DNA of 64,000 nucleotides, from positions 1,054,001-1,118,000 of the forward strand of contig JAACJM010000003.1 of NCBI GenBank assembly GCA_013368315.1. The letters run 5' to 3'. The notes under the pieces were generated by a model. The model ran no database searches and was not told where the DNA came from. It saw only the letters and a list, made by a program, of their open reading frames with translations. This document shows positions 1 to 64,000 of the stretch, one piece after another. Position 1 is the stretch's first letter, and every line of letters starts with the position of its first letter. Position numbers and translations under genes: made by a program. This stretch comes from Tetrapyrgos nigripes (Eukaryota > Basidiomycota > Agaricomycetes > Agaricales > Campanellaceae).

Positions 1-2364
1 GCCTCCATCCGCTCACGTTCCTCCTTCTCACGCCGCTCCTTCTCAATGCGTTCCTTCTCAATGCTCTCCTTCTCTAATCTCTCCCTCTCCAGTCTCTCCC
101 TCTCCAGTCTCTCCCTCTCCAGTCTCTCCCTTTCCAATCTCTCCCTCTCCAACCTCTCTTTTTCCAGCCTCTCCTGCTTTAATCTCTCCTTCTCGCGCTC
201 TTTCTCAAGCCTTTCTTTCTCTGTCCTTTCCTTTATCAGCCGTTCTTGCTCTTCTGCTTCTTTCCTTCTGGCCTCCTCCTTTTGCTTCCGATTCGTTTCT
301 TCTTCCTGCCTCTGAGCCTCCTCCTCTGCAGCCTTTCTCTTCTTCTCTTCTTTTCTTCTAGCCTCCAGCATACTCCAATGTGCAGACTCGGATCGAGGAC
401 CATACACTGGCTCTAAATCTTCTTCCTCGAAATCATCTAGGTCGTCAAATCCAGGATCGTAGTTCCTATGATTATGGTATCCAGGTGCACGTGGTGGCTG
501 GCCCCCTCTCAAATCTGAATTGGAGTATCGAGGTCCAAGAGGTTGAGTCCATGATCGCCACGCTTGATCATAAGAAGCACGTTGAGCGTCTGGACCTGGA
601 CCAGCCCATCCTTGGCCTCGATATGAAGACTGACCATGAGACGGGTGATAGTAACGGGAATTGAGGTCTTCCTCGCCATCGGGGGGTGCTCTTGGTATGT
701 ACATAGGAGTGGATTGCATGGGGTAGTGACCTGGCGGGGATGATGGAGTAGCGGTAAAGTAGCGGTCTGGATCACGAGCAGAGTCTGCGTTATATGGTGT
801 AGGAGGGCCGTATGGTGGATAGTAATTCGCAGGTTCTGTTGCGAAAGCCATGGTGTTCGATATACCGTATGTACTGATAGTTATCGGGGACGCTTGTCTA
901 GCACTTTGCAGCGTTGATTCAGATTTAAAATGGAGTAAACGGTAACAGAGAGATAAGGACTCACTTGTCGAATTGAGGAGGCATTCCCATTCCATAAGAG
1001 TCTGGTGGCCGAGACGCGGAAATGAGGCTGGGACCGCCAGCCAAGGTGGGCATACTGGGTCGTCTATCAACTCCACGAGTAGTCTCCTGCATGAATGAAG
1101 GCTTGCGATACATCGGCTTCGTACCCATAGGCGGTGTAGGAGGGCGACGGGATTGAGAAGGAGAAGAAGAAACGCTGCCAGGACCTGGCGAGTGATTGGA
1201 GTATTCGTATGGAGTGTGGGTCTGTTCAAAGCTTCCGGATCCAACACGGTCCCTGCTCTTCTCTCTAGCAGCTTCTAAACGACTCCATTGTTGATCCACT
1301 TCATGTAAAGCCCGCTTCTCTTGTTCAGCCTTCCCGACTATGCTGGGGTCTGTTTCCGGGATTGGGATAGTAGCAGGCGAGGGACGAAACGAAGTCGATC
1401 CAGTAGATCGCACGCTAGCCGTGCTACCACGTCGTTGAGGGACATGATGTGAAGATGGCTCTTCAGACCTGGACGAGGTACTGGTACGTCGGTGGAGGTT
1501 GGACTGTGACGGCGAATCTTCAGATTTGGGAGGTATCCAATACTGGGCTGCAGGGCTCGGAGAAGAGTTTTGAAGGTGCAATTCGACACTGGAACGATTA
1601 GAGCGGTCAAACGACCTGCCTGACGGCGGTATATCGCGCTCAGGGGACGGCTTTGGGAGAGCAGTGAGAGGACTTCGATCAGGGATGGGACGGGAGTAAC
1701 GCTCGCCTGACCTGGTGGGAGGTGACTCCGAGGAGAGTCTAGAGGTGTCTTGCTCCTTCTGCTTTCCAGCTCTGACGCTTGGTCTCCTTGGAAGTGGTCG
1801 TAGTAAAGACTCCCCGTCCGAGCCGGAATCGTCCGCAGGATGGTCGTCTACGGTAGGACGTCGAGCAACATTGGAAGATGGGGGAGATTGGGCAGTATGG
1901 TCATCATTGGGAGGGACGGGAGATGATTGCTGAGACTCAGAAACGGCATTCGCGTCAGACGCGTCTACAGTCTGAAGTCCAGGAGGTGTAGAACCTTTTC
2001 CACTCTTTATCATGTCCAAAATAGCCTGCTGTTCCTTCTCAATACTCTCCTTCCAAGCTGGATTCAGGTCTGCACCCAATGCCCACCGCCTCTCCTGACG
2101 TTCTCGCTCCAGCTCTTCTCTGTAAGTATCATCCGCCAATTTCCGGATATTGTCCATCGTCTTATTGAAGTCGGCATGGAGACTTTCTCTCTGTGCGGGA
2201 GCCTTCCTGAGACGGTCCTCAAGTAAATCCTTAGCATCTTGAACCATTCCTTTGAGGTTCTCCTCGATTCTCTTCTTGAGATCTGCTTTCCATTTGGCGT
2301 CGGGTTCGAAGCGATCGTCTGGTCGTGGTTTAGAAGATGAGGCAGCCGAGGCCGATGAAGCCAT
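1..2364 (-). CDS. Coiled-coil protein with charged ER/K-type helix, 3' end cut by window edge
   Basis: Two exons are visible: 2364-965, and 873-1, which runs open to the left edge, so the C-terminus is missing. They are joined by a 91-nt GT-AG intron (964-874). The ATG at 2364 begins a Ser/Ala tail followed by a predicted amphipathic helix of about 100 residues rich in Lys, Glu and Arg. Then comes a long Ser/Pro-rich disordered stretch, and in exon 2 a Tyr/Pro-rich stretch. The visible end is a long run of EAxRKE and RLERE repeats lasting over 100 residues, the pattern of a single alpha-helix or coiled coil. I recognise no catalytic domain. The missing C-terminus may carry the informative domain. 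I infer a structural or scaffold role only. Confidence 0.75.
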
Positions 2365-3433
2365 CGACCAGGAGGTGAAATGAAGAATCTTGAGCTGAGC
2401 GTCAAGCCCAGCTTACGGGAATCCTGCAGGAATCCGATATTGCGACGACTCGTGCACGCGCTTGTCCACGTGTGTAGTTTCTCTTCTTTCTGTCTACGTC
2501 ACTTGCAGCATGTTCTGGCTGCCTTCCACGGCCTTGTCGAGCCCCCAAATATCTGCATTGTCTAGGAAAACACCTTGAGCAATACCCCATTCCGTGTCCA
2601 AGTACTTGTGTCCCTCTAGTTGCCCTCATGGCATCAAGTTCTGATGGTGACTCTTCAAGGAATACAAATGTCTGTTCTCACTGGCTCTTCTATCTAGACG
2701 CGTGTTTGGCCCCCGAGGCGAGATTGTGAGTGGATGTATTCTGCCTCGCGTTTGACTGGCAGCTCACGACGATCTAGGGATCCGCCGCTATGTACCTTGA
2801 CCGTTTACGCCAAGGCGCCGAAAGAACTGAATTTGGCTACCAGTAAGATTCCAAGCGCTATTTCGCTGCGGGATTATGTTACTGTACGGGACAAAGCTTT
2901 GACCAATAAAGTCTTAGTTTGTATTCCTCTCACAAACGCCGTCTCGGTAAAAGTCTTGCTCATTCCTTACCATCGTGCTCAGCCGCTTTCTCATCGTTGT
3001 CTTGAAGATGCTGGTGCCACGACATATCGCTCTCTGGATTTTCTGGAAAGATTTGTTCCTCGAAATATCTAAACCCACACCAGTAATCGCTCTCTACATT
3101 GTCCGTCTCCGTCACCCATATATACCCCTCGCAATACATTCAGATCTGATATACCGCAGTTTACACCTTTATGAACGATGGAGGCAGTGGCAACTTTGTT
3201 TGATCATGAGGAACTGTATACGAGTCACTTGCCTTTACAGGAACCGAGCGTGCAATGAGCGGCGTGCTCTTATTAAACCACATCATGATCCTAAGCCGAC
3301 CATGATCCCAATCTCTAAAATTTGATACAGGAGAAAGGCTATAAAGAACGACGGGAATGATTTTTGACTGTCCCTCGCTGACTCTCTTAGTGACTCTCTA
3401 AAAACAGCAGCAAATCACTGATCAGCCACAAGC
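2365..3433. other. Intergenic interval with one possible small exon
   Basis: About 1.07 kb between two divergent genes. No gene model is well supported. On the minus strand, 3139-2960 is an open frame of 59 codons that reads like protein: aromatic and acidic, with Trp, Cys and His. A GTAAGG donor-like sequence lies inside its last codons. It could be an exon of a gene I cannot assemble. Confidence 0.3.
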
Positions 3434-4740
3434 ATGGCTCCCTTCAATCAAGCGATTAGCAACTTTGCATATAATCGCACGGAAGGACTGGACGTGGATG
3501 TGTACAGTGGTGAAGTTGATAAAGAATGGATCGTAGGATCGTGAGTCCTAAGTCGCGTTTTGGTCAACTGACGTTCCTCAATCCGCTTTTGTTCGCTAGA
3601 GTACCGCATGGAGGTGATGCCCGCCAGCGTTTGCAAGACTTGACAAGTATCTCAAGTTTCCATAGGTTACGTCCTCGCAATGATGCTGCAAATCTGTACT
3701 CAGCGACAGGCAAAACTAGAATCGAGATTAAAAACGACTCACCACCCAGACCTCATCCACGTCACTGCTCATTTCTTTGGACCGAGCAGAGTCGCGTCAT
3801 TTGAAGTTCATATCAAGACCTTGAAAACGCGAAGGATGATGACCAACTTGCAGGCTGACTTCGTACAGGTGGGTACTCTATAGGTCAGCTGTGTCGCAAA
3901 CTGATTCTTCATTTATCACCTTCGCGCAATTATTAGGATCATAAAACCATCATTAGTGCTCACGTTATTTATGGCACTTTGGCATACCCAATAAAGCCAT
4001 CAAGGAAAAGAATACCCATTCACCGTCATCCTGCCACCGCTGCGGATGACCAATGCCATCCAGCTATCAGGTTTGGGCAGAGTGTCTGGATGAAACCAGA
4101 TCATCACGACCAACCTCACCCCGAGGCGAGTGATGCTGGAAACAGCTCGGAACCACAATTAGGTTCGCAGCGTCATCGACCATCTTCGGGGAGCCACGAA
4201 GAGGAGGAGACGGCCATGTGGTGTGGATTTCCGCGACATCAAGACCAACAAAATCAGGACAGTCTTGGGAATATTATCACACCCCCAGCCTTGCTCTTTT
4301 TTGCGGATATGAACCAGAGAATGGACTGGGTTACAAGGTCTGTGGTCTAGACTAGGTCACGCAGAGTCAAGTCAGGATTTGTACTCACCAGAATGGCTTC
4401 GAATTTCAGATGGTACCCCACAATAATCCTGTCTGTCGATTTTAGATGTCGCATACCATCCAAAAGTACCAAGGGCGACCGTCCCAACTTCTTTGACGCC
4501 TTCTCCAAGCACCTCATAGGAATCTACACAAAATATCAATATGCACCCGTGAACGCTCCGTGGGGAAAGCACGACATCCACACGGAATTATGGACGGCAC
4601 CGTCAATGGAAAGCATGGAAGGAGAGTCTGATGACTGGAGGGATAAGCAAGTCTGCCTTGCGGTAGCGAGACAGATGGCAATGACTGTGCCAATGTCGAC
4701 GAATCTGGCGAATAAGGGAAGAGGACGAGCTATGTTGTGA
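3434..4740 (+). CDS. Acyl-CoA thioesterase-like protein (double hot-dog fold)
   Basis: Five exons: 3434-3540, 3600-3613, 3666-3868, 3937-4337 and 4392-4740. Together they give 357 aa with consistent phases. The motif VPHGGYVLAMM (residues about 37-47) and a later segment FFADMNQ...WYPTIILSVDF match the thioesterase-like superfamily (4HBT_3/TesB type), in which two hot-dog domains hydrolyse acyl-CoA thioesters. The two domains are joined by a long polar linker rich in His, Gln and Ser, which is unusual. Exon 2 is only 14 nt, yet it is needed to read through VPHGG. The substrate cannot be inferred, and other members of this superfamily are not enzymes of known function. There is no obvious targeting signal. 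Confidence 0.8.
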
Positions 4741-5477
4741 AGGTACACAGAGACAGTAGGCATGGACCACAACTATATATTCAGCAATACGTAGATACAT
4801 TGTCTGTAGCATAGATCCTACATTATTGGTAAATTAGTCAGTCAAAGTTGAGAAGTGGAAAGAAAGAAAAACGAAAAAAAAAAAAAAAAAACGAAACGTG
4901 TCGTAAGCCTCAGCCTCGCCTTTAAGTCTCCATCCACGCCCGGCTGCTTCGTACACTCCTTGTAACATCTAGAAGAGTACGAGGAAGTGCATAAAACGCC
5001 CATCATGTAGCAGGATCGCGTCGTACGAGTACAACTGACGACGGGGCGTGTGCTTTTACCAGGATTATCGTCGTCGGCTCAACGTGTTCGCAGAGTGAAG
5101 GAGGGGTTTGTCAAAAGATAGTGAGACTCACAAGTATATTACTCATAGATAGTACAGCCCAAAAAGTACGCGAACATGTAGGAAAGCTCCAGGTGATCCT
5201 GCGTCCTTGCCCTCGACCAGTGGGAGAACATCAGCAAAGATTGTTTTTGAGAATCCTTGGCAAAATCCTTCTTCGACGTTTGTCTGGACTATCCATCCTT
5301 GAAGAGCACGCTGACGCGAGGAGGAAGGATAGCAATTTGACGTCGGGTTTAGGTTTGAGTTGTGCAACGAAATTTTTGCCAGCTTTAAGGTGTCCGGCAA
5401 TTGCCGTCTGAGTCAGCCTCCTCCCGACACGGTCCTGTTTTCTTCAAAAAATTGCGCGACACGCTGGCCAACTAGTC
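4741..5477. other. Intergenic interval
   Basis: 737 bp between two plus-strand genes. It contains a run of about 18 A near 4873-4891. I see no gene or structured element. Confidence 0.5.
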
Positions 5478-6875
5478 ATGGCTACGACGCCCGCCGCAGT
5501 GGCCAGCGTCAAATCTGCTGTTTCAAGCGTCTCTCCATCCTCCTCTCCCTTTGCTGAACTCCTTCGTCGCTCTCGTTTTGCTTCTTTCGATCCCCAAATC
5601 CGCCAAACGTATTACTCTCCACCTGCATACGCGCACCGCGGAAATTGGGGTCTCAAACGTCCTCTTGCTCTTCGCAGGCGGAATGCTTTCATAACCATGC
5701 CCAAACCCTTCGATGACCGTGCCCAATATGCAGAATGGGATAATGCTGAGAATGAAGTACGGTTTATACGGAGATTCGAGGAGATGGAGGTCAGGCCTAT
5801 CATCCGGAGACAAACACCTTGGCACCGATATTTAGGAACCAAGAACAGTAATGGGTGGTTGCTGGACTCGGAATTCTGTGAACGCCATGAAGGACCCGAG
5901 GCGGAGGAACAGGCCAACGTAGCAGTGAAACAGGCTGCGGAAGAGGCGAAGGAAAAAACGTCCGAGCATATCAACACTCATACGACGCCGGACTTGCGGG
6001 CCTACGGGCAGAGTGGAGAGGGAAACTACGGACACCGAGGTTCCGCGATACAAGCCAACCAAGTCGCCCTTTCACCCAACCTCAATGCCATGTCTCCAAG
6101 GCAGTTTCAGCGATACCTTAAAAGGCTTCGCGAGCTGAGGCCCAAATTTAAAGAGTTTCTCCAACGTAATCCGGAGTGGGCGAACAAAACGACTTTCCAG
6201 CTCTCCCAAGGCTCTGTCGAAACACACTTCCGTCGTTTCCTCGAGGAGAACACGGCCGAGTCATTCGCAGACGTCACATCCGGTGATATCGAGCAGCGAC
6301 CCCATCCTGTCGGCGGACTTTTATACACTCATCCCAGCGCTTTACATTCTCAGCTTTTCTCGAGGCCTCAGCCTGGTATTGTTCTAGGTGAAACCTCGAA
6401 GAGGGACAACTTCGGCACCCGGTCTGACCTATCATACGTTGCTAGCTTCGCTGGCATGGCTCCTGTCATTCGCCCGGAAGATTGGCACGGCAAAAGACCC
6501 TTGCTGAACCACGGGACGGAGGAGGGTATCAAACGCGAAAACCTCGTCAATAGTGTTGCGACCATGCGTCTCAAACCCCACTCTGTCTACGTGGTGCAAC
6601 CTCCTCGTTCAGTTGGAACGATTGTACGAGGCTTGATGGGAACGAAAATTGAGTCGGAGGCAGTAGTGGACACAGGGCGGGCAGGCTTCGACCAGACTAA
6701 TCCTTACCGTCCCGGAACGATGGAGTACTCTGGTATGAAGGGACCGACGGCGAAAGGATTCGTAGAAGCAGATCCAGTGCCCACCTTTAAGCAAAGGTTC
6801 CACATTCACGAGGGCAAAAGTGGCCGGAAGAACTCCAAACATGTTATCGACTCACTTCAAAACCTATTTCTATAA
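5478..6875 (+). CDS. MRP51: Mitochondrial small-subunit ribosomal protein Mrp51 (bS1m-like)
   Basis: Single uninterrupted exon of 465 aa from the first ATG of the open frame. The N-terminal part reads FAELLRRSRFASFDPQI and then has NWGLKRPLALRRRNAFI, followed by a run of acidic and aromatic residues. This is the pattern of the fungal Mit_ribos_Mrp51 family, components of the mitochondrial small ribosomal subunit. The N-terminus is rich in Ser, Ala and Arg with few acidic residues, as expected for a mitochondrial targeting sequence. Length fits basidiomycete members. The absence of introns contrasts with nearly all its neighbours. Confidence 0.85.
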   Translation: MATTPAAVASVKSAVSSVSPSSSPFAELLRRSRFASFDPQIRQTYYSPPAYAHRGNWGLKRPLALRRRNAFITMPKPFDDRAQYAEWDNAENEVRFIRRFEEMEVRPIIRRQTPWHRYLGTKNSNGWLLDSEFCERHEGPEAEEQANVAVKQAAEEAKEKTSEHINTHTTPDLRAYGQSGEGNYGHRGSAIQANQVALSPNLNAMSPRQFQRYLKRLRELRPKFKEFLQRNPEWANKTTFQLSQGSVETHFRRFLEENTAESFADVTSGDIEQRPHPVGGLLYTHPSALHSQLFSRPQPGIVLGETSKRDNFGTRSDLSYVASFAGMAPVIRPEDWHGKRPLLNHGTEEGIKRENLVNSVATMRLKPHSVYVVQPPRSVGTIVRGLMGTKIESEAVVDTGRAGFDQTNPYRPGTMEYSGMKGPTAKGFVEADPVPTFKQRFHIHEGKSGRKNSKHVIDSLQNLFL

Positions 6876-6994
6876 GCTCTCAGTATTGTACTTGCTCCCA
6901 ATAATAGATTGTTTAGGCATTAATTGCATGGCATACCAGGCTTAATACTGAGGATTTTCACCCCACTAAGGGGGTTGCATCAATTACAATGAAG

Positions 6995-7389
6995 TCACTT
7001 GGAACGGACAGTAACCAGTGCCTTCAACGTTTTAACTACATCCTTATCATTTTCCAAAAGGGCTTTTTCAGCCTCTGCCCTTGTTATCTCGAATTCGTGA
7101 GCCTGTCAGAATAAAGGTGACTGAAACTTTAAGTACATCAATAGCACGCACAACCAAATCGATATCGTCCTTCTTCAGTGACGCAGCGTCTTTTGAAGGA
7201 ATTTGCTTGGCTGGTGGTTTGTCAATAAGACTAAGGTATGCTGCGTCCAATTTCCCTTTGGAGTAGGAGAAACCGTCGTTGAACTGGGCACATTGAAATT
7301 GGAATGAGTTGGTTGCACAACGCAGAAAACGACTAGGCACGCACGTTCATGATGACCTCTGGCTCGGGCCTGCCATTACTGAATGCCAT
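6995..7389 (-). CDS. HYPK-like protein, NatA N-acetyltransferase partner (UBA-like domain)
   Basis: Three exons: 7389-7345, 7283-7152 and 7102-6995, all phase 0, giving 94 aa. The C-terminal half contains LKKDDIDLV followed by AHEFEITRAEAEKALLEN and ends DVVKTLKALVTVRSK. This is the UBA-like HYPK_UBA signature, seen in Huntingtin-interacting protein K and its fungal homologues. HYPK binds the NatA catalytic/auxiliary complex on the ribosome and modulates N-terminal acetylation. A longer frame starting at 7340 only reads through intron 1. The first exon is short, MAFSNGRPEPEVIMN, and sits about 120 bp from the divergent gene to its right. Confidence 0.8.
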
Positions 7390-7507
7390 TTCAGAGTCAA
7401 CGGAAAAGGAGAAGCGTAGTGGTAAGATGAGGAATTGGAACGCCCGCACGTGTCAACATTGGCTCTTTATAAACCACCACCAGTAATCCATTTCTCCACT
7501 GGCCAAG

Positions 7508-8231
7508 ATGCCGCCCAGCTGCTTGTCCAAAGCTCCGATTCGTTCGTTAGTATCCTCTCTTTAAGCCGTGGACGCGTCTCTTCAGCTACCTACGCGTCAG
7601 TGCTGATGTCCCCTTTACATTCAGGCTGTCTTGTTTAGCATGCGGACAGTTCTTCAAGGAAGACGAAGGACACCTTTTGCAGCAACATCTTACTGCGCAC
7701 GATAGTGATCGCATCCTATTTCTGCGATGCTTCCACACTGTCACTCAGATCAAGCGGAGTAAAGAAGGTTTTCCCTGTCCTGTAGGACACCCCGGAGGAT
7801 GTGGATTTATTGGGACTGTCTCAGCACTGTTGGAGCATCTGACGTATCGAGCGGATCAGAAATATCTGGTATGTTATCTCTTCCTGTACCTCTCTTTCAC
7901 TGCGATCGACGAGTCTGTTTAGGCCTTTTTCTTCAATGGACCGAGACCAAGCACCGTGTCTCACGGCAATCCTTCTGAGCATGCCGTGACTAGTCCAGCG
8001 TCTTGCACGTCTCATGACACAGTATCTGCGCCTCCTCTTTCTCGGGAAAGAAAGGCCAGCCTAGGACGCAAACTCGATTTCTACGAGCCCAAGTATCCAA
8101 TGATTGGTTATCCCCTTTCACGCGACATCAACGAGATGGCAGCTTCGATTAAGATGAAACTCAACGGGTATTCTCAAGCTTCTACTACTCAAGTTAACTA
8201 CCGTCAAGACTCAAGAGTGGCCCAACTATGA
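7508..8231 (+). CDS. Small C2H2-type zinc-finger protein, 3' end uncertain
   Basis: Exons 7508-7545, 7625-7868 and 7923-8231 give about 197 aa. Exon 2 carries CLACGQFFKEDEGHLLQQH, a Cys2-His2-like finger (C-x2-C-x11-H-x4-H). A second Cys/His cluster follows: CPVGHPGGC and then LLEHL. The first exon is joined through a GTTAGT donor and the second through GTATGT. The rest is polar with no recognised domain. After 8231 the protein-like signal continues in other frames but is broken by frame changes and stops, so the annotated stop may reflect decay or a splice I cannot see. Function: probably nucleic-acid binding; the target is unknown. Confidence 0.55.
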
Positions 8232-8760
8232 TCCGAGCGATTTTGCGCAATCTCAGTTTGCCCTCAGTCATCATTACGTCAACCCTATTCTTACCCATTC
8301 TCCTCAATCCCAAATACGCATTCATTCACGTAGTCACCGTCCAGATTCCTCGACAGCGAACTTCGAAGGGTGTAGAGACGACGAAAGTCCTCCGTCTGCT
8401 GCCTCCAAAGGGCCTTCCAGATCCACGCACCCCCGTTCTCAATACCTTATCAGCAAACAGTTGTACCTATCACTAATGTCGCCCCGGATTGGGTGTCTCC
8501 CGAGCATAGACCGAGCCAGTGACCTCATTTGGACGAAAACTCCCGGGGTCCCAAGAAACGCCGTTTGTCTGCACCCGTTCCTCTGCTCTGATCTTCCATG
8601 GTTGATGTCCCTTTTCATTCCATTGAACCTATTCCATCATTTCCTCAGTAATCCGTCTCTGTCCGCATCCTACCATGCTCATGATTGTTCGTGGCCGCAC
8701 TGTTCCTTTCCCAGTTCCGCTGACGGCAAAATGCGGTTAGTCTGAGTTTGTGTTTGTGTG
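8232..8760 (+). pseudogene. Possible decayed 3' continuation of the zinc-finger gene
   Basis: Downstream of the stop at 8229-8231 a shifted frame reads Ser/His/Pro-rich sequence in the style of the upstream protein. Another frame then reads APDWVSPEHRPSQ, a stop, and a basic GPKKRRLS motif resembling a nuclear localisation signal. Two more stops follow. No splice sites join these pieces cleanly. Alternatives are an undetected intron or assembly indels. Confidence 0.3.
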
Positions 8761-9488
8761 AAGCTGTTTTTACGACTTCAGCCTTTTCTTATGTCTTGTT
8801 CGGATACTGCTTTGCATATTCTGATTGTCTGGAGACACATTGATCACTGAATGGGGCCCTGAATACTTCCATCTTTTTTTATGTCCTTCCTGCACCCGTT
8901 AGTCCTCCATGTTGTACATTACCGCATACACACTCTGTTTTCTCAGCCCGGTGCCTGATTGTCGAGAACAATTGACTTTGCGTACATGTCTGCCTTGTTC
9001 CTTGAAGTTCGGTGATATGAAGAGTGGTCTAGGCCGCGGTGTCATCATTTGGCCATCATAAGTACTGCCCTTCAATTACTGGACATCTAGAGGCTTCGAA
9101 TCTTGCTTATGCATAGGATTTCCTGCCAGAAGGTGTAAGAATCCGAGGAATGCCTAGCCACTCGGTTTTGGAGGCTCCAACTGTTTGCATAGCTTGACTT
9201 TCTGTCAGCGTTACCTGGCGAAGGCCCAGGTTTCCATGAAAGGTTAAGCACAACTTCACGCCAGTGATGGAAACAAAGTTTGCTAATGATTATTGCAATC
9301 TGAAGGCCTCAATGGTGACTGCTGCCAGCTCAGGCTGCAGATCAAAGAACCTTTGGGCTCTAGTCTTCGAGTTCAATCAAACCAAATCAGTATAAAACTA
9401 CAACATCATAGTACAAAAAAAAAAAACCTCCACATAATAAGGTATGATAACAGAAAGCAATACAAAAGGTCGTAAAAAGGCATAAGCA
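8761..9488. other. Intergenic interval
   Basis: No coding or RNA feature that I can support. It contains T-rich tracts and ends in a short A-run near 9414-9426. Confidence 0.5.
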
Positions 9489-11429
9489 TCACAGTTCACG
9501 CTCAAATCTCCAGTCATCGTCATCTTTTTCCGCGTCAAACTGTGTTCTGCGTTGAGCTTCTGTTTGTGAGCTGAGTATCCCTGACGCAAAGTTTACTGAA
9601 CCAGAAGTTGCCGGCTTATGGGTCGAGGCGCTAAAGGTGGAGTCATCCTGAGAGGTAGTACCTCCTTTGACGGTTTGGGTGGCCATGCTGTAATCGTCGG
9701 CAAAAGTCGTCTTTTGTAGCTCAACATTAACGGCCAGAGGGCCTCCCCCCATAGTGGTTATGGCACTGTCAGCCTGACGACGTCCACCAGCAAACCGAGC
9801 ATGCGAAACAGTGTGACCGGTGTCGCCAGTTGACCGTCGTGAGGTGGGTTTGCCTCTGATTTCTTTGACGGCTCTGATAAATGACTAGCGTAAGAGATGA
9901 AGTCAGAACGAAAGCATGAAAGCTAGTAACCATACACATGAGGAAATGACTTACGGGATCTCCGAAAGCTAGGATGGCATATAGGAGAGTGCGGAGACCA
10001 TATAAGATGAGGTCTACAACCAATTTTGGTTAGCTTATTGGGGTATGAGTTACCAGGGGACTCACCGACTACCAAAAGCCGGAAATCCTACGAACGAATC
10101 GGGGAATTGAGCAACATAGGCAAGTTCACAAGGAAAGGATACCCTACCAGATCATTAGTAAGCGGGACAACGACTGAGTAGATATCCAATGCAATGGTTG
10201 GAGAGTTTATGAGAAGAGAAGCAATCGGATAGAGAGCTGGGAGAATGTTTTGCGCATCAGCCAACCGAACATACAATACCAGCAGAGAACATACCAATCC
10301 GGATGATGACACCTCGGTATTTCCTGGAGACATCATCAGCAGCTGTCTGAGTGCTTGAAGTACCAGACCAGAAACTGGTTGTCCTGGTCGCACTAGTGCC
10401 GCTTCTCGTCGTACCGGCACCACTACTGGAAGCAAGACTGTGAGTATGACCCGGTGTTGAGGCTTTTTGCAGGTAACGAGTGTTCAACTGTGGATGGTCC
10501 AAATTCAGTCAGTTACGTATGCATGGACATTGCATTCAGGACACAACATGCCTGGAAGCTAAACATCCAGAAAAGAACAACCGACGAACAAACGATCTCG
10601 ATGAAAGCAGCAAACGCCATCCAGAAAGACTGGGTGCCGATGAGCCAGTGTAATCGCAGCTTGTCATCTGGGTTCTTGTACCAACACACCCCACTTGCTT
10701 CATGAAAGCTGTCAGATAAAATATTAGAAGGACAGTGGAAAAACCGCAGAAAACAGTACGAACCCAAATTGATGAAGACCGTATGGTGGGACATTCAGCA
10801 CAATACCCAAAATTGTGGTGCCAATAATATAGTATTTTTCCATCATTTTACCACTGAGCCGATGGACTAGAACAAGCCTGAGGGAGTATGGGTTGAGTCT
10901 AGGAAGCTATGTCAACATCGAATGGAACGTACTCGAGATTTATGGCGATGCATGTGGTGAAGAAGATGGCAAATGTAAGAGTAAACTGGGGCAGGGAAGG
11001 ACGAGATCAGATAGAGTGGCGGGGAAAATGTTGCTGGCATACGTTTACTGCAAAAGCGCCGAAAGTGCATAATGAACCAGGACCGGTCTGTGCGGCGGTG
11101 ACTGCAAATGAAATTCCATACAATATGCTGCGGGGAATGAGAACGAGAAATTTCGAGTCACAAAGCTGCGGCCTACTTGAAGACAAGGGAATACACGAGT
11201 AGACGAAAGCTAACGCGGTCCAGGTGTTTTCGTCCTTTGCGATTGAGGGCGGTGATTCCATAGAAAACCAGCACCAGGAAACAGAGGCATGTTCCTGGTA
11301 TTGTCGAATATAGACCGAGATTCCCGCTACAGGTCAAGGCATCGTCAGAGGACAAAGTATACAGAAAGATAAGACACACGCGAAGTTGAAGTCTGCAGTA
11401 GTGGGGGTCCGACGAGTGAGGGGATTCAT
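9489..11429 (-). CDS. Seven-transmembrane receptor, fungal cAMP-receptor-like/Git3-like GPCR
   Basis: Eleven exons: 11429-11380, 11326-11177, 11127-11043, 10985-10933, 10877-10764, 10708-10552, 10487-10295, 10236-10148, 10087-10066, 10013-9955 and 9884-9489. All phases agree and give 455 aa. Seven hydrophobic segments are visible in order, including FRLLVYSLVFNILYGISF (TM2), FTLTFAIFFTTCIAINLEL (TM3) and LILYGLRTLLYAILAF (TM7). The loop before TM5, GVCWYKNPDDKLRLHW, has the Cys-Trp pattern of Dictyostelium cAMP-receptor-like GPCRs. A long Ser/Thr-rich loop (exon 7) lies between TM5 and TM6, and an acidic cytoplasmic tail follows. Probable plasma-membrane sensor coupled to a G protein; ligand unknown. 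Intron 6 (10551-10488) uses a GC donor, and exon 9 is only 22 nt. Confidence 0.85.
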
Positions 11430-12505
11430 GGTGCCAAAACCTTCCAGAAGAAGGGGGTAAGAGACCACCTTTCTTTTTAAGTATTGGTCCCCTCGTGGTA
11501 ACCTTGGCGCGAGTCTATGTTTGCTGGGATTCTCAAAGGATTGAGTGATTGAGAAGGAGGATTCTGATGGTGCAAGGTTGAGAAGGGGATCCTGTAGTCA
11601 GAGATAGAGCCCTCGGGGTTATGACACGAGCGTAATCTCCATATGTTGATCCCTGTCATACTGTCAGTCTGTATACATTTGATGCGAGTGATAGCAAGTG
11701 ATCCAAGAATTGTACGTGATCCCGCTGTCATGGAGTGATATCACTCACTGCCTATTGCCAAGCTCTCCAAAGCTCCCAAGTATTGCCAGAGCGCTTTGGA
11801 GAAGATCCTTCAAAGCTCGAAAAAAAAAAATTCCATCGAAGTTATTACAGTAATAAGAACTCCCCATCGTGGGAATTGTTTTCCCGACGGAGATAATGGT
11901 GCGGTGATTTACGAGGGCAGAGTGAGCCTGTGAGGAACGTTATGTAACGTTTGGGCTTAGGTAGACCACACTCGGAGTTCAACACTGGATGACTTCCCGT
12001 AAGCTCAGAATTAATTGCGAGCTTGCAATTTCCTGGCCAAAGGCCTCAGCGATCAGAAGGACTGATAACTCCGGCTAAGCGAGGTTTATTGCAGCAAAAA
12101 GCATCTAGGGAGGGGTCCGGACCCTCCCCTAAACCGTTCTAAAGCACAATTTTTGATGTCTTTTGAAATTTCCTCTGCTCGGCTATCAGTCCCTCCAGCA
12201 TTATTTGCCAGAGCTCAGGGAATTAATCCTTACGGGAAGCCATCCACTGGTTACTACTATCGCTGCATCTACTACCAGTCCACAACAAGCACGAAAGACC
12301 TCTCGAAATGCTTTCGCTTTGGCTAGCAAATGTTGAACAAATGTAAATATTTTGGCATCAAGAAGACTTCCTTACCCGGTAGTTTGTAATGCTCCGCACA
12401 ACAGCAGCTATACAGTGCCTTTTCTAGTTCAATGCCTCAGCTTTGTCATTACATCAAGATGCCTGAGGTCACCCTCTGACCCACTTCACTTCGTATTGGA
12501 CGACA
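11430..12505. other. Divergent intergenic region with a 26-nt palindrome
   Basis: About 1.08 kb between the GPCR (-) and the PLP enzyme (+). It presumably carries both promoters. No coding signal is convincing. A near-perfect inverted repeat lies at 12106-12131 (separate entry). Confidence 0.5.
12106..12131. repeat. 26-nt GC-rich palindrome (hairpin)
   Basis: The sequence reads TAGGGAGGGGTCC followed directly by GGACCCTCCCCTA. The two 13-nt arms are inverted copies apart from one shifted A/G pair and have no loop. It stands in otherwise AT-richer DNA. It could be a protein-binding palindrome, a cruciform-forming site or the remnant of an inverted-repeat element. Confidence 0.6.
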
Positions 12506-13924
12506 ATGACTTTGACCGCTACTCTGAACGTCGACCGAACGCGCGCTCACTTTCCTGCTCTCGAGTCGGGCCATGTCTACGCCGACAATGCAGGCGGCTC
12601 CCAGGTACCTAAAGACGTCGTCGACAGGATTTCGGACTATCTGTTGAACACCAACGTCCAAATCAACGTTGACTATTCTCTCTCTATTCAAAGTACACAG
12701 AGAGTGGCGGATGGCAAGACAGCAGCTGCGCAGCTCTTCAATGCAGCTAGGGTAGAGCAAATCATCCTCGGCGGGAGTTCTACAGCCAATATGGAGAACC
12801 TGCTGAAGCAGTTTGAAGGAGAAGTACACCTGGGAGATGAGTTCATTCTTATGGATGGAGAACACGAGGGTCCGTTATTATCCTATTGGCCCATGATTTT
12901 CTAGAGCTGAGCCTAAGGTATCTCTAGCAAATAACGGAACTTGGAAGAAACTTGCTGCACGAACTGGCGCGATAATCAAATACTGGCATCCTGTTATAAC
13001 ATCTCCAGAGAATCCCTTTTCGGTGGTTCACCACGTCGAACATCTCATTCCTCTGATCACTTCGAAGACTCGGGTCGTTGCGTTCTCTGCATGTTCAAAC
13101 ATATTGGGGTCTGTCATTCCAGTCAAGGAGGTCACTAAAGCTGTACGAGCAGAGGCTGCAGCCAAGGGTGCACGTAAAGTGGATATATCCGTTGACGCCG
13201 TGGCTTATGCACCTCATCGACGGCTAGATGTCCAAGACTGGGATATAGATTTCTGTATGCTGTCATTCTACAAGGTCAGCGTCCTACCTCACTGCTCGTT
13301 ACACGATATACTGACTTGCAACCTCTAGGTGTATGGTCCTCACGCCGCAGCTCTATATGTTCGATCACCCCTTCGTCCTTCCTCGTCATCTGTCGCCCAT
13401 GAGCTTGTGTATGGCTCCACGGGAATTCTGCCTTATCTTCTCTCCTTGACTCCACTCAATGATTTACAAGCAACGTTCGACGCTATAACATCCCACGAAC
13501 ATGACTTGGTCCAACCATTACTGGCCTTCTTTACCCACCCCGATCAAAGAAAAAGAGGCTTAATGCTTGTTGGTTCCGAAGACTCTGATGCGAGTCGAGT
13601 ACCAACAATTAGTTTCGTGATTCTCGGACAAAATCCCATTTCCAGCCCCGAAATTGTTAAGAGGATAAATCAAAGAGGTGGAGTGCGTTTTCTTTTCTCC
13701 CGTGACACTGACAGCATCTCTTGCATTCTTTGATAACGTTCTGATGGTTTTGATTGTTGTAGGTCGGAATCCGTGGCTACAAGTACGTATGCACAACAGA
13801 AGATGGTGTTCAGCTGCCTCTGGATGATGGCGTCGCGCGTATATCTCTGGTGCATTACAACACCGTCGAAGAGGTGCACAAGATCATCGATATTCTGAAA
13901 GATATCCTATACAGCTCAGACTAA
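12506..13924 (+). CDS. PLP-dependent class V aminotransferase, cysteine-desulfurase-like
   Basis: Four exons: 12506-12869, 12928-13274, 13329-13682 and 13763-13924, giving 408 aa. The N-terminal VYADNAGGSQVPKDVVDRI, the glycine-rich LGGSSTANMENLL and the segment SVDAVAYAPHRRLDVQDWD match the class V fold. Asp211 (pairs with the pyridine nitrogen) and His218 are in place. The Schiff-base lysine is Lys237 in MLSFYKVYGPH, the arrangement of the VC1184-type cysteine-desulfurase-like subfamily. The C-terminal VGIRGYKYVCT segment closes the small domain. The substrate in fungi is unknown, and a true desulfurase role is not established because the mobile catalytic-Cys loop cannot be identified with certainty. 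Cytosolic: no targeting sequence seen. Confidence 0.85.
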
Positions 13925-14790
13925 ATGAATCTGAGAGGGTCGGGCAGTACGAATTCTAAATGTTGACATGTGTACTGTTTTTCTTTTCCTGTACATGAGA
14001 AAATATATCTAACCAACACTACATTCTTATGCTCATCGAAATCAAGCGAGATACGGGCTCAAGTGTAAAGATCATTGATGGCGCTCAATGTTCTCACTGA
14101 AGGAAGTTTAGGAAGACAGATGCATCTCTAGCGGAAGCTGATAAGTTTGTTGATCATTCCCCTGTTGTCGTCGCCCAAAATCACCAGCCAGATGCGTTAT
14201 ATTTTGGTCTGTATTGCAAATCCCAGTCTTGCAGGTCGCTCTGATTGTGGCCCCTGCCTAAATCCTTATTTCTGATAGCAAATCTCCGCCTCCACCGATG
14301 TCATTAGTGGCGGCCCCGGGCCACGGCAATGTGGAACATAAATCCGTACTCACTGGACGCCGACTTCAATGCACGACTGGAACCACAGAGTACGACATTG
14401 TTCTCTTCACAGCACAGGATATCCGGAAGGCTCGCTGTAATCGTGGAACTGGGATTCTGTAGACGATCACATCGGGAATCCGGCCGACACCTGACCTAGA
14501 AGCTCATTCATTTATCAAACTTACTTATGTTTGAGTTTGCTTGCTGCGTGTGCACGACCCGAAGGATCTCTCAATTGAAAGCATCCGAAGATGGTATGAA
14601 GGAAGTGCCCCAAAAGATCCGACGAAAGGTCTGTAACAGTACCTATTGAAGCATCGATATCCTCATCCGACACGCCATTGTCAATTAGCGCGGTGAAAGC
14701 TTTCATGTTCGCAACTTGCAAGGCCCCGTTGTAACAGCGAAAATACATAATTATTCTTCCTTCGGTACACACTTCCAGCACAAAGCCCCC
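13925..14790. other. Intergenic interval between convergent genes
   Basis: 866 bp with a GC-rich patch near 14311-14330. A minus-strand frame at 14781-14521 is open for 86 codons but starts at a GTG and has no family signature, so I do not call it a gene. Confidence 0.45.
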
Positions 14791-16978
14791 TCAAAAATAT
14801 GCTTGTCGACTCCCTACCCATGGTCTTTCCAGAAACTTCACTGGCACTTCCACCACTTGTGCACGTAGCAGTTCCCCGACTGCTTTACCCAATGAGTCCA
14901 GAAGGGAGGAACTACTCGTCCCCTCTTCTAATAAACCATAGCAGAGAAAGTGCACAGCACGGATATGTTCCATCTCGAAGCGCTCTACACGGTATTCAAG
15001 CTTCCAGTCATCGCGAAGGAGCTTTTGGAACATCTCGGTGGTCAAGAACGATTGTAACCAAGGCCATTCATCGTCATGACGAACCCACATTCCGATATTA
15101 GAGTTGGCACCCTTATCGCCAGAACGGGCTAGGAGAAGTTCTGTCAACGGCTGCAATATTTCATGAGCTTAGGCTTACCCAGGACGATACTGCCTAGTTA
15201 CTCAAGTCAACGGCTGCACTATGGTATTTGTGGATTCTAACTTACCTAGTGGAGCTTTTCGAGTTGGACCGAATGAACTCAACGCAGTCACAGCTTTTGG
15301 ACCGTAAGACTTCTGGCCATGGAAAGGTGCTGTTTTAGAGACTGACGACACCTCGACAACATGATCGCCAATATGGGCTCTGACGTGAACAGCACCTTGT
15401 TCTATCTTTCCCGGGAAGAAGGTGGTAAAAGGTTTTGGAATCAAGGTACGAGTGTCCATGTTCCTGCAAACAATGATAGACGTCAGTCATCATTGAAAGG
15501 TATTGACGAGGCAAGACTACGAACAGAAAACACCCTCCAAAATCCGACATGAACCACCAGCAAGTATATTTCTGTAACTCCAGAATAGGTTCAGGAGTAC
15601 TGGCCTGCAAGAAAAGTCGTATTTGCACCGAGGCTGTCTTGAGAGACCTTGGATTTGGCTCGGGGGTTCCGTACTTGTCAATCGCAATTTTGATGAAACG
15701 AGATTTATCAAGAGTCCCCAATATTTTTTCCTTCATCGACGTGTATTTCGCCTCTACATCAATTCCAGTGGCATAAAAGGAGAGTTCCCCTTGATATCCG
15801 CCAAAGGTCTGGACAGCAAGTTTCATTGTTGGAGGCGGTGGGCTACCTTTCACTCCACTGACATGCACTCTATTTCTTCCAACGTCCTTTAGACGGATTT
15901 CCTCAAGGTTCGCTGAGACATCAGGATTCAGGTAGATCGGTCCTTGGATTTCGTAGACTAGCTGTGCGGTGACAGTGTCTACAGTGACGGCCCCAGTGCA
16001 TCCCTCATGCATAGTGACAACAAATGTTCCGTCTGCAGAGACTTCTGCAATAGGGAATCCTGGATCAATGAGATTAAACGATTGGAATCCGCAAAAGTTG
16101 CCTCCGGTAGCATACGCTCCGCATTCAATGATATGGCCAGCAACCAGAGTGTGGGCAAGCTTGTCATATTCGATTTCGGACCAACCATGCCACCTGCGAC
16201 AATTGATCAACAACGCAGAAAAGACATCATTGCTGGAACACATACCAAGAGCACACTGCCATAACAGCAGTCGCGTCGCATATCCGCCCACAGATAATAA
16301 TCTGAGCCCCAGCCTCAAGAGCTGCTATTACACCGCCTACGCCAATATATGCGTTCGCACTCAGAATCTCCGTCTTGACTTTGGACAAATCCTCGTCGGG
16401 AATATCAAGATGAGGGAAGCGTCCAACGTCCTTAGCATGCGCGACGACTTCTTGTCCAACATTGTCCCCTTCAACCCAGGCCATCTTCACGTCTGAAAGG
16501 CCTTTTTCCTCCAACAGCTTCTTAGTCTCCCTGTAAAGCCCATATGGATTGAAGGCGCCAGCATCCGTTATTAGCTTGATTCCTTTCCTCGCAACAATTT
16601 CGAGAGTGTTCTTATATTGAAGCTGGGTCAAGAAGAACGGCTCGTAACCCAGAGCCGAGTTATCCTTCATCTGAATAAGGAAAAGATTAGGAGACTACAA
16701 AAGGATGTTGGTGAACGCAGACCTCAAGAGCACGCCAGGCAATGTTCATTTCAGAAAGATAGTCTCCAAAGATGGCATCGACTGGACCTTCAGTCGCTTG
16801 TCGATAGATTTGGTGGTACCCATCTCCAACAGCCCCAGAACTACGAGCGTGAAGAGGCGCAAATCAGAGGCGATATACAGAAACGGCTAACAGGTGCTTA
16901 CCAGTTCGCAATGCGCACAGCTCGTTTAGTAGAGACCATCTTGCGTGGGTCGTCGAGTGCGTCAGGGGTATATATCAT
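14791..16978 (-). CDS. AtuA-like protein (acyclic terpene utilisation/DUF1446 family)
   Basis: Six exons: 16978-16902, 16840-16723, 16670-16246, 16193-15534, 15463-15246 and 15140-14791, giving 615 aa. The order of motifs is that of the family: KRAVRIANCSGAVGDG at the N-terminus, GDYLSEMN, KLITDAGAFNPYGLY, ANAYIGVGG, GAQIIICGRICDAT, WWHGWSEIEYDKLAHTLVAG and ECGAYATGGNFCG. A C-terminal AtuA-like domain follows, LLLARSGDKGANSNIGM. In bacteria relatives take part in citronellol/geraniol breakdown, but the biochemical activity is unknown and the fungal role is open. In-frame ATGs also exist at 17020 and 16939; I prefer 16978 or 16939. Intron 5 is long (105 nt) and contains a duplicated acceptor region. 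Confidence 0.85.
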
Positions 16979-17994
16979 TGGGTCTCGGTTCACCCAAGTA
17001 ACCGAATCCGACAAGAACATCACGAGAACAAGCTTGATCAATGAGGAAGATCAGCACAGGTGAAAATTTAGAAGGTCTCTACTGAGTGGTTACGCACCGA
17101 CTTGGTACTTGTTTGTTGATTGATATCGTTGCCTTTTGACAAGCCCCCGGCCAGGGCCCAACATCTCCTAAGACCAACTCGAAACGGACATAAAGATGGA
17201 AAAGTAGAGACCGGCCGAGCGGAGCGACAGTCGACTGAAACCCTACACCGTTGACAGTCTCGACTATGTAGCTTGAATCCGAGTCTTGAATGAGTTGACT
17301 GTTGATGTAGTCCAAGTGTACTTAGTCAAAGAAGAACACTCACCGAATACAACTTCTCAGATATCAAATACGCCTATCATAATCCAGTGGTGACCCCCAG
17401 CGGCTAAACATTCAACATTGATGGGGGAATTTTGGCCGTGTTCTGGTGGCGAAGTCTGACGTGCGCAATGTTCATGAAAAAGAGGATTATCCATATTTTG
17501 GTTGGCTTGCAGCGGCAACGTAAACTTCTAGTTAGATGAGTATAAGATGACTGATTATGTACTTTTACTGTAATGTAAGCGCTATAAGCAGAGTTGTACA
17601 CTTTACAGAACGTTACACTAGTACCTACATACAGAATAGACCACAGTTACTAAATAAAAAGTCACCGAAAGGGAGTGAATGACAAGAAACAGCCAGGAAA
17701 GTGGGTCAAGAAATTAAGAGAAGAGGGTCGACGATATTCATTACAACGGCGTGCTGAGCATAAAAAGAACGAAGGTATGCAAAATCGGTGTCAAGAAAAG
17801 CAGACAGAATTTTCTAAGGGACTGTAAGAGTGTGGGATGTGCAGAGCCATAAATCTGAAGGAAGGAGAACGGGATAGATGATCAAAAGTCCCCAAAAAGG
17901 GAGAAAAAGGAGAGTTCTAAGTCCATTTCAACATAATGCAAGGAGGGAGTCAAAATGCCTAAAGTCGTAAAAAATCATGAATCGAATCATCTCA
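16979..17994. other. Intergenic interval
   Basis: About 1 kb holding the AtuA-like promoter and the 3' flank of the next minus-strand gene. No convincing coding sequence; a short frame at 17315-17079 starts at a TTG and is not supported. Confidence 0.5.
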
Positions 17995-19694
17995 TTACTC
18001 TTCATAAGCGGGAGGCGGCGGTCCATTGTCAGGCTCTGAATGCTGCTGCTGACGATCGTGGCCGGATGGTCCAGCGAGTGCTTGCCCTTGTGGGTTTTCA
18101 TCGACTCTTCCGCCGTCTCGATGTACCATCACGCCGTTGCCGGTGCTGTTGCGATTAGCATCAGCAGCTGCCAAACGCTGTTTCTCCGTCAATGAATTTG
18201 ACTGGACGGAAGAACTGGTAGCTTGAGGTAAAGCATCGCTTCTGTCTTCAACGAACAGTGGGTTCTGAAGCGATATTGACGAATCCACAATGTCCTGATT
18301 CATGACTTGGAGTCTTCGTTGTTGGTTCTGAGATGAATCGGACGAGATAACACTCGGATTTGTGCCAGGAGAAGTTGGACTCGGGGCACTCCGTCCTAGA
18401 CCTTGTAGGACGAACTGTTTGCTCATCCGTTGTCGGGGAGACATCCCCCCTTGACCTTGTTGTCCACCAGCAGCAAAGTATTCGCTTGTAGGTTGCTGGG
18501 CTACGACGAAACCGCCAACATCAGGGTTGAGTTGACCATCCAACTGTGCATTATTCCAAGCACCAGGAGACATGGCCGGAGACATCATAGGAGATGGACC
18601 CTGACTAGACTGTGGTGAATGGTTTGGACTATAGCCAGGCCCATGGTAATAGGAAGAATGACCCTGTCCGCCATGATTGCTGCTACCACTGTGCATAGAC
18701 ATAGGGCGAGGATGGTTTGGATCAGAGTACGACTGTTGCGGGGAGAGTCGCATCGAAGTACGCACGGGGGATCCCAGATTCATCCCTACTGCAGGAGTAG
18801 ACAGGGGCTGAGTGTGCGTGGACCCACCACTAGAATGACGCTGTGCCATACCAGCGTAAGGATTACCAGCATCGTATGAAGGTTGCGAATTGTAATGCTG
18901 AACCGGATTAGCCGTACGCCCGACGAGTCCATACTCGTAAGATTGGGGTTCCACTATGATTCCGACATTGGGCAGAGAAGGTTGTAGTTGGTCAGGACCT
19001 TCATCGTGATGACCAATGCTAGTAACGCCAACCCCATCGTCCTCCTTTCTGAATAAATCATCCCACTGTTTCATTCTCTGACGTTTGCGTAGGAACCAGA
19101 ATATCAACAGAAGGGCGATGAGCCCAAAAACTCCGCCAACTGAACCGCCGACGATCGCTCCCAGATTCGTGTTGCTGTCATTGGAATGAGGATTGTCGTT
19201 GGTGCTTTGTTGAGTAGGAGCAGGCGTGTTGGTCACCAAGGTGGTTACAGTGACAGTTCCGATGCTGACCGAGCCATTCGGAAGTGTCGTCGAAGTTTCA
19301 GAGACGATGGTGGTAGGAGTTGTTACCGGTGTGAGGACAGTGCATGATGATCCAAATAAGGTGGTGATGCTAGTAGAAGTGACGGGAAGGGTGACAACAA
19401 TAGGGACTGATGTGGTGGTCGTTCCTCCTGGATTTCGGCAAGACTTGAATATACAAAAAGAGAAGTCAAAAAGTCACCTCACTCACCTGGAATAGTCGTC
19501 GTAGATAAGGAAGTTCTACAGCTACTAGTGGTGGTACCGCTGATAGTCTCCGGAACACATTGGGTGACAGTAAAAGTGCTGACCGTCGGCTGGGCTGTTG
19601 TCACAGAAGGCGAGAAACTGGTGGTCGAAGACTCCGTAGTCAACACCTGCGTCTGAGTCGCAGTTGGACTATCGACGCAAACGGTGCTGGACAT
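17995..19694 (-). CDS. Thr/Ser-rich single-pass membrane protein
   Basis: Two exons, 19694-19487 and 19427-17995, give 546 aa. Intron 1 ends at an acceptor 16 nt beyond the first candidate AG, the only choice that keeps frame. Residues 1-157 are a mucin-like Thr/Ser-rich ectodomain with scattered Cys. About residues 158-181 form one membrane helix, LGAIVGGSVGGVFGLIALLL, followed by the stop-transfer RKRQR. The long tail is Pro/Ser/Gln-rich and ends in PPPPAYEE, which contains a PPxY motif able to recruit WW-domain ubiquitin ligases. This layout resembles Mid2/Wsc-type wall-stress sensors, but no WSC domain is seen. No signal peptide precedes the ectodomain, so a first exon could be missing. 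Confidence 0.7.
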
Positions 19695-19868
19695 GGAGAT
19701 CCGGGAGAAGCTTGACAATTAGGAGACGGTGTAAACAGCCCGAACCAGGTCGAGACACGAACAAGACTAGGAGGGACTAGGCCGCATGTACATATCCATA
19801 GATCGGACATCCTCAAGGAGAGACAATAGCCAGTATATATATAGATAAGATAAGAATCAAGTCCACAA

Positions 19869-20846
19869 CTACTGGTCGACTATCGTCTCGATCTCCCAGC
19901 CCTGTTTCTTTTCAGCCGATCCATCTCCAGTCTCAGACTCTGCATGGTCTTCAGCAGTATCACTGCTCTTCTTCTCATCACCCTCTGTCTTTGCCTTACT
20001 CCGGCTGTCGCTCTCCTCAACCACGGGCGGGACATTATCCGGTGTAGAAGCTGCAGCTGTCCCCTTCGCCTTGTCTTTCCCACTCATCTTCCGCCAGGCT
20101 CCCTTCATCATCCTACCGAGCGCTACAAACGGATCCTCAACCTCTTCATCTCCCCTTAGCCTCTCTTCCTCGTCTTGGATAGCCTGCATAAGTGACACCC
20201 GTCTCTTCTCCTGTGCTTCCACTTGTCTTCGTAGGTGTACTTCGGTCTCCTCCTCCGTCCACATAGGACTACCATTTTCATCGCTACCATAACCATACAT
20301 CATCGCCCTCTTTCTCCTCATCAACTGCCCACGTGCAGCGACACCCAAAGGAACATTGGATTTTCGCCGACGAGGCACTAATTCGGGGAGAGGTGCAAAC
20401 TTGACGTTCATGCAATTGAGAGTGAGTTCTGTTTCAGATGTGGATGTTCCAGGGAGGGAAGAGGATCTGGTTCGGTGATGATCTGTTGCCGTCATGAGAA
20501 TACCTGTGGATTTGTATCGTCTGGGGGGAGCTGGCATAGGTACACGCAGCGTAGAGGTGGATGGTATCGGTGGAACTGGGGGTTTCGGGATAGATGGATT
20601 CGTTGTGGTGATTGGACTTGATGTGATCGTTTCAGTAGACGTGGCAGTCGGAGTTTCCACTATAAGAGAGCCATCTGGTGTCGTTTCTGGCGTCGTCTCT
20701 TGTGAAGTCCGTGCAGACGACGTCGCAGAATCTGTCGATTCTAATGGTAAAGGTGTATGGAAAGGTGGTGGTGAAGGCGAAAGGTCGATATCAACCCCAG
20801 TATTGAGGTCAACTTGAGATGACCTTTGACTAGATTCGGCTTGCAT
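19869..20846 (-). CDS. Hypothetical protein, unknown family
   Basis: Single exon, 325 aa from the ATG at 20846. The N-terminal half is Ser/Thr/Pro-rich and probably disordered. The middle reads RRRKSNVPLGVAARGQLM and then has MYGYGSDENGSPMWTEEETE followed by a predicted helix rich in Arg, Glu and Gln. The C-terminus is highly charged. I recognise no domain. The conserved-looking core around residues 150-240 suggests a real gene family restricted to related fungi. It is transcribed in the same direction as the preceding Thr/Ser-rich protein gene, 175 bp upstream of it, with its own start. Confidence 0.6.
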   Translation of the reverse strand: MQAESSQRSSQVDLNTGVDIDLSPSPPPFHTPLPLESTDSATSSARTSQETTPETTPDGSLIVETPTATSTETITSSPITTTNPSIPKPPVPPIPSTSTLRVPMPAPPRRYKSTGILMTATDHHRTRSSSLPGTSTSETELTLNCMNVKFAPLPELVPRRRKSNVPLGVAARGQLMRRKRAMMYGYGSDENGSPMWTEEETEVHLRRQVEAQEKRRVSLMQAIQDEEERLRGDEEVEDPFVALGRMMKGAWRKMSGKDKAKGTAAASTPDNVPPVVEESDSRSKAKTEGDEKKSSDTAEDHAESETGDGSAEKKQGWEIETIVDQ

Positions 20847-21987
20847 TATGGTATGATAGTGTAGGACTCTCGGAATGAGTCGTAATAAGGAAAATGCTGC
20901 CTTTCAAGAAACCGGGTAAGGGGTCAACATAGCAAAATGAGATGAAAAGCACGCACGTATACAAATAGCCCAGAAAACAGGTGGTCCAAATCAGAAATCA
21001 AGAAAATTACGATCCTCTGCCTCCGTGAGCAAAGTAGAGTGTGCCTGCGTCCTCCGAATCTTTTTCGAGACGCAGTCGGCGGCAACAGTGTCGAGAAATA
21101 CTTGAACGAGCGAGGTATTAGCCTTGGCAACAACCAGTGCCAGATTAGAGTAAGGAATGGAAATTATGAAGGACAGAAAAGGAGGAGAGAGCACGGCACA
21201 GCGTTAAAGCTGAGCGGAGAGGACAAAACTCGAGGAATGATCGGAAATGGATGATGGTTTTAAAATTAGGGGGCGCCGACAATGAATTTTACTAAATTTA
21301 GCACTTCCGGGCAGCGACTCCTGCACAAGTTGTGAAATGGAGTGAGTAGAAGCTGGAAGTGAAGTCGTAGTTCTTGTAGTGTGTATGGTCACGGATAAAG
21401 AACAGTTTGTCAAGATTTGCTGTGGCTGCGCAGCGGCCATCATTTATGTGCTGTCCAACATGTACTGGCCAAGGATCGCCGAACCCTGATATAGATCTTT
21501 CATAATGACTACATGACTGCGTGGATGGCATTACAATCTAAGCATGGACAAGAACAAAAAAGTACAACATCCAGTCCGATCAACCTAATGGCTATCGGAA
21601 GTGAGACTAAGAGGGAGGCCTAGCATCTGCCTTTCCATGATGTCAAAAATCTACCTCGCGTCAAGTCCATCAGTGGATGCTGTCGGCGTGTTAGGGATGG
21701 AGATCCCTTGATGTCGAAGCGGGAATCCACACTGCGAAACCCCAAATTATCTCTCTGAAGCACATTTTTCTTGGATGAACAAGGTCGGGAAATTGTAACC
21801 AGGATACACCATCAAAAACGCCATCGTGGCATATCAGGTGGGCCATACTGTCTGGTGGGTACTAGGCTGAGATGTCTTGCATTGAAATGATCGTGGTCCG
21901 TACATGGCAGCCAGAATTAAAGTCGCTATCAAAAAGTAACATTATGACAAGGGGAAAATGCGTGATGTCAAGTGGAAACGGCGTACA
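20847..21987. other. Intergenic interval
   Basis: About 1.1 kb between two minus-strand genes. Short open frames on both strands lack splice logic or family signals. No repeats noted. Confidence 0.45.
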
Positions 21988-22684
21988 TCAAAAAATCCTC
22001 TTCTGCTGTTCGATCGCAATATCCTCCAGCATCTTCTTCGGCATATACATGAATCTCTGAGGAAAGGTCACCCCATATCTCTGTTGCATGTCTTTCAATT
22101 TTAGAGGCTCGCGCAGCTCGTACAGTTCCTTGATTTCATAGGCGTAACCTGAAGGACCAGAACATCCATGCACTCCTTGATTGAACTCGCCATTTCCCAA
22201 GCCCGCATCGGATGAGTCAATTTCACCAGGCTTCTTTCCATGGCTAATCATAGCAACGTATTGCAGCATCTGCGTCGGACTGGAGGTGTACATCCTACAG
22301 AGAGAAAGAGACATTAGTTCAGTCAGGACTTTTCTTAGTAGTAAATGGGACTGACCACATACGCTCAACAGTTGAGGAGAGTAAGTACTTTCTGAATTCA
22401 TGGGTCTTTTGTCTTGACACAATCCAGTCCACGAAGACGGGCTTCATTGCAATCAGAATGTCAGACTTTGACGTCGCATTAGCGTCCTTGGGCTTTGTTG
22501 CTTTGGATTTGGATATAGACGGAACAGTTGGGCCATATGTTCCCCCTGCTATCTTGGATGGATCTGAGACGCCAACAGAGGAAGATTTCGAACTAGACCT
22601 GGTGGGTCGGCCAGACTGAGACAACGGATCACTGGCGTTGGTGACACGACGCGTTTTTCGCGTGTCGGGGACGTCTTTCGGCAT
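21988..22684 (-). CDS. ASCH/PUA-like domain protein
   Basis: Two exons, 22684-22356 and 22294-21988, give 211 aa. The start chosen is the ATG at 22684; a frame reaching 22777 begins only at TTG. Residues about 1-85 are basic and Ser-rich. The rest has ASCH-like features: ILIAMKPVFVDWIVSRQKTHEFRKY (shortened form: MKPVFV...KTHEFRKY) near the start, then VERMWMYTSSPTQMLQYVAM across the splice junction, then YAYEIKELYELREPLKL. These match the strand order of ASCH domains, a PUA-like RNA-binding fold linked to coactivators and RNA metabolism. It shares a 265-bp divergent promoter with the ZCCHC8-like gene, another RNA-linked protein. Confidence 0.65.
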
Positions 22685-22949
22685 GCTGAGGCGTATCCTA
22701 GCAATATGAGAGGCTCTGGAGAGCGCTGCAGGAGTGCTAGTGGCACCAAGAGCAGGAAGACTTCGGGCTGTGGTCAAAGACTCAGGACTTTAGTTTTCCC
22801 ACGACCCTTCATTCCTTCTGATGCGCCGCTTTTTTCACCAAACGTTGACGCGAGTACCTCGATTTACCCTATTCTCTGGCCCAAACTGCTCTCTGTGTGA
22901 TGTATGCAAAATCTTGTCTTTTTACCTAGCCTTGACATGACGGACTCAC

Positions 22950-24631
22950 ATGAAAACCTCAACTTTGCAGACTGCGAAAGAAGAACTCGCCAAAGTCAGA
23001 CAGAACGTGAGTTTATGTCGAGTCATTTCCAGACCAGCACTAACAGCTTTGACATACTAGCGGCCATTTCATCTAGAGATAATCAATATTCAGGATCCAG
23101 GACAGGAAAGTTGGAAACGGAAATATGTTTATTGGATTCCGGCGCTGCATCTAGAGGGCAAAGAAATTGCCAAGGGACGATGGAACGCGACTGTGGTGAC
23201 AGAAGCTCTGCAGAAATGGGATCAGGAGGTTGCTCTGGAGGAGAAGACCACAACAACAGCATCGAACGCGGAGGAGAGCTAGACGATATATCGCCTGTGG
23301 TGTCTACGGTTGGCAATAAACCCAATTCGACTATTGGAGACGTCTCTGAACTCAGTTCAGTACCCTCAGAATCTCTTTTCTTCTCCGACACGGAACTTCG
23401 TCCAGATCCACAGACCGGTGTTTGGACTCCCTGGAACCCGGGTGATTATAATTGGGGAGAATATAGGCGACAGTCAGAAACTGTTCTGGGACCTGCATTT
23501 GACCCTTCCCTCGATCATAATCTAAAATCTGAGGGTCTTGATCCACCTTTCTCCTCTCGCTGTTTCAACTGCGGGAATCCAGAACATGTTGTCTCTTCCT
23601 GTCCCTTCCGACTTGATAGAGAGCTCGTTTCCTTGTCCAGAGACATGTACACCTTCTTTCGGGATTACTACAGTGAAGATCGCATCGGCGGCGATTTCAA
23701 TAACAGGTTTTATGCGGTTGAAGAGTGGAAGGCTCAGAGATTGCGGTGGTTGGAAGAGTTTGTACCTGGAGAAATACGAGGGGAGGACCTGCGGGATGCA
23801 CTTGGTATGAACGGTGGAGACGATGAAGACACCCCGGCTGTAGGCATAAAACGGAAGAGAGAGACAGAACCGAAGGACCAAGGTGAAGCTCAGGATGACT
23901 GGCTGCGTAACATGGGTGTATGGGGTTATCCCGCTGGTTGGGCCACTCGTTCAGACGAACCCAATCCGAATGATGTCGTCCGAAAAAAGATATTGAGCGA
24001 ATACGCAGGAAGGGATGAGGCAGAGGAGTTTTTCATGTTTGGTGAACAAGGCGCAGTAGAGACTGTCCTGCTAGAATCTTCTCATTCACAAGACCACACC
24101 AATACATCTTCCGTAATGTCAACTTCAGACAACGGAGAGCATTCTAGCACTGGCAAGAAAATCATACGATGGGTGTTATATCCTCCAAACCATTTTTCTT
24201 CCGAAATGCTACCTGTGTATAACGGTGTTCCTCTTCCTCCCGTTGACGGCATGCCACAGTTTAAACCCCCATCCAAGAAGACAAAGATCTCAGAGTCTTC
24301 ATTTAATGATGAATTGTGGGCAAGCATCATATCCTCCAACAACGCACCTCTCCCGTCACAGCCCCCACCGCCTCTCCCTGCTTTACCACCACCACCTTTC
24401 CCGGACCAACCACCACCTCCTCCCCCAGAACAGCCACCACCGCTCCCATCTCCTCCCAGTGAACCTCCACCTTCCCTTCCACCACTACCTGCACCAGATT
24501 CTTCAGTCCGTGTTCCTTCCAACAAATTGCAGTCACTGTTCCTGTCCGAACGAAGATCTGAGCTTTCCAACCCCAGCATGGACCCATCAAATGATGATGA
24601 ATGTGATATGGACATGTCTGACGATGACTAG
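22950..24631 (+). CDS. ZCCHC8-like protein: CCHC zinc knuckle plus PSP domain
   Basis: My model has exons 22950-23006, 23061-23228 and 23279-24631, giving 525 aa. A longer frame from 22904 is open throughout but reads implausible sequence before 23280. The spliced model instead gives LQTAKEELAKVRQN and then WKRKYVYWIPALHLEG. Cys170, Cys173, His178 and Cys183 form a CX2CX4HX4C knuckle in CFNCGNPEHVVSSC. A PSP domain follows, with PGEIRGEDLRDALGM and later MGVWGYPAGW. In animals ZCCHC8 is the scaffold of the NEXT complex that feeds nuclear RNA to the exosome. The C-terminal part has a long proline run and an acidic Asp/Met tail. The second intron (GTTGCT donor, 50 nt) is the weakest part of the model. 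Confidence 0.75.
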
Positions 24632-24782
24632 TGATACCTCTATAACATTAAGAATGTATAGGTGTTTAGTTTGATACTGTACATATCTTGGCAGCATACC
24701 GCAAATAGTAGACATATATAGCCCCAATCATCTGTCTTATCCAAATCCTATTCGTCCAATCCGAGTCATACATATCCGATGC

Positions 24783-27671
24783 TTATAGCGTCCGACCATT
24801 CATATCTCGTGGTTTCGAGACAGTGTTCTCAGCTATTTGTTCTTTATGGATATAAGGCGCCATCTCGCCCCCTGGGGTATTCTCAACCTAAATTACCGAT
24901 CAGTCAAGCCTAAAGGTCACAGATTATCGCAGACTAAACATACAGTAGAGGTCCCATTACCAAGGAATGAGAATCGGCTGGCGTATTGATAGGTGTACTT
25001 CCAGTCCTCCCAACGAGGGTCGGAAAGGAGTTCCAGGTATTGGAGAGCTGGAGATACATAAAATGAATCAACTATCGCAAAAAAAAAAAGCGCAAAGCGA
25101 TTCGAAATTTACGCACCACTGCCAGGATAGAGTGCATCGGGATGCCCGTCCTTTGTTCCTGCCTTGTACCATGAAGTACACCCATCGGTCTGGAAAGAGA
25201 AATATGAATAACACTAGCAGAGGTTTTCGACGTTGTATAGCCTACCCAAACTCGATCTTCCATCATGATCTCCCAAACTTGATTATATTCGTTCTGTGCT
25301 TGTAAATCTGGTTCCATTGCTTTGATGTCCTGTCTCTGCATCTTCGAGCTAGCCAAACAAGATCGTCAACAGAGCGCAGGGAAGGGGACAAACATCCAGC
25401 TTACAGTGCTTTCACAATGTAATCAGCATTCACCTCTGATCCCAAGAGCACAGATCCATGAGCGTAATTGACGCCAGGACCACAACCCATCAGGAACATG
25501 TTCGGGAAACCATGCACTGCTACGCTGACATAAGCTGAAAAGGTGCTCTCATGGTCAAATCCTGCGTTTACAAAGAGGCACTTGGCGCACCTTTAGGACG
25601 TTTTGCCCAGAGTTCGGAGAGATTAAGACCGTCACGGCCAACAAGTGGATACCGGGGCCTGAGGGTAGTATCGAAGCCGGTAGCAAGGATGATACGGTCA
25701 ACTGGACGCTCTTGGCCATCGACAGCGATGACAGAAGTCGGTGTGACGGCTTTGATCTGCTCCGTGTGCAGATTGACGTGAGGGAGTTGAACACTTTTAG
25801 ACAATCTTCAGAAGAGTTCTTCTATGAGTTGAATCTGAAAGTACTCACGCGTCCAAAAAGGATTGACTGGGAGTAATGCGACGGCACTAGAAAAATCGGT
25901 TTGAAAAAAGTTCTTTGAACTGGGAGAGGTTAACTTGCCCCTACTGCATATCTAAGGAAGGAGTGAGCGGCATGAAAAGCAAGTCATGAGGATAATCAAC
26001 AAACTCTGGAATAATTTTATCAATGAGATCCTCGCGTTTGAGAGCTTCTTGCATGAATTTCTGCATAATTTCCTTGCCTTGCTGTACCAGAGTTCAAGTA
26101 TGTGGTTAGCGACAAAGGCGATGACTTACTACGGCGGTGGGGGAACCTTTCTTGTAGTAGTCTGGGTGGTACACGAGATTACCAACATGAACAGTATCAC
26201 TGGAAAAAAACGTACCATAGAAGATACTCATAGGTCTGTTTATATACATCAGATGCTCATAGAAAGCGTCAGGATCTTCACGGAATCTATTGCGTTCTTC
26301 TTCAGAATCTAAGGAAGATGATAGGGTTAGCTTGTCAAGAAGAGAGGATCAAATTCACGAACAGGTGAAATTGTCAAGCTCCCAAGGACGATCCGTCAAT
26401 ATCTCCGCCAAAAACGGAGGAGTGATCTACAAATTCATGAGCACTTGGACGACTAGCGAAGACAACTCCCCATTACCCAAAACTTGCTTCGGGCGAAGAC
26501 GTCAAGACTTTTGGTGTACGGACCGATTGCACCAATTGTTTGAACGCCCGAAGAGCCCGCACCAATGATGGCACTGGATTGTTGGGACTGAGCAAGATTA
26601 TGGGTAGATGCCTCGGTAACACATACACTCTTTCATCTTTGAACTCCTCTTTCCAGTTCAAGTCCGCTGGCCACTCCGCTGTGTGCAGGACTGGCTTCTT
26701 CGTGAAGGTGTCCAGCCCCGGAATCTCGGGCCTATTGACATGACTGTGTGTGTCCAATTTCAGAAGAAGTATCCAGTATAGGTTAGGTGGAACCCTGACC
26801 TTAAGATTCCTGTAGCCGGAATAAACACATCAACCACATCGGTGAAGGAGGCTCTCGATGCAATGTCTTCCACAGTAACGTGCCATTTAGCGGTTGTTTC
26901 TTCGTAAACTGCGGCAGTGACTTTGTATCTCAAGCGAATATGTTTCTCGATGTCGAACTTCTTGGCAAAGATTTGCATATACTCCTTGATAGCACTGGAG
27001 GAAGAAAAGTACCTGTACAAACCAAAGATTCAGAAATTGAGACCTTGGTCGGTGTTTCTGCCTGCTTACTGGGGCCAATCCGCATATGGAGCAAAAATGA
27101 ACTGGTATACAGGGCTAGGTACGTCGCCTGGGAGGACTCGTCAGCGAAAGATCGAGAAAACACTTGACCGTCTTACATCGGCATCCGGGATATCTGTTAG
27201 CGTGCCTGCAGCAAAACTTTTGAGTCACCAACGAAGGATTTGAACCGGATTGAAGAAGACGCACCACGTCCCAGTATAATCTTTTGAGCATGAAAAAGTG
27301 CGTCAGGACCTGTACATCGAAGCGACGACACTCATACTACTCACCGTCATCTTTCTCATAAAGAATAAAGTCAATAGACTTCAGACTCCCATTCTTCATG
27401 CCTTCAAGGACCTTATAAGCGAAACACAGTCCAGCAGCCCCTGCGCCAGCCACAGCAATCTTGAGCGGACGAGGTTCAAAACCTGTAGAAGTCGTCAGCA
27501 AAGGAAAAGTGCCAAAGCTTGAAGCTTACTGACCAGGTCGATCACGAAGTCTATTCAGTAATTCCGACTCAGCAGAGTGATTGTCGCCGTTCGCCGCTCG
27601 TTGAACAGAGGCTGAGGTATACAACAATGGTTTCAAATCATCAAACAGAGAGGAGAGTACGACTTACGCAT
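24783..27671 (-). CDS. FAD-dependent monooxygenase, Baeyer-Villiger/stcW-like
   Basis: Twenty exons between 27671 and 24783, all phases matching, give 616 aa. The main exons are 27482-27345, 27012-26800, 26308-26130, 25805-25591 and 25534-25405. The N-terminal FAD motif is VAGAGAAG (residues 38-45), then YEKDD and GTWHANRYPGCRCDVPS. The second Rossmann motif is IIGAGSSG (220-227), which binds NADPH, and LATGFDT (413-419) is the conserved ATG motif. The stretch GCRRITPSQSFLDAL is also typical of fungal BVMO-like enzymes. The fingerprint region reads FTKKPVLHTAEWP instead of FxGxxxHxxxWP. Reaction: NADPH- and O2-dependent oxygenation, substrate unknown. Exon 1 contributes only ATGC, and exon 13 (25951-25939) is 13 nt. 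Confidence 0.85.
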
Positions 27672-27711
27672 CTTGAACAAAATCTGACAGATTTCAGCAT
27701 CTTCACTGGAG

Positions 27712-27718
27712 TTTTATA
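27712..27718 (-). promoter_or_regulatory. TATA box of the flavin monooxygenase gene
   Basis: TATAAAA on the minus strand, 41-47 nt upstream of the ATG at 27671. The distance is short, implying a short 5' leader. Confidence 0.5.
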
Positions 27719-28754
27719 CTAAGACTGCTCGGTTTTCGGCCGCTTTCTGTTACCGGATGAGATGCGACTTGGAAGTGTAATCCAGTCAGCAGATCAAGCT
27801 GGCCAGGTATCATGAGAAGGAAGAGGCTCTTTTAGGGCTGCGATCTGCAGTGTAAGTAAGTGGGTAATTGAAGGCTACATGATTCCCATCACATCTTTCA
27901 GTAAAACCTGTCTCCTGACAACTCTCGTAAAATCGTCAAAGGCGTGGCCATGGGTCCTAATATCTTCCAGGATGGGTGTCAGAAGGCGTTAGAGATGAGC
28001 CGGTTGAGTGAGGGTTGTTCAAAAGAAGGCTAAAGCTGTTCCTATCGGGCCTGTTCGAAATTGTCGAGCCTAGACAAAATTTTATTTCCCGCATCCCTCC
28101 AAACCGCCGCGATCTCTTCTCAGTTCCTCTCAGGACTCGACGCATTCTGTTGTTCTAGATATCGTCCAAAAGATAATCACAACAATGATGATAGAAGCAC
28201 ATTTTTGATTGTTACACTACTTGATCCACTTCTCAATTCGTACATAAAGTCTACAGAACATAATACCTAAGAAGCACCACCTCCAAATATCACCTCCCAA
28301 TGTTCCCGCTGTCAACTCTTATCCAGTTCCAGTCAAACATGGGAGAGATGAATGAAGAGGAAGAAGGGATGTCCAGAAGTTGGTAGTAAACTAACCTGGA
28401 GCAGTGAGCAATCCAATACCAGATAGTCGTTGTTGATTCGGTTCCGATCCCCTGATGTGCCGGAGCCCGCTTGTGAAGTGGAGAAAGCGTGCACTAAAAA
28501 GACCTTTGATGCACAAAACGTACATCCTGCTAAGCCAAGAAAGTAAAGCAACAGCTTGGGACTGACAGTTGACGACCTAAGCAGATAGCTACACTTGAGT
28601 GTGATACTGCGTGAAGCACAACGGGAGTATGGATCCCATTGTTCTTATTGACGGGCATCATGCAGAACTACCATCAAGTAGCACTACACCTGCAGGATGA
28701 CATGGCAGCCATATCTTCACAGATTACGGTGCTTTCCAGGCTACAGTGACAGAA
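27719..28754. other. Intergenic interval
   Basis: About 1 kb with no supportable gene between two minus-strand genes; presumably the promoter region of the monooxygenase and the 3' flank of UPF1. Confidence 0.5.
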
Positions 28755-31700
28755 TTAGAATTCTGTAACCCCAGACGCGGTACCCGTGTACTGGCTCTTC
28801 ATATCATCCATATCGATAGCGTCGTCCGTGCTCTTGTAATCGTAGGCAGACATGCTTCCGAGGTCGCTGGTACCCGTAACGCTCGAGTTACCGAACGAAT
28901 TGCGACGTCTCACACGATCACTTTGAGAGAAAGTGAGGTTGACGTTGCTAGCTCTGTCACCTCCAGTGGTGGAGCCAACGACACTGCTATTGTCTGTGAC
29001 GCTACCACTGGGACCGGCATCTTGAGAGATGATGGATGGTGCGTAGGAACTACCATACACGCTGCGTTTGGCACCACTTCCTCTGGGGACGCTGGCGCTG
29101 AAAGGCCCAGAAGCAGTAAAGTTGGGCAAACCTGAAGAGTAGGTTGCTTGCGATTTCAGAGATTGGACATCCGAGGGGATATAGCCAAGAGCGTCGTGAG
29201 TGCGATAGAAGCTGGCATCGAAACGGCTGGGAGTTCCGGAACGACGACCTGTACAAATGAAATGAGTCAATCAAGAGTATTCAAGATTACTCAAGTACGT
29301 ACCATCACCCATAGAAGGAGGCGCGCCGTTCATATACTCCCTGGCATTAGTCTCATGTCGACGGAACTGATCCATAGACTTGGCGAGAGACCTTCTGGGC
29401 TTGCTGAACTGAATCATACTTGCTTGGAGATTGGCCAATGGGCCCTCAACAAGCGTACCATTCTCCTTGTAATGCGTGAGGAGGTAGTGCCATAACGGAT
29501 GCTAGGAACATGGACCATATCATTAGGGAAGATCAGACATTATCGAAAACAAAAGAACATACCTTGGAAAGAACCTTCGGGTTCCCCAGAATAACGACGC
29601 CGTATTTTGCACGGGTCAGAGCCACGTTCAAACGACGAGGATCATTCAAGAAACCAATTCCTTGATGTTCGTTACTCCTGACACAGCTCAAGATGATGTA
29701 GTCCTTCTCTCGTCCCTGGAATGCATCAACACTAGCAACTTCAATCTCCTTATAGAGATCCTTCTTCAAAGAGCCGTTGAACTGCATATAGTTGACGATG
29801 TAGGAACGCTGGCCTTCATACGGAGTAACGACACCAATCTGACCGGGAACGACACCAGACTTGAAGAATTTGGTAACAATTTTTTCGACATTGGAAGCTT
29901 CGGTTCTGTGAAACAAGATTAGCTTCCACTTCATGTCACTGTAAACAAGTAAACTGACCGATTCAAGAAAGACGTCCCACTGCTCGAAATCTCTTCCTGT
30001 CCCAGGTTCTGGTAGAAGAACATTGGCGTATCCGGAATCGGCCAGGGGAAATCAACATTCTTCCTCAACCTCTCCGGAGCAGTGACACCATTCTGCAACG
30101 TCCCTTCATAGAACATGTTCGACGGGAACTCCGATAAGCAAGGGTGCATACGGTATTGAACTTGCAAACGAATGGGTTTGTTGCCTAGGACGACAAGACG
30201 CTCAAACAGAGACTGGGTGAGCCCAGCGCGAGCAGCTTTCTTGTTCATGATGACAGGACCGAGCTGCTGATGGTCACCAACTAGGACGACTTGCTTGCAC
30301 CCGAGTACCAGAGGAATCATACATTCTAGACCACCGAAAAAAGATCAGAAAGTGCATTGGAAGAAACATAGAGAAGGTATATACCTGGTTCAGCAGCCTG
30401 AGTCGCCTCGTCAATCAACACCGTTCTAAACTTCAACTTGCTCAACCTAGGGTCACCAGCACCAACACAAGTACAGCAGATCACATCTGCCGCACTCAAA
30501 ATCTCCTTCTCACACTGCCTAATCAACGTCTTATACTTCCTCTCATCGTTGCTACTCAACTCTCCCTGCTCATTCTTCAACTGAATGAGCTTCTGCAGTT
30601 CGACATGCGTCGTACTGTTCGCAACTTGCTGATGAAGAGTCAAAAACGCCACGCTAGAATCAAGCGCTTCACGAGATTTAGCGGTGAGACGGACGACTTT
30701 AAGCCCGGTGTTGTGGATCTTTTCGGTAAGTTGGTCGACGGCGACGTTGGAAGGAGCACAGACGAGGACTTGATCTGGGTTCATTTTGGCAAGGTGATAG
30801 ACGATGGAGGCAGATGTGACGGTTTTACCGGTACCGGGAGGACCTTGAATTAAGCTGAGAGGTTTCTGGAGAACACTCTTGACGGCGAACATCTGGGAGT
30901 GATTGAGTTCGGGGAGACCAGGGGCAGAGAATCGCTTGGGCATCTGGGTACGCAAGGATTGGGGCTCAAGTTCGTGTCCAAGAAGTTTGTGGTACTATTT
31001 GACATCGTAAGTGGACGTAGCAGGAGAATGACAAGAAAACGCACGATGTATCCGCTGACAGACTTCTCGTCAACGGCAAAGGTCTTCATGGCAAGTTGCA
31101 TCCTATCAAAGCTGGTTGACTTCCACACAAAGTCTGCGGCAAAGTTATGGGTGCATTCAGCGGGAACTCCTTCGCTTCTGCGCAATTCGAGCCCAACTTC
31201 ATCGGAAACGTCTGAAGAAAATGTCAGTCAACATTTTCAAAGAAATGTAGGAATACGCACTGTTGGGAATTTTGATGACATGGCCGACTCCTTCCCAGTT
31301 CTTATGCAATTCACCAGTGTACCTCAACCTCAACTCATCCCCAACAGCCAACCTCACTTCACCACTCTCCAACTTGGGAAGACAAAACCACGCCACACGT
31401 TTTTGGTTCAGACCAAGATCCCACCTAACAGTGATGTCCGTCTGAGTCTGGCTCTCTTTGAGCTTTTTATCGTAATCAGCCTCAATCTTCACAAGTGGTC
31501 CAAAGATATTTTGATATTGATACGCGTCCTCGTAACGGAGCAAAATGGGAAGCGGATCATCATCTACACCAGGCTTTTCGAGATCTTCAAGCGTGGCGTT
31601 AGCATTTTCACGCCATAGATCTTCGAGACGATTGATCTGTGCAAAGGAGATTTGGCGAGAACGGAGTTGTTCGGTTTCGCTGGGCGGCTTGACAAGCCAG

Positions 31701-32432
31701 GAGAGGAAGGACCTGTCATCTATGAGAGGAGCCCATAAAGCCGCGTTCCAAGATATCTCTTTGGAGATAGCGGCACACGGTTGACTGCAAAAGCTGAGTA
31801 AGTTGACATGCGACGAAGGCTAGAATGAGTAATCACGCACCGACAGAGTAAAACGACTACTGTGTCGCTCTTGGCCGGAATGAATCCCAGCATGAAAACG
31901 TTCTTGCTTCCACAGTTATAGCACTCGGGAGTAGTCTCGCCCAAAGGACTCTCTGCGTGAAGAATGACTTCCTTGTGTTTAGCGCGCACAAGATGGTTCA
32001 CGATGTGAGAGGCAGACGTGTTTCCTCTCGAATTACAGAACCACTTGGAGCAGATTAGGCATTTGACGACTGATGCCGGCGAATGAATGCCACAGTAACT
32101 GCGAGTTTGGACTGATTAGTGATGTAGTATTTCAGCAAAAAAAAAGTATTGGCGTACCTGCAGGCATGAGGTGGTAGATCAACCACTCCGTCGTCCTTCA
32201 AGTCATCCAGAACCGAGTCGAATTCGTCCTCAATAACACCGTTCCTAGCGACATGGTTGTTGTTCCCTGAAGGCGGATAACTGGTCGAGTCGGAAATCGA
32301 GAGACTGGAGAGATCGACTGAGGACGAGCCGTCCTGAGTGTTAGATGTATAGACAGAAGACGTGTCGTCGATAATGCCCATTCCGCCATAGGACGAGGCA
32401 GAGTCGTACTGAAAATTGTCGAACGAGTCCAT
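28755..32432 (-). CDS. UPF1: UPF1/NAM7 RNA helicase of nonsense-mediated decay
   Basis: Nine exons: 32432-32158, 32098-31841, 31784-31261, 31211-31045, 30994-30385, 30325-29959, 29905-29563, 29501-29303 and 29248-28755, giving 1,078 aa. The N-terminal CH domain has the paired Cys/His sets, for example [19 protein letters not shown] and [14 protein letters not shown]. The helicase core shows QGPPGTGKT (Walker A, 458-466), [11 protein letters not shown] (motif II), [29 protein letters not shown] and [12 protein letters not shown]. These are the SF1B UPF1 motifs. Upf1 binds ribosome-stalled mRNAs and triggers decay of transcripts with premature stops. The C-terminal tail is Ser/Gly-rich and disordered. 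Length lies between the yeast and human proteins. Confidence 0.95.
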
Positions 32433-32658
32433 GATGAAAGTTTGAGAACAAAGTTGAATAACAGCACTTTCTGATTTCTAAACGACTCAATTCGGAAGCG
32501 ACTCGGAACAAATTTTGACCGGCGCGTCATTCACCCACTGCTACACTTACAAACGATTGTGTATGTACACAAGATGAAGTAAAAACAGGAGGAAGTGTGG
32601 TGCCAAAAAGACTGTAGTGGAAACATGAAAAAGAAAAACTATTCGTGAGATACGGAAT

Positions 32659-32709
32659 GGGCCTAACTGGGAATTGAACCCAGGACCTCTCGCACCCAAA
32701 GCGAGAATC
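32659..32709 (-). tRNA. tRNA-Pro(UGG), 3' part of an interrupted gene
   Basis: On the minus strand this reads, 5' to 3', the last 8 nt shared with the other fragment (GATTCTCG), then the anticodon arm CTCGC-TTTGGGT-GCGAG with anticodon TGG, the variable loop, the T arm CTGGG-TTCAATT-CCCAG and the acceptor strand TTAGGCC plus discriminator C. The 5' part is missing here: upstream sequence is unrelated to a D arm or to a GGCCTAA acceptor strand. That part lies 9 kb away at 41738-41766. The fragment alone cannot fold into a functional tRNA. Confidence 0.9.
32702..32709. repeat. Left 8-bp direct repeat flanking the inserted element
   Basis: CGAGAATC, identical to 41738-41745 and in the same orientation. 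It corresponds to tRNA nucleotides 22-29 (end of D arm and first half of anticodon stem). It is read as the crossover or target-site duplication of the insertion. Confidence 0.85.
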
Positions 32710-32739
32710 TGGAGAAACTATGGATTTGGCTACGCAGCC

Positions 32740-32793
32740 AGGTCACCGTTTATCGTGACCTGCCCTGCCACAGGTCACGATCGCTGGTGACCT
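32740..32793. promoter_or_regulatory. Paired GGTCAC inverted repeats near the left element end
   Basis: Two consecutive inverted repeats have the same geometry: AGGTCAC, 8 nt, GTGACCT (32740-32761), then 10 nt, then AGGTCAC, 8 nt, GTGACCT (32772-32793). The whole block also forms a 23-nt arm/8-nt loop hairpin with five central mismatches. The position is 31 bp inside the left repeat and 112 bp upstream of the recombinase ATG. Arms with an 8-bp spacer are the layout of tyrosine-recombinase sites, but a regulatory operator for the gene is equally possible. Confidence 0.6.
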
Positions 32794-32904
32794 CTTTAGG
32801 TTCCGGCAGGCCGGTCCTATTTGCTTAGCCCGCGACCACAAACATCCGCTCTCGAGTAAAGCCAGAGTCATGAATTTCAAACACCACTCCCTTTCCTTCC
32901 AACC

Positions 32905-35900
32905 ATGTCTGGCTCACCTACGACACGCTGGCTGTTTTCCCCGACTCTAATTTCGTCTGCAAGCCGCTCAACACAGTCCTCGGGCATTTCCGAAGCTTCG
33001 GTACGCCACACTCTCACCGTCAGTTTAACATTTAGCGTTGCCGTTAACCTGGCATGCTTCTTAGACCCAAACTGTCAGCCTCAAGCCAACCACCGACGAC
33101 AACGGTAATCTGGAGACAGCAGAAGAATATGCAGCACGACTGTGAGTAATCTTCAGCTCTACCTAAATGCCCCTATACCTAATACTATTACCTAACACTA
33201 GCATCAATGTTTTCAATACTAAGAAGCTTCTGCGCGAAGTCTGCAAGAAGCTGGAGCTCCAGTCCTCTCACAACGAGAATTTAGAGGGACTGAAACTCAA
33301 AATTGTCAAGAAGTGGTTCGTGTTCTCCCTTCTAGTCTTTTTATTTTCGCTCAAGAACTTATTATACATAGGTATCCGGACTGGTTACCACCCCCACCGC
33401 TGTCGTCAAAAGCAGCTCGAAAACCACGTACAGTCAAACGGCTAGTCAACGCCTCATCAGCCTCGTCGCTTGGCAGCACTCAAAGTATACCCGCACCCGG
33501 ATTATCTCCTCAGCCACTGCAAAATCCATCCACCGACTCCACGCCCGTCCGATCAAAATCCAATTCTCGTAAACAAAAACGGAATTCCAATGCCGTTGAA
33601 TCGAGTCCAGGATCCGAGTACGCAGACGTCGATGAAGAACGCCTGCTTCAAGACCTTAGTGGCAATGTCGAGCTCACCAACGAGGATTTCCACGCTGTTC
33701 TTGGAGTCAGCCGAGATGATTCTGACAGCGAGGACGATGAAGACGGCGCAGATGATAACGGCTATACAGACGATGAAGGTGTGTGCCTTACTGGAAGATT
33801 TTTCATCATTTAATCTCTTACCCATGCTAACTACAATTTGATTACAGACTGTGATGATGAGTCTGACCACGAACGGTACCGGAAGAGGGTTCGCATTAAT
33901 GCGGACACAGCTTTCCAGGGTCATCGTAGGCTCGGCGGAAAACAAGCCCAAGCTCAGATAGTAAGATCGTTCAACGTGAGTTGTCCTTTTCTTTGTTCTC
34001 GGTAACTGTGGCTGATTATTCATACAATCTCTACAGAAATTCCTCGACGAGTCCCTGTTCGCAGGAAAAATCCTGGATCGTATTGTTGATGAGCATTCCT
34101 TGCTCCTCTTCATTGACTGGACGTTTGATCGGCCAAAACTTTCATCGCGTGGCATAGAGTTGCCAGGTACACATGTTGGTGCGGTGAGTATGTTTTAAAT
34201 CATTTTATTCTCATTTCCTGCATCGTCAAGTCTGATCCATCATCCGTTGTATTTGCTCTTAGGGACAGATCCGGAAGATGTTTTTCGGTGCGCTCCGGAT
34301 ACGCAAGTCACAAGAAGCCGAGAACCCACATCTATCGCTTACCAGACCGGCCGTCACTGTGCGTGTCTACGACCTATTGAAGACACGGATCTCTCAAGCA
34401 TGGGAACGACTACGAAAGTGAGTACTCAAGTATATCTCTGGACAACTCCAAGATCCTAAAGCATGTCCAGCGGCTCAATTGACAACATGGACATGCCCGA
34501 TATTGTTTCAAATACTTTCCTTGATAAGATCTCGGATGAGCAGATGAACGACGTCAACTGGGCTTTCCTAAAGCATCGTGAAAGTAAGGTTCGCTTGTTC
34601 TAATTAGCAATTTCGAGTCTGAAATTCTTTTTTCTAGCCCGCCGGGCAATCGTTGGACATGCCGCATGGACGTGCCAAAATGCAAGTGGTAATCGTGGTG
34701 ATGACCTCCGTGCTCTACGCCTTCGAGAGTTACAACCATGGGACACCGTTCATCCGACACAAGGCATTCCGATGAATGGTATGGTAGGCCTGCAGGGTGA
34801 ACAGAAGGTTAAGAAGCATTCCATGGTTTCGGTGCGTTCATTTGCTCATTGCTCAGTTTACCATGTCTTGACCAAGTCAACCACTTCTCAATAGGTCAAC
34901 AACCCTGTCTACACAGCTTTTATCAATCATCGTGACCCAGAGTGGTGCCCAATGGTATCTCTTGCGCTTCTCATGCACTGGTTGTTCGATGTCTATGACA
35001 TCATCACCAAGCAAAAGATTGACTGGACAGTCAATAAGAGCTGGGGTTTGGTATGCTTCAGTTCTTCATGCTTTGACTCAGATAACTGACTCACCTATTC
35101 AGATACGTCTCATCTTTGGTGACGACCCGACCGTTACATACAATCCACATAACCTCTACAACCTCTTCTCACACACATTCAAATCAGTGGGGCTAGAATC
35201 CAGAATGAAGTTACATTTGCCTCGTCATATGCTCGGATATCGTCAACAGAACATGGGGTACATTTTTCATTCCTGATATTATCCAATACCTTGACTAACA
35301 TTCGCTTACAACAGTGTTGATCCGTCTCAGACCGCAAAACTTGGATGGAATCGTCAGGGAGTCTATCAAGACATCTATGCACCCTCTATTCCTAAGACAG
35401 TCAGTACATTTTTATCGCCTGATTATAATCTCTAACTTTGCAATTATTCTTATTGGCAGGCTGTCCTGGCTGCTCATGGCTTCAGGGACTATGAGGAGTA
35501 TAGCATGCCCTGGCGTCAAGTCCATGTTCCCGACCAATTCCTAAGGTTGGTTATGCCCATGGCTGAAGGCATCCTTGCTGAGGTTCACGGAAAGGCAAAC
35601 CTTACTGGGACTGCAAACTTCTGGCGTCTTATGATATCTTTGCGCCCAATGATGCTTCAGGCAAGTCCTTGATTCGGGTTGAATTGTTTTTGGTTTATTA
35701 ATGTGTATCGGTTCTTAGGGTACTGCAGCTATGTATCAGGAGCTTCCCGAGTCTTCGATTTTTAAGCTCCCGGCGCTCAGTGATCCTGTCATTCGCAACT
35801 GGATGTCAACAACGTTCAAGACCGAATACACCATACTCAAGGCGCAGGCTGGCAGCAACATCGACCTTTCACGTATTCAAGATGCTGTTATACGCGAATC

Positions 35901-37317
35901 GATTACTGGAACAAACTCGCGCATCAGTCAAATGACAACTCAATTGACAGCTCTTTCCTCTATTCTGGATCGACGAACAGCGCACTTTTCACCTACGAAA
36001 GGTATGGGCTGGTCGACAGAGACATACTACAATCGTTGTAAGTCTTTCTCCCATATCTTTAACATTTTTTCTGATGGTATAACTCTCGCAAGATTCATCT
36101 GCGCTTCCCGGTTCTTCTTCATCGCCAGCTGCAGTGTATCTTCCTCTTCCCGAACTTCCATCCCTGACCTTGGCTCCATCAACACCGTATAATCCCTATC
36201 TCTCCCTCCCTACCCCTGATACATCAATATCACCGAGTTCGGATCCATCATTGACTCAGCTTCACCAGTCTCCCACGTCGTCGTCATTACCTCTAGCAGT
36301 AGTGGCCTCACCCCACCTCAACTCTACAACAACTCCTATGTATTCCTCTCCCACATCGTCATCATTACCTCTATCAGTAGTGACCTCACCCCACCTCAAC
36401 TCTACAGCAACCCCTATATGTTCCTCTCCGACTCTAACGCCAGCTCCGAATCCTCCTAAATTGTCAACTCTGACTCCAGCTCGTAATCAGTCAACTGGGA
36501 ATCTCGAGCTAGTACTTCCGGATCTTCCAGCATTTCTGAAGCCAGGACAGAGTGGCGAGGTGTTCCCTGCCATTTTTGGCCAACAGGTCGTTCTCTGGTC
36601 AGACGTTCTCGAGGCGATCAAGAGGCCTGAGCATGTATGGGACAAATGGGGTACAAGGGGTTTGGATCAGTATAAGACAGTTTGGGGAATTTGGGAGGCA
36701 TACAATAAGGGCGAGAAGGTTTTTAATGATGAGGGACAGCCAATCAAGGTGAAGCCTCCCTTATGTGAGGTTGAAGCAAAGTTTGGATGTACCTGGAGGG
36801 GGGGAGCAAAGGCGAGTGAAGACCAACTCATAATTTACATTCAATGACTTACAAATTGGTGTAGAAACGTAAATCTTGGGAGAGGTTTCGGGAGATTCCC
36901 ACATGGATAGAGAACCGTTTAAAGGATGGTATGACGTTGGAGGTGGTGGTCTCAAACTTGGAGAGGATGCGAACGGATGCTGTGCAGGGGAAGGGGAAGG
37001 GGAAGATGAGTTTGAACATGCTTTCAAAACACATTCACAAGCTCAACAGTACGGAAGCAGCTCGGAAAAATGCAGAGGCGGCACTAGTGACAGTGAGTAC
37101 AATCCGTCATTTCTACTTCAAGCTCTGGTGACATTGATTTCATTTTCAGCCAACATCAACTACACCACCAGGCTCGCCATCACGTCCAAGTGACGCTCCT
37201 TATGCCAACAACACCCTTGATGGATCCCTAATTGAGCCGAAGAAGAAGAAGCCTCGTGAACGCCCTGTATTTGTACGTCCTAGGGCAAAGAAGTACAAGC
37301 CTCATGTAGCTAAGTAG
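32905..37317 (+). CDS. Crypton/Ndc10-like tyrosine recombinase with GCR1_C-type DNA-binding domain
   Basis: Seventeen exons with matching phases give 1,153 aa: 32905-33000, 33065-33141, 33202-33315, 33372-33778, 33848-33975, 34037-34183, 34263-34417, 34471-34583, 34638-34831, 34895-35050, 35103-35257, 35315-35399, 35460-35660, 35719-36037, 36093-36811, 36865-37092 and 37150-37317. The putative catalytic residues lie in GNRGDDLRALRLREL (Arg432 or 437), HLPRHMLGYRQQNMG (His567-x2-Arg570) and LGWNRQGVYQDIY (Tyr598 or 602). This is the R...HxxR...Y set of tyrosine recombinases, in the context seen in Crypton and Ndc10_II proteins. The C-terminal VWGIWEAYNKG...CEVEAKFGCTWRGGAK resembles GCR1_C, the DNA-binding domain linked to these recombinases. 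Two introns use GC donors. No frameshift or stop, so the gene looks intact. AATAAA follows the stop at 37323-37328. Confidence 0.8.
36272..36427 (+). repeat. Two-copy 78-bp tandem repeat inside the recombinase gene
   Basis: Two adjacent copies with a period of 78 bp (26 codons) encode SPTSSSLPLAVVASPHLN-type Ser/Pro-rich sequence in the linker between the recombinase and GCR1_C-like domains. The copies differ at a few positions and frame is kept. Confidence 0.75.
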
Positions 37318-37971
37318 TTTTTAATAAAACCGGGCCTACGCTGTTCTATGACTCTGTACTGCGGTATGCCGCACGCGCGTTGCGTCGCGGAAGGCCAAGT
37401 TCGATTTGAGAACATGTGATTGAACGCAGATTCGGTGAGCCAGTTAGCCGGTCTGTTTGTAGCCGATTGTAATTTTGAGCGAGAGTAGTGCCCTTATATT
37501 CAGAAATTTGGGCAGAGATACATACTAGATTGAAAAGCAAAAAGCCGTGTCTCTCCTTGCTAAATTGGGCGGACGCGTACAAAGACGCGTATGTATCACA
37601 TGACCTGTCAATATCCCCCAAAAGCGAACGCAAAGTTGCTCCTACACAAGTAAATTGTCAGAGGAGCCCGATTTTTTGGCCTGATCAGATGGATATATGT
37701 TCTGCCTCTCTACAATTACAATCGGGACACTTAGCAATAGACGAGTAAAGCTAGAGTGTCATATCATTGCTGAAGTACTGTACAAGTGTTAGCGCGTACA
37801 GTCATATCTCTCTGTATCTCTCTCCGTTAAAGAATACTTGAGTCGGTACTCATTGAACACTTGATTTTCAATCTAATCTTAATTGCCTTCTTACAATAAT
37901 AACTATAATACAAGTTTACAACTTCGAGTACTAAACATTTGTTTGTTCGGAGCTAGCCTGCCGGTCTTCTT
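37318..37971. other. Interval between convergent genes of the element
   Basis: 654 bp between two 3' ends. It includes the recombinase polyadenylation signal AATAAA at 37323-37328. I see no further gene. Confidence 0.5.
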
Positions 37972-39520
37972 CTACTTCACATTCTTCTTCTGCCTCGCCT
38001 TCTTTGCCTTCTTGTGATGATTCTTAAGGAATTTGAGAAGTCCAGTCCAGCCACCAGGCTTATCAGATCTCCTTTCCAGCTCTGATACCACTTTGCTCGC
38101 CTTGAACGGACCATTTGGGCCATAGATGCTGATTAATTCTACTCCTTTTCTGGCAGCTGTGAACCACGAAGCTGGCAAATCCAAAGCCTCATGAATGTGC
38201 CACTTATTAACCTTCCAGTTCTATAAAAAAAAAAATGTTAGATCACTAGGACTCGGAGGAAGTGGTGTAGACAGAAAGATACCTACATCGACCGAAGCGC
38301 AAGTGGTCTTGGCCAGATCTTCTACACATGTGGCTCCGAAAGTCCAATAGTCCTCAATATCTGGGTTCTGGAGTTTCCGACTATTTGCGAGTTCCTTTGC
38401 AGCCGCAAATTCCTCATATCCGTCTCGACGTTTGATCTCCTCACGCAACCAGGTAAGTAATTGCTGATCCTTCTCATTCTTTGACTCGATCCTCTGTCGC
38501 TTCCGTTCAGGTGCAATCTTGCGTGCATATTCCAGCGGCTTCATCCCAGATGCATGATAATCTTCATCAAAAAGTGCTTTGGGCTCAGACGAAGTTAATT
38601 CGCCAGCTGAGACATCAAGCTAGACCAAAATTGTCAGTACTATGAATACAGCCACAATTGAAAAATCTTCACGACTTACCGCTTCTACCTTGATGGCCAA
38701 TTGATATTCGCTGTCCAGTCGCAAGTACGTGTCTGAGCCGATCGCTAATTTGAACTCAGAGGCTTCGAGGACTGCAAAAAATTCGTACAGCTCCCCTCCG
38801 AATGGGTTCTTGTTGTCTGACACTAGGACCATGAAGCGAACATTGCCTTAAAAAATCTGTGATCAGCATATAGGAAATATGTAGAGATCAATTCAAGATG
38901 CACCAAAGAACTTTGCAGTGGTATTCTGCAATGCGTTCAAAACCTCCAGAGAGTCAACTCTCAACTCTTTCTCGCCATCTCCTCCCTCCTTTTGAATGGG
39001 AACACGAACGCGCTGGCGGAGAGTGGAACTGTCCGCCATGTTATATATGTAAACCTTGATTTCCTGGAGATCGAATGCAACGTTTGCGCATATCCAATGA
39101 AAATAGCAAGTTTAAAGTAATAACGGCTCACCTCCAGCTCTATTGAGTGTGATTCTTCGATGCCTGAAAGATCTCCTGGTGTCTCAACACGTTTGCCTTG
39201 TATGGCTTGCGTCAATTCGCGTTCTGGGGTTTGAGAAAGCGAGGATAATTGGGAACCGCTGAGAGAGCGATTCGAATCAGGTACTGGAGTTGCGTCCTTT
39301 AGAAAAGGACTATCGTCTGCGAGTATCCTCTCCTTGATCTTCGCTGCACTGGGCCTGTGTCTGTCAAAATGAGGCCACAGTTGCTTCTGAGCTTTGACTA
39401 TCTTCACTAGTTCAGCCCTTGGTAGGTCCCTGTTTACGAACAGCTTGTCAGTCTGCAAGTACTAGAATAGACAATATTAACCTACTCCAAGTCTGCAGCA
39501 GTGTACTTTCGCTTGAGCAT
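37972..39520 (-). CDS. Unknown nuclear-type protein carried by the inserted element
   Basis: Six exons: 39520-39486, 39429-39132, 39063-38904, 38846-38680, 38619-38287 and 38220-37972, giving 413 aa. The N-terminus is MLKRKYTAADLEDLPRAELV, with a helix reaching LWPHFDRHRPSAAKIKER. The middle has an apparent globular core, FMVLVSDNKNPFGGELYEFF. A basic APERKRQRIESK motif looks like a nuclear localisation signal. The C-terminal domain reads NWKVNKWHIHEALDLPASWF and ends in KKAKKARQKKNVK. I recognise no family. It converges on the recombinase gene, and its promoter side faces the repeat arrays. It could be an accessory factor of the element (DNA binding, target choice) or cargo. Intron phases are clean and there are no stops. 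Confidence 0.7.
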
Positions 39521-39799
39521 GCTTTTGGTCACTGGGATATTGTTGGGAGCGTAGAGTAAAGCCCGTAGATGATGGTGGTTGAGGTGAAACAGCGGAGCGG
39601 GTGAAAACACAACGATCGAATGGACATGTGCAGCCTTCGAAAACTTGCTATGGAAGACTTTGAACAGTTCGATCGAAGAATTACTTCAATATTCTACTGA
39701 AGTCTAGAGTAAAAACAGTCTGGAATGATTACTTACTAAAAGATAGGAAGATACCTACCCAGCTAACATGCGATCAAGTCTCTTATGCTACCAAAACCA

Positions 39800-40500
39800 A
39801 ATGGCTAAGTCCTGAATAAGCACAGTGGGGTCAGTGAGGTCAAAATTCGTTCTGATAGTCAGGTACGTACCTAATCAGTCTGGCAAAATCAATTCTGAGC
39901 CGCGAAACGGCACAGTAGCGTCAGTACGATATCAAGCCCATATATGGCAGCGAGTGCGCACCTCCAAAGCGTCTTGCATAATCATTCCTTAGTAGTAAGT
40001 CCTGAATCAGCGCGGTAGCGTCAGTGAGCTCAAACTCAGTTCTGGCAGTGAGGTACCTACCCAAACAGTCCTGCGAAATTCTGAATCAAGCACAGCGGCT
40101 CCAGTAAGGTCAAACTCAATTGTGGCGTCCAGGTACACTCCTGCAAAGTTGTTCCTGAGTCAAAAAAATGAGCAACGGTCGAAAATGTTCAATCAAACAA
40201 AAAAAGTCTTCCACAGAAAAATATCAACCCTCCAATAATCTTCAACGAAACAGTATCATGCCTTCAACAGAATTTTTTCAATACTCACCTGAGAGAATCT
40301 TTGATGAAACATTTGATATCTTCATTAGAATGCTCTCAAGACTTACTTTTGACTTACCGCTTCAATGAAGAATTCTCTAAGCCCTGCGAAATGCTTCCTG
40401 AGTCCTGAATCAGTACAGCGGCACCCGCAGGGTCAAGCTCGATTCTGGCATCAAGGTACGCACCCTAAGAGCCCTGCAAAATTATTCCCTAGTCAGAAAA
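39800..40500. repeat. Degenerate tandem array of 80-110-bp units
   Basis: About five imperfect copies share CTGAATCAGCACAGCGG, then GTCAGTGAGGTCAAACTC, GTTCTGGCAGT and AGGTACNTACCC. They start near 39812, 39893, 40003, 40082 and 40405; the last copy is separated by a block of the second repeat type. On the minus strand this is upstream of the 413-aa gene. Confidence 0.65.
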
Positions 40501-41000
40501 ATGCGTAAGTGTGAGCTACAATTCTAAAATGTTTAATTTGAATATCTTCCATAGAACTCAAAGAATCTTCAATGAAACACGGTCATACCTTCAGTAGAAT
40601 GTATTCAAAGACTTATTGTAAAGAATCTACAATGAAAGAGTATCATACCTTCAGTAGAATGTTTTCAAGCCTTACCTTGAAGGATCTTCTGTGGAACACT
40701 CACCTCGAACAATCTTCTATGAAACGGTCTTATGCCTTCAATAGAACATTTTCAAGATTACAGTAGAATGTTTTCATACCTTGAAGGATCTTCTATGGAA
40801 CACTCACCTCGAACAATCTTCTATGAAACAGTCATATGCCTTCAATAGAACATTTTCAAGACTTACCTAGAAGGATCTTCTATGAAACAGTATCATACCT
40901 TCAGTAGAACGTTTTCAAGACTACCTCAAGGGATCTTCGATAAAACATTCTATTGAAGGTATACCTTCAATAGAATGTTTTCCCAAGCAGCTCGTAATCT
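40160..41000. repeat. Degenerate tandem array of about 55-60-bp units
   Basis: At least seven imperfect copies combine GAAGGATCTTCTATGAAACA, GTATCATACCTTCAGTAGAA and TGTTTTCAAGACTTACCT. The first motif is itself palindromic around GAAGGATCTTC. Read on the minus strand, most units contain AGGTAAGT or AGGTGAGT, a good 5' splice site. Confidence 0.7.
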
Positions 41001-41400
41001 TCAATGAAACACTCGGTTTCATGAAGAGCCACTCGACACTCGACTGTTGAGGTAGATCGGCAAAGGAGCACGTAGCCTCAACATACCCTGACTTTTCCAT
41101 CTCACGACTGAAGGATCTAAGCACCTAAATGGACCAGCAAAGCAAAGCGTATATTCAAAGTAGTAGTAAAAAATAATGGGACAAAGATCAAAACATACAG
41201 ACCCGGGGCTTCAATTTCATTCCCTGTAATCTTTCATTCCCTCCCCTACCTACCAGGCCACCGTCACGGCGGGTGAGACAGTCATTCGGAGCAGTAATAC
41301 AAACCTACAGAGCGGGGGGAGATCAGATCAGATCGTCAGCACAATCACTACTAGACTAGGCCACCTCGATCCAGTACCTACCCCCTACACCGTTCTTTGT
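41001..41400. other. Non-coding part of the element between repeat array and GC-rich end
   Basis: No open frame with protein-like sequence. Local inverted motifs CACCGTCACGGCGGGTGAG near 41262. I see no other structure. Confidence 0.45.
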
Positions 41401-41737
41401 CGTTGCTGGGGGTGTGGACCGTTCTCGTCCGGGCGCGGGTTTCAGGGAGAGAAGGGACTCAAGTTCAGTTGAAAAGAAGGAGAAAAGAAAAAAAGTTCGG
41501 TAGAAGAGACTGAAAAAGCTTCCACTGAAGACCAACCCAGAGAGGCGGACGACGACCGTCTCCCGCGGGGAGGGGACCGATCGCCCAGTCTCGAGTCCAG
41601 AGGGCGCGGGTGGGGGGTCCAGAGACTCCCGGGAGTCAGGTGGTCAGGTGACGGAATGACGCCATCGGTCTCTTGCCGATCGCCGGCTGCCGCCGCGCGC
41701 GGGTGACCCAGGTCGCGGCAGGTCACCCCAGCCCCCC
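41401..41737. other. GC-rich right end of the element
   Basis: Composition jumps to strongly GC- and CpG-rich, with G runs and CGCGCG-type tracts, unlike the rest of the window. It ends at the C-run beside the right direct repeat. An open minus frame (41747-41442) reads low-complexity Pro/Arg/Ser and is not called a gene. Confidence 0.6.
41701..41728. promoter_or_regulatory. GGGTGACC/GGTCACCC inverted repeat near the right element end
   Basis: GGGTGACC (41701-41708), 12 nt, GGTCACCC (41721-41728), ending 9 bp inside the right direct repeat. The core GGTCAC matches the palindromes at the left end, as expected if the same protein binds both ends. Confidence 0.55.
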
Positions 41738-41745
41738 CGAGAATC
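41738..41745. repeat. Right 8-bp direct repeat flanking the inserted element
   Basis: CGAGAATC, the second copy of 32702-32709, in the same orientation, at the broken end of the tRNA 5' part. Confidence 0.85.
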
Positions 41746-41766
41746 ATGCTACTAGACCATTAGGCC
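41738..41766 (-). tRNA. tRNA-Pro(UGG), 5' part of the interrupted gene
   Basis: On the minus strand this reads GGCCTAA (acceptor 5' strand), TG, then the D arm GTCTAGTAGCATGAT and the first half of the anticodon stem, ending in GATTCTCG. It continues into the element instead of the anticodon loop. GGCCTAA is fully complementary to TTAGGCC of the fragment at 32659-32709. The D loop reads AGTAGCAT where most tRNAs have a GG pair (AGTGGTAT), so this half may already be drifting. Confidence 0.88.
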
Positions 41767-41817
41767 GTGACTAACTTTCGAAGTTCTATCTTGATATCGT
41801 TAACTGGGGTTAGCTCA

Positions 41818-43687
41818 ATGCAACCCTACGACGAGCTCGTCTTCTACCATTTCAACGATGTCGTGCGTTGTTGGCATTCCTTCTGCCCAATTCTACGTGA
41901 TCTCATCCCAGAATACATCAACAGTATCACGTCTGCCAACCAACCGTTCTTTCGCGCTTCTCTTACATCTTCAATCAGAAACACAAGGCGGATGATAGTT
42001 ACCTAACGATCTTCAGTGGCGACGCATTCGGACCATCTCTTGAAAGCAATCTACTCAAAGGTGAACATATCATACCGGTGCTGAACCATCTTAAGATAGA
42101 CGTTGCGTGCTATGGCAATCATGGTGCATGTCTTTTCACTTCTCAGACAGCATCTACTAATCCAATCCGTTCTAGACTTTGACTTTGGCGAAGACCGTCT
42201 CAAAGAACTGTCAGGAAGCTGTAACTTTCCCTGGGTTCTGTCAAATACTTTCCATCAAGATTCCAAGCATAGCTTGTTAGCCTCCGCAAAAGAGTACATT
42301 GTGTTAACACTCAAAGGCTACCGTATAGGTTTTTTTGGACTTGCTGGAACGTGAGTCTCTAACGAAGCTTTTGGGTTTTTACTTGGCTGAGAGATCCCCA
42401 GTGACTGGCCCTCAAATTGTCAACATCTACCGCACAACACTGTCATAGAAGACCCTGTACAAGCTGCTTCCAGGATATCAAAGACACTACGACAAGACGA
42501 GAATGTTGACCTTGTCGTAGCAATCACCCACATGCGCCTTGAAGAAGACATTCTAATCTCGGAGGCCTGTAGGGATGTCAACCTAATTCTTGGAGGGCAC
42601 GACCATGACATCGTCGTACACGGCCGCGATCTGGTCGTGGTGAATGACGATGCAAAGGGAGACATTCGAATCGTCAAGTCGGGGACGGATTTTAGAAGTT
42701 ACAGTGTCGTGAAGGTACCGATAAGAAAGGTTGAGGGAACAGTAGAGCTCGGGTCAATTAGAGGTGAGTTTCTTCTTTCCTTCTGCTTGAGATTCTTGGA
42801 TGAATATCCGATAGTACACCACGAGCGGGACATCTCATCCTACGAAGCCCACCCGGAAGATCCTGAAATACCGAAACTCATCGCAGATACGGAAGCTCGT
42901 GTCGCTACTGTTTCCAATATCCCTTTATTCAAGACAGCCTGCTCCTTAGATGGACGAAGTACACGAATTCGAAACTATGAAACAAATCTAGGCAATTTAT
43001 TGGCAGATGCTGTCAGAGCATACTATAACACTGACATTGCTTTCGTCAACTCTGGTAGTGTGAGGTGCGATAGGATTATACCTGAAGGTGTGCTTACAGT
43101 AAGAGATGTCGTGGGTATGTCATACACGTTAACTGTCAGTGTTCCCGATTAACACGTTCGCAGACATCCTACCTTTTGACAATGCCTTCGTAGTCCAAAA
43201 GGTTCCAGGTCACGTCCTTCTTGAGGCCCTAGAAAATTCCGTCTCGGACTCTAGAACAGATGGCAGATTTCTACAAGTATCTGGTCTATCATTCACCGCA
43301 GACCTCAACAAACCGGAAGGTTCAAGGATTCTGGATGCCTTCCTCAATAACGACGCATGTACAGATGGCAGTCGTACCGCAATCACACCCCAATCCCAAG
43401 AAAAGTTTACCGTGACAATGGTTTCGTTTATTGCTGAAGGATTCGATGGGTACACCTGTTTCTCATCAAGCTCAGAGGTGGAGACGCTGGTTGGAGTGGA
43501 AGGGGCGTTGACAGATAATGGTATCATGTTGGAGATTTTGAGGGGTGATGAGGAAGTAGAGATGTCTGGAGAGGAGGACGTGCAGAGGGCGCGAGCACGA
43601 AGGGTGATTTTGGTACCTGGACAAGATGAAGCAAGTGGGCTTCCTGTGGTTCGTCCTCGAGTGGAGGATAGGATTTTGTATATGTGA
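41818..43687 (+). CDS. 5'-nucleotidase-family metallophosphoesterase
   Basis: Six exons: 41818-41862, 41925-42123, 42176-42350, 42402-42763, 42815-43114 and 43164-43687, giving 534 aa. The metal-binding motifs of the calcineurin-like fold are present across splice junctions: FYHFNDVYHV, SGDAFGP, YGNHDFDFG, ITHMR and GGHDHD. The C-terminal 5'-nucleotidase domain shows ETNLGNLLADAVRAYY, FVNSGSVR, ILPFDNAFVV and FIAEGFDGYTCF. The family hydrolyses nucleoside monophosphates, UDP-sugars or cyclic nucleotides; which one is not visible. No signal peptide or GPI signal, so probably intracellular. The start ATG lies 52 bp from the tRNA 5' end, outside the inserted element. Confidence 0.9.
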
Positions 43688-44250
43688 AAAAATAGCATGC
43701 TGCTCTACTAGTTGATTCAAGCAGGTACAGTCGCAGCTGGAAGGACAAGCAAAGGCCAGGCAGAGTCTGTGTTCGCTTCCCGCAGGCGATGCTTCTTGTG
43801 AGTAAGAGTCGAAGTATACCGCCGCCCTTATTGTCCTTTTGGGATGCAATGTACTGAATCGGCGCCCTGCAGCCTGAAAGTACAAAGCGGCCCTTTTACG
43901 TGTTATTTACATTTGTTTGTCTTACCTAGAAAGGGAGTTGAATGGACTTGAAATCTTATTGTCTTCACATCGCGACGGAAAAGTACAATGACTTCTTGGC
44001 CTTTTGTTCCACGGACATATAAAGTGGAGGCTTTTGTAGAGTGAGTTTCCCGTACTTCCGTCCCTTTCTCAGATCGAGGCTAAACACTTGGTCTTAACGT
44101 CCTTTCCTTTCCTATCCTTACGAACCTTGCAGGTGCTGGACCCTGCCCCTATAGAGTCTCAACGAACGAGTCTGAACGAACTCTCCACGCTCTCTGTATC
44201 TTCTAACTGAAAACCTTCACCTGTATCGACTATCAACTTCAATTTCAAAA
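43688..44250. other. Intergenic interval
   Basis: 563 bp between two plus-strand genes; CT-rich tracts before the next start are typical of fungal promoters. Nothing else seen. Confidence 0.5.
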
Positions 44251-45563
44251 ATGACTTCCCGTTCATGTAGGCATTCTACTCCCCCAATATGCCTTTACAG
44301 CATGCTGATTGAACGCTCTAGACATATTCATTGGTCTCAATGCCGTCCGTGCTCTGAGCATCATCGGTCTTATCCTTGTGTTCTCGAGTAGCATACTCGT
44401 CATGGTCACCAACATCAAGGCTGTCAATGCTTTTCAAGCTGCCGTGCAAAACGGTACTGGCGATAATTTGTTGGGCAATTGCGATTACATTGAGTGGGTG
44501 TTCACGAAATGGCCTTGGTTCTTCATCTGACCTATAATTTTCTATGTTAGTGGAAGCACCGTTCCTAATCAAGCTGCCGGTGTATTCTGGGCCGTCGTCT
44601 CTACCCTCTTGATCCTCTTCCAGTCTGTGATATTACTGCGTGCGTGTTCTTTTCGTTTCGGTCCGTGTCCCATTGCTCACAAACGATGCAGTGTCAGAAT
44701 GCAGCTGGCCCATGCCATTCTTCGACCGCTTCTTCCCTGTTCTTGGGACCAACTTTGGCCTCGGTGCGCTCGGTATCTTCCAAGGTCTCATCGGTGCCCA
44801 AATTCTCTCCCATCACGTCGACGACTTCACCCTCGTTGCCGGTTTCTTTGTCTTCTCCATCGGTTGTCTCAACATGCTTCTCGGTCTCATCTTCCGCGAA
44901 TCTGCGAAGCAAAGACGTTCCCTACGAGCTTGGAGAGATCAGGGCAAGGAAATCCTTCCTACAGCCAATGCCACTGACAAGGGCGCTGTTTTCGTCAACG
45001 TTTCGCCTGCCTTCGTCTCTCGTTCCTTGAGCGGAACCACGTATAATAGCGAGAAGGCCGCTCCTGTGTTAGAGTTTGGACACTGGAACAAGAGGGCTAG
45101 CGCTGACAGCACTGACGGCCCTGTCAAGCCATACCCTGGGTACGGTTTCGGTAGACAGGGAGAAAAGAAGGCTGGCTTGAGAGGGTTCATTCTGCAAAAA
45201 CCCGAAGAGTCTCTTCCCAGATACGCTACCCCTCCTCCTCCTCCTGCCATGCCTACTCCTGTATCGATACCTGCTCCCCACCCCGATTCAGAGGTGTCTT
45301 CACAATACACCTCCACCAAGGTGTCACTGCACAGGAAGAAGTCGACCAGAACCTCAACCTCGAGCTTCCAGTCTCCTGGTTCACCTGCCTACTCCGAGTC
45401 GATGTATAACGCATATCCTCATCATCCTCAATCCAACAGGCAGACCAGAGATGATGACGACCTCTACGAAAGCGAAGACGATGACGATGAGCGCTTCCAT
45501 GAGGTACCTCGTATCCCCTACGGTGGACCTCCCGCGTTCAAGTCTAGTCAGTCTGCGTTGTAA
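44251..45563 (+). CDS. Four-pass membrane protein of basidiomycete type
   Basis: Four exons: 44251-44266, 44322-44493, 44551-44639 and 44692-45563, giving 382 aa. Hydrophobic segments are ALSIIGLILVFSSSILVMVT, GVFWAVVSTLLILFQSVILL, the Gly-rich FGLGALGIFQGLIGAQIL and TLVAGFFVFSIGCLNMLLGL. Together they make a four-helix bundle with Cys pairs in the first loop (NCDYI) and before the third helix (ECSWPM). A long cytosolic tail rich in Pro, Ser, Tyr and acidic residues follows. The pattern matches a mushroom-specific membrane family (I believe DUF7598) of unknown function. An association with plasma membrane domains is a guess from tetraspan-like topology. Confidence 0.75.
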
Positions 45564-46140
45564 ATGGTGATTGCAGCTGCTATCCATGATGATTTTGTTC
45601 TTGATGGACAACGTAACTTACAACTTACATGCCTTCTAATGGACCTTGGCTGGCTTGGGACAGGTTCTTTTTACACTGGGCACTGGTGTGGTCAGTGATT
45701 GTGGACGCTATCTTTATAATGTTCGTTCATGTTCATGCTCGACACGATGATATGATACTGTAGAACTGTATAATTCCCTAATACTGTTTTCTTCGTCTGC
45801 GTACATACTTGGCTCCACGGGTTGGATTTGCTCTCTTGTTGTTTTCTGTACTGTAGCAATAGCACTTTCTGAAGAAATTTTTTGGCAGGTCTCTTACAGA
45901 GCGAAGTCGTGACTTGGTCGTGACACATCCTGGACGCGTCTGACTTTCTGAGTCTCATTCTGAAACCTGCACCATGGCTTTCTCTTCGTCTGGCAATGAC
46001 TACGATACCGCCACCGGGGCTTCTTCCTCGACTTAACCTCGTGTGGCAGTTTCACATAAAGGTTGCGCTGAGAGAGCTCTCCTCTCAGACTCCAACCTTT
46101 ACCACCATGAAATTTCCCAAGAACTTGAAGTGCCTGGAAA
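45564..46140. other. Intergenic interval with a short ORF
   Basis: A 20-codon open frame (45974-46036) starts MAFSSSGNDYDT and stops just before the MYND gene. It could be its first exon or a decayed one, but no splice pair keeps frame. Confidence 0.35.
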
Positions 46141-46466
46141 ATGGGGAAAGATAAACCGATATATGCGCTGTCCGGGAGTGTGCTTTCTCCCGAGGAAGTG
46201 GCTTCGAGCAGCAGTCATCTTACACTGACAGCATTGTTGCCTAGGCGTAAGGCGCAGTGGGAACCAGCGGAGCAGCTGTGCAACATGTGGGGTTGTAATA
46301 AAACGACGGGCCTGTTGAGATGTATGAGGTGCAAAGAGACGTACTATTGCTGTAAATCTCATCAGGCAGGTATTTCACTCATTCTTTTATCTGAGAAACT
46401 GCGATTCTCATGCATTTGTAGGCTCTGGATTGGAGCCAGCATAAGGGTGTTTGCGAGCAGAGATGA
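46141..46466 (+). CDS. Small MYND zinc-finger protein
   Basis: Exons 46141-46365 and 46422-46466 give 89 aa. The C-terminal half is a MYND finger: CNMWGCNKTTGLLRCMRC, then YYCCKSHQALDWSQHKGVC, with the W-xx-H-xxx-C ending placed by splicing. The splice needs a GC donor (CAG|GCAGGT); the GT donor 4 nt downstream gives a stop. MYND fingers mediate protein contacts, often in methyltransferases or transcription regulators, but no second domain is present, so this may be a truncated member or a stand-alone finger. The 5' end is uncertain. Confidence 0.5.
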
Positions 46467-46927
46467 AGCATGTCGACACGGGTTCTAATATGGTGACTGC
46501 TTGGCGAGTGCACAGGGTTTTGGTCTCCACAATCCCTAATAGTCGACGTGACTACTACTTTATTGATGCAATAATGAGCTTGGTTTTCGATACATATTTT
46601 GCGGAGCCCTACTCCGACGTTGTTCCGACGTCGACAAAAACTCATCTCGCCAGAAACATGATTGCAGTCTCAGGGGGAGTAGTAGTCCGAATGGCTTTTA
46701 CTGTTAAACGTTGCGGTTAGGCTTTTCCTCGATTTTGGGACAAGTTCTGCCGTTCTATCATTTTTCTTCTCCCTCTGTAGCGCTAGCGTTGCTGTAGCGG
46801 ACTTTGCCCTGGAGTGCTGGATGACGCGATACTTATTGCCCAGCACATCGGACCCGTTCGTAATTGCCAATAATGCTTCCACGACCTTCCACGCGTAACT
46901 TCCCCATCAACCTGCCGGAGCCTATCC
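46467..46927. other. Intergenic interval
   Basis: 461 bp between the MYND gene and the TATA box of the next gene. No coding signal that I can support. Confidence 0.45.
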
Positions 46928-46935
46928 TATAAAAG
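46928..46935 (+). promoter_or_regulatory. TATA box of the first Kre9/Knh1-like gene
   Basis: TATAAAAG, 80 nt upstream of the ACG that stands where the start codon is expected. The same 8-mer lies 96 nt upstream of the ATG of the paralogue at 62894. Confidence 0.6.
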
Positions 46936-47007
46936 TTCCATCCTACTGTGCTGCAAAAAAAACAGGTTATTGCCCACATTAATTTCTTTTGCGACCCCCT
47001 TCACATC

Positions 47008-47575
47008 ACGCGTCCTACTTCCATTGTTGCAGCTCTCGCTACTGTCGCCGCTGCGTCCGTTAACGCTCTTGCAGTCCCTGTTGTTGCTCCTGATGTCTTC
47101 GTCCCTCGCATAATTACGCCCAACCAAGATACTGTCTGGGTCAAGGGGGCTACCGTTGAGGTCACCTGGTGTGTAGCCATGGTACTCTACTCTCATTGCA
47201 CCATTCCCATCTGACTACGTTATTCGAACAGGGATACCTCTGATGCACCCGCGGTTATTTCCAAGGGGTCCGCTGTTGGCTTGAACAAAGCCGACATCCC
47301 TATTGACAGTAAGAGCTCTCCAGGGAGTTCTAGGGGGAGACAGAGACTGATATCATTCCAGGATACAGCAAACCTGGCAACTTCCTTGCGGAGGACTTTG
47401 ATTTGCGAGCCGGATCTGTTTCCATCGTAGTTCCAAGCGACATAGATGCGGGAGATGATCACTCCATTACTTGTGAGTAACCAAGTCTCCGGCCGTATGA
47501 GATGGTACTTACTTTTTCTCAGTGTTCAGCGACTCTTCGAACAGGGGCGAACAATTCTCTATCATTGACTCGTAA
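47008..47575 (+). CDS. Kre9/Knh1-like small secreted protein with ACG in place of ATG
   Basis: Four exons: 47008-47168, 47232-47308, 47362-47472 and 47523-47575, giving 133 aa if translation begins at ACG. The first residues read (M)RPTSIVAALATVAAASVNAL, a good signal peptide. The mature part has PRIITPNQDTVWVKGATVEV, TWDTSDAPAVISKG, AEDFDLRAGSVSIVVPSDI and HSITLFSDSSNRGEQFSI, matching the Kre9/Knh1-like Ser/Thr-rich secreted family. Exon structure equals the intact paralogue at 62894-63483, including an identical 161-nt first exon. No ATG lies between the TATA box and the signal peptide. Either the start was lost, or a non-AUG start is used. All splice sites are intact. Confidence 0.65.
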
Positions 47576-47941
47576 TACTAATATGGAGGATAAGCTGTTC
47601 TTCAGAGACCTCAGCGAACTGGCAAGTTTGGGGAGACTTTGACTGGACTTTTTACCTTTGGTACTACACGGACAGTCAATACTTCTGGAACAGATTGTAT
47701 TTGCTTGGTATCTGTGCCATACGCTCCCTGCTACTACTAAGTTATACGCTGCTCAGTGCTGGGTGAAATCAATTTAATTGGGGGTGAAACGGAAAGATCA
47801 CATGGTCGCGTTTATTAGCGCGTCCCGGTTCCCGTTGATGGCCTTCCAAAAAAGACTTGTTTTCGGAGCAACTCCTCCGGCCGGCAGATGGATGTTGAGA
47901 AAGGTTGTACTTGGCCTTGACTTGGCCGTTGAATGTAACCA

Positions 47942-50900
47942 ATGGCAGCGACGCCAAATCCCTCATGGAGGAAAAAAGGTGCAACTTTTTTTTAGGTACT
48001 TGGGTCTGTGTACTGAACCATACGTTTGATTTAGAGAGGCCATGTCAATTCCATAAACAAGGCCGCTGCTTATTTGGGGAGGACCGCTGTAACTTTCTGC
48101 ATACCGAATGGAGTCCAAACGAGAGGACCTTTGTCGACACTCGTTCTGGCGTTCCTAGAACGGGAAAAGTTATGCCACCTGTCGTTAAAGTGATGCCGGA
48201 CACACCACCAAACGTCGACAGACAGTCTTTACGTTCCCTTCGTTCACCTCCTCGCTCTCCTCGCACTGCAAACCTCCTGCTTGCTTTGAAGGATGTCATT
48301 GGTGAAGATATTTATAGTGAAGATGAGGAAGGAGAGGAAGCTGAAGGAGATAGGGATGTACTCGAAAAGATGGATGACCTGGACACGGCCCAGATTCAGG
48401 AGTCCCAGGGTTCTGGCGTTTCGAATTCGATGGCTTCCAGCCTTGATCAGAACGACTCTTTTGACTCCTCTACCAACGACTCTACCAACGACTCCGCCGA
48501 ATTTGTTGACCAGCTACCCCCAAGCCCAACTCCTTCAGGTCTCCTTTCTCCCGTCGAAATTTCCGACCTACAGCTTAAACACCTTTCGTCAATCACCACT
48601 TCATATTTCCGTCACAAAGATACCAGTCATTCTCTAGACTCCGCTATATCCCAGGATTCTGGTTTCTACGACACTACCGACCCACAATGGGTTTCGCCCA
48701 CTCCCATGGTTCTTTCTCCACCTCGCAGCAGCCCTGGCTTAACATTCGAGTTGATCACATCTCCCTTCGGTAGCCCTTCCACGAAGTTAGCCCATAACTT
48801 CGCAAGTACTGGCATGGGAGGTTTAATGTCACCAAAATTTGGTGGCGCTTTCGTTCCTCGCATTCCTCCCTCTCCTTCGACCTTCAGCTCTTCATCTCAT
48901 TTCGCACCTGAAGAAGATGAAGATGAAGATATTCCTCCAGATATGACCTTGGATTCACCGACGGAATACTACAAGAAGAAGGCACGGCAGCAAGAAGAGG
49001 AGCAATCCGTTCAGGACGCTCACGCACTGGAGGAATACGATGATTTATCCACACGTGGAGACGACCCTGAAGCTGGAGAAGGTCTTACTGGCGCAGCTGC
49101 GAGGTGGGACTCCTTGGACCAAGATACGGTGGTGTTCCTTGGTCAGCCTCCAGCAGGACGTTCTCATACACCCGTAGCCCCTTCACACCAATTATTGGAC
49201 ACCGTTGACAGCCAGGAAGAGGATACCACGGTAGATGCAGATGTCAAAGCTGCGCTAAAGAGGGAGAGTGCGAGCCCGCTTGATTTCCTGCGAGGCTTGA
49301 AATCTCCAATCAATACACAAGATATCTCATTTTCGGAAGAGGAGCTACAAGGCACCTCATCGTTCTTCGTCGATGATCTTGATGCGACGAGCGAGGACGA
49401 TGAGACTGCACAACTAGCCTATCTAGGCGGAAACCTGGAGCTCGAAGAGTACGTCGAAGGAGAAGAAGAGGAGGAGGAGGAGGAGGAGGAGGAGGAGGAG
49501 GAGAAAGAAAATTTTGATGATCAAGATGATACTTTGCATTCCTTGTATGACGTTTACTCCGACATCGACTCTGAATCTGAAGCTGGGGATATCGATGATT
49601 CAGCAGCTGAGCCTGTATTTTCTGGTGATGCAGGAGACACCCGCGTATATGGACTTCCACTTCATCCCTCGTCTCGTTCTCCCACAGATTCCCCGCCTTC
49701 ACCCTCCCCGCCTTCATCTATACGTTTGCGTGATAGAGTTTTCACTCCCCCTCCACCATCGGTCGGTTCCGATCCTGAGGAACCTACCCATAAATCTGAT
49801 TTCAGACCTCCATCACAGTCTGCTGTTACGGAAGAAGATATCGATAAGCAAGGCCAGCAACAACTCGTTTCTATCCCGTCTCCAAAGTCAAAATCCAAAG
49901 GCCGTGGTTTACGGCCTCTTAGACTGGTGATTGTCTCTGTTCTTCTCCGGGAGCTCTTCACTGATGTCAGTATTCGCAGTCTACTATTCTGAACGATCAC
50001 GAACCCTCCATATGTACGCCACGGACTCCTAGTACTATTTCCCCAGCTTCTTCAAACACGATTGGACCAAGTGCATCGATTGAAGATGGCAATGGTAAGC
50101 CCTCGATGTAGCTCACATCCTTCCTTTCTGACTATATCTAGCAAATACCAATGTGGCAGGTCCAAAGCCTATTTCCAGCTCTAAGCCTACACCTAGCCTT
50201 GACAGGCAAAATTCTTATCGGTTATCTATCGCATCTACATTCTCAAGTGTATCAACAACTCCATCTGCATCATCTTCCGAGTTCTCATTATCCAATGCTC
50301 ACTTGGTCTGTGCCAGTTTGGTTCCGATTTTTGCTGCTCTCCTAATCACATAATGACAGCTTTCTGCTACATCTCCGTTGACTTTTCCTGCACATCTCCA
50401 ACATGCTATCGTAAATGACACTGCTTTTCCTCAAAACATCAGCTCTGCACCGCCGGCGGTGAGACGAACTTCTTGGATATCACGCTCTGAATCTCCTATG
50501 CCTGTGTCTATGTCTGCAGGAGCAGACCCGTCTCGGAATACTTTTTCGTCGAAAACCTTCATTCCAGGATCGGGGGTCACGCCGGAAGGAATAGACATTG
50601 GACCTCAACGACGCCAATCTTCTATTTACTATATTAAGGATTCTGACGAGCAAGCACATCGGCTTCGTCCTCCACAATCGGCTCCTTTGACCGCTCCCTC
50701 AAATTGGAGTGTGTTCGAGACGGCACCCAGCCGTATTGGGTCTATCTCTAATGCCAGAGACTCACTCCGTTCCTCATCATCATTAAGCAATCATACCTCT
50801 CGTCTATCGCGACGAGTCTCGCAACCTACCGCAGCTTTACTCTCCTTACCTTCTGAGGAGGAGGAGGATTGGACTATCCGAGCAGAAAGCATAATCACTC

Positions 50901-52672
50901 TTCCGTCGCCGCAGAAGGATCCATCAGCAGTCAGGCAGAGTCTCAGAGACTCGAAGCATCTGCAGATCCAGACGCACATACAAACTCGCATCAATGAAAC
51001 ACCACCGATATCAGCACCAGTGATTTTGCCAAGTCATAGAGATTCTGTTCAGCTCAGCTCGTCCCGTCCATCGTCCAGGCAGTCCAGTATACCACCTTCA
51101 CCCCCTTCCATCCAGTCTCGTCCAACCACACCAGCGCCTGCTCTTCTGTTCGCCTTAGCGAGTGATAATGCCGACGAGGTACAACGCGTGTTGGAATCCA
51201 ATTCCCAAAACAATACAGTCAAGTCGGGATCTGAACAGCCTCAGGTTGGCGCAAATGACACAATTGGACCTAATGCCCAGAGTGCGTTGGAGTTCACTCT
51301 TACCAACGAAGCTCTGAAGAACAAGCTGGACATTGTCAAAGTTCTACTTGAACACGGTGCTGATCCGGCGAAATCTGGCTTTGCATCCAAGAATCAGGAC
51401 GGGGGTCCACAATCAACAATGAAGATGGATGACGCCACTAGGTATGATACACTGCCTCCATATGATCATATCCTCATTCTGATTTCCTTGATCTGCAGGT
51501 ATTACATCTCGAGGGCGAACGCGCAGCTTACGCGCCGCACTGCTGCTTTGATGCAGCGATCTGTTTTCGCTCCCTTGGCCAGAGCGAGATATAGACTGAT
51601 AGGCCAGGAAAGAGCCCTTGATCAGCTGTTCCGTATGCTGAGCATGCACTCGGAGAAAATATCATCTAATCCTGTTGTTGTATTTCTTTGTGGTCAGTTT
51701 TCAACTCTGTCTTCTGTTTGATGCAACTGAAGACGTCTGATAGGTCCCAGCGGTCATGGCAAGACTTTGTTGGCTCATCAATGTAAGTGTGATTTGAAGT
51801 CCCATAGGGTCGTTCCACCTAATTTTTTTTCTCAGTTGGTACACTCCTCGACATCCCCATTCATACTATCAACATGACAACATTGAAGTCCGCAAGTGAT
51901 TTGTGGCGGTCTTACTCAATCAGCTCAAACGATGTTCGTGTCCCATCTCCTTACTGTTATATTTTGTTAAAGTACTCGTTTCAGGAATCAACTCCCTGCA
52001 CTCTTGTCGAGTTTTTGGCCAATAACGAAGGAAAGCGATGCGTGGTCGTTCTTGACGTCTGTCTTATTTTAACTTTGTCATTTACCCTATTTTACTGATC
52101 CGCCAATTCATAATAGGAAATCGAGAAGACTGCCGACCTTAAGGCGCTTTGGACTTTGCTGGTACCTTGGGAGCTCGGTATGTCTCTCGTCACCTTATTT
52201 TTGATTACAAATTATGACCTCGTCATGCAAAGGACGATGCACCTTTGAGGCAAATTCTCGAACAATTGACGTGAGGAATGTCATATGGGTCGGAACCTCA
52301 AACGTCGGGCAGGACCTCATCTTCGGGCATCATCAATCACGAACGAATCAGGAAGCGGCGATGTCCCGGGAAGAATATGCTGAGCTCATGGGAATCTTAC
52401 GGACCCGTGTTTCAGACGAGCTCGGTGCATCTATACTCTCTCGTGTCTCCGCCATACTGCCTTTTGTTCCCTTCACCTGTGAAGAGAAAAAGGCCATGGC
52501 TTCCGAGTTTTTACAACATCAAAGCATTTCGGCTGGTCTCGAGGAAATGCTTGATTGGGAAAAGAAGGAAAAGATTGTTGAAGATTCTGTCAAAGAATAT
52601 GTTCCTTCTGAGGGCGCGAGGTCTTTGTACAGAGCGGTATCCGATCTGCTAGTGGATTCTATTGACTTTTGA
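47942..52672 (+). CDS. CCCH zinc finger-ankyrin-ClpB-type AAA+ ATPase fusion
   Basis: Eleven exons: 47942-47978, 48035-49926, 49971-50094, 50142-50305, 50360-51441, 51499-51692, 51744-51782, 51836-51933, 51985-52056, 52117-52177 and 52233-52672, giving 1,400 aa without internal stops. The N-terminal finger is CQFHKQGRCLFGEDRCNFLH (Cys16, 24, 31 and His35; CX7CX6CX3H), an RNA-binding type. About 700 residues of acidic and Ser/Pro-rich sequence follow, including a Glu run near 49470. Then come ankyrin-like repeats (ALLFALASDNADEVQRVLE and LDIVKVLLEHGADPAKSG) and an AAA+ module: GPSGHGKT (1165-1172), VVVLDEIEK (Walker B, Asp1234-Glu1235) and a ClpB D2-like C-terminus. Ankyrin plus ClpB-like AAA+ recalls mitochondrial CLPB/SKD3; the CCCH finger does not. 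The join rests on exons 3-5. Confidence 0.75.
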
Positions 52673-53014
52673 TGGTACATATCTTACTGATGCTTTTTTA
52701 CCTTTCCTTCGGTTTCCGGCATATTAGCGCTCTTTAATGATTCATATGATTGGTTCCTATTTTCGTTCAGTATATGCTGTCCCCCGCTGTTCCTTGCTGA
52801 TGGTGATGAAGTGGTTGAAATTATTTGCATCCCCGTCCTTAATGCCAGAATCAATCGCACAGTGCTTTTGACGTGATGCCCCAGATTACACATGGTAGGT
52901 CTACTTATATAGCTGCTACATCGCGATGGACGCATCACGTTCCTCCCTCCATCACGTCCGCTCCCTCTCCTCCTCTCTCCTTCCGAATCACAGTCGTGGC
53001 CTCGGCTTTGAGCT

Positions 53015-54202
53015 ATGGTTTATGCAAAGCGCTTTCCCGAGCAAGCTACCGCATTGCCCGCTCAAGAACCTGACACGACTAAGGATAATGCACAACAGAT
53101 AGTGAACTCAGTTCCCAAGTCCACCGTGGCTCTTGCTGTCATTGTTGCCGTGTTTGGTGCATTCTTCCTCGTATGTACGTATGCAATTCTTTGGGATGCT
53201 GGTCTGTAAACTGAACCCACTCGTCTAGTTTTCATCGCATGGAAGCTTAGAGCTAGGAGAAGGCGAAGAAACGGCGTGCTTTCACTGGATGGTTCTGTTG
53301 AGTCCAACTACAACGGACAAAACGATGAGAAGCATGACCTGGAATCAGCACGTAATATCGAGAAACCCGAGAAGGCATTGGGAGGGTCTGAAGTCACGCC
53401 ATATCTTGGTTCAGGTGGTTGGGTTCCCCAAATCCGAACTTACCACGGAGTTCCTATCAAACAGTTACCAAAGGACCTTCAGGCTTCCATCGAAGATCGC
53501 AAGTTCAAAAAAGGCGGCTACACCTTCGAACCCAGTGTGCAGACCCCGCCCCCTGCCTACGTCGTAACCAACGAAGGCTCGGAGCGGGAGTCCAGTTTGG
53601 GAAGACCGATTACACCCCCGTCCATTCCTTTGCCCCCTACGCCCCCTGAAGCTGCAGCAACTTCATCAGTTCCTCCCCCAACTCCCCCTGCCAGTAAAAC
53701 TCTTCTTAAAATACCGAAAACCACGGCTTCACGATTCTCTGCGGACACACCTATCCTTTCTCCGGGTTCAGCTGCTGACCCAATGCCTAGTCCTATCCGT
53801 AACGAATCGTTCCGCCAGCAACAACAGCTTCACCCGCCCGCCCAACCAGGTTTCAAACCACAGCAACTCAAGAAAACGGAGCTTCCTCTGCCTCGCGTAA
53901 TGACCGTCATCGGTACATTTGAGCCTGCTCAAAATGATGAGTTACCTATAAGTGTATCTGAGATGGTCCGAATGCTGGAAGAATATCGTGATGGATGGTG
54001 TTTGGTAGAGCATATGGACGCAAAAGATGGAAATTCTCAAGGCGTCGTTCCACGGCAAGGGATTCATCTTGACGACCTCGATATCATAACTGACCTGTCA
54101 TTTATGCACAGCTTCTGCCTGGTTGAACGCCAAACGGTGATCCCAGCATCCAGTCCTTCTCATCGCTCCAAGTTCTCTTCGACGACTGGGTCGAGGATCT
54201 AA
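53015..54202 (+). CDS. Single-pass membrane protein with SH3 domain
   Basis: Two exons, 53015-53174 and 53229-54202, give 377 aa. A short extracellular N-terminus is followed by one membrane helix, about residues 37-58 (STVALAVIVAVFGAFFLV), and the stop-transfer KLRARRRR. The tail is Pro-rich and ends in an SH3-like domain: RVMTVIGTFEPAQNDELPIS, then LEEYRDGWCLVEHMD and GVVPRQGIHL. This topology resembles Fus1/Sho1-type adaptors that link the plasma membrane to signalling or polarity proteins. Ligands unknown. No signal peptide, as usual for signal-anchor proteins. It is 342 bp downstream of the AAA+ gene. Confidence 0.8.
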
Positions 54203-54617
54203 CCTCCTCGAATGTTAGAGATGGCATTCATCTTAATGACACTCACCACGCTCCTTAAATGAATTCTCTGGGTCAAGTTATGACCCGTCCACTCCCTCTG
54301 ACTTGTTATATTTATTTCTTTGCCATTGGATATAGGATATTTTTCGGGTTTTTCCTATTTTTCCGACTTCGTTCTGCGATCTAGCACGCTATCTATTGCC
54401 TTGAAACGTCCGCGCTTGCAGTGCGACCATACATCTTAATTATTCTTTGTCCGGGGAGTGAACTGTGTTCCTTCCACTGTATCTACGTGTTGCTACTAAG
54501 TATTAGGTTACGTATTATGCGCGTTGGGGAATGGGGGGAGAGGAGGGGGGATGTAAATGCTACAGTCGGAAAGTTGTTACATAGTGTCAGATTGTGATAT
54601 TAGCTATTTGTATAGGC
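54203..54617. other. Interval between convergent genes
   Basis: 415 bp, G-rich near 54532-54553. No gene seen. Confidence 0.5.
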
Positions 54618-55330
54618 TCAAGCCTGCGGCTGTTCCTGCTCCTGACGAAACCTTGCTCTGAGCCTCATCAACGCCTTTCCTAATTCGTTCCTTCCCTGCT
54701 TATTGGCCCCTATACCCCAGAACGAGTCGACTTTGGAATCCTATCAATCACAGACAGAGATGATTTAGTTGTCCTCCATAAAAGCTCAGAATACTCACCT
54801 CTACTAATTTTGCATCACTCGTGTCAAGCAGCTCCTGTTTTATGTCCTCATGCTGGCTAAACTTCGCATAGATCACAGTGTCCATCTACAGAACCAGAAT
54901 CACGAGCTGGACTTGAGTACAGTACTCTGCACGCAAGACACTCACTACTTCGACGTTAACATCAAACCAGTCTTTGCGCTGTTCAGCTTTATGACGTCGA
55001 GCTTGCAGCAGAGCGTCCCTGGGACTATCTGAATACGTTCTGATGTGCTCTGCGATATCGGGGTGCTCTTCCATGAACTGCACATTGACCAAATTTGAGT
55101 ACTCAAGTGGTCAAGTGGTCAAATATGAACTAACATACTTTAAATGCATGGAAAAGATGCTCTGACGTAGGATATGTCTTTCCTCCATAATCCACCGGAT
55201 GTCTTGAGAAATTAGAGAAAGAAGCGTATGCCTTCCTCCGAGAGTAGAAATAGATAGTCCGGGGCTTCTTGTTTGAGTTTTCAGTGCTAGACAGTTTGTG
55301 AGATTGGGTGTTGGAAGACTGGGGAGACAT
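54618..55330 (-). CDS. NADAR-domain protein (YbiA/DUF1768 family)
   Basis: Four exons, all phase 0: 55330-55139, 55077-54946, 54885-54799 and 54740-54618, giving 177 aa. The domain fills the protein: IYFYSRRKAYASFSNFS, VDYGGKTYPTSEHLFHAFK, then DALLQARR, MDTVIYAKFSQHEDIKQELL and DSFWGIGANKQGRNELGKAL. NADAR proteins are N-glycosidases. Relatives act on ADP-ribosylated guanine bases or on reactive intermediates of riboflavin synthesis, so the fungal protein may protect against damaged metabolites. The start at 55330 is the first ATG giving the conserved N-terminus; an in-frame upstream ATG at 55357 is possible. Confidence 0.85.
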
Positions 55331-55639
55331 GGTAAAATTCCAAAGATTGACAGACAAAGGCAGATGCAGGATGGTATAGTTATAGGAAACCTCGTGTCTG
55401 AATCAAGGAGAGTCAGAACAATATGACAGGGGCGTGCCGAAAAGGCTGTTGAAACATTCATGTCTTGCGGACTTCACAAGCTGTCACTAGACAGTGACTG
55501 CAGCAGACATGGTGGGGCAATGCGTAGGGGTGCCACTTTTCGTTGTGACTTAAGAAAAGCTCATATAGATTCATGCTTTTTTTCAGCAGGGAAAGTGAAG
55601 AGAGAATATATTCCATAGCCATTAGATATCGTGTGTAGA

Positions 55640-56502
55640 TTAGTTTTCGGGCAAAACCATCCTCTTCTTGTACTTGGCCTGGTCGCGCAGCCACTATGAA
55701 TGTGCGTCAGAAAAGGTCATGGTTAACAACAGCTGACACACCTGTCTATATTGCGACAAAGAACCTATCTTCTCGCCTAAAAACATATCAGCTGCATAAA
55801 GACTGATAGTACATAGAACACACCATAGAAATCAGGTATGGGACTCGTTGGGTTTTGTAATGAAGGATCGACGCGATTCCTTGCTATATGTTTGTAAAAC
55901 ACGCGGTCCTGAGCGTCAACCATGGGCGCAATACGACGATGGGCTAATCTCCAGACTGCGTTACCAATGGATGGCCCGACGAGATAGCCAGAACCTAGGA
56001 AGATGTCAGAACGTGATTCCAGAGACTTGACAATGACATACCGGTCGTTGCAACCGTACAGATGCCATAGAACATGAAAGGATCGATACCCTGGTTGGTT
56101 TGAGTGATTTGAAGAGAATTCCAAGCAGGCAGGAACTCACCAAGATTGGTTTTGTGGGATCAGTCTCCAGACTACCAAAGTATGACGCGCCTCCAACCAA
56201 TCCCAAGATCGAACATGGAATTGCCATAACCTAGTCCAACGCGTCAATCTCAACGTATGAATCGAAATGCTCTGTCATACGTTCTGCCATGTTCGTCTCT
56301 GCTTCCGTATTTTGAGATATTCCGGCCATGAAAGTCGTTGAGAAGTAGTGGGTACTTGGGTGGAGTCAGTGCCGGGTGTTGGTGTTTTCTCTGCTTTTGT
56401 GGATTTGAATCTTGAGCGTATAAAAGATTTCAGAGGCTTGGAAGTGATGGTATGTCGTTGTGAAAGACGCAGAGCATTGGACTGAACAAGAGTGTTTGCC
56501 AT
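55640..56502 (-). CDS. PAM17: Mitochondrial presequence translocase motor subunit Pam17
   Basis: Six exons: 56502-56281, 56230-56141, 56090-56042, 55994-55824, 55776-55742 and 55693-55640, giving 206 aa. The N-terminus is rich in Arg, Ser and Thr without acids (MANTLVQSNALRLSQRHTI), a matrix-targeting sequence. The family core follows: LSWPEYLKIRKQRRTWQNV, then two hydrophobic segments around IPCSILGLVGGASYFGSL and DPFMFYGICTVATTGSGYLV, then RRIAPMVDAQDRVFYKHI and a final RQWLRDQAKYKKRM. Pam17 sits in the inner membrane and helps organise the import motor with Tim23 and Pam18/Pam16. Its ATG is only 49 bp from the first possible ATG of the divergent SNF2 gene. Confidence 0.9.
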
Positions 56503-56551
56503 CGTGGACGGCCAACAGACCGAAAAATCATGTGTTCAGCTGTGTCTGTAA

Positions 56552-61151
<4,600 letters not shown>

Positions 61152-62797
61152 TATGGGCTCTTGTATGTTTTACTCCTTTGTACTATGCTATTTATCTCGA
61201 GTATTTTATTACTTGTAGCTCTTTACATCTGTACTGCTGACTAGGACTGTTGTATTCTTCTGTGTGCGACGATACGATATGTAGTTCTGTAATCTGCAGG
61301 TGGAACGCGAAGATGGAATGCAAGAAAGTATGCAGTTTTCTATCAACTTGAATGTTCTCTCAGGCTCAGAGCTTTAGACTACCTACACACGATGACATGG
61401 ATTCACCGCAAGTAGTAATAAAAACTCAAAATAAATGCGCAAAGGAGTTTGAAAGGAGTTGAAGGAGTACTTGTAACTTACGACTACGCTCAGCGTGATT
61501 TAGGGCCGGTCAACTTCGCCGCGGCGTCAAAATTTCCCAGCTGAATATTTTCCTCGTCCTCTTCATCCAGTTCTCCTGCGTCACGTCAACCATACTTGCC
61601 TGTTCCGTCTTTGATAAAGTCACTGGCTAAAGATCTCCCTCATACGTTTCTTCTACCGATTTTACGCGAGATGGTGAGTGACAATCGATGAAGAACACTG
61701 TCTTTCATTGACATTTTCGTGACGTAGATTCCTTTGAGCGATCCCTGTATGACTGAAGTGGTCTGAACTACTCGAAATTCGTCAAGTCTGGCAGAGAGAG
61801 ACTCCGAGTGTATGACTGAAGTTCTGTGTCGTTTGCAGTGGGTGAGTCGGTCTGCCTTTTACGACAGAGCACTGTTCCTGTCCTTTTTTTCTTAGAGGAT
61901 GTTTGAGGCATTTGGCTTTAGCAGAGTATCCTGCAGTGCAGAAACTTATCTCAGCTACCTTCGGACGCATTGTCCGCTTTTTCTGATACCCGTTTTCCCC
62001 CCTCTTCTTATTTTCCTCTCGTGCTCTAACTAACATCAGTCCCGCATTCTAGTCCTCGTCAGTGTATGAGCTGTCGCCTGCGACCCTGTCTCAGTGATCC
62101 GTATCGCCCACCTTTTTTGTACACTGTGAGTATGTACTTCCTTTTGCTTTGTTACCATCGCTCTTCCAAATGATGTTTGAGGCATTTGGCTTTACGCAGC
62201 CTCCCGGTTGCACTGCAGAAACCTATCTCAGCTACCTTCGGGCTTCGCCCGCTTTTCTGAATAATGCTGTCCTGTTTTTTTCCTGCTCTTCATTGTGTGC
62301 TGACTTCGCTTCTGTACCTGTTTCACTCTCATATAGGTGGCGCGTTAGGAGTTTTCGAGCAGTACATATATGCATCGGACTTGCTACCTGGTCCCTTTGT
62401 CGCGTTATTCATGTCAAACCCTGGCGCAGGCCGACCTAGAATACTTTTCATCACCCCCTGTACCCCAAAACTGCAAGAACAAGAGCAAATGAGTCGGTGG
62501 AGCAAGAAGAAGAAGAAATGAGCCGGTCAACATCAGATCCAGTCTTCAGAGTATGGATCTGTATTTGTTTCATAGTCGTAATTGTCCACTTTCTGAGGAC
62601 AAAGTGCACATAGTCACTGTACAGTCAAGAGCTCTAGTTACACTGTCAACGTTATGTACAATTTCTGCTCCATTCACATCAGTTGAGTGGAACCGTTTCT
62701 TGTGTGCGGTGGAGTCGAACTGTCTCCAGATTTTGTTGTCGACGCGCAAAACTCCACCTGATCGGTTACAGGATTATCCCTCCAGCTAGCGAGTAGG
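61152..62797. other. Intergenic region with a diverged direct duplication
   Basis: 1.65 kb without a clear gene. Segments 61895-61984 and 62172-62262 are related copies (separate entry). An open frame from the second copy encodes MFEAFGFTQPPGCTAETYL and continues to 62439 with hydrophobic, Cys-rich sequence, but without family signature. Confidence 0.4.
61895..62262. repeat. Imperfect direct duplication of about 90 bp
   Basis: Copies at about 61895-61984 and 62172-62262 share GATGTTTGAGGCATTTGGCT, then TGCAGAAAC(T/C)TATCTCAGC and TACCTTCGG, with small indels between. A short CTGTATGACTGAAGT-like motif also repeats at 61746 and 61810. The first copy would encode a related but interrupted peptide. 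Confidence 0.7.
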
Positions 62798-62805
62798 TAT
62801 AAAAG
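62798..62805 (+). promoter_or_regulatory. TATA box of the second Kre9/Knh1-like gene
   Basis: TATAAAAG, 96 nt upstream of the ATG at 62894, followed by a CT/CA-rich leader. Confidence 0.6.
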
Positions 62806-62893
62806 CAAGTAGTGGGTTCCAACACAAAGACGGACCTCTATCATCTAGTACTCACAACCCTCATTTTGACCACACTCATTTGATCACTCGACC

Positions 62894-63483
62894 ATGCAAC
62901 TGAAATACGCTACCGGTTTTCTTGCATTTTGCACCCTTTCTGCAGTCGCAGGACCTCTGACCAAGAGGAGAGAACTTGACGTCTGGGTCCCGAACATCAC
63001 GTCCCCGACCTCTGATACAGTTTGGCACATCGGAGATCGAGTAAACGTAACATGGTATGTGTTTTCATTTGATTTTCATTCCGGCAGCCCAAGTGTTGGA
63101 CTAATCATCTTTGGTTAGGGACACATCCGACGCTCCTGTCCAAATTTCCAATGGTGCCTCTGTCTTGCTGAACGTTCACGGACGACCAGCGGAAGATGGT
63201 GCGTATGACAATTGACAATCCTATACTGGACATTAGATTTAGTGCTGACGTTTGCATCCCAAACTGGCCTAGTCCCTAAACTCGCGCAAGACTTCGACCT
63301 CCGAGCCGGTTTCGTCGAAGTGACAGTCCCCGATGTCAGTCCTGGCACTGACTATTCCATAACTCGTACGTTCTCAATGTATTTCGCCTTAGGCCACCTT
63401 CTAGCAGAGCTGAAATGCCGTTTTCTGTTGTAGTTTTCGGTGACTCTGGCAACACTGGCGAAAATTTTGCCATAGTTGCGTAA
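62894..63483 (+). CDS. Kre9/Knh1-like small secreted protein
   Basis: Four exons: 62894-63054, 63119-63198, 63273-63365 and 63434-63483, giving 127 aa. The signal peptide is MQLKYATGFLAFCTLSAVAG; a dibasic KRRE site shortly after could be a Kex2 cleavage point. The mature domain has VPNITSPTSDTVWHIGDRVN, TWDTSDAPVQISNG, AQDFDLRAGFVEVTVPDV and YSITLFGDSGNTGENFAIVA, the Kre9/Knh1-like N-terminal domain found alone in many mushroom secreted proteins. Such proteins are linked to cell-wall beta-glucan assembly, but the short fungal forms are uncharacterised. Introns fall at the same places as in the paralogue at 47008-47575. Confidence 0.85.
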
Positions 63484-64000
63484 ACCGAGAGGAAGTGCAA
63501 GTAGAGGAAGAGATAGGCTGCATCACATCCGCTCGCTAAGCACATGGACTGCTGTATCATATTGTTCACCGAAGAAGCCCTTAATCTGAACTTGTACATC
63601 CCTGAACGACTCTGAAAGTGGGATTGACAGTGCAATGTGATAGCATAAAATGACAGCAAGTCTAGATGATGCGTTCATGAGTAGTAATGACAATCCATCC
63701 ATAAATGTTGATTTCGCTGGTTGCAGATAAAAAGACAACGACTGGATACGCAAGAGTGAGAAATGATGAACGAAAGAATGCTATGTGATGAAAGCGGATA
63801 GAAAAGGAGTGTGAGGTAACCAAAGAGACGAAAATATCGAGTCCATTCTGCGGAGAATTACAGCTGTATAAAACTCGTATCAATTCCATGGGCAAAGTCC
63901 CAAATACATATACGCTGACAACAGAAGAAGTTGTCAGCATTGAAGGTCCTGATCTTCGCCAGGAAACACTTACCTGATCTTCACTGCACGATACAATCTG
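63484..64000 (-). other. Possible 3' exons of a minus-strand gene entering from the right
   Basis: On the minus strand a GTAAGT donor near 63973 and a TTGTCAG acceptor near 63922 could bound an intron. A hydrophobic open frame (63940-63662) follows. No family is recognisable, and the upstream part lies outside the window. Confidence 0.25.

Follow-up and report, generated by a model that had tools for sequence, protein, structure and literature searches.

In the agaric Tetrapyrgos nigripes, a basidiomycete, a nuclear tRNA-Pro gene is interrupted by an element that carries a tyrosine recombinase. The element is of the CryptonF type, and the locus is best read as the product of site-specific integration, with the anticodon stem of tRNA-Pro as the point of entry. 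Bacterial integrating elements are well known from tRNA genes, whereas a Crypton-type fungal transposon would not be expected at such a site. The features of the window, which is the whole stretch of 64,000 nucleotides that was analysed, are listed in Table 1.

Table 1. Features of the split tRNA-Pro gene and the inserted element (positions in the window)
Feature	Position	Strand	Basis or remark
tRNA-Pro(UGG) 3' part, with one copy of the 8-bp core	32659..32709	-	51 nt, joins 41746-41766
8-bp direct repeat, left copy, CGAGAATC, putative crossover core	32702..32709	+	Read directly
Inserted element without either core copy, ~9.03 kb	32710..41737	+	Tips match other loci
Left-end array, four GGTCAC/GTGACC motifs, putative recombinase-binding sites	32740..32793	.	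Motif count
Recombinase ('captain') gene, ~17 exons, ~1,130 aa	32905..37317	+	Gene model, Pfam, fold
Second gene, ~405-413 aa	37972..39520	-	Gene model; relatives at other loci
Repeat region, TTCARTAGAA-type motifs and palindrome	39692..41012	.	Repeat analysis
Right-end GGTCAC/GTGACC motifs	41702..41727	.	Pattern search
8-bp direct repeat, right copy, CGAGAATC	41738..41745	+	Read directly
tRNA-Pro(UGG) 5' part	41738..41766	-	29 nt, read directly

The earlier note had placed the two parts of a tRNA-Pro(UGG) gene on the minus strand at the ends of the element, with an 8-bp direct repeat common to both, and direct reading of the window bears this out. Deletion of 32710-41745 leaves a 72-nt sequence that ARAGORN calls as tRNA-Pro(TGG), with the acceptor stem GGCCTAA/TTAGGCC, as that note had proposed. 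Neither flank was called by ARAGORN singly, and the intact window gave no tRNA call, either by ARAGORN or at Rfam gathering thresholds. The joined 72-mer has seven matches in the genome (the window's own 3' part, C7, C40, C550, C23, C105, and C73), the first six of which were sorted. Along its whole length it shares 93% identity with a tRNA-Pro(TGG) gene at C7 that is intact and has no intron, and therefore the two halves are not a chance resemblance. Intact tRNA-Pro genes with a 20- to 21-nt intron were found at C40, C550, and C23, and the match at C105 is degenerate. The window's gene is cut in the anticodon stem, and the intron of the intron-bearing paralogues lies at position 37/38.

The recombinase gene is the first gene of the element and points inward, in agreement with the earlier note; it looks intact, and its model is nearly identical to P0001. 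In a Pfam scan at E<=1 the protein matched only NDC10_II (5e-14), GCR1_C (E 0.049, under the Pfam cut-off), and Nucleo_P87; GCR1_C was also found at E<=1 in 15 of 22 aligned relatives. The residues R-K-H-R-W-Y are conserved, which we read as the tyrosine recombinase catalytic set. An AlphaFold model of moderate quality (mean pLDDT 60) has a predicted fold like that of Ndc10, Xer, Cre, and Flp. By sequence, the core matched nothing in the PDB at E<=1, and the alignment matched only an acidic stretch, that of nucleophosmin (E 0.4). All 63 relatives of the protein are in mushroom-forming fungi. None of 20 pattern matches in prokaryotic genome contigs, and none of 23 in viral contigs, was confirmed by tblastn.

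CryptonF transposons were reportedly described by Goodwin in 2003. The element here has an Ndc10-related tyrosine recombinase domain, with catalytic residues as we read them, and a short direct repeat at both ends. Long terminal inverted repeats were not found: of the 25 inverted pairs, none connects the two tips themselves, and only a subterminal pair, I9 (75% complementary), comes near to doing so. As far as the available text of Kojima and Jurka 2011 (PMC3212892) goes, the element resembles CryptonF in being a fungal DNA element with an Ndc10-related tyrosine recombinase, GCR1_C in its relatives, and short direct repeats rather than long terminal repeats at its ends, but its repeat is 8 bp long, whereas the published fungal repeats are 4-6 bp and mostly 6 bp. 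It also differs from CryptonF in its 9-kb length, its second gene, its clustered end motifs, and its tRNA-gene site.

Dada elements, on the portion of the literature available (PMC8869645), are also eukaryotic DNA transposons that insert within tRNA genes, and some lie in the anticodon arm opposite to the orientation of the tRNA, as the element does here. The likeness is one of target and not of enzyme: Dada elements, from fish, have an unrelated DDE transposase and 6- to 7-bp target duplications, and no DDE transposase was found by Pfam in the element, whose recombinase matched NDC10_II and, weakly, GCR1_C and Nucleo_P87 and whose second gene gave Tlp at E 0.12. According to the same partial source (PMC8869645), CryptonV is likewise a Crypton lineage with a fixed target, but that target is a microsatellite and the elements are from cnidarians.

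Both tips of the element match other loci: C78 and C164 align with it on the left, and on the right the homology with C94 and C254 stops at 41736. The element has nine GGTCAC/GTGACC copies, six of them within 150 nt of one or the other tip, a count reached in none of 5000 mononucleotide shuffles of those end stretches. A genome search with the right-end pattern gave three matches (the window, C94, and C254), with none for the reversed control. The left-tip pattern gave seven, with one for the reversed control; it missed the tip at C164. Left-tip matches with three mismatches at C1, C61, and C102 were judged by eye to be due to chance.

It is probable that the element is a CryptonF-type transposon that moves by captain-driven excision as a circle and conservative insertion at the 8-bp core in tRNA-Pro(UGG). 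The captain may bind the GGTCAC/GTGACC arrays at both tips, and the element would be freed through the 8-bp core as a circular intermediate. Conservative recombination would then insert it at those 8 bp, which read GATTCTCG in the tRNA sense and lie on the 5' side of the anticodon stem, with the captain presumably choosing the target. Such an insertion would destroy this copy of tRNA-Pro(UGG), a loss that would be tolerable because other tRNA-Pro(UGG) genes remain. The copy in the window appears to be young. In bacteria, integrative elements and prophages that occupy tRNA genes also have a tyrosine recombinase and a short identical core within the tRNA gene. However, the bacterial elements usually restore the 3' end of the tRNA, whereas here the tRNA is left broken.

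The earlier note had also inferred that the element targets the anticodon arm, and had proposed a check of whether other copies are flanked by parts of tRNA-Pro. Junctions were compared at the window, C78, C164, C19, and C94/C254, with C183 and C138 outside the comparison, and the window has the only complete junction pair. C78 is a decayed relative with the same layout, whose captain-side (left) junction lies within a tRNA-like repeat, oriented as in the window and offset by 5-6 nt from the corresponding position; a B box was read by eye in its left flank. None of 5,280 joins of the C78 flanks gave a tRNA with ARAGORN, because the right flank is a different multicopy repeat with 38 further matches. 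Targeting of the anticodon arm as a rule would have in its favour one complete site and the left junction of C78. As for a tRNA preference across the family, the points against it are at C164, where the 159 nt of left flank read gave no ARAGORN call and resemble no tRNA; at C19, whose left tip is by our reading truncated, about 18 nt short, within a repeat; and at C94 and C254, whose right tips adjoin sequence other than tRNA-Pro. A B-box scan of C338a, C338b, C152, C78, C2, C94, and C254 gave 14 hits, none convincing by eye, which is weak evidence of absence because the strict pattern misses the B box in C78's own left flank. Rfam gave no matches on nine loci. C159 holds an NDC10_II match.

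The junctions at C164, C19, and C94/C254, not recognisably tRNA, would also fit an ordinary element of the CryptonF type, loose in its choice of target and without a preference for tRNA, which struck a tRNA gene by chance; so would the mostly 6-bp repeats of Kojima and Jurka (PMC3212892), in whose main text, as available, the word "tRNA" is absent. This explanation is unlikely, though it deserves consideration. A chance hit should be rare because tRNA genes make up very little of the 98-Mb genome, and the C78 junction falls close to the equivalent place in a tRNA-like repeat.

Starships, found mostly in ascomycetes, begin at one end with a tyrosine recombinase gene that points inward, the same layout as here, and DUF3435 is the mark of their captains. 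The earlier note had drawn a parallel with these giant elements, and direct repeats are a further likeness, as is the report of Starships in a basidiomycete, Tremella fuciformis, in the part of that account available (PMC13066641). Nevertheless, a Starship or Starship-like element is highly improbable. The captain has NDC10_II in place of DUF3435, which gave no match at E<=1, and on this Pfam result kinship with Starships was rejected in favour of a CryptonF-type element. The element is also not a large cargo element: it has two genes in about 9 kb, compared with the 42-606 kb given for Tremella in the same partial source (PMC13066641). There is slightly less chance still that an assembly join or rearrangement brought the tRNA halves to the ends of the element, given the perfect 8-bp repeat, the complete tRNA once the halves are joined, the base-level match of both tips to other loci, and the position of the locus inside a contig of more than 1.1 Mb. 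A functional split or trans-spliced tRNA, with the insert as an intron-like spacer, is scarcely credible: no point in its support was found, the cut is not at the paralogues' intron position, the insert has genes of its own, and intact tRNA-Pro(TGG) copies are present.

Beyond this insertion, which is best read as site-specific, we tentatively suggest, as a possibility that is rather doubtful, that mushroom-forming fungi harbor a two-gene Crypton-type lineage whose recombinases find their attachment sites in Pol III genes, both tRNA genes and repeats derived from them. Insertion would fall between the A box and the B box, with a single orientation. Such a lineage would parallel, in eukaryotes, the bacterial integrative elements that target tRNA genes; its origin would be separate from that of Dada, and single captains would have drifted to other cores, as at C164. 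To our knowledge, few DNA transposons are strictly targeted to multicopy RNA genes. Among the literature matches listed, by their titles and the starts of their abstracts, none described Cryptons in tRNA genes, and the tRNA-targeting DNA transposons in the available part of PMC8869645, the Dada elements, have DDE enzymes. An element with a tyrosine recombinase whose 8-bp core is defined and lies inside a tRNA gene would give fungi a site-specific recombination system that is natural and open to testing. It would also show that a family of eukaryotic transposons had come anew to the bacterial use of tRNA genes. With 63 captain relatives, all in mushroom-forming fungi, the claim can be tested quickly.

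The second gene is convergent with the captain gene. Its product (P0064) matched no Pfam family at E<=0.01, the Tlp match being under the cut-off, and had one public match at E<=0.001, a record of the same species, among the 7,996 scored candidates that shared the most words with it. Its AlphaFold model is of low confidence (mean pLDDT 47), and an accessory factor is our guess. All eight of the window's TTCARTAGAA-type motifs are inside the element, and a perfect 40-nt palindrome lies at 40942-40981.

The split of a nuclear tRNA-Pro(UGG) gene by an insert of about 9 kb with an 8-bp repeat, as claimed in the earlier note, is real. Contig C3, which contains the window, belongs to an assembly of 98.5 Mb in 587 contigs. 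ARAGORN called no tRNA in either flank by itself; once 32710-41745 was removed, it called the joined 72 nt as tRNA-Pro(tgg), and their 7-bp acceptor stem was paired.

Features of the split tRNA gene, the inserted element, and related loci
Feature	Position	Strand	Remark
UPF1		minus	one side of the split tRNA; UPF1_1B and zinc-binding domains
5'-Nucleotidase		plus	other side of the split tRNA
tRNA 3' part	32709-32659	minus	51 nt
tRNA 5' part	41766-41738	minus	29 nt
8-bp core copies	32702-32709, 41738-41745		common to both tRNA parts
Element	32710-41737		CryptonF type
Captain (tyrosine recombinase gene)	32905-37317	plus	left end
Gene 2	37972-39520	minus	convergent with captain
TTCARTAGAA-type motif array	39692-41012		degenerate
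Perfect palindrome	40942-40981		40 nt
Related element	C78, about 245432-257149		captain, then convergent gene 2, as in the window
AGG proline tRNA	C78:212361		without the 8-bp core
Degenerate tRNA-Pro copy	C105:77479-77540		internal deletion 3' of the anticodon region
Left tip of a further element	C164:155520-156000		flank has AGGTCACAGGG(G)TAAAGAACC twice
Gene 2 copies	C338:6290-7759, 48004-49370		about 42 kb apart

The element boundaries are supported independently of the tRNA because the tips were matched at other loci (C78, C164, and C94/C254). The left, captain-side tip, TGGAGAAAC... with CAGGTCAC further in, was recognizable at C78 and C164; at C19 the likeness started at the CAGGTCAC block and ran inward, that tip being about 18 nt short as read by eye. 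On the right, homology of C94 and C254 to the window ended at 41736, one base short of the core gap at 41737. C94 and C254 share about 10 kb at 96-97% identity, one block being 6.4 kb long and the other 3.6 kb; they are probably two haplotypes of a single locus left uncollapsed in the assembly, and they were tallied as one. The motif GGTCAC/GTGACC occurred nine times in the element, six of them within the two terminal 150-nt stretches; when these stretches were shuffled by mononucleotide 5,000 times, no shuffle reached six copies.

The main reading, a site-specific tyrosine-recombinase element in a nuclear tRNA-Pro gene, is well supported; the link to Starships suggested with it was not supported. 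Insertion would have proceeded by conservative recombination through the tyrosine recombinase: a circular form of the element, with GATTCTCG as read on the tRNA strand, would recombine with the identical 8 bp found in the anticodon stem of tRNA-Pro. Among five proline tRNA genes compared, four, all TGG, contained the core, and the AGG gene did not. The 72-nt sequence matched seven places in the genome, including the window's own 3' part and one on C73. The tRNA-Pro(TGG) gene at C7 is intact and without an intron, and those at C40, C550, and C23 have one; a degenerate copy lies on C105.

The captain gene model matched P0001, a protein record from the agaric Tetrapyrgos nigripes, at 96% over 1,137 columns, with differences that are gene-model gaps. 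The 36 captain matches in the genome were on C3 (15), C19 (8), C78 (8), C164 (2), C183 (2), and C138 (1). Ten of the 15 window pieces were stop-free, and the remaining five extend into introns of the gene model. Stops, some possibly intronic, were found in 5/8 pieces on C19 and 6/8 on C78, where the alignments had stops within conserved exon sequence. The matches on C164 and C183 were confined to two stop-free N-terminal stretches, the part read there. The window copy is the only one seen with an undecayed captain matching over its full length. The element's left 891 nt matched only itself. CpG observed/expected was 0.82 for the element and 0.83 for the host sequence flanking it; C78 and C94 both gave 0.27. 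We infer that the window copy is young.

The flanks of related copies, compared with tRNA-Pro as the earlier note proposed, gave a mixed picture. The 233-nt left flank of the C78 element belongs to a repeat: its identity was 94% to the copies at C232 and C106 and 85-91% to those at C120 and C63, all of which run on where C78 has its element. This repeat is possibly a SINE; all four copies contain, as read by eye, tRNA-like A-box and B-box sequences, and ARAGORN called none a tRNA. Aligned to tRNA-Pro, the C78 junction lies between the boxes, 5-6 nt from that of the window, and the B-box part is on the captain side at both. The right side enters a different repeat with 38 further matches, so the right tRNA half at C78 is uncheckable.

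At C164, where the left tip is intact, ARAGORN found no tRNA in 159 nt of flank. The single B-box-like 9-mer in 481 nt scanned, GATCAAATC, which is on the strand expected for a B box at a distance of 87 nt from the tip, was given no weight because simple arithmetic puts its chance occurrence at about 0.1. A 20-21-nt flank sequence occurs twice there, 139 nt apart, and adjoins the tip with its end AAAGAACC, equal to the window core CGAGAATC at 5/8 bases; this duplication may be what is left of a second tip, or a tandem insertion. The C94/C254 right tips adjoin sequence other than tRNA-Pro, and the C19 tip sits in a retroelement-like repeat. The sites thus comprise one complete tRNA, one partial tRNA-like sequence (C78), one apparently different site (C164), and two that are uninformative (C19 and C94/C254). 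Captains with different cores would explain this mixture, but the tRNA insertion may also be due to chance.

CryptonF elements are defined by YR and GCR1_C, with terminal direct repeats of mostly 6 bp (Kojima and Jurka, PMC3212892); the word tRNA is absent from the main text of that paper. Closest in behavior to the element described here are Dada transposons, whose insertions lie close to either the anticodon or the A box and, at the anticodon, have the orientation opposite to the tRNA, but their enzymes are DDE transposases (PMC8869645). Some CryptonV families target microsatellites (PMC8869645), and telomere repeats or 28S rDNA are the sites for which endogenous nimaviruses employ tyrosine recombinases (PMC10871703). 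Polinton-like viruses of cryptophytes also encode tyrosine recombinases, and no tRNA genes were found near their insertions (PMC12220804). Among the titles and abstract openings listed in searches of open-access literature, none described a Crypton inside a tRNA gene.

Gene 2 occurs twice on C338, where no captain match was found in the stretches read or, in the captain search, on the contig. The TTCARTAGAA-type motif array of the window was found again at C94 and C338.
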